DNA of 64,000 nt. Source: Bacteroidia bacterium (GTDB lineage: Bacteria; Bacteroidota; Bacteroidia; UKL13-3). A program made the position numbers and the translations under genes. The notes under the pieces are model-generated. The model was not told the origin of the DNA. It made no database searches and worked only from the letters and a program-made list of their open reading frames with translations. The number at the start of each line of letters is the position of its first letter. The first letter of the stretch is position 1. Of this stretch, positions 1-64,000 are shown in pieces. The stretch is from assembly GCA_025454875.1 (NCBI GenBank), contig JALONP010000002.1, positions 1 through 64,000 of the forward strand, in the 5' to 3' direction.

Positions 1-777
1 CGTATCTATAAAATCATCATTTATCCCTTGGTTGTTTTTTTGCTGACGTGTTTCTGGCCACGCATTGTAAGTTCCAAATTTATTGGTTGCATTAAAACCT
101 AGGATATCCCAGTAGCTTTTTGCTGCACCGTTGCTTGTGTTCACAATCGTACTTGGGCTACCTATCCATACCGTATCTTGATCTGTGTTCGCATAACTGG
201 CTATCGGGGGAATAGCAGATGGTGGACCACCAGGAGGACTAGCATACATCTCAATTCTACCCAAACTTCCTCCTGTTTCTGATGAAACGTCTCCTGCCTG
301 ACCAGCAACAATTGATGCTTGATGTATCAACCTAGTAATTGTTACAGGATTTCCCAAAATATCAGTTGCAAATGTTCCTGTAGCAGCATAGGATTGGGCA
401 AGGGTAGTACCAGTGGTTAATCTTCCGCCAAGAATACCAATTACGTCACCTGCACTTACTGAAATATTAGTTGTGATAATTCCTGTTCCTGCAATAGCTG
501 TAAAGTAGCCCAATGTTGTTTGCGGTTGTATTACTGTAGGAAAAGCAGGAACGGTAGATGCAAATCTCATCACTTGAATATATTGATCACCTGAACCAGG
601 ATCTGTGGGTACTCTAAGCCCACTAATGGTAAAATCGACTGGTGCAACAAACCAAAACCCTCTGGTTAGGGTTGAAGTGAACACTGAACTATGCGCGGGA
701 AGAGGCATTAAAGTTTGCGCAAAACCTAACCTCGAATAGGTCAACATAATCAATAAAATAATGTATAGTTTTTTCAT
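1..777 (-). CDS. Secreted protein, 3' end beyond the window (partial)
   Basis: An open frame starts at the ATG at 777 (reverse strand) and runs without a stop for 259 codons to the window edge, so the C-terminus is missing. Residues 1-21 form a typical signal peptide: two lysines, a hydrophobic core and a cleavage-like GFAQ end. The mature part is rich in Thr, Ser, Gly and Pro with alternating hydrophobic residues, as in beta-rich surface proteins. No catalytic motif is visible. Many Bacteroidota proteins of this kind end in a T9SS sorting domain, but that part would lie outside the window. Function not recognised. Confidence 0.8.
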   Translation of the reverse strand, partial: MKKLYIILLIMLTYSRLGFAQTLMPLPAHSSVFTSTLTRGFWFVAPVDFTISGLRVPTDPGSGDQYIQVMRFASTVPAFPTVIQPQTTLGYFTAIAGTGIITTNISVSAGDVIGILGGRLTTGTTLAQSYAATGTFATDILGNPVTITRLIHQASIVAGQAGDVSSETGGSLGRIEMYASPPGGPPSAIPPIASYANTDQDTVWIGSPSTIVNTSNGAAKSYWDILGFNATNKFGTYNAWPETRQQKNNQGINDDFIDT

Positions 778-829
778 GTGGTCAGAATATTATCTTTTTA
801 TGAAGTCCGAAAATATCAATTTTTTTTGA

Positions 830-1924
830 TTATGGAAAATATTTTTGATTGGTTAATAACGTTGAGTCGGTCATTGTTTTTAAAAACGCTACCAAATCAG
901 CCTTTTCAGCCTCCGTTAGTTCGAGCCCATGCGGGTGTTTTGTTAGCACAGGATCTGCTGGAGCTGTTCGTATCGCCCCACTGTTGTAGAACTCAACCAC
1001 CTCTTCGAGGGTAGCAAAGCGGCCATCATGCATATACGGTGCTGTGAATACCAAGTTACGCAAACTAGGCACTCTAAATTTACCATTATCTTCAGGGTTG
1101 TTGGTAATACGGCCTAAACCTACATCAGTGCTCTGATGCCCATTATGCCTAAACGAAAAATCACTCATAAATGGACCTACACTGTGGCAATGAAAACAAT
1201 CGGCCTTATCCTCACGAACGTATAAATCAAATCCTCTTTTTTCTTGTGGGGTAAGGGCTTCATCATTAAACCCTCTGCGGTAATAATCAAAACGGGTTCC
1301 ACCCGAAACAATTGTTCGTTCAAACTGCGCAAGAGCTTTCATCAGCATGGCTGTTGTGATAGAATCGCTGCCAAATGCCTTTTTAAACATAGCAGGATAT
1401 TGAGGATGGTTACGCAATTTGTTCAATACATTTGGCAAGCTATCATCCATTTCAATAGGGTTGATAATTGGATCAATGGCTTGTGATTCTAAATTCGTAG
1501 CTCCACCATCCCAAAAAAAACGGTGATTGGTTCTTGCAAATTGTTCAACCCAAGCTAAATTAAAGAGTGGCATTGAATTGCGAACGCCAACCGCCCCGGT
1601 AATACCCATGCTAAAGCGTTTTCCATTATCTGTAAAACCAAACAACTGGTTATGACATGAACCGCATGATTGAGTCAAATCCCTTGATAAAATTTTATCA
1701 AAAAACAATTTACGCCCGAGCTCTACCCCTTCTACTGTTAAGGGATTATTAGGCTGAAGCGGGAGTGGAGGCAATCCAAAAGGTATTTCGAGCAAGTATG
1801 GCGTTGGCTTAAACGTAGAGCCTGTATCAGGCTGCGGGGGTAAATTAGCAATGATAGCATCGTCTTTTGTGCAGCCATGCAGCAATAAAAACAGTATAAC
1901 AAAACTCCCTAAAACCTTATTCAT
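830..1924 (-). CDS. Di-haem cytochrome c peroxidase family protein, MbnH-like lipoprotein
   Basis: A 364-residue exported protein with a lipobox cysteine at residue 18. It carries two haem c attachment motifs, CGSCH at 87-91 and CFHCH at 243-247, in the spacing of the bacterial di-haem peroxidase/MauG family, and an MHDGRF segment near the C-terminus that is common there. It follows the MbnP-like gene after a single base, which is the typical MbnP-MbnH arrangement. In Methylosinus, MbnH uses its di-haem centre to oxidise a tryptophan of MbnP to kynurenine, creating a copper site. By inference this protein modifies its neighbour outside the cytoplasm. A plain hydrogen peroxide-reducing cytochrome c peroxidase is the alternative; the pairing favours the MbnH role. 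Confidence 0.85.
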   Translation of the reverse strand: MNKVLGSFVILFLLLHGCTKDDAIIANLPPQPDTGSTFKPTPYLLEIPFGLPPLPLQPNNPLTVEGVELGRKLFFDKILSRDLTQSCGSCHNQLFGFTDNGKRFSMGITGAVGVRNSMPLFNLAWVEQFARTNHRFFWDGGATNLESQAIDPIINPIEMDDSLPNVLNKLRNHPQYPAMFKKAFGSDSITTAMLMKALAQFERTIVSGGTRFDYYRRGFNDEALTPQEKRGFDLYVREDKADCFHCHSVGPFMSDFSFRHNGHQSTDVGLGRITNNPEDNGKFRVPSLRNLVFTAPYMHDGRFATLEEVVEFYNSGAIRTAPADPVLTKHPHGLELTEAEKADLVAFLKTMTDSTLLTNQKYFP

Positions 1925-1925
1925 C

Positions 1926-2696
1926 TTATTGCATGTTTATTGAGTTCAGTTCAAAAGCAGCCTCAATATTGGGCATTAGCTTGGCAATACCAGGTGCACC
2001 TGCATTGTGTATTTGTTGTGGGTCAGTAGCAAAACTGTATACTTGAGGGCCAGCAAACACTTTGGCAGCATTCATTACTAAATTAAGTTGCAACTGAGAT
2101 CCCTTTAAGGCATATTGAGTAAGCGAAAAAGAAGACTTCATCAAGTTGGCATTTCCACCAATATCAAAAACAAAGGATTTGTTATCAAATGCATGACGAC
2201 CCGTCATTCTAAAAAACACATAACCTGTAGCCCAACTCCAGTACATTCCATTGCTCGGATCCAAATCTCCTTCGTGTAAACCCGTGCTGTTGGTAACAGA
2301 ATCAACGCCAATCGTAAATTCAACTTGTGTGTATTGGCCTGGGGGAATATTGGTTAAAGAGAATTCGAATGGTTGATTAGGTGTATAGGTGATTAGATTG
2401 TGGTGTGGAACAAGGTGCTTTGAGCCATCTTTGCGGGTTAAGGTAAGGTGGCTTAAATAATAGGTAATTTCTGAAACCCTAACGGTATCAAGTCCTGGGG
2501 TTGGATATGCGGTAGGAATGAGTTGCAAGGGGCCAGTTCCCCAATTAGTTGAGATGTTTAACGTAACCGTGCCTGGTTGGGTAAATTCAACACCGGGTTC
2601 TAAAGAAGGAGTTGGGTCATCTTTTGTTTGGTCATCATCACAAGCTTGCAAAACAAGGAGTGATAGCAGCGTAAAAACGAACAAACCTCGAATCAT
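1926..2696 (-). CDS. MbnP-like copper-binding family lipoprotein
   Basis: Reads as an MbnP family protein: an N-terminal beta-rich region with the family-like segment SEITYYLSHLTL, then a Gly/Trp-rich stretch containing MYWSWATGYVFF. The start at 2696 gives a lipoprotein signal peptide with the lipobox cysteine at residue 19. A longer frame reaches 2726, but a good -7 promoter box (TAAGTTTG, 2724-2731) overlaps that start, so the shorter start is preferred. MbnP homologues bind copper after a tryptophan is oxidised by the partner MbnH, encoded immediately downstream. The tryptophans in the MYWSW segment are candidates. No methanobactin genes are visible nearby, so a stand-alone copper-related role is inferred. 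Confidence 0.8.
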   Translation of the reverse strand: MIRGLFVFTLLSLLVLQACDDDQTKDDPTPSLEPGVEFTQPGTVTLNISTNWGTGPLQLIPTAYPTPGLDTVRVSEITYYLSHLTLTRKDGSKHLVPHHNLITYTPNQPFEFSLTNIPPGQYTQVEFTIGVDSVTNSTGLHEGDLDPSNGMYWSWATGYVFFRMTGRHAFDNKSFVFDIGGNANLMKSSFSLTQYALKGSQLQLNLVMNAAKVFAGPQVYSFATDPQQIHNAGAPGIAKLMPNIEAAFELNSINMQ

Positions 2697-2723
2697 CTTT
2701 TTTGCGTTTAGGTAAATCATAGT

Positions 2724-2731
2724 CAAACTTA
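2724..2731 (-). promoter_or_regulatory. Promoter -7 box of the MbnP/MbnH operon
   Basis: The reverse strand reads TAAGTTTG, an exact match to the Bacteroidota -7 consensus TAnnTTTG. With a start point a few bases downstream, the first usable ATG is at 2696. The -33 region is weak (ATG in place of TTG at the 19-base spacing). Confidence 0.5.
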
Positions 2732-2770
2732 CTTAATTTGCGTCTTAATACATTATTAATATTTAGCAAT

Positions 2771-3262
2771 ATGCCCAGTTTTGATATCGTAAACAAGATT
2801 GATTTACAAAAGATTGACAATGCAATCAATGTTGCAGGTAAAGAGTTAGCCAATCGGTATGATTTAAAAGACGAAGAATGCACCATAGAGTTGGATAAAA
2901 AAACAAAGCAGGTAAAGTTGGGAGCGAAACAAGAAATGGCGTTGCAAAGTTTAGTCGATATCATCCTTAGTAAATTTACCAAACAAGGCTTAGATCCTCG
3001 AATTCTAGATTTGAGCAAAGAACCCCACCCAAGTGGCAAATTGGTTTTGCAAGAATTACCTGTAAAAGAAGGATTGGATAAGGAGACCGGCAAAAAAATT
3101 GTTCAATTCATCAAGGATGCAAAACTGAAGGTTCAAGCGAGCATTATGGATGATCAAGTGCGAGTAACTAGTAAAAGCATTGATGAACTTCAGGCTACCA
3201 TGGGTAAACTTAGAGGCCATGATTTTGAAGTACCGCTACAGTTTGATAATATGAGAAGTTAG
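2771..3262 (+). CDS. YajQ family cyclic di-GMP-binding protein
   Basis: A 163-residue cytoplasmic protein that matches the YajQ family along its whole length: MPSFDIVNKID at the N-terminus, an NRYDLKDEE segment near residue 30, and the family's C-terminal KLRGHDFEVPLQF. The frame opens at 2738, but the start at 2771 gives the conserved N-terminus. YajQ proteins have two RNA-recognition-like domains and bind nucleotides; some act as c-di-GMP receptors that regulate transcription. The target here cannot be inferred. The gene diverges from the MbnP/MbnH operon. Confidence 0.92.
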   Translation: MPSFDIVNKIDLQKIDNAINVAGKELANRYDLKDEECTIELDKKTKQVKLGAKQEMALQSLVDIILSKFTKQGLDPRILDLSKEPHPSGKLVLQELPVKEGLDKETGKKIVQFIKDAKLKVQASIMDDQVRVTSKSIDELQATMGKLRGHDFEVPLQFDNMRS

Positions 3263-3310
3263 TTGATTCGTTATTCGTGATGGGTTGATAAAATTATTGG
3301 GTGAAGCTGG

Positions 3311-3340
3311 TTTAGCCGCAAATTACGCAGATTAAATTTA
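3311..3340. repeat. Degenerate dispersed repeat, GCCGCAAATTACGCAGATT type
   Basis: This stretch resembles sequences at 13511-13540 and 16056-16080, all variants of a GCCACAGATTACRCAGATT pattern lying between genes. They look like eroded copies of one dispersed intergenic repeat. No function is visible. Confidence 0.4.
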
Positions 3341-3392
3341 CATGAACCTTGCTACCATAAAGCCTAACTCCAGAAAGCCAAAAAGCCACCCT

Positions 3393-3821
3393 TTACTTCT
3401 TCAACTTCAATAAAGATTTTGTGTAATCGATTACGGCCTTATATTTCATTAAGAAGTCGCTTCCCAAAACGCCATCAATAGACTCTACACCAAGTAGGTT
3501 GTATGTTTGGTTCACGTGTGATAGAGGCAATACCGCTACTTTAAACTGCTTGATTTTAAATTTACCACTTTGCCAATGCGCAAGTGTTGCAATTTTGGTT
3601 TCCATTTCAGCTACTCCCAATCCCACTGATTTGCTTTCGTTTGTCTTTACTTTGTTAGGTTCAATCAACCGTAATATTCGGTTATCATCCATCACCGTTT
3701 TACTTGCTCCAGTGTCAAGCAATAAACGGCAATTCGCATTATTGATGGTAAAATTCACGAACACATGAAAATTCTTCTTTTCAAGTTCAACGATATCGAG
3801 TTTTATTTTATGGATGCTCAT
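3393..3821 (-). CDS. Retropepsin-like aspartyl protease family protein
   Basis: A 142-residue single-domain protein of clan AA. The catalytic motif LLLDTGAS lies at residues 33-40 (Asp36), and the later GVLGSDFL segment is the usual hydrophobic-hydrophobic-Gly element of the fold. No signal peptide is visible, so it is probably cytoplasmic. Retropepsin-type proteins act as homodimers, each subunit giving one Asp. The substrate is unknown. The gene sits downstream of mdh but a terminator (3833-3860) separates them. Confidence 0.8.
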   Translation of the reverse strand: MSIHKIKLDIVELEKKNFHVFVNFTINNANCRLLLDTGASKTVMDDNRILRLIEPNKVKTNESKSVGLGVAEMETKIATLAHWQSGKFKIKQFKVAVLPLSHVNQTYNLLGVESIDGVLGSDFLMKYKAVIDYTKSLLKLKK

Positions 3822-3832
3822 TTTTAAACTAA

Positions 3833-3860
3833 AAAGGGCATCTCTTTCGAAATGCCCTTT
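3833..3860 (-). terminator. Rho-independent terminator after mdh
   Basis: A perfect 9-bp stem (AAAGGGCAT / ATGCCCTTT) with a 10-base loop, followed on the reverse strand by a T-rich run. It lies just past the mdh stop codon. Confidence 0.85.
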
Positions 3861-3877
3861 GCGAATATTTTATCAAA

Positions 3878-4819
3878 TTACAATGCGCCAATTTCTTTAA
3901 GAACATTGTTCATATTACGAACTGCATCTGCACTTTTGTTGAATAGGTCTTGCTCTTCGCTGTTTAGTTTGTAATCGATGATGGTTTCCCAACCATTTTT
4001 ACCAATTGTTACTGGCACACCTAAGCAAATATCTTTTTGTCCGTACTCGCCATCTAAGCTTACGCAGCAGGGCATCACACGCTTTTGGTCACGTACAATG
4101 CTTTCAACCAACAAAGCACTAGCAGCACCTGGAGCATACCATGCTGATGTACCCAATAGTTTGGTAAGAGTAGCTCCACCAACCATAGTTGCATCACTAA
4201 TTTCTTTTAATTTATCAGCAGATAATTGAGCCGAAACAGGAACGCCATTTAACGTTGCCAAACGCGTTAATGGAATCATAGTGGTATCTCCATGTCCGCC
4301 AATTACAGTTCCTTGAATATCAGCAGTAGGTTGGTTTAACGCCAATCCTAAATATCCTTTAAAACGTGCACTATCTAATAAACCTCCCATACCTATGATG
4401 CGGTTCTTAGGCAGGCCACTTGCTTTTAATGCAAGGTATGTCATGGTATCCATTGGGTTCGACACTACCACGATAATTGCGTTTGGCGAATGCTTTAATA
4501 CATTTTCAGTAACTGATTTAACAATATTGGCGTTGGTTCCAATCAGTTCTTCACGAGTCATGCCCGGCTTACGTGGGATACCCGAAGTAATTACGACCAC
4601 ATCTGAGTTTGCTGTTTTGCTGTAATCATTGGTTGTACCACTAATGCGAGTTTTCATTCCCAACAATGAAGTGGTTTGGTAAATATCCAACGCTTTGCCC
4701 TCAGCAAAACCTTCTTTTACGTCTAATAATACTACTTCGTCTGCCAACTCACGGTAGGCAATAACATCAGCCGTAGTTGCTCCTACTGCTCCTGCTCCAA
4801 TTACTGATACTTTAGTCAT
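3878..4819 (-). CDS. mdh: Malate dehydrogenase (NAD, LDH-like type)
   Basis: A 313-residue enzyme that interconverts malate and oxaloacetate with NAD in the citric acid cycle. The Rossmann motif GAGAVG is at 8-13 with the NAD-selecting Asp33. Substrate arginines lie in RKPGMTR (Arg83, Arg89). Asn121, Asp149, Arg152 and the catalytic His176 (GGHGD) are all present. The length is normal for the LDH-like bacterial malate dehydrogenases. It is transcribed alone: a -7-like box lies upstream at 4847-4854 and a terminator follows. Its promoter region directly abuts the repeat flank of the S23 gene at 4940. Confidence 0.97.
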   Translation of the reverse strand: MTKVSVIGAGAVGATTADVIAYRELADEVVLLDVKEGFAEGKALDIYQTTSLLGMKTRISGTTNDYSKTANSDVVVITSGIPRKPGMTREELIGTNANIVKSVTENVLKHSPNAIIVVVSNPMDTMTYLALKASGLPKNRIIGMGGLLDSARFKGYLGLALNQPTADIQGTVIGGHGDTTMIPLTRLATLNGVPVSAQLSADKLKEISDATMVGGATLTKLLGTSAWYAPGAASALLVESIVRDQKRVMPCCVSLDGEYGQKDICLGVPVTIGKNGWETIIDYKLNSEEQDLFNKSADAVRNMNNVLKEIGAL

Positions 4820-4846
4820 GTTTTATTGATAGATTAATTTTTGGTG

Positions 4847-4854
4847 CGAAAATA
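4847..4854 (-). promoter_or_regulatory. Probable mdh promoter -7 box
   Basis: The reverse strand reads TATTTTCG, a near match to TAnnTTTG, 27 bases upstream of the mdh ATG. The -33 position falls inside the short tandem repeat at 4871-4937 and reads TTA rather than TTG, so the repeat may have replaced part of the promoter. Confidence 0.4.
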
Positions 4855-4870
4855 ATTTTTTACGTGAGAA

Positions 4871-4937
4871 GTTTAAGATTGTTTAAAAAGTATTTAGGAT
4901 GGTTTAAGTTTATTTAGAACAGTTTAGGATTGTTTGT
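4871..4937 (+). repeat. Short tandem repeat, left flank of S23 gene 1
   Basis: About six degenerate units of 10-11 bp, consensus TTTARGATTG, run head to tail. The same unit appears in the opposite orientation at 5383-5455 on the other side of the S23 family gene, so the gene is bracketed by imperfect inverted repeats. Confidence 0.8.
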
Positions 4938-4939
4938 TT

Positions 4940-5341
4940 CTAGTTGGTTCTTCCTTTGAACTTAGTTCCCTTTATTTCTGTTTTATTGAGGTATAATATA
5001 AGGTTCTCAATTTTTTGTTCTATTGATTTTGCTTTGTTATAAAAATATTCGAATTGATCTTTTGTGATATAATTTCTATCCATTGCTTGATAAAGTTGTG
5101 ATTGAGTTTCTGTAGATGAACCTTGCGAAAATCCTAAAAACTGAACGAATTCCAATCTACTTCCTCTCCCATACCCTTCTACAATATTGTTCATAACCGA
5201 ACCTGAAGCATCATTAATTTGAGCGACTAATTTGTAATCCTTACTCCAAGGTAAAAGTTGTGTCTCCTCAAAAATTTCTTTAGACAATACTCTTGCCAAC
5301 TGCCATGCTTCAATATCTTCAAACCTTTTAAATGTGGCCAT
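4940..5341 (-). CDS. Four-helix bundle protein, S23/23S rRNA intervening-sequence (IVP) family, copy 1
   Basis: A 133-residue, almost all-helical protein with the hallmark N-terminal FEDIEAWQLAR segment (residues 7-17) and NNIVEGYGR in the second helix. The family was first seen in open frames within intervening sequences of spirochaete 23S rRNA genes and shares its fold with the Avd protein of diversity-generating retroelements. Its function is unknown; the fold forms homopentamers in solved members. There is no rRNA gene here. The gene is enclosed by repeats of opposite orientation (4871-4937, 5383-5455) and abuts the scoB stop, which suggests a small mobile or amplifiable unit. Confidence 0.9.
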   Translation of the reverse strand: MATFKRFEDIEAWQLARVLSKEIFEETQLLPWSKDYKLVAQINDASGSVMNNIVEGYGRGSRLEFVQFLGFSQGSSTETQSQLYQAMDRNYITKDQFEYFYNKAKSIEQKIENLILYLNKTEIKGTKFKGRTN

Positions 5342-5382
5342 TAATAAAAAAAAATTTTAAACTACACTTAAGCTACCCTCTA

Positions 5383-5455
5383 TTAAACAATCCCAAACAA
5401 ATTTAACCATCTTAAACTCTCTTCATTAACCAATCTTAAACCAATCCTAAACCCT
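5383..5455 (-). repeat. Short tandem repeat, right flank of S23 gene 1
   Basis: On the reverse strand this reads as repeated TTTAGGATTGG and TTTAAGATTGG units of 10-13 bp. It is the same unit as at 4871-4937 in inverted orientation. It ends two bases from the scoB stop codon. Confidence 0.8.
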
Positions 5456-5457
5456 CT

Positions 5458-6114
5458 CTACCCAACAACCATCTCCCTTACATCATCAGCAATCACAAGT
5501 CGGCCTAAGGTTTTTTCTTTAATATAATCTAGTGAAACGCCCGGAGCATATTCGATACACTTGAACCCTTGCGGTGTAATATCAAAAACACCCAATTCAG
5601 TTACCACTTTCTTCACGCATTTTAAACCCGTAATTGGCAACGAGCATTGGGCTAATAATTTGCTTTCGCCTGCTTTATTTACATGCTGCATAGCAACGAT
5701 AATATTCTTAGCACTTGCAACTAAATCCATTGCACCACCCATGCCCTTTACCATTTTACCTGGTATTTTCCAGTTGGCAATATCTCCATTATCGGCAACC
5801 TCCATGGCTCCCAAAATGGTAAGATCTACTTTACCTGCACGGATCATTCCGAAACTCATTGCTGAATCAAAAAAAGCGGAACCCGCAACCGTGGTAATGG
5901 TTTGCTTTCCTGCATTGATTAAATCTGCATCTATATCCTCTTCTTGTGGAAATGGACCAATCCCCAATAACCCATTTTCGGATTGCAATACCACATTTAC
6001 ACCTTGGGGTATATAATTCGCTACCAAGGTTGGAATTCCAATTCCTAGATTCACATAAAACCCATCTTGCAATTCTTGTGCGATGCGTTTTGCTATTTGA
6101 TTTTTGTCTAACAT
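5458..6114 (-). CDS. scoB: 3-oxoacid (succinyl-CoA:acetoacetate) CoA-transferase, subunit B
   Basis: A 218-residue family I CoA-transferase beta subunit. The SENG motif at 45-48 carries the catalytic Glu46 that forms the enzyme-CoA thioester. GIGIPTLV near residue 24 and the GAMEV and GGAMDLV segments are typical. With subunit A it moves CoA between succinyl-CoA and acetoacetate, for ketone-body use. The frame extends to 6174, but its first 20 residues are translated repeat; the start at 6114 gives the normal N-terminus. Subunit A lies 511 bases upstream, with an S23 gene in between, which is unusual because the two genes are normally adjacent. Confidence 0.95.
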   Translation of the reverse strand: MLDKNQIAKRIAQELQDGFYVNLGIGIPTLVANYIPQGVNVVLQSENGLLGIGPFPQEEDIDADLINAGKQTITTVAGSAFFDSAMSFGMIRAGKVDLTILGAMEVADNGDIANWKIPGKMVKGMGGAMDLVASAKNIIVAMQHVNKAGESKLLAQCSLPITGLKCVKKVVTELGVFDITPQGFKCIEYAPGVSLDYIKEKTLGRLVIADDVREMVVG

Positions 6115-6117
6115 ATT

Positions 6118-6166
6118 AATTTGATGATGAGATAATTTGATGATGAGATGATGAGATAATGATTTC
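6118..6166 (+). repeat. Short tandem repeat, left flank of S23 gene 2
   Basis: Two exact copies of the 16-mer AATTTGATGATGAGAT at 6118-6133 and 6134-6149, followed by a partial unit that runs into the S23 stop codon. The core GATAATTTGA recurs inverted at 6591-6632. Confidence 0.8.
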
Positions 6167-6575
6167 ATCGCCAAAAAACCAATACTTGATTTATAAATGA
6201 TTTTAGACTTAGTGATTTTTTACTGGAAGCTACTATTTTATTAATAGTCTTTTGAATAATCTCCAATTCAGTTAAAAGCTCGGCAGAATCAGGGTAAGAT
6301 GGAGCATGCTTGCATATTAGGAGCCAATAAAATGTTTCGTCTGCCTCCTTTGCTGCAATTTTAAATTTATGAATAAAGTCTGATTTGCTTTCAGCATTTT
6401 GAGCTTCATATGAATTTGCGCCAATAGAAGTTCCCGATTTGAGCAATTGATTAGCAACTACAAATCTCTTTTGCGATTCCAATATCTCAGTAAATTCAAT
6501 AATTTTTAATGAGAAGTTAAATGTCAACTTCATTATCAAATTATCCTCAAATGGTTGTTCAAACTTTCTGTTCAT
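6165..6575 (-). CDS. Four-helix bundle protein, S23/IVP family, copy 2
   Basis: A 136-residue helical protein of the same family as the gene at 4940 but a different subgroup: it has LLKSGTSIGANSYEAQ (about residues 46-61) and a KIAAKEADETFYWL helix, and lacks the FEDIEAWQ start. An internal ATG at 6533 could also serve, and the first 14 codons contain repeat-like sequence. It lies between scoA and scoB in the same orientation, filling the space from the scoA stop to the scoB start almost exactly. Function unknown. It is most simply read as an inserted unit rather than a CoA-transferase subunit. Confidence 0.87.
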   Translation of the reverse strand: MNRKFEQPFEDNLIMKLTFNFSLKIIEFTEILESQKRFVVANQLLKSGTSIGANSYEAQNAESKSDFIHKFKIAAKEADETFYWLLICKHAPSYPDSAELLTELEIIQKTINKIVASSKKSLSLKSFINQVLVFWR

Positions 6576-6590
6576 AATTCAATTTGACAA

Positions 6591-6632
6591 AAATTATCAA
6601 ATAATCACATTTGCTAATTATCAAATTATTGC
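6591..6632 (-). repeat. Short repeat, right flank of S23 gene 2
   Basis: Two AATTATCAAAT units (about 6592-6602 and 6616-6626), the inverse of the GATAATTTGA core on the other side of the S23 gene. The last unit overlaps the scoA stop codon at 6626-6628. Confidence 0.7.
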
Positions 6633-7324
6633 TTCGCAACAGTTCGCTGTTCAATTCGCTTCTCGTAGTCTTTTCCTTCAAATATTCGGTGCACGTATAT
6701 CCCAGGCAAATGAATATGATCAGGGTCTATATCGCCAGCAGGAACCAACTCCTCTACTTCTGCAATGGTAATTTTACCTGCCATGGCCACTAAAGGATTA
6801 AAGTTTCTTGATGTTTTACGAAAAACTAAATTACCTTGGGTATCTCCCTTCCATGCTTTCACAATTGCAAAATCCAACTCAAATGCATATTCAAGTAAAT
6901 ACTCCTTGTTATTAAATAAACGGGTTTCTTTTCCTTGAGCAACTTCGGTTCCAACACCTGCTGGGGTAAAAATTGCTGGCATTCCATATCCTGCTGCAAG
7001 CAAACGGGTGGCTAAGGTTCCTTGTGGTATTAAATCAACTTCCAACTCACCCGAAAGCAATTGACGTTCAAACTCGGCATTCTCGCCTACGTATGAAGCT
7101 ATCATTTTTTTAAGTTGTTTTTGTTGGAGCATTAACCCAATCCCAAAATCATCAACGCCTGCATTGTTGGATACACAGGTTAAATTGTTTACCCCCTTTT
7201 TAACCAATGCTGTGATGCAATTTTCAGGGATTCCACATAACCCAAAACCACCCAATCCAACAGTCATTCCACTTTGAATATCGGCAATGGCAACTTGGGC
7301 ATCTTTTACTACTTTATTAATCAT
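6626..7324 (-). CDS. scoA: 3-oxoacid (succinyl-CoA:acetoacetate) CoA-transferase, subunit A
   Basis: A 232-residue alpha subunit of the family I CoA-transferases. The glycine-rich GLGGFGLCGIPE at residues 23-34 forms the CoA-binding loop, and NNAGVDDFGIG is typical. The start at 7324 is preferred over an upstream frame extension that lacks the family N-terminus. It lies 13 bases after clpS on the same strand. Its partner scoB is displaced downstream by the S23 gene. The last codons overlap the flank repeat of that element. Confidence 0.95.
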   Translation of the reverse strand: MINKVVKDAQVAIADIQSGMTVGLGGFGLCGIPENCITALVKKGVNNLTCVSNNAGVDDFGIGLMLQQKQLKKMIASYVGENAEFERQLLSGELEVDLIPQGTLATRLLAAGYGMPAIFTPAGVGTEVAQGKETRLFNNKEYLLEYAFELDFAIVKAWKGDTQGNLVFRKTSRNFNPLVAMAGKITIAEVEELVPAGDIDPDHIHLPGIYVHRIFEGKDYEKRIEQRTVAKQ

Positions 7325-7337
7325 GCTATGTAATTTT

Positions 7338-7616
7338 CTACTCTCCAATGGTGGCACTTAATCCTTCATCAAGCAACGCTTGACACATGGCCATTAAATC
7401 TTGTTTTGAACCTTGTTTCACGGTACACTTGCCTTTAAAATGAACTAGCAACGCACATTGCTCTGCTTGCAATTCATCGTGTTTGCAAATACGCACAAGA
7501 CAATCAATAACGTGATCGAATGTGTTCACATCATCATTGTATAAAATTAAGGCCGAGCTATGGTCTACACCTTCTAATACTTCTTCTAATAATTCTTCTA
7601 CTAATTGTGCACACAT
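7338..7616 (-). CDS. clpS: ATP-dependent Clp protease adaptor ClpS
   Basis: A 92-residue adaptor that delivers N-degron substrates to ClpAP/ClpCP. The conserved LYNDDVNTFDHVI lies at 25-37; Asn27 and Asp28 line the N-degron pocket. The helix around CALLVHFKGK is also typical. It follows plsY after 5 bases and precedes scoA by 13, so the three are probably co-transcribed. Confidence 0.95.
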   Translation of the reverse strand: MCAQLVEELLEEVLEGVDHSSALILYNDDVNTFDHVIDCLVRICKHDELQAEQCALLVHFKGKCTVKQGSKQDLMAMCQALLDEGLSATIGE

Positions 7617-7621
7617 AACAG

Positions 7622-8260
7622 CTACTTCTCAATAGTTGGTTTTTTATTGAAACTAAACTTGTTTTCGTTACCTGAAATCAGCCTATTGATATTTGCTCTG
7701 TGTGTGTAAACCACAAGCAATCCAATGGCGGTGCAAAAATATAAAAAAACAGGTTCTTGCCAGTTATAAATCAACCCAACGTATAAAGGACTCAATACAG
7801 CAGCAGTCATTGACCCTAAAGAGATGTAACGGGTTGCCCAAACAACCAATACAAATGTAACCATGCAGCTTAGGGCAAGCCAGCCATTCATAGCCATTAC
7901 CATCCCAATCAGGGTTGCAATTCCTTTTCCTCCCTTAAAACGAGCAAATATTGGAAAAATATGACCGATAACGGCCGTAATGCCGAACCCCATTTGCCAC
8001 TGCAACACTGCACTTCCGGTTACCGACTCTGGTAAAAAAACAACCAAACTGGTAGCTGCAAAACCCTTTAAACAATCAATAGCCAATACAGCTAAACCTG
8101 CAGGTTTTCCCAATGTACGAAGTGTATTTGTTGCTCCAGCGTTTCCACTTCCATGTTCTCGCACGTCTACTCCAAAAAATACCTTACCCACCCAAACTGC
8201 CGTTGGGATTGAGCCAAGCAGGTATGCACCAACTATTAAAACTATATGCAATTGTTCCAT
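7622..8260 (-). CDS. plsY: Acyl-phosphate:glycerol-3-phosphate acyltransferase PlsY
   Basis: A 212-residue inner-membrane enzyme making lysophosphatidic acid from acyl phosphate and glycerol-3-phosphate, the first acylation in phospholipid synthesis. The three family motifs are visible: GSIPTAV near 16-22, GSGNAGATNTLR near 37-48 and FKGGKGIAT near 108-116. Hydrophobic segments fit the usual multi-spanning topology. It starts 2 bases after the 1444-residue exported protein gene. Confidence 0.95.
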   Translation of the reverse strand: MEQLHIVLIVGAYLLGSIPTAVWVGKVFFGVDVREHGSGNAGATNTLRTLGKPAGLAVLAIDCLKGFAATSLVVFLPESVTGSAVLQWQMGFGITAVIGHIFPIFARFKGGKGIATLIGMVMAMNGWLALSCMVTFVLVVWATRYISLGSMTAAVLSPLYVGLIYNWQEPVFLYFCTAIGLLVVYTHRANINRLISGNENKFSFNKKPTIEK

Positions 8261-8262
8261 GG

Positions 8263-11200
8263 TTATTTTTTCATGTTCTTAACAAAACGGTTCCGCTCAG
8301 CAATATTTGCTTGGCGCATCTTGAACTCATCTTTTGATAATTTATCCATATTATCTTTAATGTATTGGTTAAACAAGGGGTCGGAGGCTAGCAAGTACAA
8401 AATGTTCTTTTGGTATCGGATAAAGTACCAACTGCCTTTTGCTCCAGTTAAATACAGCGTAAAATCATCACCCGTACGACCACGCTTTAATTCCATTCTG
8501 CCACCAACTTTTCGTTCCAATCGGTACTTCTCAAATGAATTGATACCCATATCACCTGATGATTGCAAGGTACGTGTTGCTTGGTTCCATTTTAGATTTA
8601 AATCAGAAAAGAAGATGGTCTTTTGTAAGTCACTTACCAACTTTAATGAATTGTCTTCAATATCTTCTGTTACTTTACGAACGGCCCTTTCTTCGACAAT
8701 TTCCGCTAGTGCTTTTTTCATAAAATCTGCCTTAAACTCAGGTGCAGCTGCATCAACCGACTGGTTGTTTAAACTATCGTACATTAGTTTGAGCGCACTT
8801 GTTGGAATTGGGAAATTAAGCAGCCCAGCCAAATGCATTGTAAATGTTGTGTCTGCTGCATTAAACGTAGCAGTGCCACCTGTAATAAATTCGAACTTAC
8901 CTGTTTCGTAACCAAACTTAAAGCGGCCTTCGCCCTCGGCTGTTTGCTTGCGTTCATTTACTTTGATAATATTCCCCCTTAGGTTTTCTTTAAATAATTT
9001 GCCATAGTCACCCATCTTAAACTCCATTGCCTTTTCGTCAAAAAACAATACCCCTTCCACTTTCATCAGTTCAGGATCTGATCCATTGCGTTTACGGGTA
9101 AAAAATGCCGAATACACGTGCATCGAATCATTTGAAATGTAAAACCCATTGGTTAGTGCTTGCTTATTTTGGTTGGTTAAAACCGGTTGCACATTGATAA
9201 AAACTGAGTCGGGATTAATTACCGCTGTATTGCGAAACCAATCAGTTCGAGGATATGGCAAATTATGCTGAGGTAAAAAGAAGCCATCATACTCTAGGTT
9301 CTTTAAAATACTCTTTAAGAACACACGACCCTTAAATTGAATCTTTGTTCCCGCAAAAAAGTTGATCGATTCCGGAATATCTGTTTTACCCAAAAGATGC
9401 CGTTCGCTATCAACCACAATTTCATTTAATAAAAACTTTTGTTTGTTCTTACTTTTATCGGTGTATTCATAATTACCCGTTCCTTGTAGCAAGAACCTAC
9501 CTCCTATCCGGAGTGTAGCGTTCTCAATATAATGGAATTTTTGAATGGTATCAGCGGTTATTTTTGCATTCTCCAATTGGTCAATTTTTGCATCAGCTCT
9601 GATTACAACTTTTGCACTATCCGGAAAAATATGTGCATCACCAACAGCAATGAATGGAATTTTTTGGGCGTACAACGTATAATCCGTTACATCCAAACGG
9701 GTTAGTCCCGTCTTAAAAGTGAGCGAATCTTGTGAGGTACGCATACTCAATAAATACGTATTCGGTATGGCCTCAGCAGTGTTAGTTGGAGCGAAGTCGA
9801 TTGTTTTTTCATCAATCATCCATTTAAACTGTTCAAATGAACCAGCATACAAGTTAAACGTGAATTCAGAATTGATTCCAGTTGTTAAGAAACTGTATTC
9901 AGCCTTTCGATTTTGTAAGTCAAGATTTCCTTTTACATCTGCTGATGTAAATGCGAACTTAGAAGAATCAGGATAATTTTTGAGTTTGAAAACAGCTCGA
10001 TCAGTATAAATATCATCTGGTTTAAACTTAAACTCACGCGAAATAAGTTTGGCTTGGTCTACATCTACTTCACCTGAACCCTTTAATTGAGCAGGTGTAA
10101 GTACTAATGTTCCATTAAACACTGATCGGGCATCTGACACCGCCATTCCATCTTTGGTATTAGATACAAACAACGAATCACTAAAAGGCAGCCAATGCTC
10201 GTAAGTGTTAGTTGCGTCTACAGTGGGAAAAATAGCGTTTCGTTTGTTCTCAAAAACATTACAATAAGCATTCAATGAATCTAAAAATAACTCAAATTTA
10301 CCCGATCGCGAGGTGGATGTTAAATAGGTAAAATCACCATCCCCGAAAAAGCCTTCATCACTTAACGAAAGTTTTAAATTGGAGGTACCTTTACCTCCGT
10401 ACAAAGGATAAGGTAACTCGGGTAATTGAAATCCTAACGACTTATCGGGTTGTAGTTTGATATCTGCTCTAAAATCAGGAACAATTCCGCCCGCATACAA
10501 AGTACCTGCAAGTGCAAGTGATTCAAAATTTAACTCATTCAAACTGTCTATTTTAAAAGGGTCAACTTTAAAATAAAAACGATTCCGATTATAAACACCA
10601 TTGTATGTTGAAGGTTTATCGTATGTAATATTGGCTCCCGCATCAGATGTAAAAATAGGATAGCCCGGAATTTTCTTACGTCCACTTTTATTAAGCGGAT
10701 GGTCTATTTCAAGTGTTCCATAAATATTTTGCAACGCGCTTCGAATAGGCAATTCCTCCCCAGTTGTTCCATCTTTGTAATAAAACTTCATTGAGTCAAC
10801 ATTGCTCAATCGAACCTGAAATGTGGTATAATCAAACGAAAATCCTTTGCCATAAAAATCAACTTTACCTGCGTGAAGTTTTCCAGCAAAGTCCATATTG
10901 CGGTTCTTCTTCATTGTGATTTGCTGGTCTTGCGGAATGATGTAAACATTTTGTGAATCACTAAAGAAAAATTTGGGTACACCTTGAATCGCCAAGTCGT
11001 TATTTATTAAACTGAGTGTTGCATTCGGGTATCGCTTAATAATTGAAAAAAAACCAATTGCGTCAAAGTCTGTTCTCCCCGCATGTGCATTCACATAATC
11101 TTGCAATTTTCTTCTTACTGTCACATATTCTTTATCCGAATCATAACTTACGTATCCCTTATCATTTAATTCAATCATTTGAATTTTGATATCGCTTTTG

Positions 11201-12597
11201 TTACTCTTAAAAAAAGCCGCGTAGTCTGCTATGTAAAATCCTTTAATCTTATTCTTCTCTGTATATTGTTTAATACGTACTAACGGATTGTAATCCAAAA
11301 TTCCTTGAACTTTCTCGTACCTACTATCTCTAAAGTAATTAAACGATTCAAACTTGGCAGGTTGGTTATCATTGATCATATCAATCTCAATCTTGGGATT
11401 ATCCAATGGCCAACGAATCTCATCACAATAAAATTCGATGTTGTGGTAGGTATCAAAAAAAGGTGCTTGCGAAATACCTTGACTGGCACTGTACAATGAA
11501 ACAAAATGATCTTTGAGTCGGTAAGTAAATTCAATTTGTGGGTGGTAGATTGAATCCTTATCGATGTAAATAATGGCTTCTGCCTTTTGCGTATTCACCC
11601 GCTCCCCTCTAACAATAATTTCGCGTGCCTTCACCTTTAGTGTTGGTCTATCTTTGTATGTAAACACCATTTGCGCTTTTACTGAATCAACACTTGTTCC
11701 AATAATCACGCGGCCTTTCATACCAAAACCTCCGGTAAATTTAGACCTGCCAAACGGATAATCTTTTAACACGGCCTCAAACGAACTGAACTGCGGATAT
11801 ACCGATTTTTCACCTAATGATTGAGCCATTGGTTTATCCAATACCTTGCCTTTAATGGGTTTTGAAAACAATGCTGGATAGTAAAAAAGCGCTGTATCAC
11901 CAGAAACCAGTCCAGAAGTAAAATCAATCGAATACCGAATTAAATCTGCATACATATTGGCAGAATCAATCCCTACACGTGTCCAATCTAATTTACCACC
12001 AGCTCCTACCCATTTATTTTGTGCGGGAAAATAGGTTCCAGATGTTTGGTAAATTTCGAGCGTATCGCCCGGAGTATAACATAAGAGGTCTGTATTTTTA
12101 ATAATGAAAGCGGGCTCCCCTTTGGTTTGCAAACTGATATCTGCGTTTGAACTTACCCACCTCATGGCTCCTTGTTCGGCAACCACTTGTTCTGCAAAAA
12201 TACGCCTTGATACTTTTGCAAATCTTTTGAAGTCGTCTTTTGAAGAGGCCAATGTGGTATTTAAAACCTTATGCCAACCATCAAATTTTGGTGCTTGGTT
12301 TTTCTCTAAAATCCCATTAATCGAGGCCAAGTAATCAGCAAATGCTGGGGCACCAATGTTCACGTTCACCAATTGGTTGCATAATTTGATTACCGACATT
12401 TTTTGGGCATTGGTCAACTTACCTGCGTTGTAGTAACTTAAAAAATCACCCATTGCTTCGGAAGCGTCTTTGTTACCTAGGCCATCAACATACTTTTCCA
12501 AATCAGCACTAAACTGCATCAAATCATAACTCAACTGCGCTTTTGCTTGCAACAGCAGAAAAGAGAATATGGTTATTAAAAGAATTCGTTTACCCAT
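8263..12597 (-). CDS. Large exported protein of unknown function, 1444 residues
   Basis: Residues 1-20 are a signal peptide ending in KAQ. The first 150 or so residues look helical; the rest is dominated by alternating polar/hydrophobic strands with many F-x-G, D-S and K-F-x-F patterns, like a long beta-solenoid or envelope scaffold. No catalytic motif, transmembrane anchor or T9SS C-terminal domain is visible; the C-terminus ends in charged helices. It is two bases upstream of plsY, hinting at envelope biogenesis, but that is only context. I do not recognise the family. Confidence 0.85.
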   Translation of the reverse strand: MGKRILLITIFSFLLLQAKAQLSYDLMQFSADLEKYVDGLGNKDASEAMGDFLSYYNAGKLTNAQKMSVIKLCNQLVNVNIGAPAFADYLASINGILEKNQAPKFDGWHKVLNTTLASSKDDFKRFAKVSRRIFAEQVVAEQGAMRWVSSNADISLQTKGEPAFIIKNTDLLCYTPGDTLEIYQTSGTYFPAQNKWVGAGGKLDWTRVGIDSANMYADLIRYSIDFTSGLVSGDTALFYYPALFSKPIKGKVLDKPMAQSLGEKSVYPQFSSFEAVLKDYPFGRSKFTGGFGMKGRVIIGTSVDSVKAQMVFTYKDRPTLKVKAREIIVRGERVNTQKAEAIIYIDKDSIYHPQIEFTYRLKDHFVSLYSASQGISQAPFFDTYHNIEFYCDEIRWPLDNPKIEIDMINDNQPAKFESFNYFRDSRYEKVQGILDYNPLVRIKQYTEKNKIKGFYIADYAAFFKSNKSDIKIQMIELNDKGYVSYDSDKEYVTVRRKLQDYVNAHAGRTDFDAIGFFSIIKRYPNATLSLINNDLAIQGVPKFFFSDSQNVYIIPQDQQITMKKNRNMDFAGKLHAGKVDFYGKGFSFDYTTFQVRLSNVDSMKFYYKDGTTGEELPIRSALQNIYGTLEIDHPLNKSGRKKIPGYPIFTSDAGANITYDKPSTYNGVYNRNRFYFKVDPFKIDSLNELNFESLALAGTLYAGGIVPDFRADIKLQPDKSLGFQLPELPYPLYGGKGTSNLKLSLSDEGFFGDGDFTYLTSTSRSGKFELFLDSLNAYCNVFENKRNAIFPTVDATNTYEHWLPFSDSLFVSNTKDGMAVSDARSVFNGTLVLTPAQLKGSGEVDVDQAKLISREFKFKPDDIYTDRAVFKLKNYPDSSKFAFTSADVKGNLDLQNRKAEYSFLTTGINSEFTFNLYAGSFEQFKWMIDEKTIDFAPTNTAEAIPNTYLLSMRTSQDSLTFKTGLTRLDVTDYTLYAQKIPFIAVGDAHIFPDSAKVVIRADAKIDQLENAKITADTIQKFHYIENATLRIGGRFLLQGTGNYEYTDKSKNKQKFLLNEIVVDSERHLLGKTDIPESINFFAGTKIQFKGRVFLKSILKNLEYDGFFLPQHNLPYPRTDWFRNTAVINPDSVFINVQPVLTNQNKQALTNGFYISNDSMHVYSAFFTRKRNGSDPELMKVEGVLFFDEKAMEFKMGDYGKLFKENLRGNIIKVNERKQTAEGEGRFKFGYETGKFEFITGGTATFNAADTTFTMHLAGLLNFPIPTSALKLMYDSLNNQSVDAAAPEFKADFMKKALAEIVEERAVRKVTEDIEDNSLKLVSDLQKTIFFSDLNLKWNQATRTLQSSGDMGINSFEKYRLERKVGGRMELKRGRTGDDFTLYLTGAKGSWYFIRYQKNILYLLASDPLFNQYIKDNMDKLSKDEFKMRQANIAERNRFVKNMKK

Positions 12598-12693
12598 GCT
12601 TGCTTACTCAAATAATAAAGGAGCAAGGTATGAAATTAGCAAAGCAAAGCAGCAAACATGTATTCCACATTTGCTCTACATTATTGCATTAGG

Positions 12694-13458
12694 TTAAGGC
12701 ATTGCTTTTACAATATCAACAAAGCTACGGCTTTGCAAAGCTGCCCCACCTACCAATGCCCCATCAATATCTGGGGATGCAAATAATTCGGCTGCATTCT
12801 CTGGCTTTACACTTCCTCCATATTGTATGGTTAATTCATTAGCAACAGTGTCATTGTATTTTTCCTTTACTAAATTGCGAATAAAGGCATGTACCTCTTG
12901 GGCTTGTTGTGTTGAAGCCGTTTTACCGGTACCGATTGCCCAAACAGGTTCGTAGGCAATAACAATATTGCTCATTTGTTCTTGTGTTAAGTGAAACAGT
13001 CCTTGTGTAATTTGCTCTTTCAATACCTCAAAATGTTTTCCTGCTTCACGTTCTTCAAGTGTTTCACCGCAGCAATAAATTGCAATCAATTGGTTTGTAA
13101 GCACAGCATCAACTTTACGTGCAAGCCAATCATTATGTTCATTAAAATACTGCCTACGCTCACTGTGCCCAACAATAACGTACTGAGCGCCTACACTTTG
13201 AATCATTGCGGCACTCACTTCTCCTGTATAAGCTCCTGAGGCGTGGTTGCTGCAATTTTGCGCCCCACTTTTTACCCATTTTGACTCTGCAACCATCCTG
13301 CTCACTGCATTCAAATGAGTAAATGGTGGAATTAAAACAACCTCAGCAGATCCTTGGTACTCGTCATTAAGCATTCCAACAATTTCGGTTACAAGGGCCA
13401 TCCCTTCTTCAAAGTTTTTGTTCATTTTCCAGTTACCTGCTACAATTTTTTTTCTCAT
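12694..13458 (-). CDS. tpiA: Triose-phosphate isomerase
   Basis: A 254-residue TIM-barrel enzyme interconverting dihydroxyacetone phosphate and glyceraldehyde 3-phosphate. GNWKMN at 8-13 holds the catalytic Lys11, VGHSERR holds His98, and AYEPVWAIGTG holds Glu170, followed by loop 6. The start at 13458 gives the conserved N-terminus; a frame extension upstream does not. The upstream spacer to 13664 carries degenerate dispersed repeats. Confidence 0.97.
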   Translation of the reverse strand: MRKKIVAGNWKMNKNFEEGMALVTEIVGMLNDEYQGSAEVVLIPPFTHLNAVSRMVAESKWVKSGAQNCSNHASGAYTGEVSAAMIQSVGAQYVIVGHSERRQYFNEHNDWLARKVDAVLTNQLIAIYCCGETLEEREAGKHFEVLKEQITQGLFHLTQEQMSNIVIAYEPVWAIGTGKTASTQQAQEVHAFIRNLVKEKYNDTVANELTIQYGGSVKPENAAELFASPDIDGALVGGAALQSRSFVDIVKAMP

Positions 13459-13470
13459 AGTTTTATTTTT

Positions 13471-13540
13471 TCTGCCACTGATTGGCACTGATTATTTTTA
13501 ATTATTAGCGAATCTAAGGCCGCAGATTACGCAAATTATA
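13471..13540. repeat. Two degenerate dispersed-repeat copies upstream of tpiA
   Basis: GCCACTGATTGGCACTGATT (13473-13492) and GCCGCAGATTACGCAAATT (13519-13537) resemble the elements at 3311 and 16056. This 206-base spacer holds nothing else that I recognise. Confidence 0.35.
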
Positions 13541-13664
13541 ATTAATTAGTAGTGTGTTTGAAAGCCGCTTTATGCCTTGGGCTTGATTCAACTATTTTCT
13601 CATTTATCGGTGGCTTCGACAATTCTCTGCGCAAAGCTCGACCACCTATTAAGTCATTTTCACA

Positions 13665-14849
13665 TCACTCCCCTACCCGTTCCCAAAATCTATACTTGGC
13701 GCTCTCTTCGTATACCGCTTCCATTATATGCTGTTCTACTTCATCAAAGTCGATACCTCTTCGGGAACACATAGCTTTGGCAGTTACAAAAGCTTTTTTT
13801 AAGATAAATGTTTCAAACCCTTGGGCTCCTCCCCAAGCAAAGCTTGGAATAAAATTTCGAGGAAAGCCTGCTCCAAAAACATTGGCAGCCACTCCTACCA
13901 CCGTTCCCGTATTAAACATGGTATTGATGCCACATTTGGCATGATCAGCCATCATTAATCCACAAAAAGTAAGACCTGTTTTTTCAAACCGTTCTGTTCG
14001 GTAGTTCCAGAGTTTAACTTCTTCGTATGTATTTTTAAGGTTTGAATTATTGGTATCTGCACCCAAGTTACACCATTCACCTATTACAGCGTTGCCAATA
14101 AATCCATCGTGCCCTTTATTTGAATAAGCAAAAAACACAGCATTGCTTATTTCTCCACCTACTTTGCAGTAAGGCCCGATGGTGGTGCCTCCATAAATTT
14201 TAGCATCCATTTTAACCGTGGCGTGCTCTCCTAAGGCAAAAGGACCTCTGATTTTACTGCCTTCCATCACCTCTGAATCTTTACCAATATAAATACACCC
14301 TTCTGATGCATTTAAGATGGCAAATTGAACTTTAGCACCTGGTTCAATAAAGATGCGTTCTGCATTTACGTATTGAGTTGATTCAGGGATTGGAGCGGAT
14401 TTACGCCCATTGGTCAGCAACTTAAAATCAGCCTCAATAGCTGCTGCATTGAGCGAAAAAATATCATAGGTAAATGAGAGTTTAACGCATTCTCCATCGA
14501 AAGAAACTGTGGTTGTATGGGCTACGGCTTCCCAGTTTTCAGCGTATGCAGCCAAAAGCACTCCATTTTGATGCAACGATTGGCCTCTTGTAAGCGACTT
14601 GATTGCATCAACCAACTTTTGATTTGGTAATAAAGCACCATTAATAAAGATGTTCTCAGTATCAAGCTTGAGGGGAAACTTTTGTTCCAAATATGATTGG
14701 GTTAGAAACGATGGAGCCACACCGAAATAATGCTCCCATTTTTGTGCGATAGTGAGGATGCCGCATCGAATTTGCGCAATCGGTCTTGTAAAGGTAAATG
14801 GCAATAAATTACCCCTATCAGGTTCAGTGTCGAACAGAATAAAGTTCAT
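13665..14849 (-). CDS. GlmU-like putative sugar nucleotidyltransferase with left-handed beta-helix
   Basis: A 394-residue protein. The N-terminus has LPFTFTRPIAQIRCGI near 17-32, typical of the Bacteroidota GlmU-like nucleotidyltransferase family, rather than the GxGTRM signature of true GlmU. From about residue 175 hexapeptide repeats form a left-handed beta-helix like that of acyltransferases (for example IYIGKDSEVMEGSKI). It may make or modify a nucleotide sugar for the cell envelope; substrate unknown. It stands alone between terminators. Confidence 0.8.
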   Translation of the reverse strand: MNFILFDTEPDRGNLLPFTFTRPIAQIRCGILTIAQKWEHYFGVAPSFLTQSYLEQKFPLKLDTENIFINGALLPNQKLVDAIKSLTRGQSLHQNGVLLAAYAENWEAVAHTTTVSFDGECVKLSFTYDIFSLNAAAIEADFKLLTNGRKSAPIPESTQYVNAERIFIEPGAKVQFAILNASEGCIYIGKDSEVMEGSKIRGPFALGEHATVKMDAKIYGGTTIGPYCKVGGEISNAVFFAYSNKGHDGFIGNAVIGEWCNLGADTNNSNLKNTYEEVKLWNYRTERFEKTGLTFCGLMMADHAKCGINTMFNTGTVVGVAANVFGAGFPRNFIPSFAWGGAQGFETFILKKAFVTAKAMCSRRGIDFDEVEQHIMEAVYEESAKYRFWERVGE

Positions 14850-14880
14850 TATGCGATTATACTTGATTAAAAGCCATAAA

Positions 14881-14907
14881 AAAAGCCCCTGCTATGCAGA
14901 GGCTTTT
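14881..14907 (-). terminator. Rho-independent terminator after rpmE2
   Basis: A 12-bp stem with one mismatch (AAAAGCCCCTGC / GCAGAGGCTTTT) and a 3-base loop, followed on the reverse strand by seven T residues. It separates rpmE2 from the GlmU-like gene. Confidence 0.88.
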
Positions 14908-14922
14908 CAAAAAATATTGAAC

Positions 14923-15177
14923 TTATTTTTTACGGTTTGCAAAACGTTTATTGAACTTGTCGATACGACCTGCAGTGTCAATAAGCATATTGGTGCCTGT
15001 AAAAAACGGATGTGATTTATGTGAAATCTCCAATTTAAACAATGGATACTCGTTTCCGTCTTCCCATTTAATTGTTTCTTTGGTTTCAACCGTTGAGCGT
15101 GTAATAAAGGCATATTCGTTCGACATGTCTTTAAACACTACTTTTCTAAAGTTTTTTGGATGGATATCTGCTTTCAT
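14923..15177 (-). CDS. rpmE2: 50S ribosomal protein L31, type B
   Basis: An 84-residue ribosomal protein with MKADIHP at the start, SHPFFTGTN in the middle and the C-terminal FNKRFANR tail. It lacks the zinc-binding cysteines of type A L31, so it is the zinc-free type B form. A clear promoter lies at 15264-15293 and a terminator follows, so it is a single-gene unit. Confidence 0.96.
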
Positions 15178-15263
15178 GTTATTACTTTTTACATGGTTTT
15201 TGCCATGTGTGTTTACAATATGATTAATACTTTTTGTAACCTATTGATTTACAAAATGAGGGG

Positions 15264-15293
15264 CGAAAATAAGGAAAAAACCGATTACCACAA
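15264..15293 (-). promoter_or_regulatory. rpmE2 promoter, TTG-N19-TATTTTCG
   Basis: On the reverse strand TTG (15293-15291) is followed after exactly 19 bases by TATTTTCG (15271-15264), one mismatch from the Bacteroidota TAnnTTTG box. The leader to the ATG is about 80 bases. Confidence 0.65.
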
Positions 15294-15350
15294 GTTTTTT
15301 AGCTAAAAATTAAAAAATCACGCGCAGTACTGAATATATGCGTGTTGTTT

Positions 15351-15358
15351 TACATTTG
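15351..15358 (+). promoter_or_regulatory. -7 box upstream of the PyrR-like gene
   Basis: TACATTTG matches TAnnTTTG exactly, 19 bases before the ATG at 15378. No good TTG lies at the -33 position. Confidence 0.45.
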
Positions 15359-15377
15359 GACACCAATTCCATTTAAC

Positions 15378-15884
15378 ATGAGTGAAAGTGTAGTGCAAAT
15401 ATTAAACGATGCGCAAGTAAAACAAATAATTAAGCGAATCGCTTACCAAATTTACGAAAACCATTTTAACAATAAAGAGCTAATTATTGGCGGAATTGCT
15501 GGAAGGGGTGCTACCGTAGCTCAACTTATTTACGATGAACTTGTTTCCATATCAAAGCTAAACATCCAATTAGTGACTGTTTCACTTGATAAAGATAATC
15601 CAACAGGGGGCAGTGTGACACTTTCGAGTGAGAACACCAAAATAGAAGGGAAAAGTGTAATTGTAATTGATGATGTTCTCAATACTGGCCGTACGCTTGT
15701 TTATGCGCTTACGCCATTTATCAGAGCAAAAGCCAAACGCATTCAAGTTGGTGTTTTGGTAGACCGTAACCACAAAAATTTTCCTGTAGCGGCTGATTAT
15801 ATTGGAATGCAATTATCGACTACATTGCAAGAACATGTAGATGTTCGGATTGAAAAAAAGAAGGTAAATGTTTATTTAAGATAA
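15378..15884 (+). CDS. PyrR-like phosphoribosyltransferase
   Basis: A 168-residue type I phosphoribosyltransferase. The PRPP-binding loop VIVIDDVLNTGRT lies near 105-117, and GGIAGRGA near 36-43 is the pyrophosphate loop region. Similar to PyrR, which has uracil phosphoribosyltransferase activity and, in Bacillus, binds pyr mRNA. No pyr genes or attenuator are seen here, so a salvage role is more likely than regulation. The start at 15378 gives the usual N-terminus. Confidence 0.88.
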   Translation: MSESVVQILNDAQVKQIIKRIAYQIYENHFNNKELIIGGIAGRGATVAQLIYDELVSISKLNIQLVTVSLDKDNPTGGSVTLSSENTKIEGKSVIVIDDVLNTGRTLVYALTPFIRAKAKRIQVGVLVDRNHKNFPVAADYIGMQLSTTLQEHVDVRIEKKKVNVYLR

Positions 15885-16187
15885 CCAGATTTCGTTCAGT
15901 TTCTTTCTACCATTTTAGAGCACATCTGGATTTATTTATATCTTAAAATGCCTAGTCTAAGATTTTCACTGATAGAATAAATTGCTCCGTGTGCATCGCC
16001 ACCAAAAGTGGGCGTCATCGCTAAAATTATTTTGCTCATTTTTCGCAGAAAGATTTAAAGCCACAGATTTCACATAGATGTATTAAACAATCTTTAGCGT
16101 CTCTGCTGTTAAATATGTTATCGAGATCAGATTGCGCTTATTTCTTTTTAGAAATTACTTGATTCGCTATTACAGTTTTATGCATAA
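15885..16187. other. Intergenic region without a gene
   Basis: About 300 bases between the PyrR-like gene and the HU terminator. No convincing reading frame is seen. It holds a degenerate dispersed-repeat copy (AAAGCCACAGATTTCACATA near 16057-16076) like those at 3311 and 13511, and otherwise nothing I recognise. Confidence 0.6.
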
Positions 16188-16219
16188 AAAAATCCTACCC
16201 ATTGCTGAGTAGGATTTTT
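16188..16219 (-). terminator. Rho-independent terminator after the HU gene
   Basis: A perfect 11-bp stem (AAAAATCCTAC / GTAGGATTTTT) with a 10-base loop, 16 bases past the HU stop. A-rich sequence follows on the plus strand side, giving T residues on the transcript. Confidence 0.88.
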
Positions 16220-16235
16220 CTTGAGGTGCAATCAA

Positions 16236-16508
16236 TTACTTGATTTTACCTTGAAGACCAGCACCTGCTTTAAATTTCACAACTTTTTTTGCAGGGATGT
16301 TAATTTCTTTACCAGTTTGTGGGTTGCGGCCTTTGCGAGCTGCACGTTTTGTAACTGAGAAAGTACCAAAGCCTACTAAAATAACTTTGTCATTCTTTTT
16401 CAATGCGCTTTGTGTAGAAGCCATGAATGAATCTAAAGCTGCAGCAGCTTGAACTTTGGTGATTTTGGCAGCGTTTGCCATGTTGTCGATTAAATCTGAC
16501 TTGTTCAT
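16236..16508 (-). CDS. HU family DNA-binding protein
   Basis: A 90-residue histone-like protein. The helical dimerisation half (MNKSDLIDNMANAAKITKVQ) is followed by VGFGTFSV and the DNA-binding arm with GRNPQTGKEI and the intercalating Pro. It bends and compacts DNA as a dimer. A textbook promoter (16545-16574) and a strong terminator make it a single-gene unit. Confidence 0.97.
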   Translation of the reverse strand: MNKSDLIDNMANAAKITKVQAAAALDSFMASTQSALKKNDKVILVGFGTFSVTKRAARKGRNPQTGKEINIPAKKVVKFKAGAGLQGKIK

Positions 16509-16544
16509 AGTAAATGATAATTAATTGGTTGGTTATTACTCTAA

Positions 16545-16574
16545 CAAACTTAGGGATTGGTATGAATAAAACAA
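16545..16574 (-). promoter_or_regulatory. HU gene promoter, TTG-N19-TAAGTTTG
   Basis: On the reverse strand TTG (16574-16572), then 19 bases, then TAAGTTTG (16552-16545), an exact match to the Bacteroidota housekeeping promoter. Confidence 0.8.
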
Positions 16575-16697
16575 GCGCAAACACTGACTATGGCGATTTT
16601 TTTTAAGCGAAGATTTTCACACGTTGTCAACAATTTCAACGGTTAAGAGCGATTAACCAACTGTATCACCCACATCCAATTCAGCCAAACTACTTGA

Positions 16698-17201
16698 TTA
16701 CAAAGCTTGTACAAGCGATTTAACAGGCATTTGAATGGTTACTTGAGATCGATTGTAATAAGGCTCTCTAGCCTCGAGTAGGTTTGTTAAAAACGTAGGA
16801 AGCTCATTAGGCGGGACGTTTACCAACAATGGTCTTTTATGGTTAGTACCACCTAAACGTGAACATAAAAAAGCAACTGTTGCTTTTAAATACACTGTTT
16901 TACCAACCTGATTCATCCACTCCATATTATCATAAAAGCAAGGTGTGCCACCTCCTGTTGCAATCACTACATGATCTCGCGAGGCTGTTTCATGCAATAC
17001 GGCTTTCTCCATTTCCCTGAAAAACAGCTCGCCTTCATTTTCAAATAATTCGCTTATCGATGCTCCTGCTTTCATCTCTATTTGCTTATCCAAATCAATA
17101 AATGAATAATGAAGCTGAGATGCCAACTGTTTTCCCAATGATGTTTTGCCAACACTCATCATTCCCACCAAATAAATTCGGTGATTTGAATGGCTTGTCA
17201 T
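16698..17201 (-). CDS. aroK: Shikimate kinase
   Basis: A 167-residue P-loop kinase that phosphorylates shikimate in aromatic amino acid synthesis. Walker A GMMSVGKT is at 13-20; Asp36 and Asp38 (FIDLD), Arg62 (FFRE) and GGG at 83-85 form the shikimate site. The lid arginine lies in HKRPLL. It begins 3 bases after the DoxX-type gene, so the two are probably co-transcribed. Confidence 0.96.
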   Translation of the reverse strand: MTSHSNHRIYLVGMMSVGKTSLGKQLASQLHYSFIDLDKQIEMKAGASISELFENEGELFFREMEKAVLHETASRDHVVIATGGGTPCFYDNMEWMNQVGKTVYLKATVAFLCSRLGGTNHKRPLLVNVPPNELPTFLTNLLEAREPYYNRSQVTIQMPVKSLVQAL

Positions 17202-17204
17202 GGG

Positions 17205-18332
17205 TTACTGCTTTAGGTATTTCTGAAGTGTTTCAAATGATGGAATCGCGTAACTCGACCACTTTTTAATAACCGTATTTCCCTTCATTAAAACAATACC
17301 AGGATTGCTTCGCACAATGGACTTTAATGGCGTTGGGTCCATCAAGTAATATGGATACATTAATTGATGTTCATGACGGTACGCTTCCGCATCTGTTAAC
17401 GAGCTTGCAGTTAAACCCCATACATCATAACCGGCTTGTACAAATGGAGTTGTTAGAGCTTGCAGTTGCTGGCCTGTTCCATTTCGGCTTTCAAGTAAAG
17501 ATAATTGCACTACTATCAATTTATAATTCAATGTATCAGCAAGTAAACTATCGGTATATTCAATACCACCAGAGTCGTATAATTTAAAATCAAAAATTGG
17601 AAGTTTGTATCCTTCTCTAACCAACTTATCCTTGCGATCAACAAACGTATATGTGCTATCTAAGGTAGCCAATTTATCCATTGATACTTCAACTAGCTCT
17701 CCTCCCTTCTGATATAAGAACACCATCTCAAAACTATCTCGCAGTGCTCCTTCCGGATACTTCATCAATGCTTGAATATTGTTTCCAACCTTGTATGGCA
17801 AAAAATCGATTTTGGGCAAAAACATATATGTGTATAATGTGAATGCCGTGGTAACTAACAATGAAATACCGAGTGCAATGGTTTGCAGCCCTTGATTGAA
17901 AAGTGGCTTTATGTATTGATGGCCATAAAAAATAATTAAAATAAAAACAAGTAAAACCAAATCTTTGATGAATGATTGAACCGGTTTAAGTTTCACAGCA
18001 TCTCCAAAACAACCACAATCTGTTACCTTGTGCGTAATAGCTGAGTAGCCCGTAAGCAAGGTGAAAAACACAATCATTATTAACAGTAACCATGCATTGG
18101 CTCTGGCATATGCGCCAATAAGCAAAGCAATACCTACACAAATTTCAACAATGCAAATAAGCATTGCCATAGCAACTGCATAAGGTACAAAAATGGGCAT
18201 GTGAAACACCTCGAAATATTCGACAAGCTTATATGAAAAACCAATGGTATCATTTGCCTTTATAAAACCCGACAAAATGAATAATACGCCCACTAAAACC
18301 CGACTAATTTGTACAATCACTTTCATAACCAT
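17205..18332 (-). CDS. BT_3928-type DoxX/MauE family membrane protein
   Basis: A 375-residue protein. The N-terminal 150 residues hold four hydrophobic helices of the DoxX/MauE type, with KANDTIGFSYKLVEYF after the first and the cysteine pair TDCGCFGDAVKL near 105-116, as in the BT_3928 group. A fifth helix at about 150-170 is followed by a soluble, probably periplasmic domain. A redox role is suggested by the family and the cysteines, but is not proven. It sits between the DUF1599 gene (21 bases upstream) and aroK. Confidence 0.85.
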   Translation of the reverse strand: MVMKVIVQISRVLVGVLFILSGFIKANDTIGFSYKLVEYFEVFHMPIFVPYAVAMAMLICIVEICVGIALLIGAYARANAWLLLIMIVFFTLLTGYSAITHKVTDCGCFGDAVKLKPVQSFIKDLVLLVFILIIFYGHQYIKPLFNQGLQTIALGISLLVTTAFTLYTYMFLPKIDFLPYKVGNNIQALMKYPEGALRDSFEMVFLYQKGGELVEVSMDKLATLDSTYTFVDRKDKLVREGYKLPIFDFKLYDSGGIEYTDSLLADTLNYKLIVVQLSLLESRNGTGQQLQALTTPFVQAGYDVWGLTASSLTDAEAYRHEHQLMYPYYLMDPTPLKSIVRSNPGIVLMKGNTVIKKWSSYAIPSFETLQKYLKQ

Positions 18333-18353
18333 TCTATCAATATAATAAATAAA

Positions 18354-18905
18354 CTAATTTTTTGTTGTTTCGGATAAACGGATGAGTGCAAACACCGCAT
18401 AGTTAATCATGTCTTGTAAATTTGCATCAATCCCTTCACTGATTAAAGTATTACCTTTATTGTCTTCAATTTGTTTGATACGCAATAATCTTACCAGCAA
18501 AATATCGGTAAACGAGCTCACGCGCATCTCTCGCCACACTTCACCATAGTCGTGGTTTTTTTTCATCATCAACGCCTTGGTATCTGCTATCAATTGGTCA
18601 TACAACTCGGTTAGCTTATCAATTGGTAAATCAAGTTCTGCAATATCTTTGTATGCAATTTGGATAAGACCCATTACGCAATAGTTTACTATCCCGATGT
18701 ATTCGCTTTGAACATCATCACCAATTTGTTGAACACCATTTTCTTCAATATTCCGAATACGTTGTGCTTTGATGTAAAGCTGATCTGTGATGGTGGTTAG
18801 GCGCATGATTCGCCAAGAGGTTCCATAATCTTTATTTTTAGCTAAAAACAATTGTCTGCATGTAGCAATGGCAGCATCAAATTGCAACGAAGTTTGATTA
18901 ATCAA
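18354..18905 (-). CDS. DUF1599 (nucleotide modification associated domain 1) protein
   Basis: A 183-residue protein made of two related halves: KNKDYGTSWRIMR (about 23-35) and KNHDYGEVWREMR (about 115-127), each followed by a similar helical segment ending in an Asn-Tyr-hydrophobic helix. This is the duplicated DUF1599 layout. The frame starts with TTG at 18905; the next ATG would cut into the first domain and a stop lies just upstream, so TTG is the likely start. The activity is unknown. Confidence 0.85.
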   Translation of the reverse strand: MINQTSLQFDAAIATCRQLFLAKNKDYGTSWRIMRLTTITDQLYIKAQRIRNIEENGVQQIGDDVQSEYIGIVNYCVMGLIQIAYKDIAELDLPIDKLTELYDQLIADTKALMMKKNHDYGEVWREMRVSSFTDILLVRLLRIKQIEDNKGNTLISEGIDANLQDMINYAVFALIRLSETTKN

Positions 18906-18940
18906 AATGGTTCTGTTTATTTGTTAACCTTACAAAAATA

Positions 18941-19816
18941 ATGGAGCATCTGAAATTGCAAACCTTACAGCCAAAAATAACTTTATCGAGCCATGGGCGT
19001 TTGCTGGTATTAGATAAACCAGTGGTGATGGGTATTTTAAACCTTACCCCCGATTCGTTTTATGACGGAGGCAAGCATCAAAAAGAGGTTGATGCTTTAA
19101 AAAAAACAGAGGAACTACTCAAAGATGGGGCTACCATCATTGATATTGGGGCTTATTCAAGCAGACCCGGTGCTACCCATATTTCTGCAGAAGAGGAAAT
19201 GCAACGGTTATTACCAATTGTTATTGCCATCCACGCTCGTTTTCCGAATGCTTGGTTATCGATAGATACGTTTAGAAGCACGATTGCCAGAGCTGCAATT
19301 GATGCTGGGGCGCATATGATAAATGATATTTCGAGTGGAGATGACGACCCCAACATGATGCAAACCGTTGCTGAATTGAAAGTGCCTTATGCGATGATGC
19401 ACAAACAAGGTACTCCACAAACCATGCAACAACATCCAACTTATGAAAATGTTACACTTGATATTTTACAATATTTTACCGAAAAAATAAACCATGCCAG
19501 AGCGCTAGGCATTGTTGACTTGTGCATCGATCCAGGATTTGGTTTTGGCAAAACATTGGACCATAATTATACTTTGCTTCGTAACCTTGGAGATTTTGCC
19601 ATATTTGAATTACCAATTATCGCAGGTATTTCACGAAAAAAAATGGTTCAGGTGGTAACTGGCACCCAATCACAAACGGCATTAAATGCCACTACGGCTG
19701 CCCATACCATAGCACTATTAAATGGGGCGCACATTTTACGTGCACATGATGTAAAAGAAGCTGTTGAATGTATTAACATTGTAAACGCAACTTATGGAAC
19801 TATTCGAACTGTATGA
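18941..19816 (+). CDS. folP: Dihydropteroate synthase
   Basis: A 291-residue TIM-barrel enzyme joining 6-hydroxymethyl-dihydropterin pyrophosphate and p-aminobenzoate in folate synthesis. GILNLTPDSFYDGG at 31-44, DIGAYSSRPGA near 68-78, IDPGFGFGKT and the late GISRKK and RAHDV segments are the standard motifs. Its last 23 bases overlap cdaA in another frame, implying translational coupling. It diverges from the DUF1599 gene 35 bases away. Confidence 0.96.
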   Translation: MEHLKLQTLQPKITLSSHGRLLVLDKPVVMGILNLTPDSFYDGGKHQKEVDALKKTEELLKDGATIIDIGAYSSRPGATHISAEEEMQRLLPIVIAIHARFPNAWLSIDTFRSTIARAAIDAGAHMINDISSGDDDPNMMQTVAELKVPYAMMHKQGTPQTMQQHPTYENVTLDILQYFTEKINHARALGIVDLCIDPGFGFGKTLDHNYTLLRNLGDFAIFELPIIAGISRKKMVQVVTGTQSQTALNATTAAHTIALLNGAHILRAHDVKEAVECINIVNATYGTIRTV

Positions 19817-20612
19817 TTTTAAATTTACACTGATCCATGTAATCGATGTATTGCTCGTTGCTGGCATTTTACATCAATTATACCGATTGTTAAAAGGCAG
19901 CTTGGCGTTTAGCATGCTAATCGGACTAATTACCATTTATGTTTTTTGGTTGTTGGTTCGATACTTTAACATGCCAATGCTTGAGACAATATTAGGAGAA
20001 GTAACCAAATTTGGTTTTCTAGCTATCATCATCATCTTCCAACAAGAAATCAGAAAATTTTTGCTGTTACTAGGTAAAATTAGTTTCCTAGGCGATAATA
20101 AATCACTAACACGTTTTCTGCCTTGGAATTGGAAGATTGAAAAAAGCTTTCACACCAATTTTGAAGAAATAGTTGATGCCGCTGATTTTTTAGCAGAAAC
20201 TAGGCAAGGTGCAATTATGGTTTTTCCAAAAACTTCTGAAATGAAATTTATTGGCTCAAGCGGTGAAGTGCTCGAGTCCAATATTACCAAACGTTTGCTC
20301 ATTAGCATTTTTAACAAAAACAGCCCGCTGCACGATGGCGCGGTGATTATTGCAAATAGTAAAATAAAGGCAGCCAATGCCGTATTACCTGTAAGTGAAA
20401 ATCCTGAAATTTTAAACAAGTACGGCCTAAGGCACCTATCAGCCATCGGTATTACTGAACAAACAGATGCAATTGTACTTGTTGTATCAGAGGAAAAAGG
20501 CAGTATGGCTCTTGCCAAAGAAGGCAAAATGATTGAAGGCCTTTCTAAAAATCAGATTATCGATTTTTTAAACAAAGAGTTCATCAATGATATGGTAAGC
20601 GTGGGTAGTTAA
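19794..20612 (+). CDS. cdaA: Diadenylate cyclase CdaA
   Basis: A 272-residue membrane enzyme that makes cyclic di-AMP from two ATP. Three N-terminal hydrophobic helices (to about residue 90) precede the DAC domain, where the catalytic DGA is at 181-183 and RHLSA at 213-217. The usual partner CdaR is not adjacent; here it overlaps folP by 23 bases. The product is a second messenger for potassium and turgor control in other bacteria. Confidence 0.95.
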   Translation: MELFELYDFKFTLIHVIDVLLVAGILHQLYRLLKGSLAFSMLIGLITIYVFWLLVRYFNMPMLETILGEVTKFGFLAIIIIFQQEIRKFLLLLGKISFLGDNKSLTRFLPWNWKIEKSFHTNFEEIVDAADFLAETRQGAIMVFPKTSEMKFIGSSGEVLESNITKRLLISIFNKNSPLHDGAVIIANSKIKAANAVLPVSENPEILNKYGLRHLSAIGITEQTDAIVLVVSEEKGSMALAKEGKMIEGLSKNQIIDFLNKEFINDMVSVGS

Positions 20613-20717
20613 GCAACTGATTAAAAGGTTGCCGGTTTAATAAAAATTTACAGTATGCTTAACAACTCTTGAATACTCTGCTATTTAAAATGCAGGTAAT
20701 TCCAAACACTAAATACA

Positions 20718-21230
20718 CTAAGGCTTAACTGCTACTGTTGAATCACTCTTCTCAAATTCTGCAAAAATTTGCTCTGGCGTTTTACCCATGTTTTTGAGTG
20801 AAAGTTCGGCATCTTCCTTTAAATCGCTGTTAGGATATTTTTCAATAAATCGTTTATAAGCGGCTCTGGCTGCAGCAAAATTGAGCATGCTGTTTTCATA
20901 TACATAAGCTTGCAAAAACAACGACTCCTCTGCAATTTTATTTTTTGGATACTCATCAATTACGCGTTGAAAAAGGGTAATGGCTTCATCGTGACTTCCT
21001 GTAACATTGCACCGTTGGCCTGCCTTAAACAAAAACTCAGCAGCCAACTCATCATCGGGATACTTATTTGCAAAATCAATATATGCAGCCTTTACTTTCT
21101 CAAGATGTTCCTTGCTCATTAAACTATCTGCATTTTCGAGTTCTTTGATATTTGCCAAGGCCTTTTCTTTTGGCGATTGGCAAGCTGCAATGATGATTGC
21201 AGCTAAAAAAAGTGTGATTGTCTTATTCAT
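20718..21230 (-). CDS. Tetratricopeptide repeat lipoprotein
   Basis: A 170-residue lipoprotein with lipobox cysteine at residue 17. After a charged linker it carries TPR-like helical pairs with F..ANKYPDDELAAEFLF, LFQRVIDEYPKNKIAEE and AYKRFIEKYPNSDLKED, the spacing seen in BamD/YbgF-type repeats. It is much shorter than BamD. It probably binds a partner in the periplasm; the partner is unknown. Confidence 0.8.
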   Translation of the reverse strand: MNKTITLFLAAIIIAACQSPKEKALANIKELENADSLMSKEHLEKVKAAYIDFANKYPDDELAAEFLFKAGQRCNVTGSHDEAITLFQRVIDEYPKNKIAEESLFLQAYVYENSMLNFAAARAAYKRFIEKYPNSDLKEDAELSLKNMGKTPEQIFAEFEKSDSTVAVKP

Positions 21231-21328
21231 AGATGACGCGATGGTTTTGCGATGTTACATTTTTCCTACTTTAAAACCAGCATGTGAGCATTGGCAATGT
21301 TAAATTTATTTCTCCGACCTATTGGAAA

Positions 21329-21691
21329 CTAATATTGCCCTGTTCGCAACATAACCAGTGTGCAAGCTTCTACGGGTTCAATTCCATTTTGTTTGAGCAA
21401 TGTTTGTAACTCTTCGTTTTCGGTGCCTGGATTAAACACTACCCTTTTGGGTTTTTGGTTAACCATATATTGGTAATATTCCTTTTGGTTAGCTGGACCT
21501 AAATAAAGCGTGATTGTATCAAAGTCAGAATCAGTTGGCAATTCATTGACAATGGGGTGGCCATTAACATCCCCTTTTTTGATGCCAAAAGCCACAACCG
21601 CGTGCTTGTATTCATTAAGCATAGCGGTAGCTTTAAATCCGTAGCGTTCTGGGTTTGGCGATGCGCCTAATACCAATGTTTTTTTACTCAT
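21329..21691 (-). CDS. CoA-binding domain protein (YccU type)
   Basis: A 120-residue single Rossmann-like domain. TLVLGASPNPERYG at 5-18 is the CoA_binding_2 start; later VVFNPGTENEEL and the C-terminal CTLVML match small YccU-type proteins. Function in the cell unknown. Confidence 0.85.
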   Translation of the reverse strand: MSKKTLVLGASPNPERYGFKATAMLNEYKHAVVAFGIKKGDVNGHPIVNELPTDSDFDTITLYLGPANQKEYYQYMVNQKPKRVVFNPGTENEELQTLLKQNGIEPVEACTLVMLRTGQY

Positions 21692-21757
21692 AAACTCACA
21701 ACAAAGCTACACGAAAAATTGTTACCAGCACTCCTGCATTTTTCAACCCTATTTTGC

Positions 21758-21765
21758 TATTTTCG
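21758..21765 (+). promoter_or_regulatory. Possible -7 box of the pheT cluster
   Basis: TATTTTCG lies 36 bases before the pheT ATG and is one mismatch from TAnnTTTG. No TTG is found at the -33 position. Confidence 0.35.
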
Positions 21766-21801
21766 TCCGCTGTTGTATTAACTAAGCACTCCACGCAAAA
21801 C

Positions 21802-24210
21802 ATGAAAATAGCTTACAATTGGTTACTTGAACTTATAAAAATGGATAAATCCCCTGCCCAAATTGCAGAAATTTTAACAGGAACAGGGCTTGAGGTAGAA
21901 TCGATTGAATCATTTGAATCAATTAAAGGAGCACTAAAAGGAATTGTTGTTGGAGAAGTATTGACCTGCGAAAAACATCCCAATGCTGACAAGTTGCGCA
22001 TTACTACTGTTAATATAGGTACCGGCTCTCCATTACAAATTGTATGCGGAGCACCCAATGTAGCTGTTGGCCAAAAAGTATTAGTAGCTACAGTTGGCAG
22101 CAAAATTTATCCTACCCAAGGCGAGCCATTTACTATTAATAAAAGCAAGATTAGAGGTGAAGTAAGCGAAGGAATGATTTGCGCAGAAGATGAGTTGGGC
22201 TTGGGCGAGAGCCATGCAGGCATTATGGTATTACCGATAGATTGTGAAGTGGGAAAAAATGCAAACACCTATTTCCCTACCTACTCTGACTACACAATCG
22301 AAATTGGCCTAACCGCCAACAGAGGTGATGCTGCTTCGCATTTGGGCGTTGCAAGAGACTTAAGAGCCGTAACAGGTATTCCCATTCAACTTCCCGAAAT
22401 ATCTTCACAAATTCCAGACACTGTTTGCCCAATCACCATCACATTAAATGATACGGATTGCAAACGTTATGCTGGCTTAGTAATTGAAGGGGTAATGGTA
22501 AAACCATCTCCTAGTTGGTTGCAGAATAAGCTCAAAACAATTGGATTAAATCCGATTAACAATATTGTAGATGCAACCAATTATGTTCTGCACACGTTGG
22601 GTCAACCGTTGCATGCTTTTGATTTGGCTAAAATAAGTGGCCAATCCATTATTGTGCAAAAAGCTGCTAAAGGAACACGTTTTGTAACTTTAGATAAGGT
22701 AGAACGTACCTTACTTGGGCACGAACTTATGATATGCGATTCCCAAAAACCATTGGCAATTGCGGGAGTATTTGGTGGCTTGGACTCTGGAATAACTGAG
22801 AATACCAGCGCTATTTTTGTTGAGAGCGCCTATTTTGATGCGGCCTCTATTCGAAAAACGGCAAAGGCTCACGGATTAAGTACGGATGCTTCGTTTAGGT
22901 ATGAAAGAGGCACAGATCCCGAAATGGTTGTATATGCACTAAAATTAGTGGCTCAACTCATTGTATCGCTTTCAGGTGGAAGTATCACGTCAGGTATTTC
23001 TGATATTTACCCAACACCCATCGCCCCAATTAATCTTCCATTTTCGGTTCAGCGTTTTACCAAATTAATTGGTCAAGATATTCCACTCGAAACAATCAAA
23101 ACCATCTTAACCAACTTAGATATTCAGGTTAAAGAAGATTCGACTGCCGATTTATTAAATTTGGTCATTCCTGCATATCGAAGTGACGTAACCAGAGAAG
23201 CGGATATTGCGGAGGAAATACTGCGGATTTACGGCTTAAACCAAATAGCCATTCCTGCTCAAGTAAAATCAAGTGTAACACCAACTGCTGACGATTTTAA
23301 TTACCAACTCCGAAACCGTGCAGCAAACTTTTTAAGCAACTCAGGATTTTACGAGCTTGTATCAAACTCCTTAAGCAAATCGGCCTATTACACTGATATT
23401 GAACAATCACAAACTGTTGTGTTGCGCAACCCATTGAGTCAAGATTTGGATACACTCCGGTTTGATATGTTGTATAGTGGATTGGAAACACTCCAGTATA
23501 ACCACAACCGAAAAGTGCAACATATGAAGTGTTTTGAGCTCGGTTATACGTATCAAAAAATAGGTGATAAATTCACTGAAACACCACATTTGACGCTTTG
23601 GATGTATGGGAACCACCGAATTGCCAATTGGAACACTGCAGCAGAACCAATGGCGTTTCACAACCTCAAGGCAGTTGTGTTAAAATTGCTTAAACATTTG
23701 GGCATACCTGAAAAATTGGATATTGATTACGATGCTACCCACAAACATTTATACCAAGCTGTTAGCATTTCTAAAAGCAAGCACGAACTTGTAACCTTTG
23801 GAATCGTTAAGCCAGAAATTGCGGAACACTTTGATCTGAATGATCCGGTTTTTGTTGCCGATTTTAATTGGAGTTCTATTAGGAAGACGGTAGCTGAAAA
23901 GCAGCTAAAATTCAAACCCATCTCCGCTTACCCGCACGTTCGAAGAGATTTAGCCTTGTTAATTGAAGAGCATGTGAGTTATGCCCAAATTGAAAAAATA
24001 GCCTACAAAACGGTTCCAAATAAATTACAATCAATGGACGCATTTGATGTGTATCAAGGAGACAAAATCCAATCAGGTAAAAAATCATATGCAATCTCTT
24101 TTGTATTGCAAGACAATGAAAAAACTTTAACTGATGCGGAAATAGACCAAACAATGTCGGCCTTGATTCATGCATTTGAAAAAGAACTCGGAGCTACCTT
24201 ACGTGCTTAA
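21802..24210 (+). CDS. pheT: Phenylalanyl-tRNA synthetase beta subunit
   Basis: An 802-residue subunit charging tRNA-Phe with PheS. In order: the N-terminal MKIAYNWLLELI, an OB tRNA-binding domain (about 40-155, HPNADKLRITTV), the B3/B4 editing domain, B5, the catalytic-like core and a C-terminal FDX-ACB domain starting near ISAYPHVRRDLALL. The start at 21802 removes a non-conserved extension. The pheS gene is not in the window. The downstream genes follow closely (3, 7 and 55 bases), giving a likely operon. Confidence 0.97.
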   Translation: MKIAYNWLLELIKMDKSPAQIAEILTGTGLEVESIESFESIKGALKGIVVGEVLTCEKHPNADKLRITTVNIGTGSPLQIVCGAPNVAVGQKVLVATVGSKIYPTQGEPFTINKSKIRGEVSEGMICAEDELGLGESHAGIMVLPIDCEVGKNANTYFPTYSDYTIEIGLTANRGDAASHLGVARDLRAVTGIPIQLPEISSQIPDTVCPITITLNDTDCKRYAGLVIEGVMVKPSPSWLQNKLKTIGLNPINNIVDATNYVLHTLGQPLHAFDLAKISGQSIIVQKAAKGTRFVTLDKVERTLLGHELMICDSQKPLAIAGVFGGLDSGITENTSAIFVESAYFDAASIRKTAKAHGLSTDASFRYERGTDPEMVVYALKLVAQLIVSLSGGSITSGISDIYPTPIAPINLPFSVQRFTKLIGQDIPLETIKTILTNLDIQVKEDSTADLLNLVIPAYRSDVTREADIAEEILRIYGLNQIAIPAQVKSSVTPTADDFNYQLRNRAANFLSNSGFYELVSNSLSKSAYYTDIEQSQTVVLRNPLSQDLDTLRFDMLYSGLETLQYNHNRKVQHMKCFELGYTYQKIGDKFTETPHLTLWMYGNHRIANWNTAAEPMAFHNLKAVVLKLLKHLGIPEKLDIDYDATHKHLYQAVSISKSKHELVTFGIVKPEIAEHFDLNDPVFVADFNWSSIRKTVAEKQLKFKPISAYPHVRRDLALLIEEHVSYAQIEKIAYKTVPNKLQSMDAFDVYQGDKIQSGKKSYAISFVLQDNEKTLTDAEIDQTMSALIHAFEKELGATLRA

Positions 24211-24213
24211 ACA

Positions 24214-24504
24214 ATGGAAACACTTCCAATTATAGCCAGTGAAATTAAAGTAAAGGTTGTTAAACTCTTACAAACCGTAGCTGAGTTGCAAACACGTTGT
24301 GAACAGCTTGAAATGGAAGTGAAAAACTTGAAAGTTGACCTTGAAACCCAAAAAAATAGCAATAAGTCATTACAAGAAACCAATAAAATGCGTAACATTG
24401 CTGAAATACTCGCTCAATCAAAAGATAGGCTTGAGCTGCAACATGCAGTGAATCAGCAAATCAAAATAATTGACGAGTGTTTAAGGTTATTAAGTAACAA
24501 ATAG
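24214..24504 (+). CDS. Small coiled-coil protein upstream of zapA
   Basis: A 96-residue protein, almost entirely charged heptad helix from about residue 15 to 60 (for example ELQTRCEQLEMEVKNLKVDL), with no signal peptide. It lies 3 bases after pheT and 7 before zapA. Its size, coiled coil and position next to zapA suggest a ZapB-like division factor, but this is inference from context; the sequence itself shows only a coiled coil. Confidence 0.75.
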   Translation: METLPIIASEIKVKVVKLLQTVAELQTRCEQLEMEVKNLKVDLETQKNSNKSLQETNKMRNIAEILAQSKDRLELQHAVNQQIKIIDECLRLLSNK

Positions 24505-24511
24505 CGCAACG

Positions 24512-24799
24512 TTGGACGAATTATCCATCAAAGTGAATATAGCCGATCGGTTTTACCCGTTGAATATTAATCCACAACAGGAAGAACTCGTTCGGAAAGC
24601 TGCAAAGCTTATCAATGACAAATTGAAATTGTATGAAAAACAATTTTCAGTTCGAGATAAGCAGGATATTCTCTCGATGTGTGCCCTTGAGTTGGCCACC
24701 GAGTTGCTTCAGCTTAACAGCAAACCACTAATTGAAGATAATGGATTGTCTGACGAGTTGAAGGTTATTCAACAATTGCTTAAACACGTTCGTGTTTAA
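24512..24799 (+). CDS. zapA: Cell division protein ZapA
   Basis: A 95-residue FtsZ-ring associated protein. [15 protein letters not shown] at 5-19 forms the N-terminal domain, followed by the coiled-coil helix. The frame begins with TTG at 24512, giving the expected N-terminus. It sits between the coiled-coil gene and rny. ZapA crosslinks FtsZ filaments; its neighbour may be its partner. Confidence 0.9.
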
Positions 24800-24854
24800 C
24801 TGTTACATTTTAGCCTCTTTTTTATTTATTCACCAAACCGCACAAATTAGGTTT

Positions 24855-26396
24855 ATGGAAATTTATTTAGTAGTCATTATTGCAATGGTTGCCCTTGGGG
24901 CAGGAGCAGGCCTGATGTATTTTATCTCTCAAAACTTATTGGCATCTAAAGCCGCTCAAATTGTAAAAGAAGCCGAATCAAAAGCCGAGGTTATTAAAAA
25001 AGACCGAATGCTTGAGGCAAAAGAAAAGTTTATTCAATTAAAAGCGGAACATGAAAAAGAAGTGGCTCAACGCAATCAACAATTGCTAACTGCAGAAAAC
25101 AAAGCCAAGCAAAAAGAACAATCGCTTAACCAAAAAATTGAACAAACCCAACGTAAAGATGCCGAACTCGAAAACATCAGGGCAAGTTTAACCAAACAAC
25201 AAGAAGCGTTAAAGCTGAAAAAAGAAGAGCTTGAAAAAGCCCATCAAAACCAAGTTAAACAACTTGAAAAAATTGCTGGGTTAACCGCCTCTGAAGCCAA
25301 ATCACAATTGGTAGAAGCCCTTACGGAAGAGGCGCGCACCGAAGCAATGAGTAAGGTAAAAGATTTAGTAGATGAAGCCAAGCTAACTGCAAACAAAGAA
25401 GCAAAAAAAATCATCCTGAGTTCTATCCAACGCTCAGCTGCTGAACATGCCATCGAAAATTCTGTTTCGGTATTTAACATCGAAAATGATGAAATGAAAG
25501 GGCGTATTATTGGACGTGAAGGCCGTAATATTCGTGCTTTGGAAGCTGCAACCGGTGTTGAAATTATTGTAGATGATACGCCCGAAGCGATTATATTATC
25601 TTGCTTTGACCCAATCAGAAGAGAAATTGCACGTTTATCATTGCACCGCTTGGTTCAAGACGGCCGAATTCATCCAGCTCGTATCGAAGAAGTTGTTGCC
25701 AAAACAAGAAAACAACTGGAAGAAGAGGTTGTTGAAATTGGTGAACGTACTTGTATTGATTTGGGAATTCATGGATTGCACCCTGAATTGATTCGCATGG
25801 TTGGTAGAATGCGCTACCGCTCAAGTTATGGACAAAACTTGCTCCAACACAGCAGAGAGGTAGCTAACTTGTGTGCCACCATGGCGGCTGAACTAGGTTT
25901 GAATGTGAAATTGGCTAAACGTGCTGGCTTGTTACATGATATTGGCAAGGTACCTGATGATGATCCAGAAACTCCGCACGCTCTGTTAGGAATGAAGTTA
26001 GCGGAAAAGTATAAAGAAAATTGGGAGGTTGTAAATGCCATTGGTGCCCACCACGATGAAATTGAAATGACCTCATTGCTTTCACCAATTATCCAAGCTT
26101 GTGATGCTATCTCTGGTTCACGCCCTGGTGCTCGAAGAGAAGACACCGAGAATTATATGAAACGCTTAAAAGATTTGGAAGGAATGGCCTTGAGCTATGG
26201 TGGTGTGGAAAAAGCTTATGCGATTCAAGCAGGAAGAGAGTTGCGTGTGATTGTTGAATCAGAAAAAGTGACCGATGACCAAGCAGATATTTTATCTGTT
26301 GACCTTTCGCAACGGATTCAAAAAGAAATGACTTATCCGGGGCAAATCAAAATTACCGTTATACGAGAAAAAAGAGCAGTTAACTATGCTAAATAA
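24855..26396 (+). CDS. rny: Ribonuclease Y
   Basis: A 513-residue membrane-anchored endoribonuclease that starts mRNA decay. An N-terminal hydrophobic helix (about 3-24) is followed by a long coiled coil (about 30-190), a KH domain with [12 protein letters not shown] at 216-227, and an HD domain with the metal pair His361-Asp362 in LLHDIGK. The start at 24855 places the helix at the N-terminus. A strong terminator follows. Confidence 0.96.
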
Positions 26397-26412
26397 TCGA
26401 TAATCATTCTCT

Positions 26413-26442
26413 AAAAAGGTTGGCCGTGAGTCAACCTTTTTT
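26413..26442 (+). terminator. Rho-independent terminator after rny
   Basis: A 10-bp perfect stem (AAAAAGGTTG / CAACCTTTTT) with a 9-base loop, then Ts, 17 bases past the rny stop. Confidence 0.88.
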
Positions 26443-26497
26443 GTTATTGCACTTTTGAAAAATTGTTTGTTACTTGTGAAAACTAATTTAACAAACT

Positions 26498-27064
26498 ATG
26501 AAAAAATTTGGAATCTATTCGATGGTCGCATTAACGCTAGGCGTTAGCACCCTTTCTACTGGTTGTATGGGCTCGTGGGGTTTAAGCAAAAAGTTGTACA
26601 ATTGGAATGAAAGTGTTACTGGCAACAAGTATTTGAACAACCTTATCTTTTGGGGACTTTGTATTATTCCTGTATACCCAATTTGTTTCGGTTTTATTGA
26701 CTATGTTATTTTAAATACAATTGAATTCTGGACAGGATCAAATCCGATGGCCATGGGACCAAATGAAAAAGAATCACAAGTGGTGATGGGAAAAGATGGC
26801 AACATGTACCAAATAACCGCAACCCAAAACCGCTTTGATGTAGTGCAATTGACGGGAACAGAAAAAGGAACCAAACAAGCCTTAGTGTTCAACCCGACTA
26901 CTCAAACTTGCTCGATGGTAATCAATGAGCAGGAAATTCCGTTTGTGCAATTAAACAATGGCAACGAAACCGCCACATTAATTCGCCCAGATGGCTCAAC
27001 CATTAACATGCCATTAACAACCAATATGGCAACGATTCAAGCTGCCTTGATGAATCAGAACTAA
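26498..27064 (+). CDS. DUF3332 family lipoprotein
   Basis: A 188-residue protein with a lipobox cysteine at 23 (STGCMGSW) and the family segment SKKLYNWNESVTGNKYLNN. A hydrophobic stretch (about 50-72) could span or insert in a membrane. The rest is a beta-rich soluble region. DUF3332 proteins have no known function. It is followed by its own terminator. Confidence 0.88.
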   Translation: MKKFGIYSMVALTLGVSTLSTGCMGSWGLSKKLYNWNESVTGNKYLNNLIFWGLCIIPVYPICFGFIDYVILNTIEFWTGSNPMAMGPNEKESQVVMGKDGNMYQITATQNRFDVVQLTGTEKGTKQALVFNPTTQTCSMVINEQEIPFVQLNNGNETATLIRPDGSTINMPLTTNMATIQAALMNQN

Positions 27065-27096
27065 ATTCGAAGTTGCTTTGTTATCAAAGAACTTGA

Positions 27097-27124
27097 AACC
27101 CACTTAATTACAATTGAGTGGGTT
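27097..27124 (+). terminator. Rho-independent terminator after the DUF3332 gene
   Basis: An 8-bp stem (AACCCACT / AGTGGGTT) with a 12-base AT-rich loop that may pair further, followed by a run of six T. Confidence 0.85.
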
Positions 27125-27209
27125 TTTTAATGCAACCAATTGTCTTTAAATGGTCTAATAACTGATTTTATGTTACATTATACAATAAGCACTTATATTT
27201 GATTTACCA

Positions 27210-29597
27210 ATGAAAACACGCCTGCTACTTATTTGCTTACTTTGGGCAATTTGCTCAGATGCAACGCATATTGTTGGCGGAGCTTTTTCTTTGCAACACC
27301 GCTCAGGTCAAACCTATACATTAACCCTAAAAGTACTCAGGGATTGCCTTAATGGGCAAGCTCCTTTTGATGAACCTGCAACAGTTGGTTTGTTCGACAA
27401 AAGCACCCATCGTTTGATGCAAACCTTTCAATTAGAGTTGGATTCTCAATCCTTACTACCTTCTTTGGCCGCGGGCTGCCCTAATTTTAACAACCCTAAT
27501 TGTACCGAAGTAGGCATTTACACAACACTTGTTACCCTTTCGCCAAGCAGGTATAACAATAGCGAAGGATATTACTTCTCGTACCAACGTTGTTGCAGGA
27601 ATGGAATTATAAACAATATTGTTGACCCAGGTGATGCAGGCATTGCCATTTATATGGAGATTCCTTCGCCACGCCTATTGATTAATTCAACTCCAGATTT
27701 TTCAGCAAATCCGAATGTTTTGTTATGCGCTGGCTTTGAAACCACATACAACTTTAACTTTACCGATGCTGACAACGACTTATTACGGTACTCAATGGTT
27801 ACGCCAATTAATGGTAACCTTGACCGTAACAATCCACAAAGCAATATTCCCAGCGAAGGTCCCTATCCATTGGTTAATTGGGGTTCAGGTTTCTCAAACA
27901 ACCAACAAATTATTGGGAATCCTTCGCTTAGCATCGATGAACAAACTGGAACCATTAAGGTTTCACCCATTTCGACTGGTGTTTTTGTTGTGGCAATTAA
28001 AGTTGAAGAAATCCGCAACGGCAGTGTAATTGGAGAAGTTCATCTTGAACTTCAACTTACAGTTAACAATTGTCCTCAACCCATACCCAGTTTGAGCTTC
28101 AGAGATACGCTTGGAAATGCAACATCTAATCGGGTTGTTATTCAGGTTCCACAATCACGCAATTGCATTGATATTGTTTCAGAAGATGTTACAGATTCGT
28201 TGTGGTTAACTGTATCGATGATTAAAGGAGATTCTACCTTTCAATTACCTATTGACAAAACGAAAGCTGGATTTAAACGCGTAACAAATAGGGTTTGTTG
28301 GCCAGGAGACTGCAGTGTAAACAAAAAAGACACAATCCAATTGTTGGTGGAGGTAAAAGACAATGGATGTCCTTTCCCAAATAAAAACAGCGCCACCATC
28401 ATGGTTGTGTTTAATCCAATGCCATTGGTTAGTGCCCCTGACTTACTTTGCATGACCCTTATAGATAATAAAGAAACTGTATTGTATTGGGGAGATTCAA
28501 CTGGCAATAGCCCGACCTTTTCGAGGTATGTTCTATACCGCAGTGTTTCCAATTCTCCGTTTGTACCAATCGATTCATTTACGGATAAATCAATTCGGTC
28601 ATATCATGATTACAACACGCCTGACTATGCTGTAAACAACTATCAATACGTAATGCGTGGAAAAAATACGTGTGAATGGGAAGGTAAACCATCAGACACT
28701 TTGGGAACCTTCCAACAACTTAAATTTATCCCCGACCAACAACAAATTATTGTAGCTACTGTATTCGAAAAAAAGAAGGTGAAAATAACTTGGCCAAAAT
28801 CAAAAGAGTTGGATTTTGCCGAATACCTTATTTATAAGAAAAAACAAACGGAAGGCGCCTATAATTGGATTCGCACAAACACAAACCTTACTGATACGTT
28901 TGCCATTGATGAAGACGTTAAGGTTGACGAAGAGTCATATTGTTACCATGTTGTAATGAAAGACACTTGTGATAATTTTGGCCCGATGGGTACATCGGCA
29001 TGTACTATTGTTTTAAAAGGAAATTCGCTGCCTTTTCAAAACAAGTTGGATTGGGATCAATACACCTATTGGAAAGAAGGTGTTGAACGGTACGAATTGT
29101 GGAGCCAATCGCCTGGAGATTTAAATTCTGAATTAGCCGGTACAACTAAAGGAATGGATAGTTCATTTATAGACAAGAACTTAAATACAGCCAATTATCA
29201 GTTTACATACTATGTAGTAGCTTATAATAACCAACCCATTGTTGCTCAAAATGGAAGCGGACCAGCCATGCCTTTTTATGATGCAGCAAGTTTCTCGAAT
29301 GAGGTTACGTTATGGCAAAGACCAAGGGTGATCGCACCGAATGTATTTACACCAAACAACGACCAACTGAATGATACTTGGGATGTTAAAGATGTTTTTG
29401 TAAAAAACTATTTGGTTCAGGTATACAATAAGTGGGGCCAAATGGTGTTTGAGTCTGCTAATAAATTAAATAAATGGGACGGTACTGATTTGAAGGGAAA
29501 GGAATACCCCTCGGACGTATACGTTTACCGAATTATTTATTCTGGTTTTGACGACCGTAGCTACAACCTTCAAGGAAACGTAACCTTGTTAAGGTAA
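27210..29597 (+). CDS. Large secreted protein with gliding-associated (CHU_C) C-terminal domain
   Basis: A 795-residue exported protein. A signal peptide ends near residue 18, then a beta-rich region starts with THIVGGAFSL, which is typical of these surface proteins. Fibronectin type III-like segments follow around 430-690 (for example ENKKVKITWPKS-like strands). The last 85 residues form the gliding C-terminal (type B T9SS) domain: PNVFTPNNDQLND, YNKWGQMVFES and YPSDVYVYRI. It is probably secreted by T9SS to the cell surface. No enzyme motif is seen. A -7-like box (TATATTTG) lies only 8 bases before the ATG. Confidence 0.87.
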   Translation: MKTRLLLICLLWAICSDATHIVGGAFSLQHRSGQTYTLTLKVLRDCLNGQAPFDEPATVGLFDKSTHRLMQTFQLELDSQSLLPSLAAGCPNFNNPNCTEVGIYTTLVTLSPSRYNNSEGYYFSYQRCCRNGIINNIVDPGDAGIAIYMEIPSPRLLINSTPDFSANPNVLLCAGFETTYNFNFTDADNDLLRYSMVTPINGNLDRNNPQSNIPSEGPYPLVNWGSGFSNNQQIIGNPSLSIDEQTGTIKVSPISTGVFVVAIKVEEIRNGSVIGEVHLELQLTVNNCPQPIPSLSFRDTLGNATSNRVVIQVPQSRNCIDIVSEDVTDSLWLTVSMIKGDSTFQLPIDKTKAGFKRVTNRVCWPGDCSVNKKDTIQLLVEVKDNGCPFPNKNSATIMVVFNPMPLVSAPDLLCMTLIDNKETVLYWGDSTGNSPTFSRYVLYRSVSNSPFVPIDSFTDKSIRSYHDYNTPDYAVNNYQYVMRGKNTCEWEGKPSDTLGTFQQLKFIPDQQQIIVATVFEKKKVKITWPKSKELDFAEYLIYKKKQTEGAYNWIRTNTNLTDTFAIDEDVKVDEESYCYHVVMKDTCDNFGPMGTSACTIVLKGNSLPFQNKLDWDQYTYWKEGVERYELWSQSPGDLNSELAGTTKGMDSSFIDKNLNTANYQFTYYVVAYNNQPIVAQNGSGPAMPFYDAASFSNEVTLWQRPRVIAPNVFTPNNDQLNDTWDVKDVFVKNYLVQVYNKWGQMVFESANKLNKWDGTDLKGKEYPSDVYVYRIIYSGFDDRSYNLQGNVTLLR

Positions 29598-29814
29598 AAC
29601 AAGCCTTCCTTTTCTTCGTAACTGTTAATAAACATGGGGTTATTCACACCTCATTCACAATATTGCCAAAAATGTTGAAAAACATGTGGGCGAACGTAAC
29701 ACTTTGTGGGAAAGAACAAGCACTTATTCAGGATTAAATAATGTCGGCAGTGTATGTTTACAAGAGCAATTAACAAAAAGTATTTTATTGATTATCAATA
29801 ATTAAAGAAAAATA
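29598..29814. other. Intergenic region without a gene
   Basis: 217 bases of AT-rich sequence. Nothing recognisable, except an A/T-rich stretch before the next ATG. Confidence 0.5.
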
Positions 29815-30132
29815 ATGGAAGAAAAAGTAACTGTATTTGCCAAGCGAAAAAGCATTCAAACTGTATTTGACTACTGTTTAGACCATAAAATTGCCTTTAT
29901 GGTTTCACCAAGAGGGATTTCTACTGACGAATTTGAAATGGACCTGATTATCAACGGAATAAAACAAGCTGTAGCTTTGGGTATGTTTGCTAAAGAGCAT
30001 AAATTTGAAGTCTCGGGTTTAGGTGAATTTGCCAAAGTTAAAAACCCAACAAGTCCTTCTAAAAAAGGAGAACTTAAAGAGAATGGCAACCAACCGGAAG
30101 AAAGTCCGGCTGCATCCCTTCTCAACCTTTAA
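29815..30132 (+). CDS. Small protein of unknown function (105 residues)
   Basis: A cytoplasmic protein with mixed helix and strand to about residue 75 and a Lys/Glu/Pro-rich tail. No signal peptide, cysteine pattern or domain is recognised. The tail, from about 77, is likely disordered. It has its own spacer on both sides and a terminator behind it, which supports a real gene. Confidence 0.65.
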   Translation: MEEKVTVFAKRKSIQTVFDYCLDHKIAFMVSPRGISTDEFEMDLIINGIKQAVALGMFAKEHKFEVSGLGEFAKVKNPTSPSKKGELKENGNQPEESPAASLLNL

Positions 30133-30185
30133 TCGAAAAACCGGGTAACGGAAGTTGCCATGTTTTTATAGTTGATTCATTACAC

Positions 30186-30214
30186 AAAAAAACCTCGCAA
30201 TTGCGAGGTTTTTT
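30186..30214. terminator. Bidirectional terminator
   Basis: A near-perfect palindrome, AAAAAACCTCGCAA / TTGCGAGGTTTTTT, with no loop outside the centre, between two convergent genes (29815+ and 30218-). The T/A tracts suit termination on both strands. Confidence 0.9.
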
Positions 30215-30217
30215 GTT

Positions 30218-30511
30218 TTATAAAAAAGAAATTTTGTTAATGGCTGCAATCGGAATAACAACACCACCTTTTAAGGTTATCGTATCTTCGGTGGTAGCCC
30301 AAACAGTGGTTTCCACTTCTTTCATACCATCGGTTGTGGTAAATATTATTTTGTATTTGACGTGTTCACTGTTTCCAAGTATCATTGCTTTTTCAAGTTC
30401 GGCTTTCCTTTCGGCTCTTGCTTCAGCAGTATCTAAAACATCAAAAGTTACACAATGAAAGTTTGGAATATCTTCTTTTGCGATTAGTTCAATCTTGGTC
30501 ATAGTTGTCAT
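30218..30511 (-). CDS. Small protein of unknown function (97 residues)
   Basis: A soluble protein with an Ala/Glu/Arg-rich helix (about 28-43) and a beta-rich C-terminal half (VKYKIIFTTTDG through GGVVIPIAAINKI). A second Met at residue 4 (start 30502) is also possible. No family recognised. Upstream it diverges from the SprT-like gene. Confidence 0.6.
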   Translation of the reverse strand: MTTMTKIELIAKEDIPNFHCVTFDVLDTAEARAERKAELEKAMILGNSEHVKYKIIFTTTDGMKEVETTVWATTEDTITLKGGVVIPIAAINKISFL

Positions 30512-30593
30512 AATTTACTGTGGCAATTTAAGTATTGTTGCGAAATGAAAAACTAGTTTATTAACACTCAAACGGTACGCTTGTTTTATAGGT

Positions 30594-31259
30594 ATGCATA
30601 AATCGTTAATGCTTGGGGTTATTGATGACCAAAAACTTGCACATAAAAAAAAATTGATGCAAGCCTTACAAAAGTATTTGCCTCAAATAGCTGTAGAATA
30701 TTGCAGCGAGTTGTTGATGTTATACAAACTGCATTTGCATATTGAAGTCGCTCGTAAAGATCGTTTAGGTGATTACAGCCCCCATTTAGGAAAAGGAAAC
30801 CGCATTAGCATTAACCACAACCTCAATCCGTATGATTTTTTAATTACTTTTATTCATGAACTTGCACATCATGTTACCCATCAAAAGCACGGACCAAACC
30901 ACCAATCTCATGGTGCAGAGTGGAAACAAGCCTTTAAAGATTGCATGAGACCTACCGTAATGCTTGGATTCTTCCCTCCTGATATTGCAGCGCCATTGAT
31001 CAAGCACATGCAAAAACCAAAGTACACTCACAGTGGTGATATTGCCCTAATGAAGGCTTTATCAAAATACAATGTCCATACAAAAACTGATCAGGTATTG
31101 GTGAGTGATTTACCGGAAGGAACTGTATTCTGGTTTCAACAAAAACAATTTCGTAAACTTCAAAAACTAAGGACCTATGTTTTGTGCGAAGCGTTGACCT
31201 CAGGTAAACGTTACAAAATTCATGGGCTATGCGCAGTTAATTTGGTGTCTAAAACGTAA
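30594..31259 (+). CDS. SprT-like zinc metalloprotease domain protein
   Basis: A 221-residue protein. The zinc motif HELAHH lies at 88-93, and a third ligand candidate is His106 in SHGAEWK, which is the SprT/WSS1-like arrangement. A C-terminal segment with the pattern of a beta-sheet (about 165-215) lacks the usual four-cysteine zinc ribbon. It overlaps the M28 peptidase gene by 11 bases at its 3' end (convergent). The substrate is unknown. Confidence 0.88.
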   Translation: MHKSLMLGVIDDQKLAHKKKLMQALQKYLPQIAVEYCSELLMLYKLHLHIEVARKDRLGDYSPHLGKGNRISINHNLNPYDFLITFIHELAHHVTHQKHGPNHQSHGAEWKQAFKDCMRPTVMLGFFPPDIAAPLIKHMQKPKYTHSGDIALMKALSKYNVHTKTDQVLVSDLPEGTVFWFQQKQFRKLQKLRTYVLCEALTSGKRYKIHGLCAVNLVSKT

Positions 31260-32985
31260 CACTCAATTTAATATGAGACCCTGCCCTTACCACCATGGCT
31301 TCTACAGTTTGGCCTTTATTAAATGTAGATAATGCTTTCATATACGCGTTGATATCATCCACCTGCATATTGCCCAACTGCACAAGCACATCTCCACGTA
31401 TGATACCTGCTAAATGTGCGGGCTTTCCTGGTGTAACACCGTCAATTTTTAACCCCTTCCCTTCATATAAATAATCAGGCATTATGCCCAAGGTTACCTT
31501 AAACTGCATTTTAGAAGCAGTATCTTCTGGAGTGGGTTTAAATGCCAATGCTTGTTCACTGTCGAGTTTGCCAACTAGTTCATAAATATGTTTTACGATA
31601 TACAACATACCTTGATAATTGATACGCCATTCATCATCTGTGGGCTTGTGGTAACTGTAATGCGTTCCGGTAAAGTAATGAAGTGCAGGAACACCAATAT
31701 GGTAAAATGAAGTATGATCAGAGGCTCCCGTTCCTGATTCGCTGTATTTTGTTTTCATTCCATATGTATGCACAGAGGGCAAAATGGTATTCCAAGTAGG
31801 TGATGTACCTGTACCGCTAATTGCAAAAGAATGACGGAGGGTATCCAAACGACCAATCATATCCATATTGATCATGTAATTAAGTGTTGCCGTATCAACG
31901 GGGCTGTTCTTGCAAAAATAATTAGAGCCTAATAAACCTTCTTCTTCTCCGCTAAACGCAACGAGAATATAATTGTTATTTGTAAAGGCTGCTTTGCGCA
32001 GCAAACCAGAAAGTTCGATTAACGCTGCAGTACCACTTGCATTATCATCGGCTCCATTATGGATGCGAGGATATTCCACTTGGTTGTTACGGTAGGTGGA
32101 GCCACCCAATTCATTGTATCCTAAATGATCATAGTGTGCTCCAATAACCACCGTTTTTGCGGCTTTGTTATCAATAAATCCAACTACATTATGGCCTGTA
32201 ATTGTTCGTGTAATCGTATCTACTGAAACGGTCACTGTAAATAAACTTAACTCTTCCAACGATTGAGGTTGCGGGAAAAGCACAACTGGAATTTTGTTTA
32301 CCTGTTTGGCAGCAGCGGATGTTTGGTATGGTTTGTATTTAGGTAGATAATTGGTAGAGTCATCATTGATTAGAATAATGGCTCCAGCTCCTCGTTTTGT
32401 TGCTAAATCTATTTTTGCTTGGATATCTCCATAAGCTGCGTATTTGGTAGAGTCCGATTTTCGCTCAGGCCAACCTAATGTGATAACGAGAATCTTACCC
32501 GTAACATCACCTGCGTATTTATAGTCGTCATAACTTCCATCTTGTGTTGTGATACCATATCCAACGTATACAACAGGCGCAGTAACCTTTCCAAAACCCG
32601 AACTTGGAATAGGATAAAACTGCGTATAATTTGGCAGGTGAATCATTTTGGCGCTTCCAGGCTTGAACCTCTTAATGTATGAAACATAGGTTGACCTAGG
32701 ATTATAAGCAAGGCGGGTAAACGTAAATGGCTGCAGATACGATCCTTTTGTGCCCAAGGGTGCTATTCCTAATGTTTTAAATTGTTTCGCTATATACTTA
32801 TATGCAAGCTTTTCACCATTTGAACCAACAAGTCTTCCTTCTAGTTCATCACTTGCTAAGTACCGAACATGGTTGCGAAAATTTTGCACCAAATTGGCAT
32901 CGTTAACTGGTAATGTTTGTTGTGCGTGCAATCCCAAAACCCCAAAAAATAAGACAAACAACGTAGGTTTAAAGACAGATTTCAT
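31249..32985 (-). CDS. M28 family metallopeptidase with PA and PDZ domains
   Basis: A 578-residue exported peptidase. Signal peptide to about 21; a PA-domain insert with VVYVGYG near 138; then the co-catalytic zinc site: HYDHLG (His284), GADDNASG (Asp314), SGEEEG (Glu348 as general base region), NMDMIG (Asp375) and SDHTSF (His424). A PDZ domain (about 495-575) ends the protein with PAHLAGIIRGDVLVQLG. It is likely a periplasmic or surface aminopeptidase. Its start overlaps the TauE gene's end by 17 bases. Confidence 0.92.
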   Translation of the reverse strand: MKSVFKPTLFVLFFGVLGLHAQQTLPVNDANLVQNFRNHVRYLASDELEGRLVGSNGEKLAYKYIAKQFKTLGIAPLGTKGSYLQPFTFTRLAYNPRSTYVSYIKRFKPGSAKMIHLPNYTQFYPIPSSGFGKVTAPVVYVGYGITTQDGSYDDYKYAGDVTGKILVITLGWPERKSDSTKYAAYGDIQAKIDLATKRGAGAIILINDDSTNYLPKYKPYQTSAAAKQVNKIPVVLFPQPQSLEELSLFTVTVSVDTITRTITGHNVVGFIDNKAAKTVVIGAHYDHLGYNELGGSTYRNNQVEYPRIHNGADDNASGTAALIELSGLLRKAAFTNNNYILVAFSGEEEGLLGSNYFCKNSPVDTATLNYMINMDMIGRLDTLRHSFAISGTGTSPTWNTILPSVHTYGMKTKYSESGTGASDHTSFYHIGVPALHYFTGTHYSYHKPTDDEWRINYQGMLYIVKHIYELVGKLDSEQALAFKPTPEDTASKMQFKVTLGIMPDYLYEGKGLKIDGVTPGKPAHLAGIIRGDVLVQLGNMQVDDINAYMKALSTFNKGQTVEAMVVRAGSHIKLSVTF

Positions 32986-33790
32986 ATATAGTTTTGATTA
33001 AAATGAGTGAGACAAATGAAACGAACACCGCCTTAACAAGAGATGGAGATGAGCGTTGTGAAAGCAAAACCCCTAAAGGCGCAAATACGAATGATGCAAT
33101 AATCATTGGCATTACTACAGGCAATGCAATATATCCTACTTGAAAACGTGGCAAAAAAACAGGAGCTTTCGCAATTAAATTGAAGATGCCTACTGCAATA
33201 GCCAATAGCGGAATCACACCGTTTGAAATAGCTGTTGCTCTACGAATATCCATCTTAAACCCTTGGGTAAAAATTGGCGCCATTACAATACCTCCACCTA
33301 ATCCAGAAAGAGCCGTTATTGCTCCAGTAAATAAACCCGTAATCCATAAGCCGAATCGAGAAGCTGGAGTCTGAGGTTGATACAAATCGTTAGGCTTGGT
33401 AAACAACATTCGGTACACAATGACCAACAACATGCATCCAAAAACATAATTAAAAGCATCTTTCGAATACCAAGAGCCAGACTTAATTAAGAAGGTAATG
33501 GCAACTGCAGTTAAACAGCCAGGCAAGGCAGTATGTAAAATTTCGCGCGGGAAAAAATTACCCAATTTGTACTGCTTGTAAGTGGCTACTAACCCTGTAA
33601 AAATAATAGTGAAGAGGGAGTTCGCTAAAATTGCTTTTACCAATACATCACCCGAGATGCCCAACTTTTTTAAAAAGAAATCGAGGATAGGAATAAAAAT
33701 AATTCCACCGCCAACACCTAAATAGCCCGCAACAAAGGCACCCAGAGCACCCAAAGCAAAAAGCAAGATATAATCAGTAGCGCCTAGCAT
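32969..33790 (-). CDS. TauE/SafE family membrane transporter
   Basis: A 273-residue inner-membrane protein with about eight hydrophobic segments and the duplicated glycine motif: GYLGVGGGIIFIPI near 22-35 and SGLGGGIVMAPIF near 162-174. Family members export sulfite, sulfoacetate or organosulfur anions; the substrate here is not known. Its last 17 bases overlap the start of the M28 peptidase gene, suggesting co-transcription but not a shared pathway. Confidence 0.92.
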   Translation of the reverse strand: MLGATDYILLFALGALGAFVAGYLGVGGGIIFIPILDFFLKKLGISGDVLVKAILANSLFTIIFTGLVATYKQYKLGNFFPREILHTALPGCLTAVAITFLIKSGSWYSKDAFNYVFGCMLLVIVYRMLFTKPNDLYQPQTPASRFGLWITGLFTGAITALSGLGGGIVMAPIFTQGFKMDIRRATAISNGVIPLLAIAVGIFNLIAKAPVFLPRFQVGYIALPVVMPMIIASFVFAPLGVLLSQRSSPSLVKAVFVSFVSLILIKTIYEICL

Positions 33791-33884
33791 TAATCAAGAT
33801 TAATACTTACGAATGTAAGCAATGTTATGGAGTTGCCAAATATTGTTTTATTCAACCGCTCATATTCCAATAGCGCAACTCAGC

Positions 33885-35549
33885 CTATTTCTTGGCCCTC
33901 GGAGCCAATATCGCCTGGTATTTACTGCTATTGCTCAATAAGCTAACCGCTTCTTTCACATCATCATCAGCCTTAAGCCCTGTTTCGTACCTAGCACGCT
34001 GGTAATAGTATCTTCTAGCTATTTCCTCGGTAAGCAGTTCAATAATCTCATCTTTATTCTTATCTAAATCTGCTTGCTTATCATGTGCTAAGTTTTTCTT
34101 CAATGCTTCATACTGATCTTTAATTGCATCCCAATACTTTTCTTCTTCCGCTTTTTTCCTAAACGACTCTAACTCTTTTTCTGTATTAGTTTGGTAATCG
34201 TAATCTTTGTTTGCAATGAAGTTTTTAAAATCTTGAAAATCGCTCTCCGTTAGCTGAAACATATTGGCACTTGCAATTTGTGGATACTTAGCACGGTAAT
34301 ACGTTGCATAATCAAATAATAACTGTTTGTTCAACAAACTTTCGGTGATGGTAGCAAGCGGCCGTTGTTTAACCAATACATCTGGCTCAACACCTCCTCC
34401 ATCATATACACTACGACCACCTTTAGTTTTAAATTCCTTTTTTAGACTATCCGGCACACTGCCAACACTTCCATCCTCATTTCGGTGCGAATAATCTAGC
34501 GCTTGAATACATCTGCCCGAGGGGGTATAATACTTGGCAGTTGTAATTTTTATTTGTGTTCCATAATTCAATGGCCTTGTATTTTGTACCAATCCTTTAC
34601 CAAATGTTCGGGTACCAATAACCACGGCTCGATCTAAATCTTGCAACCCACCCGAAACAATTTCAGATGCTGAAGCTGAAGAACGATTGGTAAGCACAAT
34701 AAGTGGAATTGCTGTATCTACAGGATTGTTCAACGTTTTGTATACCTTATCCGCATCTTTGATTTTACCTCGTGTACTCACTACTTCAATTCCTCGCGGA
34801 ACAAATACGTTCACAATATTTACAGCTTCTTGGAGCAAACCTCCTGGATTACCCCTTACATCTAAAATTACCGAGCGCAGGTTGGGGTTCTTTTTTAACG
34901 CTACAAGTGCGTCATTTACTTCTTTGCCAGCATTGTTTGTAAATGATTGAAGACGTATGTAACCTATTTGATCTGTCACCATTCCTGAATAAGGAACATT
35001 CTTTACTTGAATTTCTTCACGCGTGAGCGTTTTGATTAATTCACCTTCTCCATCTCGTTTAATTTTAAGTGTCACTTTCGTTCCCGGTTGCCCTTTTAAC
35101 AATTTACTCATATCGCTACTTGACTTGCCCTTTGCCGACTTCCCTTCTACTTCCAGGATGATGTCTCCCGCACGCAAATCCGCCTTTTGTGCCGGGAATC
35201 CCTCGTAAGGATCGGTAATCATAATATAATCATTGCGTGTGGTGATTTGAGACCCAATCCCCCCGTACTGGCCTGTCATTGTAAACCTAAAGTCCTCTAT
35301 TTCGGATTCAGAAATAAAATTGGTGTATGGATCCAATGACTTCAGCATTTCATCGATTCCCTTTTTCATCAATTTCCCTGCATCTACTTCATCTACATAA
35401 TATGTATTTACTTCTCGGTAAACCGAAGCAAAAATGTCGAGGTTCTTGGATACCTCAAAATAGTTGGTTCCTGTTTGGGTAAAGCCTACAACAAGCAGAA
35501 GCAATAACAATGTTGCCATCCATACTGAGCCTTTCTTGAAATAATTCAT
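33885..35549 (-). CDS. S41 family C-terminal processing peptidase
   Basis: A 554-residue periplasmic protease with an N-terminal hydrophobic segment (about 9-25), a PDZ domain (about 85-165; GIGSQI and DLRAGDIILEV) and the tail-specific protease core. The Ser/Lys dyad is Ser293 (in SSASASEI) and Lys318 (in TFGKG), 25 apart as in the family. VRGNPGG (about 231-237) precedes them. The start at 35549 replaces a longer frame with a poor N-terminus. It follows yidD by 76 bases. Substrates unknown. Confidence 0.94.
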   Translation of the reverse strand: MNYFKKGSVWMATLLLLLLVVGFTQTGTNYFEVSKNLDIFASVYREVNTYYVDEVDAGKLMKKGIDEMLKSLDPYTNFISESEIEDFRFTMTGQYGGIGSQITTRNDYIMITDPYEGFPAQKADLRAGDIILEVEGKSAKGKSSSDMSKLLKGQPGTKVTLKIKRDGEGELIKTLTREEIQVKNVPYSGMVTDQIGYIRLQSFTNNAGKEVNDALVALKKNPNLRSVILDVRGNPGGLLQEAVNIVNVFVPRGIEVVSTRGKIKDADKVYKTLNNPVDTAIPLIVLTNRSSASASEIVSGGLQDLDRAVVIGTRTFGKGLVQNTRPLNYGTQIKITTAKYYTPSGRCIQALDYSHRNEDGSVGSVPDSLKKEFKTKGGRSVYDGGGVEPDVLVKQRPLATITESLLNKQLLFDYATYYRAKYPQIASANMFQLTESDFQDFKNFIANKDYDYQTNTEKELESFRKKAEEEKYWDAIKDQYEALKKNLAHDKQADLDKNKDEIIELLTEEIARRYYYQRARYETGLKADDDVKEAVSLLSNSSKYQAILAPRAKK

Positions 35550-35625
35550 TGGTCTATTTTTTTGTAAAATACGGTAAATGTAAATGCCTTTAGCAAAAAT
35601 AATTATAAACGGTAGTCTGTTTGGA

Positions 35626-35853
35626 TTATGGGAGTGGATCATGCCCACTTCCACCCCATGGGTGGCAGCGGCTTAACCGCTTTGCAGCAAGGTATATTCC
35701 TTTAATGATTCCATATTTAATAATTGCTTGCTCAGCATACACAGAACAAGTTGGCGAATACCTGCATGCATTAGGTAGCAAAGGTGAAATTAAGAATTGG
35801 TATACCTTAATCAGAAAAATGAAAGGAAGTTTATGAATGCTTTTCCAATTCAT
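35626..35853 (-). CDS. yidD: Membrane protein insertion efficiency factor YidD
   Basis: A 75-residue protein with an amphipathic N-terminal helix and the CRYSPTCS hallmark (about 28-35), then GSGHDPLP near the end. It helps YidC insert inner-membrane proteins. The frame is open much further upstream, through rnpA, but the start at 35853 gives the family length; it overlaps rnpA by 23 bases. This rpmH-rnpA-yidD order is the standard arrangement. Confidence 0.95.
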
Positions 35854-36223
35854 GAACAAGCTGTTTAATTGCCAATTCAAAAGTAGGTTGAATTTTTCGG
35901 TAGTCCATTGGTGCATTCGGAATAAAGTTAATCGCAAGGGCGATGCGAATATTTCTCCTAGCTGTTGCCTCTTCAATTGGATTTTTGTGAAGGCGGTATA
36001 GCTCCCTTATGATTCGCTTCACTTTGTTTCGGTTAGTGGCCAATGTAATTTTTCGTTTGGAAACTCCTACTAACAGTTCGATACCTGCAGGTGACTCGTT
36101 TTGCATTACAATCCATGTAAAACGAAAAGGAAACCGTGTGAACCCACGATTTCCTTTATTATACAATTGTGTGATGTATTGTTCTCGACACAATCGTTCA
36201 GATTTTTTTAGTGTATGCTTCAT
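35831..36223 (-). CDS. rnpA: Ribonuclease P protein component
   Basis: A 130-residue basic protein that assists RNase P RNA in trimming tRNA 5' ends. The RNA-binding motif reads [13 protein letters not shown] (about 69-81), with KKSERLCRE at the start. The start at 36223 fits the family; the longer frame above it is not conserved and would enter the rpmH spacer. It follows rpmH by 64 bases. Confidence 0.95.
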
Positions 36224-36287
36224 GAATTCGAACAAAGCCAATCTAACCTTAAGAAGGGAAATGGCAATTCGAACGACACTAAAGGAC

Positions 36288-36449
36288 TTACTTCTTATGG
36301 CGTTTTTCGCTTGAAACAGTAAGTTTCTTGCGACCACGAGCTCTACGCGCAGCTAATACTTTACGACCAGCAGCAGTGCTCATTCTTTCACGGAAACCGT
36401 GCTTATTTCTTCTTTTTCTTACAGAAGGTTGAAACGTTCTTAATGACAT
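36288..36449 (-). CDS. rpmH: 50S ribosomal protein L34
   Basis: A 53-residue, Arg/Lys-rich protein: [20 protein letters not shown] at the start and [18 protein letters not shown] at the end, both diagnostic of L34. It is the first gene of the rpmH-rnpA-yidD cluster and has a textbook promoter just upstream (36471-36500). Confidence 0.97.
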
Positions 36450-36470
36450 ACCTTTAACAAATTAGGACGG

Positions 36471-36500
36471 CAAAAATAAGCCGTTAAATTTCAAAAACAA
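36471..36500 (-). promoter_or_regulatory. rpmH promoter, TTG-N19-TATTTTTG
   Basis: On the reverse strand TTG (36500-36498), 19 bases, then TATTTTTG (36478-36471), an exact TAnnTTTG match. The leader to the ATG is about 20 bases. Confidence 0.8.
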
Positions 36501-36523
36501 ATACTTTGAACAAAGGGGTAAAA

Positions 36524-36547
36524 AAAAGAGTGCCTAAGCACTCTTTT
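36524..36547 (-). terminator. Rho-independent terminator after the small lipoprotein gene
   Basis: A perfect 10-bp stem (AAAAGAGTGC / GCACTCTTTT) with a CTAA loop, followed on the reverse strand by T residues. Confidence 0.88.
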
Positions 36548-36571
36548 AAGTTAATGCGTTTCCGCTAGCTA

Positions 36572-36799
36572 TTACTTAGCTTCAGCAGGAGCAGCTGTAG
36601 AATCAGCAGTTGCAGCAGCTGAATCAGCAGGCATCATAGCAGCTTCCATAGCAGCTAATGAATCAGCCATACGAGTAGCAGCTTCGATTGAATCAGCGAT
36701 ACGTTTTTCTTCAGCTTTCTTTTTTTCTTCAGCAGAAGGACCGCAAGCAATAACTGCCAACATTGAAGCAGCAGCTAAGATTGATAATACTTTTTTCAT
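36572..36799 (-). CDS. Small Ala-rich lipoprotein
   Basis: A 75-residue lipoprotein: signal peptide, lipobox cysteine at residue 19 (VIACGPS), then a charged coiled-coil stretch with EEKKKAEEKRIADSIEAA and an Ala/Asp/Thr tail. No domain recognised; this low-complexity type is often abundant and structural, but its role is unknown. It has its own promoter and terminator. Confidence 0.82.
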   Translation of the reverse strand: MKKVLSILAAASMLAVIACGPSAEEKKKAEEKRIADSIEAATRMADSLAAMEAAMMPADSAAATADSTAAPAEAK

Positions 36800-36832
36800 T
36801 GTAATAAATATTTATTGGTTAAAATTCGGGTG

Positions 36833-36862
36833 CAAAAGTATGAAAGGATATGAAATAAACAA
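36833..36862 (-). promoter_or_regulatory. Promoter of the small lipoprotein gene, TTG-N19-TACTTTTG
   Basis: On the reverse strand TTG (36862-36860), 19 bases, then TACTTTTG (36840-36833). An exact match in both boxes and spacing. Confidence 0.8.
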
Positions 36863-36867
36863 CACTT

Positions 36868-38187
36868 TTATTTCTTTCTCATGTAAATAACTACCGGAAC
36901 ACCATGGAAATCAAAGCTTTCGCGTAGCTTATTTTCCAGGTAGCGTTTGTAGCTATCATTCACATACTGAGGCAAATTGCAAAAAAAGGCAAACTTCGGA
37001 CTCCTTCCAGGGAGTTGTGTTACAAACTTTATTTTCACATACTTACCTTTAATTGCTGGAGGCTGGTAAGCTTCGATATGTGCCAACATTACTTCATTGA
37101 GTTTATGAGTAGGAATTCTGCGTGTGCGGTTGGCATATACTTCCATTGCAATTTCAACTGCTTTGTGTATGCGTTGTTTGCTAATGGCCGAAGTAAAAAT
37201 GACAGGCACATCCACAAACGGCTCCAGCTTTTTCCGAATCACTTTTTCAAACTCGTTCGATGTTTTGTGGTCCTTTTCCACCAAATCCCACTTATTTACC
37301 AGCACCACTAAACCTTTACCGTTGGTTTCGGCAAGGTGAACCAGGTTCAAATCTTGTGAGTCGAGCCCTACTGTTGCATCTATAACCAGAACTGCCACAT
37401 CACAATCTTCAATCGCTTTAACCGAACGCATTACCGAGTAAAACTCGATATCTTCTTTTACTTTGGCTTTTCTGCGAATACCTGCTGTATCAATGAGTAA
37501 AAAATGGTACCCAAAACCTTTGTATTCAGTATGAATCGTATCACGGGTTGTTCCAGCCACATCAGTTACAATATTGCGCTCCTCACCTAACAATGCATTT
37601 ACCAATGATGACTTTCCCACATTGGGTCTGCCAACGATGGCAATCTTAGGGAGCGATTCTTCCTCCTCCTCAGCTTCTTCATTGTTTTGAACTGGAGGCA
37701 ATGCGGCAACCACTGCATCTAATAAATCGCCAGTACCACTTCCAGATGCCGATGAAATATTGTACATCTCATCAAAACCCAAACCATAAAATTCACTTGT
37801 TTCGAGCAACCGGTCGTTGTGATCCACCTTGTTCACAACCAAAAAAATGGGCTTCTTGCTTCTTCTTAATAGGTTGGCAACCGACTTGTCTAAGTCAGTA
37901 ATGCCATCTGCAACATCCACCATGAATAAAATTGCATCAGCCTCATTTACCGCTATTTTTACTTGGTCGTTTATGGCCGTTTCAAACACATCATCTGAGC
38001 CATCAACAAATCCGCCAGTATCAATTACTGTAAACTCACGGCCAATCCACTCTGTTTTACCATAATGGCGATCTCGGGTAACCCCTGAAAAATCATCAAC
38101 AATGGCCTTTCGGTGTCCAACCAACCGGTTAAATAAGGTTGATTTTCCGACATTTGGCCTACCTACTATTGCTACTATATTACCCAT
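36868..38187 (-). CDS. der: Ribosome-associated GTPase Der (EngA)
   Basis: A 439-residue protein with two GTPase domains in tandem: P-loops GRPNVGKS at 8-15 and again near 186, G3 DTAGIRR in the second, and NKVD/NKWD. A C-terminal KH-like domain (about 350-439) follows. It helps 50S ribosome assembly. It lies near era, which acts on the 30S side, 62 bases away. Confidence 0.97.
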
Positions 38188-38249
38188 TTTTTAAAATTAC
38201 GAATTTAGAGTTGCGAACTTCGAACTACTGATTTAGGACTATCAATCGA

Positions 38250-39137
38250 TTATTCGGATTTATAGCCAAACTGTTTTAGCAAACGTTCATCATCGCGCCA
38301 GTTTTCTTTAACGCGCACGTAGGTTTGCAAAAAAACTTGCTTGCCAAAAAATAACTCAAGATCTCGTCTTGAAGCTACACCAACGTTTTTGATAGCTACA
38401 CCTCCTTTTCCAATCAAGATTTGTTTTTGTGAATCACGCATTACATAAATATCTGCGCTGATACGCAGGAGTTGGGGTTCGTCTTTAAACTCTGTGATTT
38501 CCACTTGTACAGCATACGGAATTTCCTCCTTGTAACGCATCATGATTTTTTCGCGAATAATTTCAGATGCGATAAATCGTTCAGAGCGATCGGTTAATTG
38601 ATCTTCAGGATAAAAAGGTGGTGCCTCGGGAATATATGTGAGGATATGGCTTATCAATACATCGAGGTTAAACTTGTTTAGGGCTGATACAGGAACTACC
38701 GCCTTGCAGTTAACCTGCTCTTGCCAAAATGCAACCCGCTCTATAATTTGTTCCGTTTCTTTGAGTTCATCTACCTTATTGATAACCACTAGAACCGGAA
38801 CTTTGATAAGCTTAATGCGTTCAATAAGTTCTGCGTCTTTTTCAGCTGATACAAATGTGTCTGTTAAATAAATTACAAGATCTGCATCTTGCAAACTTTC
38901 ATTTACAAACTGCATCATATTGCCATGAAGTTTGTACTTAGGCTCTATGATACCGGGCGTATCGGAGAATACCAATTGGTAACCTGGTTTTGACAAAATA
39001 CCCATAATACGGTGTCGGGTAGTTTGTACCTTAGGCGACATGATAGATAACTTTTCGCCAATAAGGGCATTCATCAATGTAGATTTACCTACATTGGGTT
39101 TACCTATAATACTTACAAAACCAGATTGATGATTCAT
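38250..39137 (-). CDS. era: GTPase Era
   Basis: A 295-residue GTPase for 16S rRNA maturation and 30S assembly. P-loop GKPNVGKS is at 12-19, G3 DTPGI, NKVD near 124, and the C-terminal KH domain has ILIGKGGVAIKNVG. The start at 39137 removes a 20-residue extension with no conserved features. It diverges from the initiator tRNA gene. Confidence 0.97.
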   Translation of the reverse strand: MNHQSGFVSIIGKPNVGKSTLMNALIGEKLSIMSPKVQTTRHRIMGILSKPGYQLVFSDTPGIIEPKYKLHGNMMQFVNESLQDADLVIYLTDTFVSAEKDAELIERIKLIKVPVLVVINKVDELKETEQIIERVAFWQEQVNCKAVVPVSALNKFNLDVLISHILTYIPEAPPFYPEDQLTDRSERFIASEIIREKIMMRYKEEIPYAVQVEITEFKDEPQLLRISADIYVMRDSQKQILIGKGGVAIKNVGVASRRDLELFFGKQVFLQTYVRVKENWRDDERLLKQFGYKSE

Positions 39138-39174
39138 TGAGCCGCAAAGAAACGATAATATTTTTATAAAATAG

Positions 39175-39204
39175 TTGCATTCGAATAAAAGCGCCATATA
39201 TTTG
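39175..39204 (+). promoter_or_regulatory. Initiator tRNA promoter, TTG-N19-TATATTTG
   Basis: TTG (39175-39177), 19 bases, then TATATTTG (39197-39204), an exact match. The tRNA begins at 39271, leaving a leader of about 60 bases for processing. Confidence 0.75.
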
Positions 39205-39270
39205 CACTCCCAAAAACGAATCGAAACAAACAGTTTTACATTACAACTAAAACTTGTTTAAAAGATACAT

Positions 39271-39328
<58 letters not shown>

Positions 39329-39342
<14 letters not shown>

Positions 39343-39760
39343 CAACGCAAAAGCTCAATCGCAAGGTTGAGCTTTTTTAGTTTGTGGCCGGTTGAAGCTT
39401 GCTTCAAACAAGCAAGCAAACTAAAAAATAACCATGCGTAGCATGGGCTTTGGTATTGTTAAGCCTCCCTTTAGGTCCAACGAACGAAGTGAGTTAATCC
39501 TGTCTCCGCAACAACGCAAAAGCTCAATCGCAAGATTGAGCTTTTTTAGTTTGTGGCCGGTTGAAGCTTGCTTCAAACAAGCAAGCAAACTAAAAAAGAA
39601 CCATGCGAAGCATGGGCTTTGGAGTTGTTAAGCCTCTTCCTTAGGTCCAACGAACGTAGTGAGTTAATCCTGTCTCCGCAACAACGCAAAAGCTCAATCA
39701 CAAGGTTGAGCTTTTTTAGTTTGTGGCCAGTTGAATCTTGCTTCAAACAAGGAAGCAAAT
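39329..39760 (+). repeat. Tandem array of about 169-bp units that each begin with the 3' end of the fMet tRNA
   Basis: Unit A 39329-39497, unit B 39498-39667 and a partial unit C 39668 to about 39760. Each starts with TCCTGTCTCCGCAACAACGC, the last 14 bases of the tRNA plus flank, then a terminator hairpin (AAAAGCTCAA/TTGAGCTTTT), an AAGCTTGCTT-type stem and, in A and B, a CCATGC-gta-GCATGG-type palindrome. Units A and B differ at only about ten positions, several in loops. Reading frames across it are only the repeat translated and are not genes. The rest of the 554-base gap to guaB holds its promoter region. Confidence 0.9.
39349..39376 (+). terminator. Terminator of the initiator tRNA (first array unit)
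   Basis: AAAAGCTCAA / TTGAGCTTTT stem around an 8-base loop, followed by Ts. The same hairpin recurs in units B and C of the array. Confidence 0.85.
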
Positions 39761-39858
39761 GCTATCATTCAGTTTATGCATATTATTCTATCGAGTAATA
39801 CTTTCCCAAACATTTATCAGTTAACAAAAAGGTAGTATGTAAAATTCAGGTATTGGGT

Positions 39859-39866
39859 TAGATTTG
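39859..39866 (+). promoter_or_regulatory. guaB promoter -7 box
   Basis: TAGATTTG matches TAnnTTTG, 30 bases before the guaB ATG. The -33 element at 39837-39839 reads ATG, one base from TTG, at 19-base spacing. Confidence 0.5.
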
Positions 39867-39896
39867 CACGGCAAATAACCGAAACGATTATTTGCC

Positions 39897-41369
39897 ATGA
39901 TAAACGACAAAGCCAAATTTTTTGGAGAAGGCCTCACCTTTGATGATGTCTTGCTTCTCCCCGCTTTTTCAGAAATACTTCCACGCGAGGTAGACACCAG
40001 CAGCCAACTTACCCGAAACATTCGCTTAAACGTACCCATGTTATCAGCTGCAATGGATACTGTTACAGAGTCGCGCATGGCCATTGCAATGGCCCAACAA
40101 GGTGGAATGGGCATGTTGCATAAAAACATGAGTATCGAACGCCAAGCCGAGGAAGTACGTAAGGTGAAACGAAGTGAAAGCGGAATGATTTTGGACCCCG
40201 TTACATTATTGGTAAATGCCACGTTAAAAGATGCACATGCATTGATGAGTGAAAATAAAATTGGTGGTATTCCTATTGTTGACGAGAAATACAAGCTAGT
40301 GGGTATTTTAACCAACCGTGATTTGCGGTTTGAAAAAGTGATGAGCAAGAAGGTGAGTGAGGTAATGACTCGCGATAATTTAATCACTGCACCAGAAGGA
40401 ACCGATTTGAAAAAAGCAGAGTTGATATTGCAGAAGTATAAAATTGAAAAGTTGCCTGTGGTAAATAAAGTAGGAAAACTAATTGGCTTAATAACTTATA
40501 AAGATATTTTAAAATTGCGCGATAACCCAAATGCGGCCAAAGACAAACATGGGCGTTTGTTGGTGGGCGCGGCAGTGGGTGTTACACCTGAGACAGCCGA
40601 CCGCATTGCAGCACTAGTAAAAGCAGGTGTAGATTTAGTAACAATTGATACAGCGCACGGACACTCGGCCTTTGTGTTAAAAGAGGTAAAAAGATTGCGT
40701 AAGCTATTTCCCAATCTCGAAATTATTGCTGGCAATATTGCAACTGGTGAGGGGGCCAAAGCACTTGCTCAGGCAGGAGTTGATGGTGTTAAAGTGGGCG
40801 TAGGACCTGGTTCCATTTGCACTACGCGTATCATTGCAGGTATTGGAGTACCACAACTCACTGCCATTTACGAAGCTGCACGCGCACTTAAAGGCAGTGG
40901 TATTCCAGTAATTGCCGATGGTGGTATTCGTTACAGTGGCGATATGGTAAAAGCATTGGCCGCAGGAGCAAATACGGTAATGAGTGGTGGTATTTTTGCA
41001 GGAACGGAAGAGTCGCCAGGGGAAACCATTTTGTATGAAGGACGTAAATTTAAATCGTACCGCGGGATGGGATCAATCGAGGCAATGAAAGAAGGTTCTA
41101 AAGACCGTTACTTTCAAGATGCTGAAGAAGAAATTGCAAAATTGGTACCGGAAGGTATTGTAGGTATTGTTCCATTTAAGGGTACATTAAAAGAAGTCAT
41201 TTACCAATTTGCTGGAGGCTTAAGAGCAGGTATGGGTTATGTAGGGGCAAAAGATATTAAGTCGTTACAAAAAGCAAAGTTTATTAAAATAACTGCTGCA
41301 GGCTCTAAAGAAAGTCATGCGCACGATGTAACCATTACCAAAGAAGCACCAAACTATAGTAAGCGGTAA
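39897..41369 (+). CDS. guaB: IMP dehydrogenase
   Basis: A 490-residue enzyme oxidising IMP to XMP with NAD, the first step to GMP. The TIM barrel is interrupted by two CBS domains (about 95-210). The catalytic Cys308 lies in [11 protein letters not shown], and later the flap YRGMGS is present. A shared terminator at 41394-41421 ends it. Confidence 0.97.
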
Positions 41370-41393
41370 ATTGGTGTACATAGAATTTCATAA

Positions 41394-41421
41394 AAAAAGG
41401 TCAGGCAATCCTGACCTTTTT
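41394..41421. terminator. Bidirectional terminator between guaB and the DUF4397 gene
   Basis: A perfect 12-bp stem (AAAAAGGTCAGG / CCTGACCTTTTT) with a CAAT loop between two convergent genes. Confidence 0.92.
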
Positions 41422-41435
41422 TATGAAATGAAAGT

Positions 41436-43865
41436 CTATTGGGTAATTAATAATTTTTGAGTAATCCTTTCGCTTGGAGTAGAAAGTTCTACGAAATAAA
41501 CACCTTGTGGCAACAAGGTTGATTGCTTGAAGCTATTTACACCTGGATTGCCTTGCAATTTGGTTGAGCTTATTTGTTTACCTGTAATATCATAAACTGC
41601 CAATTGTACTGCAGCAGCTTGATTTAACTCAAAACCAATTGACCACTCTGTGGTAGCTGGATTCGGCTGAATTGAAACTGATTGGCTTAAACCGATCTTT
41701 TCGTTTATTCCAATAGCAAAACGGGTAAGCATGGTATCAATGTTCCCATCAGGCCAAGCAATGTAAAAAGTGGCTGGTTTGTTTATTTGGCGACTATATA
41801 ATAGAGTGTCTTTTGTTTGTTTGAAGCCGGCAACAAATACAATTCCCGCTTCACCTTGGTGCTCAGCAAAACTACCAATGGCATCTGTCATAAATGCTCC
41901 GGTTACTGCATCGGTTACTTCAAAACGCACATTTTCTTGTGCTGTGTGAACACCATAACCATTGGCTCTGAAATTGCCAAACCCAACGCTTTTAGCGGTA
42001 AATTGTACCTGACCAACACCTCTTACTGTTAACGATTGCATATCAGGACTGCCGTTGTAAAATTGCAAATCCACATTTTTTGCTGCGCTAGCATCTACTT
42101 GTGCACCTCTATATACCTCTATTCTAAAAGCTCTGTTTTTACCTTCAGGATTTGGAGCGTACAAAGATAAGTCGGTAAGCCCAGTTGCGATAGCATAATA
42201 ATTAACTGCAGTATCAAGTGATATGGTGGTAGCGTAAAAGGTATCGGCCACACTCGCACTGTTACCTGGAGCTACACCAATTACATATGGTGTTACAGCA
42301 TTTAACTCTATAAAAGGAGTTGCCGTTGCATACTTGAAATTATCAAGTGTCAAAGCCCCATTGATATAGATATCTACAGAGTCTGCAATGGAATCAGGAC
42401 TGTTGTGAATAATTTGAATATTGCTAGCAAGTGGTGTGAGTTGAACAACATCACCATTTGAAAAAGCCGCCATCAACCGGAAAGGCCTTGCATTTGAAGG
42501 ATTACCCACTGCATTGAATACACCCGAAGCAAACAATACACCTGATCTGCCATTATAAGAAGCAGTGTTTAAGCGATATGAGCCAACAGGCGTAACACCA
42601 TCTGCTGCGGTAACACTAATTACCAGGTTGCCTGATGGCGTTGTTACAAAGGAAGAGAATGATTTATAGGCAGCATCATTTGCAAACTGAACAGGGCTTG
42701 TGCCAATTCTGTTTACATCCACTTGAGGAGCATCGTGCGTACCATGTACAAAAGCCAATTGAACTTGACCAACCAATCCGCCTTCGCTGTATTGGTTAGA
42801 CGCTTGAATAGACAAGCCGCGGCTGATGCCATCTGGATTAGCTGCATAATTTACCGTATCCAACAAACCATTTACAAAATTGATATACGATTTACCCGCC
42901 TCCAACAGCACGCCAGTTACTTTTACCAATGCATCTAAGCTATTGGTATCGGTACTGAATTTCTTTGAAACAGTGATATCATAAGAACCAGGCGCAAAAC
43001 TCAACATCTGTGTTGCTTTTCTAAATGCAAGGTTATCGGCAACTTTGTTGTTGTTAAACCAAACATCAACTGAATCAAGAAGTACATCTGCCGAATTGTG
43101 CACCAGTTGAACCCGGGCAGGCGCCTCTTGCAAAGCTATTGCTTGGCCTCCGTTGGTATCAACTACAAATACACCGAACGCTGGGCCGTTTTGGTTGTTT
43201 GCAGGAGTTAAAAATCCAGATGCAAACACTGCTAACGATTTGCGGTTGAACAAATCAAGCGGTGCTAAGTATGATTTGATGATATTAAATCCATTTGAGT
43301 CCCTAACATCAATAATGGTGGATGTAGAACTTACTAATAAATTATTGGTAGCATCTCCATACCTCGCATTGTTTGCCAACATTGCGCTTGGGCGGGCAAC
43401 AATATCTACTGCCGGAGCATCTGTTACTCCGTGAAAAATATTAAGACTTGTGTTGCCATTGGCTGGACTTAAACTAATCGCATTACGAGTTGTTTGGCTA
43501 ACGGCAATTGAGCGTCCATCAGGGTTTGCTGCATAATTAACAATATTGGCAACTCCATTTACCATTACAATATTGGCTTGATTTAGTCCAAATGTTCGAG
43601 TAAATCGCACCAACACCAAATCGCCTGAATCAATGCTATTGCGGTCGTTAATATTGATGGTTGTAAAAGTAGTTGTAGCAACTAACGGTGTGGCACTTCT
43701 GTAAGCAACATTGTCAAATTTGACACCGTTGATGTAAAGATCCACCGTATCAAGTATGATATCAGCAGCATTGTGTATTACCTGTACACGTGTTTGGGCA
43801 TTTGCAACCCCCGCAACCAATAAAAATAGAACACAATAAATTGAGGTAAAAATTACTTTTTTCAT
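41436..43865 (-). CDS. Secreted protein with repeated DUF4397 domains and T9SS sorting domain
   Basis: An 809-residue exported protein: signal peptide to about 23, then three units of about 235 residues, each made of two DUF4397-like halves (first half VIHNAADIILDTVDLYING type, second half FHGVTDAPAVDIVA type), giving six half-repeats. The last about 75 residues are a type A T9SS C-terminal domain: SIQPNPATTEWSIGF, VYDITGKQI and LPQGVYFVEL. It is therefore surface-secreted. The domain is thought to be adhesive or structural; no catalytic site is visible. Confidence 0.87.
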   Translation of the reverse strand: MKKVIFTSIYCVLFLLVAGVANAQTRVQVIHNAADIILDTVDLYINGVKFDNVAYRSATPLVATTTFTTININDRNSIDSGDLVLVRFTRTFGLNQANIVMVNGVANIVNYAANPDGRSIAVSQTTRNAISLSPANGNTSLNIFHGVTDAPAVDIVARPSAMLANNARYGDATNNLLVSSTSTIIDVRDSNGFNIIKSYLAPLDLFNRKSLAVFASGFLTPANNQNGPAFGVFVVDTNGGQAIALQEAPARVQLVHNSADVLLDSVDVWFNNNKVADNLAFRKATQMLSFAPGSYDITVSKKFSTDTNSLDALVKVTGVLLEAGKSYINFVNGLLDTVNYAANPDGISRGLSIQASNQYSEGGLVGQVQLAFVHGTHDAPQVDVNRIGTSPVQFANDAAYKSFSSFVTTPSGNLVISVTAADGVTPVGSYRLNTASYNGRSGVLFASGVFNAVGNPSNARPFRLMAAFSNGDVVQLTPLASNIQIIHNSPDSIADSVDIYINGALTLDNFKYATATPFIELNAVTPYVIGVAPGNSASVADTFYATTISLDTAVNYYAIATGLTDLSLYAPNPEGKNRAFRIEVYRGAQVDASAAKNVDLQFYNGSPDMQSLTVRGVGQVQFTAKSVGFGNFRANGYGVHTAQENVRFEVTDAVTGAFMTDAIGSFAEHQGEAGIVFVAGFKQTKDTLLYSRQINKPATFYIAWPDGNIDTMLTRFAIGINEKIGLSQSVSIQPNPATTEWSIGFELNQAAAVQLAVYDITGKQISSTKLQGNPGVNSFKQSTLLPQGVYFVELSTPSERITQKLLITQ

Positions 43866-43900
43866 TCGGAATGGTTTAGTTATTGAATCAATAAGTCTAA

Positions 43901-43929
43901 CAAATATAAAAATACATTTCTTATTTCAA
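43901..43929 (-). promoter_or_regulatory. Promoter of the DUF4397 gene, TTG-N18-TATATTTG
   Basis: On the reverse strand TTG (43929-43927), 18 bases, then TATATTTG (43908-43901), an exact -7 match 36 bases before the ATG. Confidence 0.65.
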
Positions 43930-44004
43930 GTCGAGCGCCAAAGCATTTTGGTTGCACCAACAAGGCCGCAAGATATTCGATGGAAGCAATGAAACAAATT
44001 CTAT

Positions 44005-44012
44005 TACATTTG
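44005..44012 (+). promoter_or_regulatory. Possible -7 box of the helicase gene
   Basis: TACATTTG, an exact TAnnTTTG match, 24 bases before the ATG at 44036. The -33 element is not clear. Confidence 0.4.
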
Positions 44013-44035
44013 AAAAGATAGAGCCAATATTGTAA

Positions 44036-47000
44036 ATGGAATTGCGCAATCCCTCAAACTCATTCGAAGTTGCTTACCATCAACTAAATACAGAACAACA
44101 AGCAGCAGTTAGCCAAATAGAAGGGCCTGTGTTGGTTATTGCTGGACCAGGTACTGGCAAAACACAAATTTTGGCAGCCCGAATTGCATATATACTCTTG
44201 CATACAGATAGTTTACCTGAGAATATTTTATGTTTAACTTATACAGAAGCGGGTGCTGTGGCCATGCGGCAACGGCTACTACAGTTTATTGGCCCTGATG
44301 CCTATAGGGTAAATATTTACACGTTTCACGCATTTTGCAACTTAGTGATACAAGAAAACCTCGATTATTTTGGGGTAAAAGGGCTGGATGCCGTTAGTGA
44401 ACTTGAGCAAATTGCTTTTGTACACGAAGTAATTGATGAATTTGATCAGAACAGTCCACTCAAACGGTATACGGGCGAAGTGTATTTTGACACCAAACGT
44501 TTGCTGAACTTATACCAAACCATGAAACGTGAAAACTGGAGTAGTGCGTTTTTAACAGAAAGAACAAACGCGTACTTAAACGATTTACCAAACCGTGATG
44601 AATATATTTATAAACGTAAATCAAAGTATGGCAATATTGGCGATGTAAAACAAGCAGAAATTGATCGTGAACAAAAAACCATGAGCCAACTTATTGCAGC
44701 AGCACAATCGTTTGATACTTATAATGCCAAGTTGGCTAAGGCTGGACGATACGACTTTGACGACATGATTCTTTGGGTGCTGAAAGCTTTTAGCGAGAGT
44801 GAAGATTTATTGCGCACATATCAAGAACGGTTTCATTACTTTCTGGTAGATGAATACCAAGATACCAATGGCTCTCAAAACAATTTGCTTTCGATGTTAA
44901 TTGATTATTGGGAGAATCCAAACGTGTTTTGTGTAGGTGATGATGACCAATCTATTTTTAGGTTTCAGGGTGCCAATATTGAAAACATACAGCAATTTGT
45001 AGAGCGATACCAGCCTCATATCATTACCCTTAAATCAAACTACAGAAGTACCCAACCGATTTTGGATGCATCAGGTGCCTTAATCAAACTCAACCATAAT
45101 AGGCTTGATGCAAATAAAGTTCTTGTTGCAATGAATCCGAATGTTGCAACAGCTAAATATCCTCCCAACCTATACAGTTTTGACAATACACAGCATGAGG
45201 TTGCAGGAATTGCAGAGGCTATTTTAGCTTTAAAAGAACAAGGAGTAGCATTAAATGAAGTAGCCGTTCTTTACCGCAAACACGCACAAGCAGAAGAATT
45301 GATGACATACCTTCAGTCGAAAGGAATTGGAATCAACACCCGTAAAAAAATAAATATACTTGAAGAACCTTTTATCAAGAAAATACTTCAAATATTACGT
45401 TATATTGAAGCTGAACAGAAAAAAGCACATTCAGGAGAGCCTTACTTATTTGAGTTGTTGCATTATGATTTTTTTGAAAACGACCCACTCGAGATTTCTA
45501 AAATATCAGTAGAAGTATACCGTAAGAATTTTAATGAACGAGTAACTTCATGGCGAGAAGAATTGCGTAAAAGCGGAACCAAAAAAGCGCCCGATTTATT
45601 TAACCCACAAACGCAAGGGGTAAGTTTGGTTAAAACGGTTCATTTGCTAGAAGACTGGATTAAGGCAAGCTCCAATTTGACGTTGCTTCAACTCATTGAA
45701 CTTATTATTAAGCAAAGTGGGATGATTGGTAGCGCTTTAACAGGCGTGCATAAACATTTTAACATGCAGCTATTGCATTCATTCTTCGACTTTGTGAAAG
45801 ATGAATGTTCACGCCATCCCAAAACAACACTTTCAGGGTTAATGCGTACCCTGCTGTTAATGGAAAAAGAACATGTATCCATACCGCTTCAAAAAATTAC
45901 ACTTGCAAAGGATGGAGTACATTTTATTACCGCACATAGCTCGAAAGGATTGGAGTTTGAATATGTTTTTGTGATTGGTGCCACCACCAAGGCATGGGGA
46001 AAAGGAAACAATCACCATCAATTTAAATTGCCCGATACCCTTTTTTCACTCGTACACTCGGCAGATAAAGACAACGAAGTTGCTGAAAACAGGCGGTTGT
46101 TTTATGTGGCAATGACAAGAGCGAAAAAACAACTAGCCATTAGCTTTGCCAACCAAGATTTGGCTGAAAAAAGTTTAGAGAAAAGTGCATTTGTTGCTGA
46201 GTTGGAAAACAATGCTGGATTAAAAATTGAGCCACAACAATTGTCGGATGAAGCGCTGTTCGACTTCAATTTATCAGCACTTGCATTCACCCCCACCGAA
46301 ACAAAAACAAATTTGTTTGACAATGAATTTGTAGATGAACTGCTTGAAAAATACAGCTTAAGTGTAACCCATTTAAACAATTACTTAAAATGTCCAACTG
46401 CATTTTACTTTAACAATATTATACGCGTACCTGCCCCATTAAGCGAAGCTATGACGTTTGGAAGTGCGGTGCATCATGCCCTTGAAATGTTGTTTAAAAA
46501 TATGAATGCCCAAAATGAAAAACGTTTTGCTCCAGTTACCCAGTTTGTCAATGATTTTAAATGGTATATGCGCAAAAATGAAGAGGGTTTTACACCAACC
46601 GCATTTAAACGCAGAATTGAATATGGGGAACAAATTCTAACTACTTACTATGAAAAATACATTCTTGATTGGAACAAGATTACCAGCGTGGAACGCAGCT
46701 ACCGAAATGTAGTGGTGAATGGAGTGCCGTTAAATGGAAAATTGGATAAACTTGAATTTGATGGCAATAAGGTAAATGTGGTGGATTATAAAACAGGACA
46801 ATTTGAAAAAGCCAAACACAAATTTGATGGACCAAATTTAGAGAAACTTGAAAGTGAGAAACACAAACAGAATGCTCCCTTGTTTGAATATGAATTTGGA
46901 GGCGATTATTGGCGCCAAGCGGTATTTTATAAGATCTTAATGGATAATGATGCAACGCGGAACTGGGAAATGGTAAGTGCAGAATTTGATTTTGTAGAGC

Positions 47001-47230
47001 CAGATAAAAACACAGGCGTTTATAACAAACAAAAACTGTGGATTCACCCTTCAGATATTTTGATAGTGACCAACCAAATTGCAGAAACCTACGCCAATAT
47101 TAAGGCCAAGAAATTTGAGCCAGGTTGTGGTAAACCAGATTGTGACTGGTGTAACTTTGTTAAAGGGTATTATGGAGGTAACTATAAGCTAAACTTAAAA
47201 CCAATGGGGTCTGATGAACTGGATGATTAA
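44036..47230 (+). CDS. UvrD-like superfamily 1 helicase fused to an iron-sulfur RecB-type nuclease
   Basis: A 1064-residue protein. The helicase part carries Walker A GPGTGKT at 37-43, FLVDEYQDTN (motif II), GDDDQSIFRFQGA, NYRSTQPI (motif IV) and, later, ITAHSSKGLEFEYVF and FYVAMTRAKK (motifs V, VI). The C-terminal part (about 775-1064) is a PD-(D/E)XK nuclease with GKLDKLEF and VVDYKTG. Cys786 (YLKCP) and Cys1031, Cys1036, Cys1039 (CGKPDCDWC) form a likely 4Fe-4S staple, as in AddB and Cas4. It resembles a single-chain AddA-type end-processing helicase-nuclease. No addB or recBCD partner is adjacent; the 3' end overlaps the next gene by 4 bases, convergently. Confidence 0.9.
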   Translation: MELRNPSNSFEVAYHQLNTEQQAAVSQIEGPVLVIAGPGTGKTQILAARIAYILLHTDSLPENILCLTYTEAGAVAMRQRLLQFIGPDAYRVNIYTFHAFCNLVIQENLDYFGVKGLDAVSELEQIAFVHEVIDEFDQNSPLKRYTGEVYFDTKRLLNLYQTMKRENWSSAFLTERTNAYLNDLPNRDEYIYKRKSKYGNIGDVKQAEIDREQKTMSQLIAAAQSFDTYNAKLAKAGRYDFDDMILWVLKAFSESEDLLRTYQERFHYFLVDEYQDTNGSQNNLLSMLIDYWENPNVFCVGDDDQSIFRFQGANIENIQQFVERYQPHIITLKSNYRSTQPILDASGALIKLNHNRLDANKVLVAMNPNVATAKYPPNLYSFDNTQHEVAGIAEAILALKEQGVALNEVAVLYRKHAQAEELMTYLQSKGIGINTRKKINILEEPFIKKILQILRYIEAEQKKAHSGEPYLFELLHYDFFENDPLEISKISVEVYRKNFNERVTSWREELRKSGTKKAPDLFNPQTQGVSLVKTVHLLEDWIKASSNLTLLQLIELIIKQSGMIGSALTGVHKHFNMQLLHSFFDFVKDECSRHPKTTLSGLMRTLLLMEKEHVSIPLQKITLAKDGVHFITAHSSKGLEFEYVFVIGATTKAWGKGNNHHQFKLPDTLFSLVHSADKDNEVAENRRLFYVAMTRAKKQLAISFANQDLAEKSLEKSAFVAELENNAGLKIEPQQLSDEALFDFNLSALAFTPTETKTNLFDNEFVDELLEKYSLSVTHLNNYLKCPTAFYFNNIIRVPAPLSEAMTFGSAVHHALEMLFKNMNAQNEKRFAPVTQFVNDFKWYMRKNEEGFTPTAFKRRIEYGEQILTTYYEKYILDWNKITSVERSYRNVVVNGVPLNGKLDKLEFDGNKVNVVDYKTGQFEKAKHKFDGPNLEKLESEKHKQNAPLFEYEFGGDYWRQAVFYKILMDNDATRNWEMVSAEFDFVEPDKNTGVYNKQKLWIHPSDILIVTNQIAETYANIKAKKFEPGCGKPDCDWCNFVKGYYGGNYKLNLKPMGSDELDD

Positions 47231-47601
47231 GCAAGGAAATCGTGGAAATCTTGCTCCATTTCGATAAAGAGCTCAACGTAGCGCCTAAACTCTGCCCTTA
47301 CCACCAGATGTTCCTTAGTTACCCGATCGCGTAGGTACTCTAGTGCAAAACGCGTCATACGCTCAATTTCATTTTCGTGTTGTTTGATATTGTGGCGCAA
47401 TACATCTAATACCTCTCTTTGCCTAATAAATTGATTTTGAAACTGCTCAATTCGAGGAGCTACTTTTTTTGACGAACTTTCTTTTGCAAATAACTGCAAC
47501 TCCTTCTCCATCACTTGCAACTGCGACTTGTAAAAGTCGATATGCTTTAACCAAGTTAAGTGCTCTTTTTCGATGCTGGCTGCTGAGGTCATGGTTTCCA
47601 T
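47227..47601 (-). CDS. Coiled-coil protein of unknown function (124 residues)
   Basis: A soluble, highly charged helical protein with heptad pattern from about 15 to 80. No signal peptide or family motif. A second Met at residue 4 (start 47592) is an alternative. Its stop overlaps the helicase stop by 4 bases on the opposite strand, so both ends are fixed. Function unknown. Confidence 0.65.
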   Translation of the reverse strand: METMTSAASIEKEHLTWLKHIDFYKSQLQVMEKELQLFAKESSSKKVAPRIEQFQNQFIRQREVLDVLRHNIKQHENEIERMTRFALEYLRDRVTKEHLVVRAEFRRYVELFIEMEQDFHDFLA

Positions 47602-47779
47602 TGAGTATTGTATAATTTGGGATTTAAACGTACAACCGATTTTTGGATTTTCCTAACTGATTGTTAGAAATTTACATCCGACCGCACCAATTTTAAGCAA
47701 AGTTTGTAAACATTTAAAATGCTGGCTTACAAATATTTAAATATAATTTTAGGAAAGCCGAAAAAAAGTAAAAAAAACT

Positions 47780-47787
47780 TAGTTTTG
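47780..47787 (+). promoter_or_regulatory. Probable fumC promoter -7 box
   Basis: TAGTTTTG matches TAnnTTTG exactly, 35 bases before the fumC ATG. The -33 region is T-rich but lacks a clear TTG. Confidence 0.5.
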
Positions 47788-47822
47788 CCCGCAAAATTTC
47801 CCAACCTAACACACAAATTCAC

Positions 47823-49217
47823 ATGGAATTTAGAATTGAACACGACACAATGGGTGAGGTAAAAGTACCTGCCAACAGATATTGGGGCGCACAAACAGAG
47901 CGCTCACGTAATAATTTCAAAATAGGTCCAGAGGCAAGCATGCCTAAGGAGATTATCTATGCATTTGCCTACTTAAAAAAAGCTGCAGCTCATGCCAATT
48001 GTGATTTAGGCGTGTTAGCCGAAAGCAAAAGAGACTTGATCAGCAAAGTTTGCGATGAAATACTAACAGGAGCCTTGGATAGCGAATTTCCATTGGTTAT
48101 TTGGCAAACAGGAAGTGGTACTCAAAGCAACATGAATGCTAACGAAGTGATTGCATACAGAGCGCATGTTTTAGCTGGAGGAAACTTAACTGACGAACAA
48201 AAGGTACTTCATCCAAATGATGATGTGAATAAATCTCAATCATCAAATGATACATATCCAACAGCTATGCATATTGCTGCTTACAAAATGGTGGTCGAAA
48301 CTACCATTCCAGGAATTACCTTATTGCGCAATACCCTTGCAGCCAAAGCAGAGTCATTTAAGCCAGTGGTTAAAACCGGTCGTACACATTTTATGGATGC
48401 TACGCCACTTACGTTGGGGCAAGAATTTGGGGGATATGTGCAACAATTGGACAATGGCTTGCGTGCCTTAAACAATGCCCTAGAAATGGTTCGTGAACTT
48501 GCCTTGGGAGGTACTGCGGTAGGTACTGGATTAAATGCTCCAAAAGGATATGATGTTCTTGTAGCAGAAAAAATTGCTGCTTTTACAGGCTTACCTTTTG
48601 TTACCGCTCCTAATAAATTTGAGGCATTGGCCGCGCATGATGCCATGGTTGAGTTAAGTGGGGCACTCAAACGCGTAGCAGTTAGTTTAATGAAAATTGC
48701 CAACGACATTCGAATGCTGTCAAGTGGCCCTCGGAGCGGTATTGGCGAAATTATTATTCCAGATAATGAGCCCGGATCTTCGATTATGCCAGGTAAGGTA
48801 AATCCAACACAACCTGAAGCAATGACAATGGTGGCCGCCCAAGTTATCGGGAACGATGTGGCCGTGAGTATTGGTGGAACAAATGGCCATTTTGAATTAA
48901 ATGTATTTAAACCTTTGATTGCGGCAAATGTATTGCAAAGCGCCCGTCTAATTGGAGATGCGTGTGTGAGTTTTAACGATAAATGTGCAGAAGGTATTGA
49001 ACCAAACTACCCAATTATTCAACGACACTTGGAAAACAGCTTGATGCTGGTAACAGCATTAAACCCACATATTGGCTATGAGAATGCAGCTAAAATTGCT
49101 AAAAAAGCGCACAAAGAAAATAAAACCTTGCGTGAAGCAGCAGTTGAACTTGGCCTACTTACCAGCGAACAATTTGATGAATGGGTGCGACCTGAAAAAA
49201 TGGTAGGTAACCTCTAA
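47823..49217 (+). CDS. fumC: Class II fumarate hydratase
   Basis: A 464-residue iron-free fumarase, converting fumarate and malate in the citric acid cycle. [13 protein letters not shown] (about 98-110), the [11 protein letters not shown] catalytic loop (about 184-194) and the signature [11 protein letters not shown] (about 319-329) are all present. A perfect hairpin lies after the stop. Confidence 0.97.
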
Positions 49218-49230
49218 AACCAATCTCTCT

Positions 49231-49259
49231 ATTCGAAATGGCATTGAGCCATTTCGAAT
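49231..49259 (+). terminator. Perfect 12-bp hairpin after fumC
   Basis: ATTCGAAATGGC / GCCATTTCGAAT with an ATTGA loop, 13 bases past the fumC stop. It lacks a T-run, so it may be a 3'-end stabiliser or a weak terminator. Confidence 0.55.
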
Positions 49260-49330
49260 GGAAATCTCAAAAAGCATTGGTAGCATCTTGCGAGTGCTAT
49301 ACTCATTTTCTTTTAGTATACTTGTTGTAG

Positions 49331-49963
49331 ATGGAAGTAATAGAACCCATTTGGAAAGGTCTTGTCACCGGTTTGTTGTTCACAATGACATTTGGCACCG
49401 TGTTTTTTTCGCTAATACAAACAAGTATTAAACGTGGTTTAAATAAGGCATTATTTATAGCAGCAGGTGTTGTATTAAGCGATGCATTTTTTATAGCGGT
49501 TGCTGTGTTGGGTACTTCCTTTGTAGCAGAAGAAATGAAACGGTTTGATGTAGAAATTCGGTTTGTTGGATTTGTTTTTTTAACCATTTTGGGAGTTCGC
49601 TCATTGCTAAAAAAAGAAAAAGATCATACGAATGATGAAGCCCCTGTTGCTAAAAAAGATGTGCTTTACGTAATGAAAGGAATTTTGCTAAACAGCATTA
49701 ATCCAATGATACTGATTAGTTGGATGGGTGTAACCACTTATGCCAAAACAGTAATTGGATTTAGCCTCAATCAAATCGTTTTGTTTTATTGTTTCGCGTT
49801 GTTAACCATGTTTGCCACCATGTTTGGTATTAGTTATTTTGCGGGTAAACTCAAGCATATTTTATCAGCTACCAACTTAAACCGGGTAAACAATGCAAGT
49901 GGACTTGTGTTCTTGGGGTTTGCGGTTTTTATTGCTTGGCCTGTTATTGAGCGGCTTCTTTAG
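49331..49963 (+). CDS. LysE family exporter
   Basis: A 210-residue inner-membrane protein with six hydrophobic segments, and the family-like G-x-x-x-x-N-x-x-NPM-type element (SINPMILISW, about 121-130) and ALFIAAGVVLSDAFF near 36-50. LysE/RhtB members export amino acids or related compounds; the substrate is unknown. It overlaps the VOC gene by 20 bases convergently. Confidence 0.85.
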   Translation: MEVIEPIWKGLVTGLLFTMTFGTVFFSLIQTSIKRGLNKALFIAAGVVLSDAFFIAVAVLGTSFVAEEMKRFDVEIRFVGFVFLTILGVRSLLKKEKDHTNDEAPVAKKDVLYVMKGILLNSINPMILISWMGVTTYAKTVIGFSLNQIVLFYCFALLTMFATMFGISYFAGKLKHILSATNLNRVNNASGLVFLGFAVFIAWPVIERLL

Positions 49964-50333
49964 GGGGTTGCCATAACTCCACTTTATTGCCATCGACATC
50001 TAGGCACCAAAAGAAAATACCAAATTCACTTTCCTGAAGTTCGCCAATCAATGTTATGCCTTCACTTTGCAACTGCCTATATAATGCTTTGGCATCGTAC
50101 ACCACAAGATTTAACATAAATGATTGCTGAGCTGTATTAAAATATTGGGTTTGCTGGTTAAATGGGCTCCATACCTGATATGCATTTGGATTATTTTCAA
50201 GTAACGAAACAACTGAAAATTGTGCACCCCAAGTTTCGCTATCAATTCCCAAATATTGCTGGTACCACTTGCGAAGCGCTTCAGGATTGGGTGAAGTGAA
50301 TAAAACTCCTCCGAGGCCAATTACTCTTTTCAT
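49944..50333 (-). CDS. VOC (glyoxalase/bleomycin resistance-like) family protein
   Basis: A 129-residue VOC-fold protein. The two beta-alpha-beta-beta-beta halves can be traced: VIGLGGVLFTSPNPEALRKW early and FFWCLDVDGNKVELWQP late. The start at 50333 removes 16 non-conserved residues and overlaps the radical SAM gene stop by 4 bases (ATGA), a translational-coupling arrangement. The ligand or reaction is unknown. Confidence 0.82.
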   Translation of the reverse strand: MKRVIGLGGVLFTSPNPEALRKWYQQYLGIDSETWGAQFSVVSLLENNPNAYQVWSPFNQQTQYFNTAQQSFMLNLVVYDAKALYRQLQSEGITLIGELQESEFGIFFWCLDVDGNKVELWQPPKEAAQ

Positions 50334-51361
50334 GATTCTGCGCTGCTCCAAACTTTGGTTCCTTCGGTGCAGTTGGTACAAATATCAATTTTATTACGGG
50401 ATTGCAAGATGGCCTTGCGAAACCGATTGTAGGATTCATTTTTCCATACTTTTCCAAATCCCGCCTCTGCTATATTGCCAAATTGGTGTTTGGCATCTTT
50501 ATCAAAACAGCAAGGAACCACCAATCCATCCCAAGTAATAACACTTCCTTTCCACATCCGCCAACATTGATTGAGCAACTCATTTTTAATAACATAACCC
50601 CCTTCTGTTTTACGGTAACGTGAGAGTGATTCATTTTGGGGAATAAAATCAGCGCTTTGTTGGTAATCGTAAATTTGTGCTGTTTTAATACCTATTGTAT
50701 CAACTCCAATATCGTTTGCTAATTTTTTCACTTCTTCAATTTGGTGCTCGTTATGGCTAAAAGCAATAAACTGCCATACTATATAAGGCTTCTTTGATTG
50801 TAACTTATTTCGCCAATACAAAAGCGTTTTTGTTCCTTCAATCACCTTTTGCAAATTGCCACCAACACGGTATTTCGAATACGTATCTTGTGTGGTTCCA
50901 TCAATTGAAATGATGAGCCGATCTAAACCACTTTGAACAGTTGCTTTTGCTACCTCATCGTTAAAATAGTGGGCGTTACTGCTTGTAGCTATATAAATAT
51001 TTTTAGCCGATGCATACCTTACAAACTTTAAGAATTCGGGATTCAAAAAGGGTTCACCTTGAAAGTACAATAACAAATACCAGAGGGTTGGATGCAATTC
51101 ATCAATGATGGATTGGTAGCGATCCATTTGCAGCATACCTGTGTTACGCGAAAATGAACGCAATCCACTTGGACATTGTGGACACCTTAGGTTGCAGCTT
51201 GTTGTTGGTTCGATTTCCATAACTGCTGGTAAACCCCAATGTACCAAACGCCCAGAAATTTTTGATACATGGTAACTCATCCAAAGCTTTAGCGCATTGC
51301 GCAACCTTTCGCCATTAAGCTTACTGAGGATATTGAGCAAATCATGGATATTGCTTTTCAT
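50330..51361 (-). CDS. Radical SAM protein with SPASM-like C-terminal domain
   Basis: A 343-residue enzyme. The 4Fe-4S motif CNLRCPQC holds Cys56, Cys60 and Cys63. FQGEPFLNPEF and SIDGTTQDTYSKYR follow as in SPASM/MoaA-type proteins. C-terminal cysteines (NQCWRMW, VPCCFDKDA, ICTNC) suit auxiliary clusters. The start at 51361 (ATG) is preferred over a TTG 9 bases upstream. Its substrate is unknown; a peptide or sugar modification is possible. The coupled VOC gene may act on the same pathway. Confidence 0.85.
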   Translation of the reverse strand: MKSNIHDLLNILSKLNGERLRNALKLWMSYHVSKISGRLVHWGLPAVMEIEPTTSCNLRCPQCPSGLRSFSRNTGMLQMDRYQSIIDELHPTLWYLLLYFQGEPFLNPEFLKFVRYASAKNIYIATSSNAHYFNDEVAKATVQSGLDRLIISIDGTTQDTYSKYRVGGNLQKVIEGTKTLLYWRNKLQSKKPYIVWQFIAFSHNEHQIEEVKKLANDIGVDTIGIKTAQIYDYQQSADFIPQNESLSRYRKTEGGYVIKNELLNQCWRMWKGSVITWDGLVVPCCFDKDAKHQFGNIAEAGFGKVWKNESYNRFRKAILQSRNKIDICTNCTEGTKVWSSAES

Positions 51362-51499
51362 GGCAAGCAATAATACAAAAAAAGCATCGGGTTTGTCATC
51401 AATTGGTAAGTTGATTCAAGTATCGATTTTATCCATACCAAATAAAGGAAAATGGCCAAATAATTGCCTACCGCTATACATACCAAATTTCTAAATACC

Positions 51500-52369
51500 A
51501 TGATACGAACGAGCCTATTTTTATCCATGATTGTTTTATTGAGTTCTTGTCGCGTTGTTGTTCAAGATGAAGTTGCTGTTAAACGTACGTTGGGAAAACT
51601 AAACAACCGAATACTAGAACCTGGTCCGCGTTTCTTTAATCCCTTTGTCTCAAGGATTATTACCATTCCAATCCGAACAGTCAATCTTGAAATGAACCTC
51701 GGACTCCCTTCAAAAGAAGGGTTGACAGTGAACTCAGAGATTTCTATTTTGTACAAAATTAAGACACCAGAAGTTCGCAATATTTTGCAGAACACAGGAC
51801 TCGGTTTCGAAGAAATATTAATTAAGCCGGTATTCAGGAGTGCTGCTGCCGATGTGTGCGCAAAATTTGACGCAAAGGATATGCACAGTGCCAAACGCTC
51901 ACAAATTGAAAAAGAAATAAAAGAACGCATGGCAGAAGTGCTTGAACCTAAAGGTTTCATCATAGAACAAGTGTTAATGAAAAGCATTGTATTGCCTGCG
52001 GGCTTATCAAAAAGCATAGAAGAAAAATTGCAAGCAGAACAAGATGCTCAACGGATGGAGTTTATCAAAGACCGAGAGAAACGCGAAGCAGAGCGCAAAT
52101 TGATTCAAGCCGAGGGAGATAAACAATCGCGGATTATTGCTGCCGAAGCCAACAAACGAACAGTAGAAATTGAAGCAGAAGGTAAAGCAAATGCTATTAA
52201 ACTTGAAGCAGAGGCACAAACCAAAGCAAATGAAATGTTGAACAAAAGCCTTACGCCAGTGGTGTTAAAAAACAGGCAAATTGAGGCATTTCAAAACCTT
52301 TCAAGGTCAACAAATACAAAAGTGATTATCAGTGACGGAAAAACCCCGTTAATTGGAATTGAGCCTTGA
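51500..52369 (+). CDS. SPFH/prohibitin family lipoprotein
   Basis: A 289-residue protein. It starts with a signal peptide and lipobox cysteine near residue 17 (LLSSC), then the SPFH domain (about 25-180) with PGPRFFNPFV and RAAADV-like segments. A coiled coil rich in E, A, K (about 175-260) follows. SPFH proteins form rings at the membrane that gate proteases; the target is unknown. The start at 51500 is set by the signal peptide. Confidence 0.87.
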   Translation: MIRTSLFLSMIVLLSSCRVVVQDEVAVKRTLGKLNNRILEPGPRFFNPFVSRIITIPIRTVNLEMNLGLPSKEGLTVNSEISILYKIKTPEVRNILQNTGLGFEEILIKPVFRSAAADVCAKFDAKDMHSAKRSQIEKEIKERMAEVLEPKGFIIEQVLMKSIVLPAGLSKSIEEKLQAEQDAQRMEFIKDREKREAERKLIQAEGDKQSRIIAAEANKRTVEIEAEGKANAIKLEAEAQTKANEMLNKSLTPVVLKNRQIEAFQNLSRSTNTKVIISDGKTPLIGIEP

Positions 52370-52379
52370 TAAACCTATT

Positions 52380-52429
52380 GCCCTTGCCCTGCAAAATCAA
52401 GCCTACAGGCCTAATGCAGTGGCAGGGGC
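52380..52429. terminator. Imperfect hairpin between convergent genes
   Basis: GCCCTTGCCCTGC and GCAGTGGCAGGGGC can pair with one bulge, around an inner GCC/GGC stem, in the space between the SPFH gene and radA. Possible bidirectional terminator. Confidence 0.4.
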
Positions 52430-53800
52430 TTATCCAAAAAGGTAACTTAACAACTCTTCCAGTTTGCCAACCTCCACCCTATTTACCCCACCTTGTTGCT
52501 TGGGAAGTTTATTGAACTTAGAAACAAATACTGTTGTAAAGCCTAGTTTCTCTGCTTCTGCAATGCGTTGTTCAACTCGGCTCACCGCGCGAATCTCTCC
52601 ACTTAATCCAACCTCTCCAACAAATGCAATTTTTGAGTCGATTGGAATATTATGGTAACTCGAAACAATTGCTGCAACAATTCCCAAATCAATTCCGGGA
52701 TCTTCTACCCTTAAACCACCGGCAATGTTTACAAACACATCATGCATACCCATTCGAAGTCCGCATTTTTTTTCGAGAATGGCTAACAACATGTTTAAAC
52801 GTTTGGTATCATAGCCGTTTGAATTACGTTGTGGAGTTCCGTAAACAGCCGCACTTACCAGTGCTTGTGTTTCGATTAGAAGAGGCCGCATTCCTTCTAT
52901 AGTTGCTGAAATGGCTACTCCACTCAACGCCTCATCACGTTGCGAAATCAAAATTTCGGATGGATTTGAAACCTGACGCAAACCGGCACCTTGCATTTCA
53001 TAAATGCCAATTTCGCTTGTTGAACCAAAGCGGTTTTTTGTTGTGCGTAAAATGCGGTACACATGGTGGCGATCACCTTCAAATTGCAATACAGTATCAA
53101 CCATGTGTTCGAGTAATTTGGGACCCGCAAGCGTGCCATCTTTGGTAATATGGCCAATTAAAAAAACGGGCGTGCCTGTTTCTTTGGCAAAACGGATAAG
53201 GTCGCCTGCTGTTTCTTTTATTTGCGAAATGCTCCCGGGTGGCGAATCAATCAACTCACTTTGCAAGGTTTGAATAGAATCGACCACAACAATATCAGGT
53301 TGTAATTCTTGCAACGCTTTTCCAATTTTTTGTGTGCTTACTTCGGTAAATAAGTAACAATGATCGCTGCGGTACGGCAACCTCTCTGCACGCATTTTGA
53401 TTTGTGTTTCACTTTCTTCACCACTCACATACAGCACTTTTTTATCGGTAAATTGCAGTGCTATTTGCAACATCAGTGTTGATTTTCCAATGCCTGGCTC
53501 CCCTCCAATTAACACTACACTACCAGGAACCACACCACCACCCAATACCCTAGAAAGTTCTTGGTCATGTAAGAGAAAGCGAAACTCAGCGGCTTTTTCA
53601 ACTGATGCAATTGCAACTGGTTTGAGCACGGTATTGCCCTGCTGTTTTGGTTTCCACGTTTTACCAAACTCTTGTTTCTCTTTATGAATAACCTCTTCTG
53701 TATAGGTGTTCCATTCACCACAACTTGGACATTTACCAATCCATTTTGCAGAAGAAGCTCCGCAATTTTTGCAAAAAAAAGTAGTTGATACTTTGGCCAT
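52430..53800 (-). CDS. radA: DNA repair protein RadA
   Basis: A 456-residue RecA-like ATPase that promotes branch migration in recombination. N-terminal zinc finger cysteines 10, 13, 24 and 27; Walker A GGEPGIGKST at 99-108; the RadA-specific KNRFG at 255-259; and a C-terminal Lon-like domain (about 280-456). Lon-like fold residues such as GLRVEDPG are visible. A hairpin precedes it. Confidence 0.97.
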   Translation of the reverse strand: MAKVSTTFFCKNCGASSAKWIGKCPSCGEWNTYTEEVIHKEKQEFGKTWKPKQQGNTVLKPVAIASVEKAAEFRFLLHDQELSRVLGGGVVPGSVVLIGGEPGIGKSTLMLQIALQFTDKKVLYVSGEESETQIKMRAERLPYRSDHCYLFTEVSTQKIGKALQELQPDIVVVDSIQTLQSELIDSPPGSISQIKETAGDLIRFAKETGTPVFLIGHITKDGTLAGPKLLEHMVDTVLQFEGDRHHVYRILRTTKNRFGSTSEIGIYEMQGAGLRQVSNPSEILISQRDEALSGVAISATIEGMRPLLIETQALVSAAVYGTPQRNSNGYDTKRLNMLLAILEKKCGLRMGMHDVFVNIAGGLRVEDPGIDLGIVAAIVSSYHNIPIDSKIAFVGEVGLSGEIRAVSRVEQRIAEAEKLGFTTVFVSKFNKLPKQQGGVNRVEVGKLEELLSYLFG

Positions 53801-53825
53801 AACTCAGGTGCAATATAGCTGAAAA

Positions 53826-53859
53826 AAAAGAGCCGATGCGCATGCGCACCGGCTCTTTT
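53826..53859 (-). terminator. Rho-independent terminator after the alpha/beta hydrolase gene
   Basis: A 10-bp outer stem (AAAAGAGCCG / CGGCTCTTTT) extended by an inner TGCGCA palindrome, followed on the reverse strand by T residues. Confidence 0.88.
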
Positions 53860-53878
53860 GAATGACTTTAGAATGATA

Positions 53879-55810
53879 TTATTGAATAACCAAACGTTTA
53901 GCTGCAGAGCGACCATCGGTACTTGTTACATTTACAAGGTACAATCCAGGACGCAATGTTGACGTATTTAATTTTACCGCATTACCATTACCCAACTCAG
54001 TCATTACTTCGCGACCAGTGATATCAAGCACTGATACTGATTGAATAGCTGTAGGTAACGAAACAGTTAGTTCTGTTGTAGCAGGGTTTGGATATAATTT
54101 CACATCGTTTGCAAACAATTGTGCATCGTTCACATTTGTGAGGATTCCACGAATTAAGGTGATATTGAATGTATCAGCAGCCCATGCATCTACACCATTT
54201 AAAGTAGATTTAACGCTCCAAGCCATCTGAATTGTATCACCAACGATCAAACCAGCATCAGCCAAAATATCACGAATGGTTTCAAAGGTCAAAGGAAATC
54301 CATTAACAGGAACGGTGATGGCTAAATCTGGATTAGCAAAATCTATAGCTTCAACAGGTGACGCTACCCATTGGTAAGAGATATTACCAAAACCATTGGT
54401 ATTGGCATTTTCCCAAGCTACTATAACTTCTTGTTCTCCATCGCCTTCAATTTTGGCTACCGTATTGTTAGGCGGTGAAACCAAAGCGAATTCTTTAGCA
54501 GCATCTGCTGATGGCGGAACCAAATCAAACTGAACTGCAATACGTGCTGTTACAAAGTTCACAATGGTATCAATATAAGCACGTGCTTTGGCTGCAGACA
54601 TGGTTGGGTTGGTTGCAAACGAGGTGGAGTCTGCTCTGAAACCGTTAGCTGGAACAGGACTTCCATAAAATGAACCCGAGGTTGCAGCCTGAATAGTTGC
54701 GCGATCCCACCACTCCCAAGGAGCACCGTCATTTGGTGTTGGAGATATAAATGGATACAAATTGTTTTCACCATCCGCACGCACCAGAGCAGTCAACGAA
54801 TATGGATCAACCAAAAATTTAGAATTTAACTTACTGTTTACTCCCAACTCATTGGCTTTAGGAATTACCGCACCAGCACCCGAAGCGCTCGGGATTACGG
54901 TTACACCAGTAACTGGAACAGTAACGTTGCCTGTAGTGTATGGGGCAAATGGATCGGTTACCACATGCATGCCTACAACCGGCAAACTGTTGGTAGCCTC
55001 TAACCAAGCTAAATCACCCATTGCACCACCAAAGTTGAACACCATATGTGCATTAGCTGAAACGGTAGGGTCTCCACCATAATTAAATGTAAATGGATAC
55101 ACAGGCAATGTTGCACCTGCACTTCCAAACCAATCACCTAAGGTATCTACATTTACCATTGGGGTAAAATCACCACGCTGAAACTTAGCGTTGTTTTCGA
55201 TTTCTTGTTTGCGGTCGATGGTACCTAAACCTAAAGCAATATAACCACCTGTTCCTTGACCACCCACAATAAATTTACTTGTATCAACTCCATAAGTGCT
55301 TGCATTGGCTCTTAAAAAACGAATCGCGTTGCGCACATCTTGGATACCACGGTAAGTTGCTTTTAACAATTGCTCTGTGGCAACCGCTTGCTCGGTTGAA
55401 GCTGCATTCCAGCCCAAACGGTAGTTAATGGCGACTGCTGTAAAACCACGCTTTGCAAGGCGAGTACATAATTCAACTACGGCACTGTCGTCTTTGCTTC
55501 CAGTAGCTTGGCGGTTAACCAAAGTTGGTAAATAACTTCCTGTATGCGCAATAATTACGGTTGGGCGAGCAGTAAGTGTATCTCCATCTGGGCGGTAAAT
55601 ATCACAACGCAATGGTGCAGTGATAATCGGCAACTGGCCAGGAACGGCAGGGAAAAAGATGTTAACCGAACGGTTGGTATCATACAAAACGTTGCTTGTC
55701 TTAAGCACGTTGGCAAACACATCGTTAATATAACGTGTTTGGGCGAATGACGTAACCGACAATAGTGTCAGCACAGCCATAGCAACAATTGATAGTACTT
55801 GTTTTTTCAT
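53879..55810 (-). CDS. Secreted alpha/beta hydrolase-like protein with T9SS sorting domain, nucleophile replaced
   Basis: A 643-residue exported protein. Signal peptide to about 23, then a carboxylesterase/dipeptidyl peptidase-like alpha/beta fold (about 60-440): RPTVIIAHTG near 82-91 and GFTAVAINYRLG. The nucleophile elbow that reads GGxSxGG in active relatives is GGQGTGG at 183-189, so the Ser is replaced by Gly186. The last about 75 residues are a type A T9SS C-terminal domain (LYPNPATTELTVSLP, VLDITGREV and LRPGLYLVNV). It may be a binding protein or pseudo-hydrolase. A TonB receptor lies 73 bases upstream. Confidence 0.86.
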   Translation of the reverse strand: MKKQVLSIVAMAVLTLLSVTSFAQTRYINDVFANVLKTSNVLYDTNRSVNIFFPAVPGQLPIITAPLRCDIYRPDGDTLTARPTVIIAHTGSYLPTLVNRQATGSKDDSAVVELCTRLAKRGFTAVAINYRLGWNAASTEQAVATEQLLKATYRGIQDVRNAIRFLRANASTYGVDTSKFIVGGQGTGGYIALGLGTIDRKQEIENNAKFQRGDFTPMVNVDTLGDWFGSAGATLPVYPFTFNYGGDPTVSANAHMVFNFGGAMGDLAWLEATNSLPVVGMHVVTDPFAPYTTGNVTVPVTGVTVIPSASGAGAVIPKANELGVNSKLNSKFLVDPYSLTALVRADGENNLYPFISPTPNDGAPWEWWDRATIQAATSGSFYGSPVPANGFRADSTSFATNPTMSAAKARAYIDTIVNFVTARIAVQFDLVPPSADAAKEFALVSPPNNTVAKIEGDGEQEVIVAWENANTNGFGNISYQWVASPVEAIDFANPDLAITVPVNGFPLTFETIRDILADAGLIVGDTIQMAWSVKSTLNGVDAWAADTFNITLIRGILTNVNDAQLFANDVKLYPNPATTELTVSLPTAIQSVSVLDITGREVMTELGNGNAVKLNTSTLRPGLYLVNVTSTDGRSAAKRLVIQ

Positions 55811-55883
55811 GTGTAAACTAGATTAATTTAAGGCAAGATATAAAATATTACGAAATTGTAAACTGCTAACTTGGTAGAATGTT

Positions 55884-58697
55884 TTATTTCCAAGTATCGA
55901 GTTCTATTAACAAAGAAGCATAAATGAGGCGTCCAACCCTAGGGCCGCCATATACTTGAAAAACTTTATTGTTGAGTGCATTGCTTGCTCCAATTTTTAA
56001 TGTTGATTTAATAGTCGGAATGCGCTTGTTCACTTGAAAATCAACCATATCATACGCTGGCACAAATCCTGTAAATTGAGGTGACCCTTCAAAAATAAAA
56101 CCCGTTTGGTATTTATAATTGATGCTGTAACCCCAATGTCTTGATGTAATTGAACCAAACTTTAAATCAAAATCACGTCCGTTTACACCAAGATTGTATT
56201 TGTGTTCAGGCGTGTTAAATGCGGGAATAATTGAGTCGGTTGAATTGCCCCTATCCAATACATTCCAAGAATAGTTGGCGTTGATACCAACATACTTTTT
56301 AATATAATATTGAATCCCTCCTGTAAAACCTTGGGTTGTTACTTGGTCTTTTGCGTTGGATGCAACACGGTATACATTTACCCTATCCGGAAATGGATTG
56401 CCCAATTGCCAATCAACATCGGCAGCAATGCGGTAACCAATAAAATGTGTGTACCAGCTAAAATAATAGTTGATATCTAAATAAAGTTTGTCATTTAAAA
56501 AACTTGCCCTGTACCCGAACTCAATGGTTTTAACTTCTTCAGGTCTTATTGGATCAATATTGAAATAGCTCAACCGATTTTGGCCTCTGTTAAATGCATC
56601 AAGCAATGAAGGGATGGTTACCAAGCTATCAAACCCATTGAGGTTTCCTAATAATGTGGCCCTACCAACATTCAAATTAATATATTGATCCGTAAGTGTT
56701 GGATTGCGAATAGCCGATGAACCCGATACACGGAACACGTGTTTTTTAATCACAACCACAGCCGTTGCAGCGGGCGACCATAAGAAGTTAAAGTTCTCGT
56801 TTTTATCAACACGGTTGGTTAAGCTTAATTTTAAATGATCTTTGAGTACCTTCCGTTCAATTCCCAAATAAACGCCACCTTCACGATTGTATATACGCAG
56901 GCTTCCTGTATCCAAAAAAATGGTACCCCTACTGTAAGGTGCATACAATCTAAAGTTTCCTCCCACTCTAAAATCAAACTCTGCATACTGAAATTGATAC
57001 TCTCCGGCAATATGGTATAATGCCGAGCGATCGAAAAAGCGTGAGCCTCCTTCTTGGTTTGTTTTTGAAACAATATCGTTGAACTGGTTTTGAAACTCGG
57101 GAGTGCCTGGCAGCAAACGTTGCTCACCGCTTCCATTAGCCGATGGCATAAAACTGGCATCGTTGCGGGCTATGTTGTGGTAAAACAACAAAGAATCATA
57201 ATACACCGTATTCCAATAATTATTGATGTAGTTAATACGCTGGAAATTGGCTCCGGGTATGGTATCCAACTGAAGGCCTTGTCCGTTAATATTGCGTCCA
57301 TACCAATTTAACATTGCAGCACCTAAATTATTCTCTAAAGATGCATTGTAATCAACTCCCCATTGCCTATCAGACTTAGCTCTGTTTTGCATGATGATGG
57401 CTGTGGAGTATATATCATATGTGTTTCCAGCATCTTCGTTTGTGGCGTATGCACGCACAAAAAATTTGTTTTCTTTTCGCACTTCCAGCCTGTTCTGAAA
57501 GAATAAAATATCACGCAAGCTGAAACGGTTATCACCTTGGTATACAGTTGTGCCTGTTCCAAAGTTGGTTGCATAAATCAGCTCAACATCCTTTTTAATT
57601 TTATAATGAGCCGACAGTCCCAACTTTAAATTTGTTGCCTTGTAATCAACCAAATCAATTTCGCGGTAACCTTCGCGCATGTAATAACCCCTACCTGCAT
57701 TGTTCAATGTTGTAGGATCCGTGAACATTGCAGGTGTTGTAAATTCATCCCCATAGATATTTACCGCATCATAACCACCCGGGTTGCGCACACCAGTTGG
57801 TGATTGTTCAGTTGGTGCGTAGTTAGTTGCTTCCCAATCATCGGCCCTCATGTAAAACAAATTGGCCTTGTAGGCAAAACGGTCGTTGCCCTTTGCATCC
57901 TTAAAAACCTGGGCCCACCGCACAGCTCCTTCGAGCAAATTGCGTTCTCCTGCTTTTACACTTGCACTTAAACCCGGAAATTGAAACGGGCTTTTGGTTA
58001 CCATGTTAATAACTCCGTTAAACGCATTTGGACCATAATATGCTCCACTAGCGCCAACAACCAAATCAACCCGTTGTACATCCAAATCACTTGCGCCCAA
58101 AAAATTCCCAAGCGAAAAATTTAACCCAGGGCTTTGGTTATCTACTCCATCAATTAATTGTAACGACCTTACGGGAGAAGTACTGTTAAACCCACGGGTA
58201 TTGATAATTTTAAATCCAATACTTGCCGATGTTAAATCAACTCCTTTTAGATGCGCTAATCCTTCGTAAAAATTAGCTGCTGGCGTTTCTTTGATTGCCA
58301 ATGCATCCATGGTTTCTACAGTTAAGGGCGCTTGTTTTTGTTTGGCTGTAACACGCGAATCCCTAATTTCTACATCCCTTAATTGTTGGGTATTTTCTGC
58401 CAAACGAATATCAAGTGGCTTTTGAGCATTACTTACGGTAACCTCTTGTGAGGCATATCCTATATAAGATGCAACCAATACAACAGGTAAAGGTGTGGTT
58501 ATTTTGAGTGTGAACTCTCCATCAAAATTGGTCGATGCTCCTTGCGATGTGCCCTTAACTGCAACGGTGGCGCCTATTAGTTTCTCTCCCGTTTTTTTGT
58601 CGCGGATTACACCTTTTACTGTGGTTTGAGCCAATACATCAGCACACAAGCAAGTACCCAAACATAAGAGTAGTATAAAATGAAGTCGTTTGTTCAT
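55884..58697 (-). CDS. TonB-dependent receptor with carboxypeptidase-like N-terminal domain
   Basis: A 937-residue outer-membrane protein. After a signal peptide (to about 24) comes a carboxypeptidase regulatory-like domain (about 25-108) with GVIRDKKTGEKLIGATV, then a plug domain with GVDLTSASIG and VVGASGAYYGPNAFNG, and a 22-strand barrel rich in aromatic residues. The start at 58697 removes a 16-residue extension. No SusD partner is adjacent; the hydrolase-like surface protein downstream may be its partner. The ligand is unknown. Confidence 0.92.
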   Translation of the reverse strand: MNKRLHFILLLCLGTCLCADVLAQTTVKGVIRDKKTGEKLIGATVAVKGTSQGASTNFDGEFTLKITTPLPVVLVASYIGYASQEVTVSNAQKPLDIRLAENTQQLRDVEIRDSRVTAKQKQAPLTVETMDALAIKETPAANFYEGLAHLKGVDLTSASIGFKIINTRGFNSTSPVRSLQLIDGVDNQSPGLNFSLGNFLGASDLDVQRVDLVVGASGAYYGPNAFNGVINMVTKSPFQFPGLSASVKAGERNLLEGAVRWAQVFKDAKGNDRFAYKANLFYMRADDWEATNYAPTEQSPTGVRNPGGYDAVNIYGDEFTTPAMFTDPTTLNNAGRGYYMREGYREIDLVDYKATNLKLGLSAHYKIKKDVELIYATNFGTGTTVYQGDNRFSLRDILFFQNRLEVRKENKFFVRAYATNEDAGNTYDIYSTAIIMQNRAKSDRQWGVDYNASLENNLGAAMLNWYGRNINGQGLQLDTIPGANFQRINYINNYWNTVYYDSLLFYHNIARNDASFMPSANGSGEQRLLPGTPEFQNQFNDIVSKTNQEGGSRFFDRSALYHIAGEYQFQYAEFDFRVGGNFRLYAPYSRGTIFLDTGSLRIYNREGGVYLGIERKVLKDHLKLSLTNRVDKNENFNFLWSPAATAVVVIKKHVFRVSGSSAIRNPTLTDQYINLNVGRATLLGNLNGFDSLVTIPSLLDAFNRGQNRLSYFNIDPIRPEEVKTIEFGYRASFLNDKLYLDINYYFSWYTHFIGYRIAADVDWQLGNPFPDRVNVYRVASNAKDQVTTQGFTGGIQYYIKKYVGINANYSWNVLDRGNSTDSIIPAFNTPEHKYNLGVNGRDFDLKFGSITSRHWGYSINYKYQTGFIFEGSPQFTGFVPAYDMVDFQVNKRIPTIKSTLKIGASNALNNKVFQVYGGPRVGRLIYASLLIELDTWK

Positions 58698-58827
58698 AGA
58701 AGCAGGTTGTGAATTAACAATAAAAATTGATAAAAATGCAAGCAATTGTGGTGGGTAAACGGATTTATAGTATTCAAGCTAAAGAAATCATGCTTTGCGA
58801 TACAGGTTTTTGCTTTCTTTGCATGGC

Positions 58828-60081
58828 ATGAACGACTTGTTAATCACCGATATCAAATCCCTTATTGGCATTTTGCCTCCTGAAGTTCAGTTACTCAAAG
58901 GCAAAGAAATGCAACATACCGAAACCTTGGAGAATGCTTGGTTGTACGCTCAAGATGAGTTGATTGTTGATTTTGGTTTAGGTGATGCTCCTTCGGCATA
59001 TTTGAGTGCAACGACATGCATCAATGCGAAAGGCAAATTGGTATTGCCAAGTTATATCGATTCACATAGTCATATCGTTTTTGCTGCAACCCGCGAAGAA
59101 GAATTTGTGATGCGCATTAAAGGCAAAACGTATGAAGAGATTGCGGCTGCGGGAGGTGGTATTTTAAACTCAGCTGCTAAACTTCAAAAATTAAGTGAGG
59201 ATGAACTTTTTGCATCTGCCTATGAGCGGTTGTTTGAGGTAATTTTTCAAGGAACAGGAGCATTGGAAATTAAAAGTGGCTATGGGCTTACCGTAGCCGA
59301 TGAATTAAAAATGTTACGGGTAATCAAACGATTACAAGAAGTTTCGCCCATACCAATTAAAGCTACCTTTTTAGGTGCACATGCTATACCAACTGCTTAT
59401 AAAAATAATCGGGAAGGATATATTGAACTCATCATTAATGAAATGTTGCCAGCTGTAGCCATGCATGAACTGGCAAATTATTGTGATGTATTTTGTGACC
59501 AAGGTTTTTTTACCCCAAACGAAACATTGCGCATTTTAAAGGCAGCAGCAGCGCACGGACTTAGAGCAAAAATTCATGGAAACGAACTCGGGTATACGGG
59601 CGGAGTGCAGGCAGCGGTTGAGGCTGGAGCGTTAAGTGTGGATCATTTAGAATACACAAGTGATGCCGAGATAGCTTGCTTACTGCAAAGCACTACCATG
59701 CCCGTTGCACTTCCAGGGTGTTCTTTCTTTTTAGGTATACCTTATGCTCCAGTACGTAAAATGATTGATGCGGGATTACCAGTATGTTTAGCTAGCGATT
59801 ACAATCCTGGTAGTACGCCCAATGGCCGCATGGGTTTTGTTTTTTCGTTGGCATGCACGCAAATGAAACTAACCCCTGAAGAAGCATTTAACGCCATAAC
59901 GATTAATGGTGCCCATGCATTAGAATTAAGCAATGAATTAGGAAGCATAACTAAAGGCAAAAAAGCAAATCTGATTATTACAAAAGAAGTCCCATCGTTG
60001 GCGTACTTGCCCTACCATTTTGGGAGCGATGCAATAGATCAAATCATTCTTAATGGAAAACCACTGGTGCGCTTATCGTAA
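58828..60081 (+). CDS. hutI: Imidazolonepropionase
   Basis: A 417-residue amidohydrolase converting 4-imidazolone-5-propionate to N-formimino-glutamate in histidine degradation. The metal motif HSH has His80 and His82 (SYIDSHSHIVFA), with later KIHGNELGYTGG and DHLEY and the C-terminal ASDYNPGSTP. The start at 58828 gives a normal N-terminus. Other hut genes are not in the window. It overlaps the HmuY-like gene by 9 bases, convergently. Confidence 0.95.
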   Translation: MNDLLITDIKSLIGILPPEVQLLKGKEMQHTETLENAWLYAQDELIVDFGLGDAPSAYLSATTCINAKGKLVLPSYIDSHSHIVFAATREEEFVMRIKGKTYEEIAAAGGGILNSAAKLQKLSEDELFASAYERLFEVIFQGTGALEIKSGYGLTVADELKMLRVIKRLQEVSPIPIKATFLGAHAIPTAYKNNREGYIELIINEMLPAVAMHELANYCDVFCDQGFFTPNETLRILKAAAAHGLRAKIHGNELGYTGGVQAAVEAGALSVDHLEYTSDAEIACLLQSTTMPVALPGCSFFLGIPYAPVRKMIDAGLPVCLASDYNPGSTPNGRMGFVFSLACTQMKLTPEEAFNAITINGAHALELSNELGSITKGKKANLIITKEVPSLAYLPYHFGSDAIDQIILNGKPLVRLS

Positions 60082-61077
60082 TTGCTGCCACTCGAAAGTT
60101 GGTGTGCCCTTTACGCCACTGTGATTGTAGAAGTCGATGAAGCGCATTTTATACAATGGTGCATTTGCGTTCCTATCGCGCACAATGTAGTTAACGTGCT
60201 TTCGCGTTTCATAATCAACACCTGTTGGTTTGAAAATGGGCGTTTTCCAATCGTATCCGATTACATCCCGTACGTTTCGGTACTGAAGTGCCACACATTT
60301 TTCGGCATTGATATCGTAAAACTGCATGGAACTATCAACTGCAGCTTCGAGCCTTGTATTGTTAATAAACACACCACTTACTTGGTATAATAAAGGCGGG
60401 CTAAACTGATGGTAAACCCAGCGGTACTGTAAAAAACACAAGTCCCAATCGGCTTTGGCTGGTTCAATATCCACAACATTACCGCCTTGGGCAAACGAAT
60501 AAAACACGTGTTGTTTCTCTGGATTTTTGGGAATGGTTACATCTCGCATTTGTTGCCCATTTGCATCGGCAATAATTAATTGGTAGGACTGTGCCGACAC
60601 CCCTTTAACCTTAAATTGAAACAAATTATCAGGCTCGCCTGAGGGTAAACCACGGTTAATTACATATACTTTTCCGTTCGACTTTCTTTCTGCATTGCAC
60701 CAGGTATGCATGGCCAATGAATCGAATGTTCCACATGCAGCATCCCAATTCCATTGCAACTGCCGACTAGCAACATCTGTTACAAACTCGGTATCGGGTA
60801 ATATGGCCACAAGCACGTTGGTACCACCATTCATGCTTATTAAAAATCCTTCGGGGTCGGCATCAAAAGCAAGATCCCAACTACGGTTATCAACGGTGCG
60901 TACGATTCCTTTTTGAAAATGGTAATAAACTTGGTTGTTGTAATCAGGACCCATGTCTATTTGTTGTACCGAAACCGAATCGGGCAATGGAGGAAGCACC
61001 CAAGGTTTTTCTTCCTTTTCACATGATAATAACATCACCATCGATACACATAACAATCCTACAAAGAGTTGTTTCAT
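60073..61077 (-). CDS. HmuY-like haem-binding lipoprotein
   Basis: A 334-residue lipoprotein with the lipobox cysteine at residue 19 (LLSCEKE). Two Trp-containing HmuY-type elements are visible, RSWDLAFDADPEGF (about residues 65-78) and WDLCFLQYRW (about 213-222). HmuY proteins bind haem at the surface and hand it to HmuR-type receptors. Its ATG overlaps the receptor stop (ATGA), so they are translationally coupled. Ligand residues cannot be assigned by eye. Confidence 0.8.
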   Translation of the reverse strand: MKQLFVGLLCVSMVMLLSCEKEEKPWVLPPLPDSVSVQQIDMGPDYNNQVYYHFQKGIVRTVDNRSWDLAFDADPEGFLISMNGGTNVLVAILPDTEFVTDVASRQLQWNWDAACGTFDSLAMHTWCNAERKSNGKVYVINRGLPSGEPDNLFQFKVKGVSAQSYQLIIADANGQQMRDVTIPKNPEKQHVFYSFAQGGNVVDIEPAKADWDLCFLQYRWVYHQFSPPLLYQVSGVFINNTRLEAAVDSSMQFYDINAEKCVALQYRNVRDVIGYDWKTPIFKPTGVDYETRKHVNYIVRDRNANAPLYKMRFIDFYNHSGVKGTPTFEWQQLR

Positions 61078-63107
61078 TTTGTTTGATTCCAATTAAGTTG
61101 CATTGCTAGCGAAACAAATACAGTGCGGCCCATTGCAATTGAAGCGGTATTGCTTCCGTTACTATGCACACCGCTAGGTATACTCGCTGCTATATTCATA
61201 ACATTTAAAATATTTTTTACGCCTGCCGTAACCGTAATTTTATTGTTAAACCATGTTTTGTTTAAGGTAGCATCTAACAAACCAAATGGATTGATGAATC
61301 CGGTAACCACATTACCCGTTTGCGTATCGTAAACAAAGTTTCGAATTAAGCCATTGTATTTGTAAAAAACAGATGCCGTCAGTGCTATTTTGGTCAAAAT
61401 ATAATTTGCATTGATACGTGCTTCATGAGTGAAAAAATACTGTTGGTTAGGAGCTCCTGGTAAGGTTGTTTGAATACCTGTATAAGCATAACCTCCAACC
61501 AAAGAGTATGAAGGTGTTCGGTAGTCAATGGTCAAATTTGCACCCCTGTTTCTAAAATCACTAATATTAAAATATTGCGCTTCGAGTGTAGATGCGTTGA
61601 GCATCATTAAATCAATACGGTTGCGAATATGGTTGTAAAATAACAATGGTTCGATGCGAAAGACTTTGTTTGTTTTTTTCCATTCAAACAATGCGCTGAG
61701 TTGGTAATTGTTTTGGGTCTCCGCTTTTAAATCTGGGTTGCCTTGCACATTATGGCTTGGATCTACAAAATCGAGGTATTGCTCTTTAAGCGATGGTGCT
61801 CTAAATCCTTTGCCATAAGAAGCGCGTATGGTGGTAAATGAATTGACATCCCATTTGATATTTAAAGAAGGAATAAGAGGAGCGCTGAATTTGTTGTTGT
61901 AAACCGCTCTAATTCCAGGTCTTATTAGCATATGTGGTATGGCTTTAATTTCCATACTGGTAAATGCATTGACATCCCACATTTGTTGTTGGCCTCCTTC
62001 AATTTTTCCGCCATTAAACAACTCGTGGTTGGCCTCGTAACCCAGTTGGTAGTTCCATTTACGTCCAGGCGTGTTGTGCGAGAGTGTGCCTCTGCTCATG
62101 GATGCAATAACCTTATTTGTGTCTTGCTCATAACTGAGTGGCACCATGGTTTCTTGTAGGGTTACCAAATTTTTATAATAGGTATTGCGCACACGGCTGT
62201 AAATGTTAACAGCACCAACCATGTTAAGGTGAAAATGATTATTAAGTTTGGTATCATAAAAGAGCGATTGGCTAACACGGTTTGTGAAAAAATAAACATC
62301 GCGGGCGAATACGGAACCAGGGTTAATATTGGGTTTGCCCCTGCTGGTTACTTTTTCGGTAAAGCCACTAATGGTATAACGAAGCGTTCCCTTTTTAAGT
62401 TGGTACTTAATACCCAAATCAGCAAAATACTGCATTCTTGGTTTCCATGTTTGTTCACGGGTGGTATCAACTGGAGAAAAGCCATCAAAATAGTTGCGCG
62501 CTATTTGTATGTCGGTGCTCCACTTCCCTTTTGCCATACCAAACTGCGTACTCATATTGTATTGACCAATGGATTCGTAGTAACCAGATACACCTGCGCG
62601 GTAGCCAGTACCTGTAGCTTTTTTGGTAATAAGGTTAATGACACCACCCAACGCATCTGTACCAAAATTGACACTCATCGGCCCTTCAACCAATTCAATG
62701 CGTTCAATATTGTTTAGGTTTAGTTGGTTTAGGTCAATAAACCCACCTTCGCGCCCAACAACCGGAACACCATCAATCATTATTTTAATGTTTTGTCCCG
62801 AAATACCTTGAATGCTCATGCTCCCGCCCAATGCAGGATCATTTTGGATACGCACATTGAGTTCATTGGTGAGCACATCTTTAAGGTTGTTTGCCCCTAA
62901 TAATTGAATCCTTTTGGCATCTATTACACGTACTTTGTACACAGACTGCGAAACGCTGTTTTCGCCATATTGGCCTGTTACAATCACATCATTAATAAGG
63001 TGTGTTTTAGCTGTTGTATCAGGCGGAAGTTGGCAGAATGCAAGCACGGGCCAAAAAATTACCATTACTAAAAATGGAACTTTATACAACCATCTACTTG
63101 CGTCCAT
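61074..63107 (-). CDS. HmuR-like TonB-dependent haem/haemoglobin receptor
   Basis: About 677 residues from the ATG at 63107 (a TTG 12 bases upstream is less likely). Signal peptide, a plug with IQGISGQNIKIMIDGVP and VEGPMSVNFGTDALGGVINL, then the barrel. The haem receptor box is visible as GFRAPSLKEQY followed by GNPDLKAE (about residue 435), the FRAP and NP(N/D)L elements with the intervening His (PSHN). It lies between two HmuY-like genes and likely imports haem. Confidence 0.9.
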   Translation of the reverse strand: MDASRWLYKVPFLVMVIFWPVLAFCQLPPDTTAKTHLINDVIVTGQYGENSVSQSVYKVRVIDAKRIQLLGANNLKDVLTNELNVRIQNDPALGGSMSIQGISGQNIKIMIDGVPVVGREGGFIDLNQLNLNNIERIELVEGPMSVNFGTDALGGVINLITKKATGTGYRAGVSGYYESIGQYNMSTQFGMAKGKWSTDIQIARNYFDGFSPVDTTREQTWKPRMQYFADLGIKYQLKKGTLRYTISGFTEKVTSRGKPNINPGSVFARDVYFFTNRVSQSLFYDTKLNNHFHLNMVGAVNIYSRVRNTYYKNLVTLQETMVPLSYEQDTNKVIASMSRGTLSHNTPGRKWNYQLGYEANHELFNGGKIEGGQQQMWDVNAFTSMEIKAIPHMLIRPGIRAVYNNKFSAPLIPSLNIKWDVNSFTTIRASYGKGFRAPSLKEQYLDFVDPSHNVQGNPDLKAETQNNYQLSALFEWKKTNKVFRIEPLLFYNHIRNRIDLMMLNASTLEAQYFNISDFRNRGANLTIDYRTPSYSLVGGYAYTGIQTTLPGAPNQQYFFTHEARINANYILTKIALTASVFYKYNGLIRNFVYDTQTGNVVTGFINPFGLLDATLNKTWFNNKITVTAGVKNILNVMNIAASIPSGVHSNGSNTASIAMGRTVFVSLAMQLNWNQTK

Positions 63108-63125
63108 GCACCCTGCCAATTATAC

Positions 63126-64000
63126 TTACTGAATAACGATACGAGAAACCGAGCGGCTATTGTTTTGCGTAACTACAAGCAAGTACATTCCAGCTGGTAA
63201 TGATGCTACCGATACCCCATTGTTTGCCGCATCAATTTGTTGGCTTATCATTTCTTTTCCGGTAATATCTAACAAGGTTATTTGGGCAGTACTTGCGAGT
63301 TCGGTTTGGATGTAAACCATATCTGTGGCTGGGTTTGGGTATACCGAAACATTCGTGATTTTGCTTGCCGAAGAAAGTGAAGTAGGCACCTTGGTATATG
63401 TTTTTTCAAAAGTAATAACGCCTGTAGCACTTGTTGTAAGTCCTTTAAAAACCAATTTATCTTCACGTCCATTAGCCGCACGCACAAAATAGGATAACGA
63501 ATCAATAATGGTAAAATTAGGTTGACCCGGCCCTGGATTGATTTTCCAATCTGTTCCAATGGTATTGATATTTGACTCAAACAAATCAGCTACAGCAGAG
63601 TCAACTGGAATACCACGCACTTCCGAAACTTCAACAGTTGGATGGGTTAATGCACCTGTAGTAGTGGTAAATATGGTTGTGTTAAATTGGGTAATAAATG
63701 TTCCGTAACGTGTGAACAATACCTCCCAACTAGCGGCAGGCTCGCGGTCAATAACCGTATTGCTAACCATATTGTAATAAGCGAACAATTTACCATCGAA
63801 GTTTTGTTTAGAGATGGTTACGCGGTTGCTGTCTGTTCCATCTATATTGGCAATGGTAAATACCCATTGTGTGTCTTTTATTAAACTGTTGATGGTTAAT
63901 TTTTTAAATGCTGAATCAACGGTACGTGGTTGGCCGTTTACAGTAACTGTTTTTGTTAAACGCAACAAATAAATGGCTCCTTTGCCATCAATATTGTGTG
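63126..64000 (-). CDS. HmuY-like protein with T9SS sorting domain (5' end beyond the window)
   Basis: The frame is open to the window edge, so the N-terminus is missing; the TTG at 63968 is not needed as a start. About 290 residues are visible. ASWEVLFTRYGTF is the HmuY-type Trp element, and YFVRAANGREDKLVFKG is the typical following strand pair. The last about 75 residues form a type A T9SS C-terminal domain: VYPNPATDMVYIQT, LLDITGKEM and LPAGMYLLVV. It is therefore a surface-secreted haemophore-like protein, upstream of the receptor in the same operon. Confidence 0.85.
   Translation of the reverse strand, partial: HNIDGKGAIYLLRLTKTVTVNGQPRTVDSAFKKLTINSLIKDTQWVFTIANIDGTDSNRVTISKQNFDGKLFAYYNMVSNTVIDREPAASWEVLFTRYGTFITQFNTTIFTTTTGALTHPTVEVSEVRGIPVDSAVADLFESNINTIGTDWKINPGPGQPNFTIIDSLSYFVRAANGREDKLVFKGLTTSATGVITFEKTYTKVPTSLSSASKITNVSVYPNPATDMVYIQTELASTAQITLLDITGKEMISQQIDAANNGVSVASLPAGMYLLVVTQNNSRSVSRIVIQ

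Follow-up and report, generated by a model that had tools for sequence, protein, structure and literature searches.

How does a gene of the S23 family come to lie between two inverted arrays of short repeats, in a spacer between protein genes? We met this question in a window of 64,000 nucleotides, the whole stretch of Bacteroidia bacterium DNA analyzed here (contig JALONP010000002.1, positions 1 to 64,000). Its scoB–mdh spacer holds an S23 gene inside inverted degenerate repeat arms at 4871-4937 and 5383-5455 (element 1), and a second S23 gene with repeats of its own (element 2) lies on the other side of scoB. The order on the minus strand is scoA, S23 gene 2, scoB, S23 gene 1, mdh:

3878..4819, minus strand: mdh, malate/lactate dehydrogenase family (PF00056, PF02866)
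4871..4937, minus strand: downstream repeat arm of element 1, inverted relative to the upstream arm, 51 nt before the mdh start
4940..5341, minus strand: S23 / four-helix-bundle gene of element 1, 133 aa (PF05635 102.8 bits, TIGR02436 95.9 bits)
5383..5455, minus strand: upstream repeat arm of element 1, adjoining the scoB stop (inverted score 43 with its partner arm)
5458..6114, minus strand: scoB, CoA transferase subunit (PF01144), with a putative ATG start at 6114; the open reading frame runs 5458-6174 from a TTG
6117..6162, minus strand: downstream repeat arm of element 2, period 8/16 (inverted score 27)
6165..6575, minus strand: second S23 gene, element 2, between scoB and scoA (PF05635 67.5 bits, TIGR02436 82.7 bits)
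6576..6640, minus strand: upstream repeat arm of element 2, with approximate edges, running into the end of scoA
ORF 6626-7357, minus strand: scoA

Both S23 genes exceed the profile cut-offs of 33.8 bits for PF05635 and 24 bits for TIGR02436 ('four helix bundle protein'), the gene of element 1 with an E value of 1.4e-29 for PF05635. The left arm of element 1 (4871-4937) consists of units of 10-11 bp (TTTAAGATTG, TTTAGGATGG, TTTAGGATTG) that recur in the opposite orientation at 5383-5455. The arms are degenerate: the sole report of Tandem Repeats Finder is 5428-5453 (11 bp x 2.4). Aligned with each other, they score 43 inverted and 17 direct. Dinucleotide shuffles of both arms reached 43 in 4 of 5000 trials, and in a whole-window scan of 90-nt blocks 500 nt apart the pair ranks first, the runner-up independent inverted pair (score 31) lying at ~43.5 kb within coding sequence. 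These values confirm what a sequence-only reading had described, an S23 gene bracketed by inverted 10-11 bp repeats, and its placement of the block also holds: at one end the scoB stop (5458) is 2 nt away, and at the other the mdh start (4819) follows 51 nt downstream. The absence of rRNA that it noted stands as well: the neighbours are scoB and mdh, and an Rfam search of 3800-7700 gave no match. That chance or an assembly artefact produced the pattern in the window is hardly credible. The repeats are degenerate and AT-rich, and Tandem Repeats Finder scores only part of one arm, but the shuffles and the top rank in the window speak against it, and the recurrence of the pattern in hundreds of independent loci refutes it at the level of the class.

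The repeats of element 2 differ from those of element 1, and this diversity extends to the rest of the genome. A profile search finds six PF05635 matches, and inspection by eye finds a different repeat at each of the six S23 genes; flank scores (L001 43, L004 31, the element of L005 27, L002 19, L003 16) show that only part of them match clearly. When the left arm of element 1 was searched against its own genome, the one significant match was its own right arm (E 0.0099). In this genome, then, the repeat does not make up a scattered family and the element is not multiplying. The most similar S23 pairs are orthologues across genomes and not recent copies within one, and no near-identical copies inside a single genome were found among the S23 loci fetched. 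The sequence-only reading had likened the block to a 'mobile or self-amplifying' unit and considered further genomic copies of its repeat. No such copies turned up beyond the partner arm, and we reject self-amplification; mobility fares better, since gene and arms come and go between relatives (G001 and the pair G050/G051, described below). Genome-wide dispersal of the REP kind was likewise rejected in G001, a genome of the same genus, where GTCGAACTG arrays are confined to one locus. By eye, the nine S23 genes of G001 have inverted flanking repeats of differing sequence. One of them (L048) is the intact counterpart, in the same place, of a decayed S23 gene in the genome of the window (L006, C25:78357-78605), and the arms of the two have drifted.

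To see how general the matched arms are, we scored S23 loci by local alignment of the 200 nt before the gene with the reverse-complemented 200 nt after it. Both this flank length and the scoring scheme were set once, with a second mismatch penalty used in the G-U count given below. The median score of 104 distinct S23 loci with full flanks, from genomes of the host's family, is 34.5, against 18 for mismatched loci; among 49 other genes of the window, the median is 17 and the maximum 24. A GTDB scan with one S23 protein as query added 80 loci from many phyla, which are a non-random sample because they were chosen by the peptide patterns of the scan and ranked by similarity. Their medians are 31 in Bacteroidota and 33 in the others, against 16 for mismatched pairs, and a score of at least 26 is reached by 51 of the 80 loci and by 2.6% of the mismatched pairs; S23 loci are related and not independent, so such counts make separate events look more numerous than they are. 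Clear arms are missing at about a quarter to a third of the S23 loci. In cyanobacteria, where the sample consists of plasmid records, six of ten S23 loci score 46-63, with arrays of, for example, GGGAGTA, CCCTGTT or ACACCCT, which we take to be of the STRR type.

The arms also have a characteristic period. Their autocorrelation peaks at 7, 14, 21 and 28 nt in every S23 set, and these peaks are absent from control sequence and from the arms of GxxExxY genes (see below). The two elements of the window are outliers (10-11 bp in element 1, 8/16 in element 2), and a universal 7-bp rule was rejected: it holds for the S23 class and fails for these two elements and for the GxxExxY arms. Neighbouring genes run in the same direction at 88 of 101 family S23 loci, compared with 22 of 52 gene triples in the window. 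Upstream arms often start at the preceding gene's stop codon or directly beside it, and downstream arms terminate beside the start codon of the next. Element 1 is probably a member of a widespread class of small elements, in which an S23 gene lies between matched inverted arms of degenerate short repeats at a gene junction. Elements of this class measure ~0.4-0.6 kb, and their gene usually runs in the same direction as its neighbours.

Comparison of relatives bears on the mobility of the class. The mdh–scoB junction without the block, which the sequence-only reading had suggested looking for in related genomes, is present in G001, the sole same-genus genome compared: it carries scoA-scoB-mdh without an S23 gene in either junction, an empty site, and its mdh is 96% identical. 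The reverse outcome, with every relative keeping the S23 gene between identical neighbours, is thus not what we found. The scoA-scoB junction of G001 carries CCGCGAAATCTGCGGG sequence, a kind found beside GxxExxY genes. Judging from G001, the mdh junction may have its own promoter and terminator, so that an operon junction is not certain at element 1.

The sister species G050 and G051 differ at two junctions. At one, the flanks are mostly 92-100% identical and the block inside is ~55% identical. This swapped block spans from the upstream stop codon to the first codons of the downstream gene, and the two cassettes encode S23 proteins of 54.6% identity and have different arm sequences. At the other junction, G051 carries an S23 cassette where G050 has 35 nt, between flanks of 88.7-92.5% identity. 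No target-site duplication is visible at the G050/G051 junctions. The metH junction varies more widely across the family: it holds an S23 gene with one repeat, an S23 gene with another, a GxxExxY gene with inverted arms of its own, a gene-less hairpin (L226) or a bare spacer of 5-9 nt. When near relatives are compared, inheritance in place accounts for most S23 loci. A further S23 junction of the sister species (L289 in G050, L290 in G051) has CTTTCGT-type repeats, and the G051 copy appears frame-broken.

Comparison of near relatives shows that the gene and its arms behave as one cassette, present, absent or exchanged, bounded by the stop codon of the gene upstream and the start of the gene downstream. 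In the functional sense, judged by presence/absence or exchange at orthologous sites, gene and arms are an exchangeable cassette. Their transfer as one unit is well supported. We infer the movement of S23 elements from such comparisons, none being seen directly; the S23 loci examined showed no gene resembling a transposase, no duplicated target site and no ongoing movement. The arms also tend to accompany the gene to new neighbours. Where the two loci of an S23 pair have different neighbours, similar arms occur in 0-4% of pairs at protein identities below 55%, in 9% at 55-65%, in 34% at 65-75% and in three of three above 75%. For example, L133 of Atribacterota and L146 of Omnitrophota encode S23 proteins of 74% identity and have arm units in common between different neighbours.

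These comparisons bear on two alternatives. In the first, the arrays would be a mutational by-product: slippage and hairpin-templated copying would build them at any dispensable small gene, and ordinary recombination would move the S23 gene. The repeats do evolve fast and differ between orthologues, and the end sequence is not fixed. We nevertheless regard this explanation as quite improbable, given that nothing comparable occurs at the 49 control genes of the window, that the 7-bp period is common to many phyla, that similar S23 genes at unrelated sites have arms in common, and that the block edges coincide exactly with gene edges. In the second, S23 would be an ordinary small nucleic-acid-binding host protein and the arms its sites, controlling itself and its neighbours. 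S23 relatives of known structure are oligomeric in the PDB (2gsc and 2rld, five chains per entry), the arms adjoin start and stop codons, and the type of arm tracks protein similarity, all of which would suit autoregulation. Against it, the S23 gene changes neighbours and is absent or exchanged at one junction in sister species, there is no conserved target gene, and GxxExxY cassettes occupy the same junction. We hold autoregulation by a host gene to be unlikely.

The nuclease-like GxxExxY genes (PF13366/TIGR04256) also tend to lie between inverted degenerate arms (L220, L229, L230, L236, L244-L273), in some genomes at the metH junction that S23 cassettes use as well. Their arms have CACAGAG or CGCAGATTT units without a 7-bp period, and 16 of 28 score at least 26. 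A link to defence systems was considered and rejected: a PADLOC search gave no match for S23, and the match of GxxExxY to Cas4 is weak.

Gene-less hairpins occur close to an S23 element on plasmid pNe_5 of Nostoc edaphicum. The element lies between two ribonucleotide reductase subunit genes, in the opposite orientation, with GGGAGTR arms, and two gene-less GGGAGTR hairpins stand ~1 kb and ~4 kb from it. An exact search of the 265-kb pNe_5 record found no further GGGAGTR hairpins, and the arrays are all contained in ~6 kb around the S23 element, so that REP-like dispersal of one repeat was rejected here too. A gene-less GGGAGTR hairpin of the Nostoc plasmid (L302, NZ_CP054697.1 263750-263870) lies within an annotated DUF4351 gene.

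In the predicted fold of the element 1 transcript, MFE and centroid alike, the two arms pair with each other; as a whole the transcript is only mildly stable for its composition (z -1.5). Such a fold would bring the scoB stop next to the mdh leader. This raises the possibility that the arms act as an insulator at the RNA level, their stem being folded out or cut by RNase III, with selection on the stem keeping the arms matched and mobility rare or long past. The plan of the Coxiella IVS (PMC4990558) matches this, as do the predicted pairing of the arms, the strong co-orientation with neighbours, and arms that match within loci while the repeat differs among loci. The mismatches point the other way: sense-strand G-U mismatches are not enriched but rather the reverse (G-U versus A-C 123 vs 209; in stricter counts 11 vs 32 and 20 vs 27), although A-rich leaders partly confound these counts. 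These numbers do not support selection on a sense-RNA stem; the lack of G-U enrichment in the sense direction suggests that the stem may act in DNA, or that copying keeps the arms alike. The Nostoc plasmid element, opposite to both neighbour genes, and the recent swap and gain or loss in the sister species also argue against an RNA insulator, which we consider doubtful, yet the most serious of the competing explanations.

The exchangeable S23 cassette resembles several known systems in part. The intervening sequence (IVS) in the rRNA of Coxiella burnetii has an S23 ORF in ~0.43 kb, complementary ends forming a 28-bp stem and cutting by RNase III, and has been called selfish (PMC4990558). Element 1 is likewise a single S23 ORF between complementary ends, but between protein genes and not inside a 23S rRNA gene, and the arms of S23 elements are arrays of degenerate repeats, different from locus to locus. 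The heptamer repeats of Xanthomonas and Nostoc, described by Rehm and colleagues, form 70 inverted pairs in X. campestris; in sense they favour sites immediately behind stop codons, and in antisense sites immediately ahead of start codons. They are presented as arrays without a linked gene, and S23 is absent from the text (PMC4692102). The TAACTGA repeats of Beggiatoaceae and relatives form intergenic heptamer arrays near start codons, nearly all direct with one inverted case, and S23 is not reported (PMC4679880). Heptamer and STRR arrays share the 7-bp unit with the S23 arms as a class, though not with the two elements of the window, and Nostoc plasmid arrays of this kind are arms of S23 genes.

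As with S23 elements, REP/REPIN-RAYT systems combine small hairpins, gene-less copies and a linked protein gene. There the protein is a Y1 transposase and here S23, whose repeat sequence varies per locus; the genome-wide palindrome copies of REP systems also have no equivalent in element 1, with its left arm matching only its partner significantly. Insertion sequences and MITEs fit no better, given a single S23 ORF, arms that vary among loci and no duplication visible in G050/G051. The Avd protein of diversity-generating retroelements is comparable in being a small accessory protein with a helical bundle that acts on nucleic acid, but no retroelement parts were noted at the S23 loci read. In open-access papers we found no link between S23 genes outside rRNA and inverted repeat arms, which does not prove that none has been published.

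The best reading of these elements is that they are small exchangeable elements of the rRNA-IVS kind, outside rRNA and at gene junctions. The S23 protein would bind the arms of its own element as a hairpin, one unit per subunit; it is plausible, by analogy with the five-chain relatives, that an oligomeric S23 could read a row of short units. The element would spread when the whole unit is transferred and inserted. Its two arms may be kept alike by slippage and by copying templated on the hairpin, letting each locus drift to its own repeat sequence, and gene-less hairpins with an identical unit would be deletion derivatives. Hosts might tolerate the element because its folded arms bring the upstream stop close to the downstream start, much as rRNA IVS leave the rRNA working.

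Many genomes carry annotated S23 'four helix bundle' genes for which no function outside rRNA is given, and the heptamer arrays of cyanobacteria and xanthomonads have so far been described without an origin. Our comparisons join the two: heptamer-type arrays appear as the paired termini of S23 cassettes, which are gained, lost or exchanged exactly at gene junctions, a pattern that may explain puzzling repeat arrays reported from cyanobacteria and other bacteria. S23 proteins would thereby gain a concrete, testable substrate. In its widest form, the proposal is that S23 genes outside rRNA constitute phylum-spanning tiny mobile elements whose ends are mostly 7-bp matched arrays read by their own oligomeric protein, that the heptamers of cyanobacteria, Xanthomonas and Beggiatoaceae are largely such arms or their gene-less derivatives, and that the rRNA IVS are a special case that landed in rRNA. 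We put this forward tentatively, leaning slightly against it as a whole. If true, it would define a class of mobile elements recognized by repeat length and symmetry and not by a fixed end sequence.

Several further features were recorded along the way. On plasmid pANA02 of Anabaena sp. 90, cas6 and cas4 of a type I-D CRISPR locus are separated by an S23 gene whose flanks are of the GTGACAG type (L276). The S23 gene of L002 (C12:16629-16931 of the window's genome) has ATCTCAT-type repeats on both sides, as seen by eye, and that of L112 has them mainly downstream; by eye, the surroundings of both look like a type I restriction-modification locus. Elsewhere in the window, a 169-bp unit is repeated 2.5 times at 39329-39759, and in each copy a repeat of the 3' end of a neighbouring tRNA-like sequence (CCTGTCTCCGCAACA) precedes a hairpin resembling a terminator (AAAGCTCAATC...TTGAGCTTTTTT).

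Follow-up and report, generated by a model that had tools for sequence, protein, structure and literature searches.

In the 23S rRNA of Coxiella burnetii, the intervening sequence (IVS) is described, in those parts of the report that were available, as a 428-nt unit with complementary ends that carries an S23-family ORF, with tandem GACAGAT heptamers just upstream of the ORF; it is excised by RNase III, has been termed selfish, and has been discussed as a transposition remnant or mobile element (PMC4990558). Heptameric intergenic repeats are over-represented in bacteria and little studied, and the accessible sections of one study describe G-rich intergenic arrays of GGGAATC in Xanthomonas (two strains have 70 and 75 convergent pairs) and of GGGGA[T/C]T in Nostoc (PMC4692102). 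In Beggiatoaceae, TAACTGA heptamers form arrays immediately ahead of start codons, within operons as well, and the portion of that paper at hand considers both mobility and a repeat-binding protein (PMC4679880). Homology between Avd, a protein of diversity-generating retroelements, and PF05635 has likewise been noted, as far as the available text goes (PMC10053308). We found no description of S23 units outside rRNA in the open-licence PMC literature searched, and the literature found gave no function for the S23 ('four helix bundle') protein. In REP/RAYT systems, a protein lineage is matched to its own short repeats, and the RAYTs are Y1 transposases.

The window analysed here, a stretch of 64,000 nucleotides from a Bacteroidia bacterium, contains two S23 genes within a run of co-directional genes on the minus strand, in the order scoA, element B, scoB, element A, mdh. 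The host genes encode CoA transferase subunit A (scoA, 6626..7357, by profile scan), CoA transferase subunit B (scoB, 5458..6114, its likely start being the ATG at 6114) and a malate/lactate dehydrogenase (mdh, 3878..4819, by profile scan). Element A (arms plus gene, 4870..5452) separates scoB from mdh and is co-directional with both; its gene, S23-A (4940..5341), encodes 133 residues and matches PF05635/TIGR02436 (PF05635: E=1.4e-29, 102.8 bits; curated cut-off 33.8). Element B (arms plus gene, 6117..6630) occupies the gap between scoA and scoB, and its 136-residue gene, S23-B (6165..6575), matches the same families (PF05635: E=1.4e-18, 67.5 bits; same cut-off). The two genes are separated by 823 bp and are 18% identical in the family alignment, bearing out the original prediction that they are ~0.8 kb apart and of different subgroups.

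The layout said to be shared, an S23 gene between inverted short repeats, was present in both A and B. The upstream (5') arm of element A (5383..5452) consists of degenerate GTTTAAGATT / GTTTAGGATT units, which recur in inverted copy in the downstream (3') arm (4870..4935); together 5383-5452 and 4870-4935 formed six inverted pairs of 14-17 nt at 82-94% identity. These units are irregular, ~9-14 nt by eye, and their best period of 10 was weak (z 2.4). Element B has an upstream arm of AATTTGATAATT type (6593..6630), and its downstream arm (6117..6160) is an 8-mer array; here, 6117-6152 was inverted relative to 6593-6628 (36 nt, 75%) and 6132-6160 relative to 6601-6629 (29 nt, 76%). The best pair in element B (16 nt, 94%) joined 6131-6146 with 6530-6545, which are the first codons of gene B and lie outside the outer arm. 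When flanks were compared for 52 ORFs of the window, S23-A alone scored at least 28 (score 43), and S23-B, with 27, fell just under this cut-off. The repeats of the two elements had been called unrelated; they do differ in sequence and unit length, irregular in A and 8-mer in B, but the families share period, polarity and layout. Likewise, the claim that the ends touch coding sequence held for the scoB-side end of A, where the 5' arm starts 5 nt beyond the stop codon of scoB, and for both ends of B, one overlapping the scoA stop and the other 2 nt before the scoB ATG, but not for the mdh side of A, which ends ~50 nt from the mdh start.

The predicted structure of S23-A (pLDDT 93.4) matched 2gsc (Z 18.4) and 2rld (Z 17.0). 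It also resembled Avd (8ub7, from a retroelement complex, Z 13.7; 4dwl, Z 13.5), at values close to the Z of 13.0 reached by unrelated helical bundles. Among the 50 matches listed in this fold search, none stood out as a nuclease or polymerase, an absence that we do not treat as evidence. Across 46 S23 sequences, Q41 and E78 were invariant and S48, N52, E55 and F65 nearly so, and the median dN/dS was 0.08 (84 non-independent pairs). The S23 protein is thus under purifying selection.

We surveyed S23 genes drawn from relatives, from 395 genomes sampled within the class and from named genomes in a wide range of phyla, with added loci from Pseudomonadota, Desulfobacterota and cyanobacterial plasmids. 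The sampled loci were mostly the best-scoring among the matches listed rather than random; the counts leave out genes that had short flanks or were identical in sequence, and neighbour genes and control ORFs were defined by simple ORF rules. A score of at least 28 was taken as a pass in the arm test. Matching inverted arms bordered 194 of the 300 S23 genes (165/247 in the main set and 29/53 in the added set), compared with 7/272 mechanical ORFs of at least 100 residues from the same loci (2.6%). In the first set, 75/117 true flank pairs passed, compared with 11/1170 mismatched pairs (0.9%), which rules out chance or composition as the source of the arms. A direct arm orientation was also rejected, as only 20/117 pairs passed at the equal threshold. 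S23 genes were found in 54/58 genomes of the group, the window's genome included, and one other genome carries three co-directional S23 genes within 4 kb (L047; G043:C2:44000-50200). Carriage by phages was discounted, since none of 50,697 phage records matched S23-A at E<=1e-5.

The arms had a characteristic period. Among the 165 arm-bearing units of the main set, lag 7 exceeded a z of 3 in 66%, with its multiples 14 and 21 doing so in 54% and 32%, while lags 8 and 16 did so in 22% and 18% and none of the remaining lags between 4 and 22 in more than 5%. GC skew, read on the coding strand in the orientation of the upstream arm, was positive in 143/165. All five distinct cyanobacterial plasmid loci tested had inverted arms (28 plasmid records matched), with units such as GGGAGTA, GGGAACA and GGGTGTA; tandem GGGAATC was not found in loci L287-L314 and L350-L395. 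Stop codons in all frames were enriched on both strands of the arms (sense 28% vs 14%, antisense 23% vs 6%), and the provision of such stops was dismissed as the purpose of the 7-bp period because the enrichment was not strand-specific.

One could suppose that no special unit exists and that ordinary small operon genes merely stand next to unrelated low-complexity repeats. Period-7/8 arrays do occur without S23, and 106/300 S23 genes failed the arm test. The control rates of 2.6% and 0.9%, set against 65% of S23 genes, together with copies that end with their arms and repeats that switch with the protein (both described below), leave this explanation barely credible. The original prediction would have been refuted by repeats that are common without S23 genes in unrelated contexts, and the data touch this point in part: 464 kb of the window's genome held 9 period-7/8 arrays, compared with 2 in shuffled sequence, and 7/9 had no S23 gene within 400 bp. 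A period-8 ATGTGAAGATGTGAAGG array with, by eye, a mirror-like stretch occupies a short intergenic gap without S23 on contig C25 of this genome (L411:679-704); the two genes on its sides resemble atpA and atpG, and it is possibly a decayed element.

We then compared repeats with S23 lineage. In the 13,275 pairs of loci that had no neighbour genes homologous to each other, arm similarity climbed with S23 identity: at these non-homologous sites, the proportion of arm pairs scoring at least 28 was 1.8% below 25% S23 identity, 17.8% at 50-55%, 33.8% at 60-70% and 66.7% at 70% or above. The mean arm score at an identity of at least 50% was 24.5, compared with a mean of 17.4 and a maximum of 18.7 over 1000 permutations. 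The covariation of S23 clades and flank repeats that had been proposed as a check was hence recovered across non-orthologous sites, beyond every shuffle. This covariation could nevertheless be explained by linkage inside one element alone.

A control for site and genome background came from the genus of Salegentibacter maritimus, in which 14/15 genomes, S. maritimus included, have the upstream flank of a particular locus. Four genomes have a type I S23 gene with GTTTGGT/GTTTATT arms and four a type II gene with TTGTGAG/GTTCTCG arms; the two types are 31-57% identical in local alignments, and both arms switch together with the S23 type. S23 was not detected at this locus in 5 genomes, one of which (L327) had no downstream flank in view. 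The remaining one of the 14 (G735, L320) is chimeric: an upstream arm and a remnant of the N-terminal coding sequence, both of type I, are joined to a type II C-terminal part and downstream arm, a pattern as if two elements had recombined. The prediction that each S23 lineage is matched to its own repeat is upheld insofar as the two co-vary and the arms co-switch; a match in the sense of binding is only inferred.

Repeat types were also compared among relatives of the window elements. The closest relative of S23-A among the 395 genomes (56% identity) lies at a sufB/sufC-like junction and has GTTTCAG-type arms, and the relatives of S23-B at fifteen other scoA/scoB loci have mostly AATTTGA-type arms. 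The double layout of the window, with matching repeat types, is kept in a genome of another family (G110), in the order scoA, B-like unit with AATTTGA arms, scoB, A-like unit with GTTAAGTTTTAAGTT arms, mdh, although these A-like arms scored only 20. Arms matched better within a locus than between orthologous loci in 39/56 loci. This advantage was strong at three shared sites (30/36) and unclear at the other five of the eight (9/20; 3/5, 1/4, 1/4, 2/4 and 2/3).

The units are fitted closely to operon junctions. The median unit length was 489 bp, and in the 137 units between co-directional genes the arms started a median of 2 nt past the upstream stop and ended a median of 8 nt ahead of the downstream start codon. 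Both neighbours were co-directional with S23 for 239/300 genes and both opposite for 9/300, a bias that was weaker in Pseudomonadota (21 vs 5) and absent on the few cyanobacterial plasmid loci (3 vs 2). Co-directional junctions of at most 30 nt were filled by 98/165 arm-bearing units and make up 1.5% of the intergenic bases in 464 kb of the window's genome; this background comes from one genome with simple gene calls, and the comparison is approximate. Selection against insertions elsewhere could play a part here. Individual placements included an S23 gene between two putative type I restriction genes at two loci, with arms in L104 and none seen in L002 (the neighbours resemble hsdS and hsdM), and, on cyanobacterial plasmids, one unit in a type I-D CRISPR operon, with cas6 and cas4 as its neighbours (L364), and one between ribonucleotide reductase subunit genes, opposite in direction to its neighbours (L362).

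Certain junctions recurred, with 15 scoA/scoB, 13 sufB/sufC-like and 8 metH-like loci, the suf and metH names being our assumption from the sequences. The sco and metH-like units were probably inherited in place, because the nearest S23 relative occupied the same site in 14/15 sco and 8/8 metH-like cases. Such retention, the position of the arms a median of 8 nt before a start codon and the dN/dS of 0.08 are what one would expect of a resident regulator, that is, of an inherited module of S23 gene and array in which the protein, by binding its own repeats in the operon transcript, controls how the next gene downstream is translated. MacGregor proposed a role of this kind for the TAACTGA heptamers before start codons, in the part of that work available (PMC4679880). 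We consider this explanation quite unlikely, as the sites are patchy, the host genes very different, and related genomes have the junction without S23. Five of 30 scoB loci, for example, have a bare scoA/scoB junction of 4-21 nt. The units also decay in place: in one genome (G024, locus L120), a 138-nt scoA/scoB junction is mostly taken up by two inverted arms between which no S23 was detected, a visible case of loss that left arms without a gene, and two of the six S23 matches in the window's genome have an in-frame stop.

Some S23 lineages have moved, because copies occur at unrelated sites. In one clade, from Desulfobacterota and other phyla, units that share 80-93% DNA identity occupy different sites, and homology between the copies stops within the arms, only the unit being common. 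Two of these copies (L250 and L258) are 10 kb apart on one contig. In the pairs L066/L074 and L230/L237, homology extends into the neighbours, making these same-site pairs, and L250 and L269 may share a site, having homologous neighbours on both sides. The suggestion of an undescribed class of small elements gains support from such unit copies at unrelated sites, combined with the lack of any description in the literature searched.

The mobile clade is also where a further explanation finds its evidence, namely that S23 units amount to miniature DNA transposons for which resident insertion sequences supply the transposase in trans, the S23 protein being cargo or a minor helper and the repeats following by linkage only. 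Six loci of the clade have an outer terminus, GTAACTACTCAGG, around the arms, and 4/6 are bordered by 8-bp duplications (exact in L269 and L260, 7/8 in L250 and L306), a fifth, L281, having an exact 7-bp duplication; the cross-locus maximum in the control was 6 of 8, and no abutting duplication was found in L277. Relatives of the L260 genome have the same junction without S23, most clearly L336. The genes at this junction are presumably lspA and lgt, and the L260 duplication takes in the downstream start codon. The terminus recurred in 8/9 genomes searched, in some cases as short pairs without S23, several of them with 8-bp duplications. Pairs of GTAACTACTCAGG termini resemble IS66, the ends of which begin GTAAGCG and which makes 8-bp repeats, according to the part of the source available (PMC11946415). 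No transposase was found, however, in ten ORFs scanned near the GTAACTAC termini; the 186 arm-bearing units outside the GTAACTAC clade showed no excess of duplications of at least 7/8 matches (1 vs 2.2 expected); and neither the 7-bp arms nor the purifying selection on S23 is explained by the model itself. We regard movement as passengers as unlikely, though a possibility to be kept in mind. Target-site duplication as a general feature of S23 units was rejected, as two tests gave no enrichment. A side observation was the family of short elements with GTAACTACTCAGG termini and 8-bp duplications (L416-L445, in genomes G415-G421 and G425); G417 and G425 have tens of terminus matches, against 1 and 2 S23 relatives found.

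Taken together, we lean, with moderate confidence, towards the view that A and B are members of one class of compact selfish element of ~490 bp, in which inverted heptamer or octamer arms border a single S23 gene whose Avd-like product recognises its own repeats. Protein and repeat are paired on statistical evidence, and it is by inference that we speak of binding, of processing and of an enzyme that moves the unit. Under this selfish-element reading, the S23 protein, an Avd/IVP-type four-helix bundle, would recognise its own repeat arrays, for which there are no binding data, and such recognition would be what a protein/repeat pair needs in order to spread. Cutting would fall to a host or resident enzyme, because neither a nuclease nor a polymerase is recognised in the unit. 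The paired arms in the transcript would isolate the S23 cistron, like the stem in the 23S rRNA IVS, and the operon would therefore tolerate the unit. This RNA-loop part is only inferred because the test of G-U mismatches went the other way: at 75 loci, arm mismatches leaned to A and C on the coding strand, with 45 G-U-compatible and 100 A-C mismatches, and we abandoned the idea that G-U pairs preserve a stem in the sense RNA. Sense folds of the window elements paired the arms and were otherwise ordinary (z -1.2 for A and -0.6 for B); antisense folds were better (z -2.8 and -2.0). The mismatch bias and the better antisense fold may hint at an antisense intermediate, either single-stranded DNA or cDNA. 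A more speculative version, which we consider improbable, is that the elements target RNA: the Avd relative would assemble on the transcript, at its own heptamer arrays, and the unit would enter other transcripts, at mRNA junctions or in rRNA as an IVS, and return to the chromosome as a copy that an enzyme provided in trans has reverse-transcribed. If true, this would account for units inserting along the direction of transcription, for their choice of operon gaps of ~10 nt, for the cases in rRNA and for the missing duplications in most units, and the elements would then be a source of the heptameric repeats that are so puzzling in many bacteria.

Comparison with known systems separates the window units from several established classes. 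They do not qualify as insertion sequences, as the gene inside each matches PF05635 only and no transposase of their own is present, and the combination of terminal repeats and target duplication that marks insertion sequences and MITEs was met only in one clade elsewhere. Unlike the proteins of REP/RAYT systems, neither S23 gene product matches a Y1 tyrosine transposase. The fold match of S23-A to the Avd protein of diversity-generating retroelements barely exceeds its match to unrelated bundles; the seven window genes scanned (3393-7616) included no reverse transcriptase, and the locus does not meet the definition of such a retroelement. No Rfam family matched 3800-7800 at E<=0.1. The TAACTGA arrays are direct, with a single inverted case, unlike S23 arms, and neither 'S23' nor 'four helix' occurs in the available part of that text (PMC4679880). 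The heptamers of Xanthomonas and Nostoc are G-rich, like the S23 arms of cyanobacterial plasmids; the accessible text makes no link to S23, and 'four helix' is absent from it (PMC4692102). For heptameric intergenic repeats, S23 units offer a source, and the pairing of lineage and array suggests a concrete function for the S23 protein, the recognition of that array. The units differ from the 23S rRNA IVS in lying between protein genes (scoA, scoB and mdh in the window) rather than inside 23S rRNA, and in their spread over many phyla, their lineage-specific arrays and the lack of demonstrated processing. They share with the IVS an S23 ORF bordered by inverted repeats (arm scores of 43 for A and, under the cut-off of 28, 27 for B). 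Judged by this analogy, the operon units are most likely the counterparts of 23S rRNA IVSs in protein operons, and the pairing of protein and repeat joins the rRNA intervening sequences to a larger population there.
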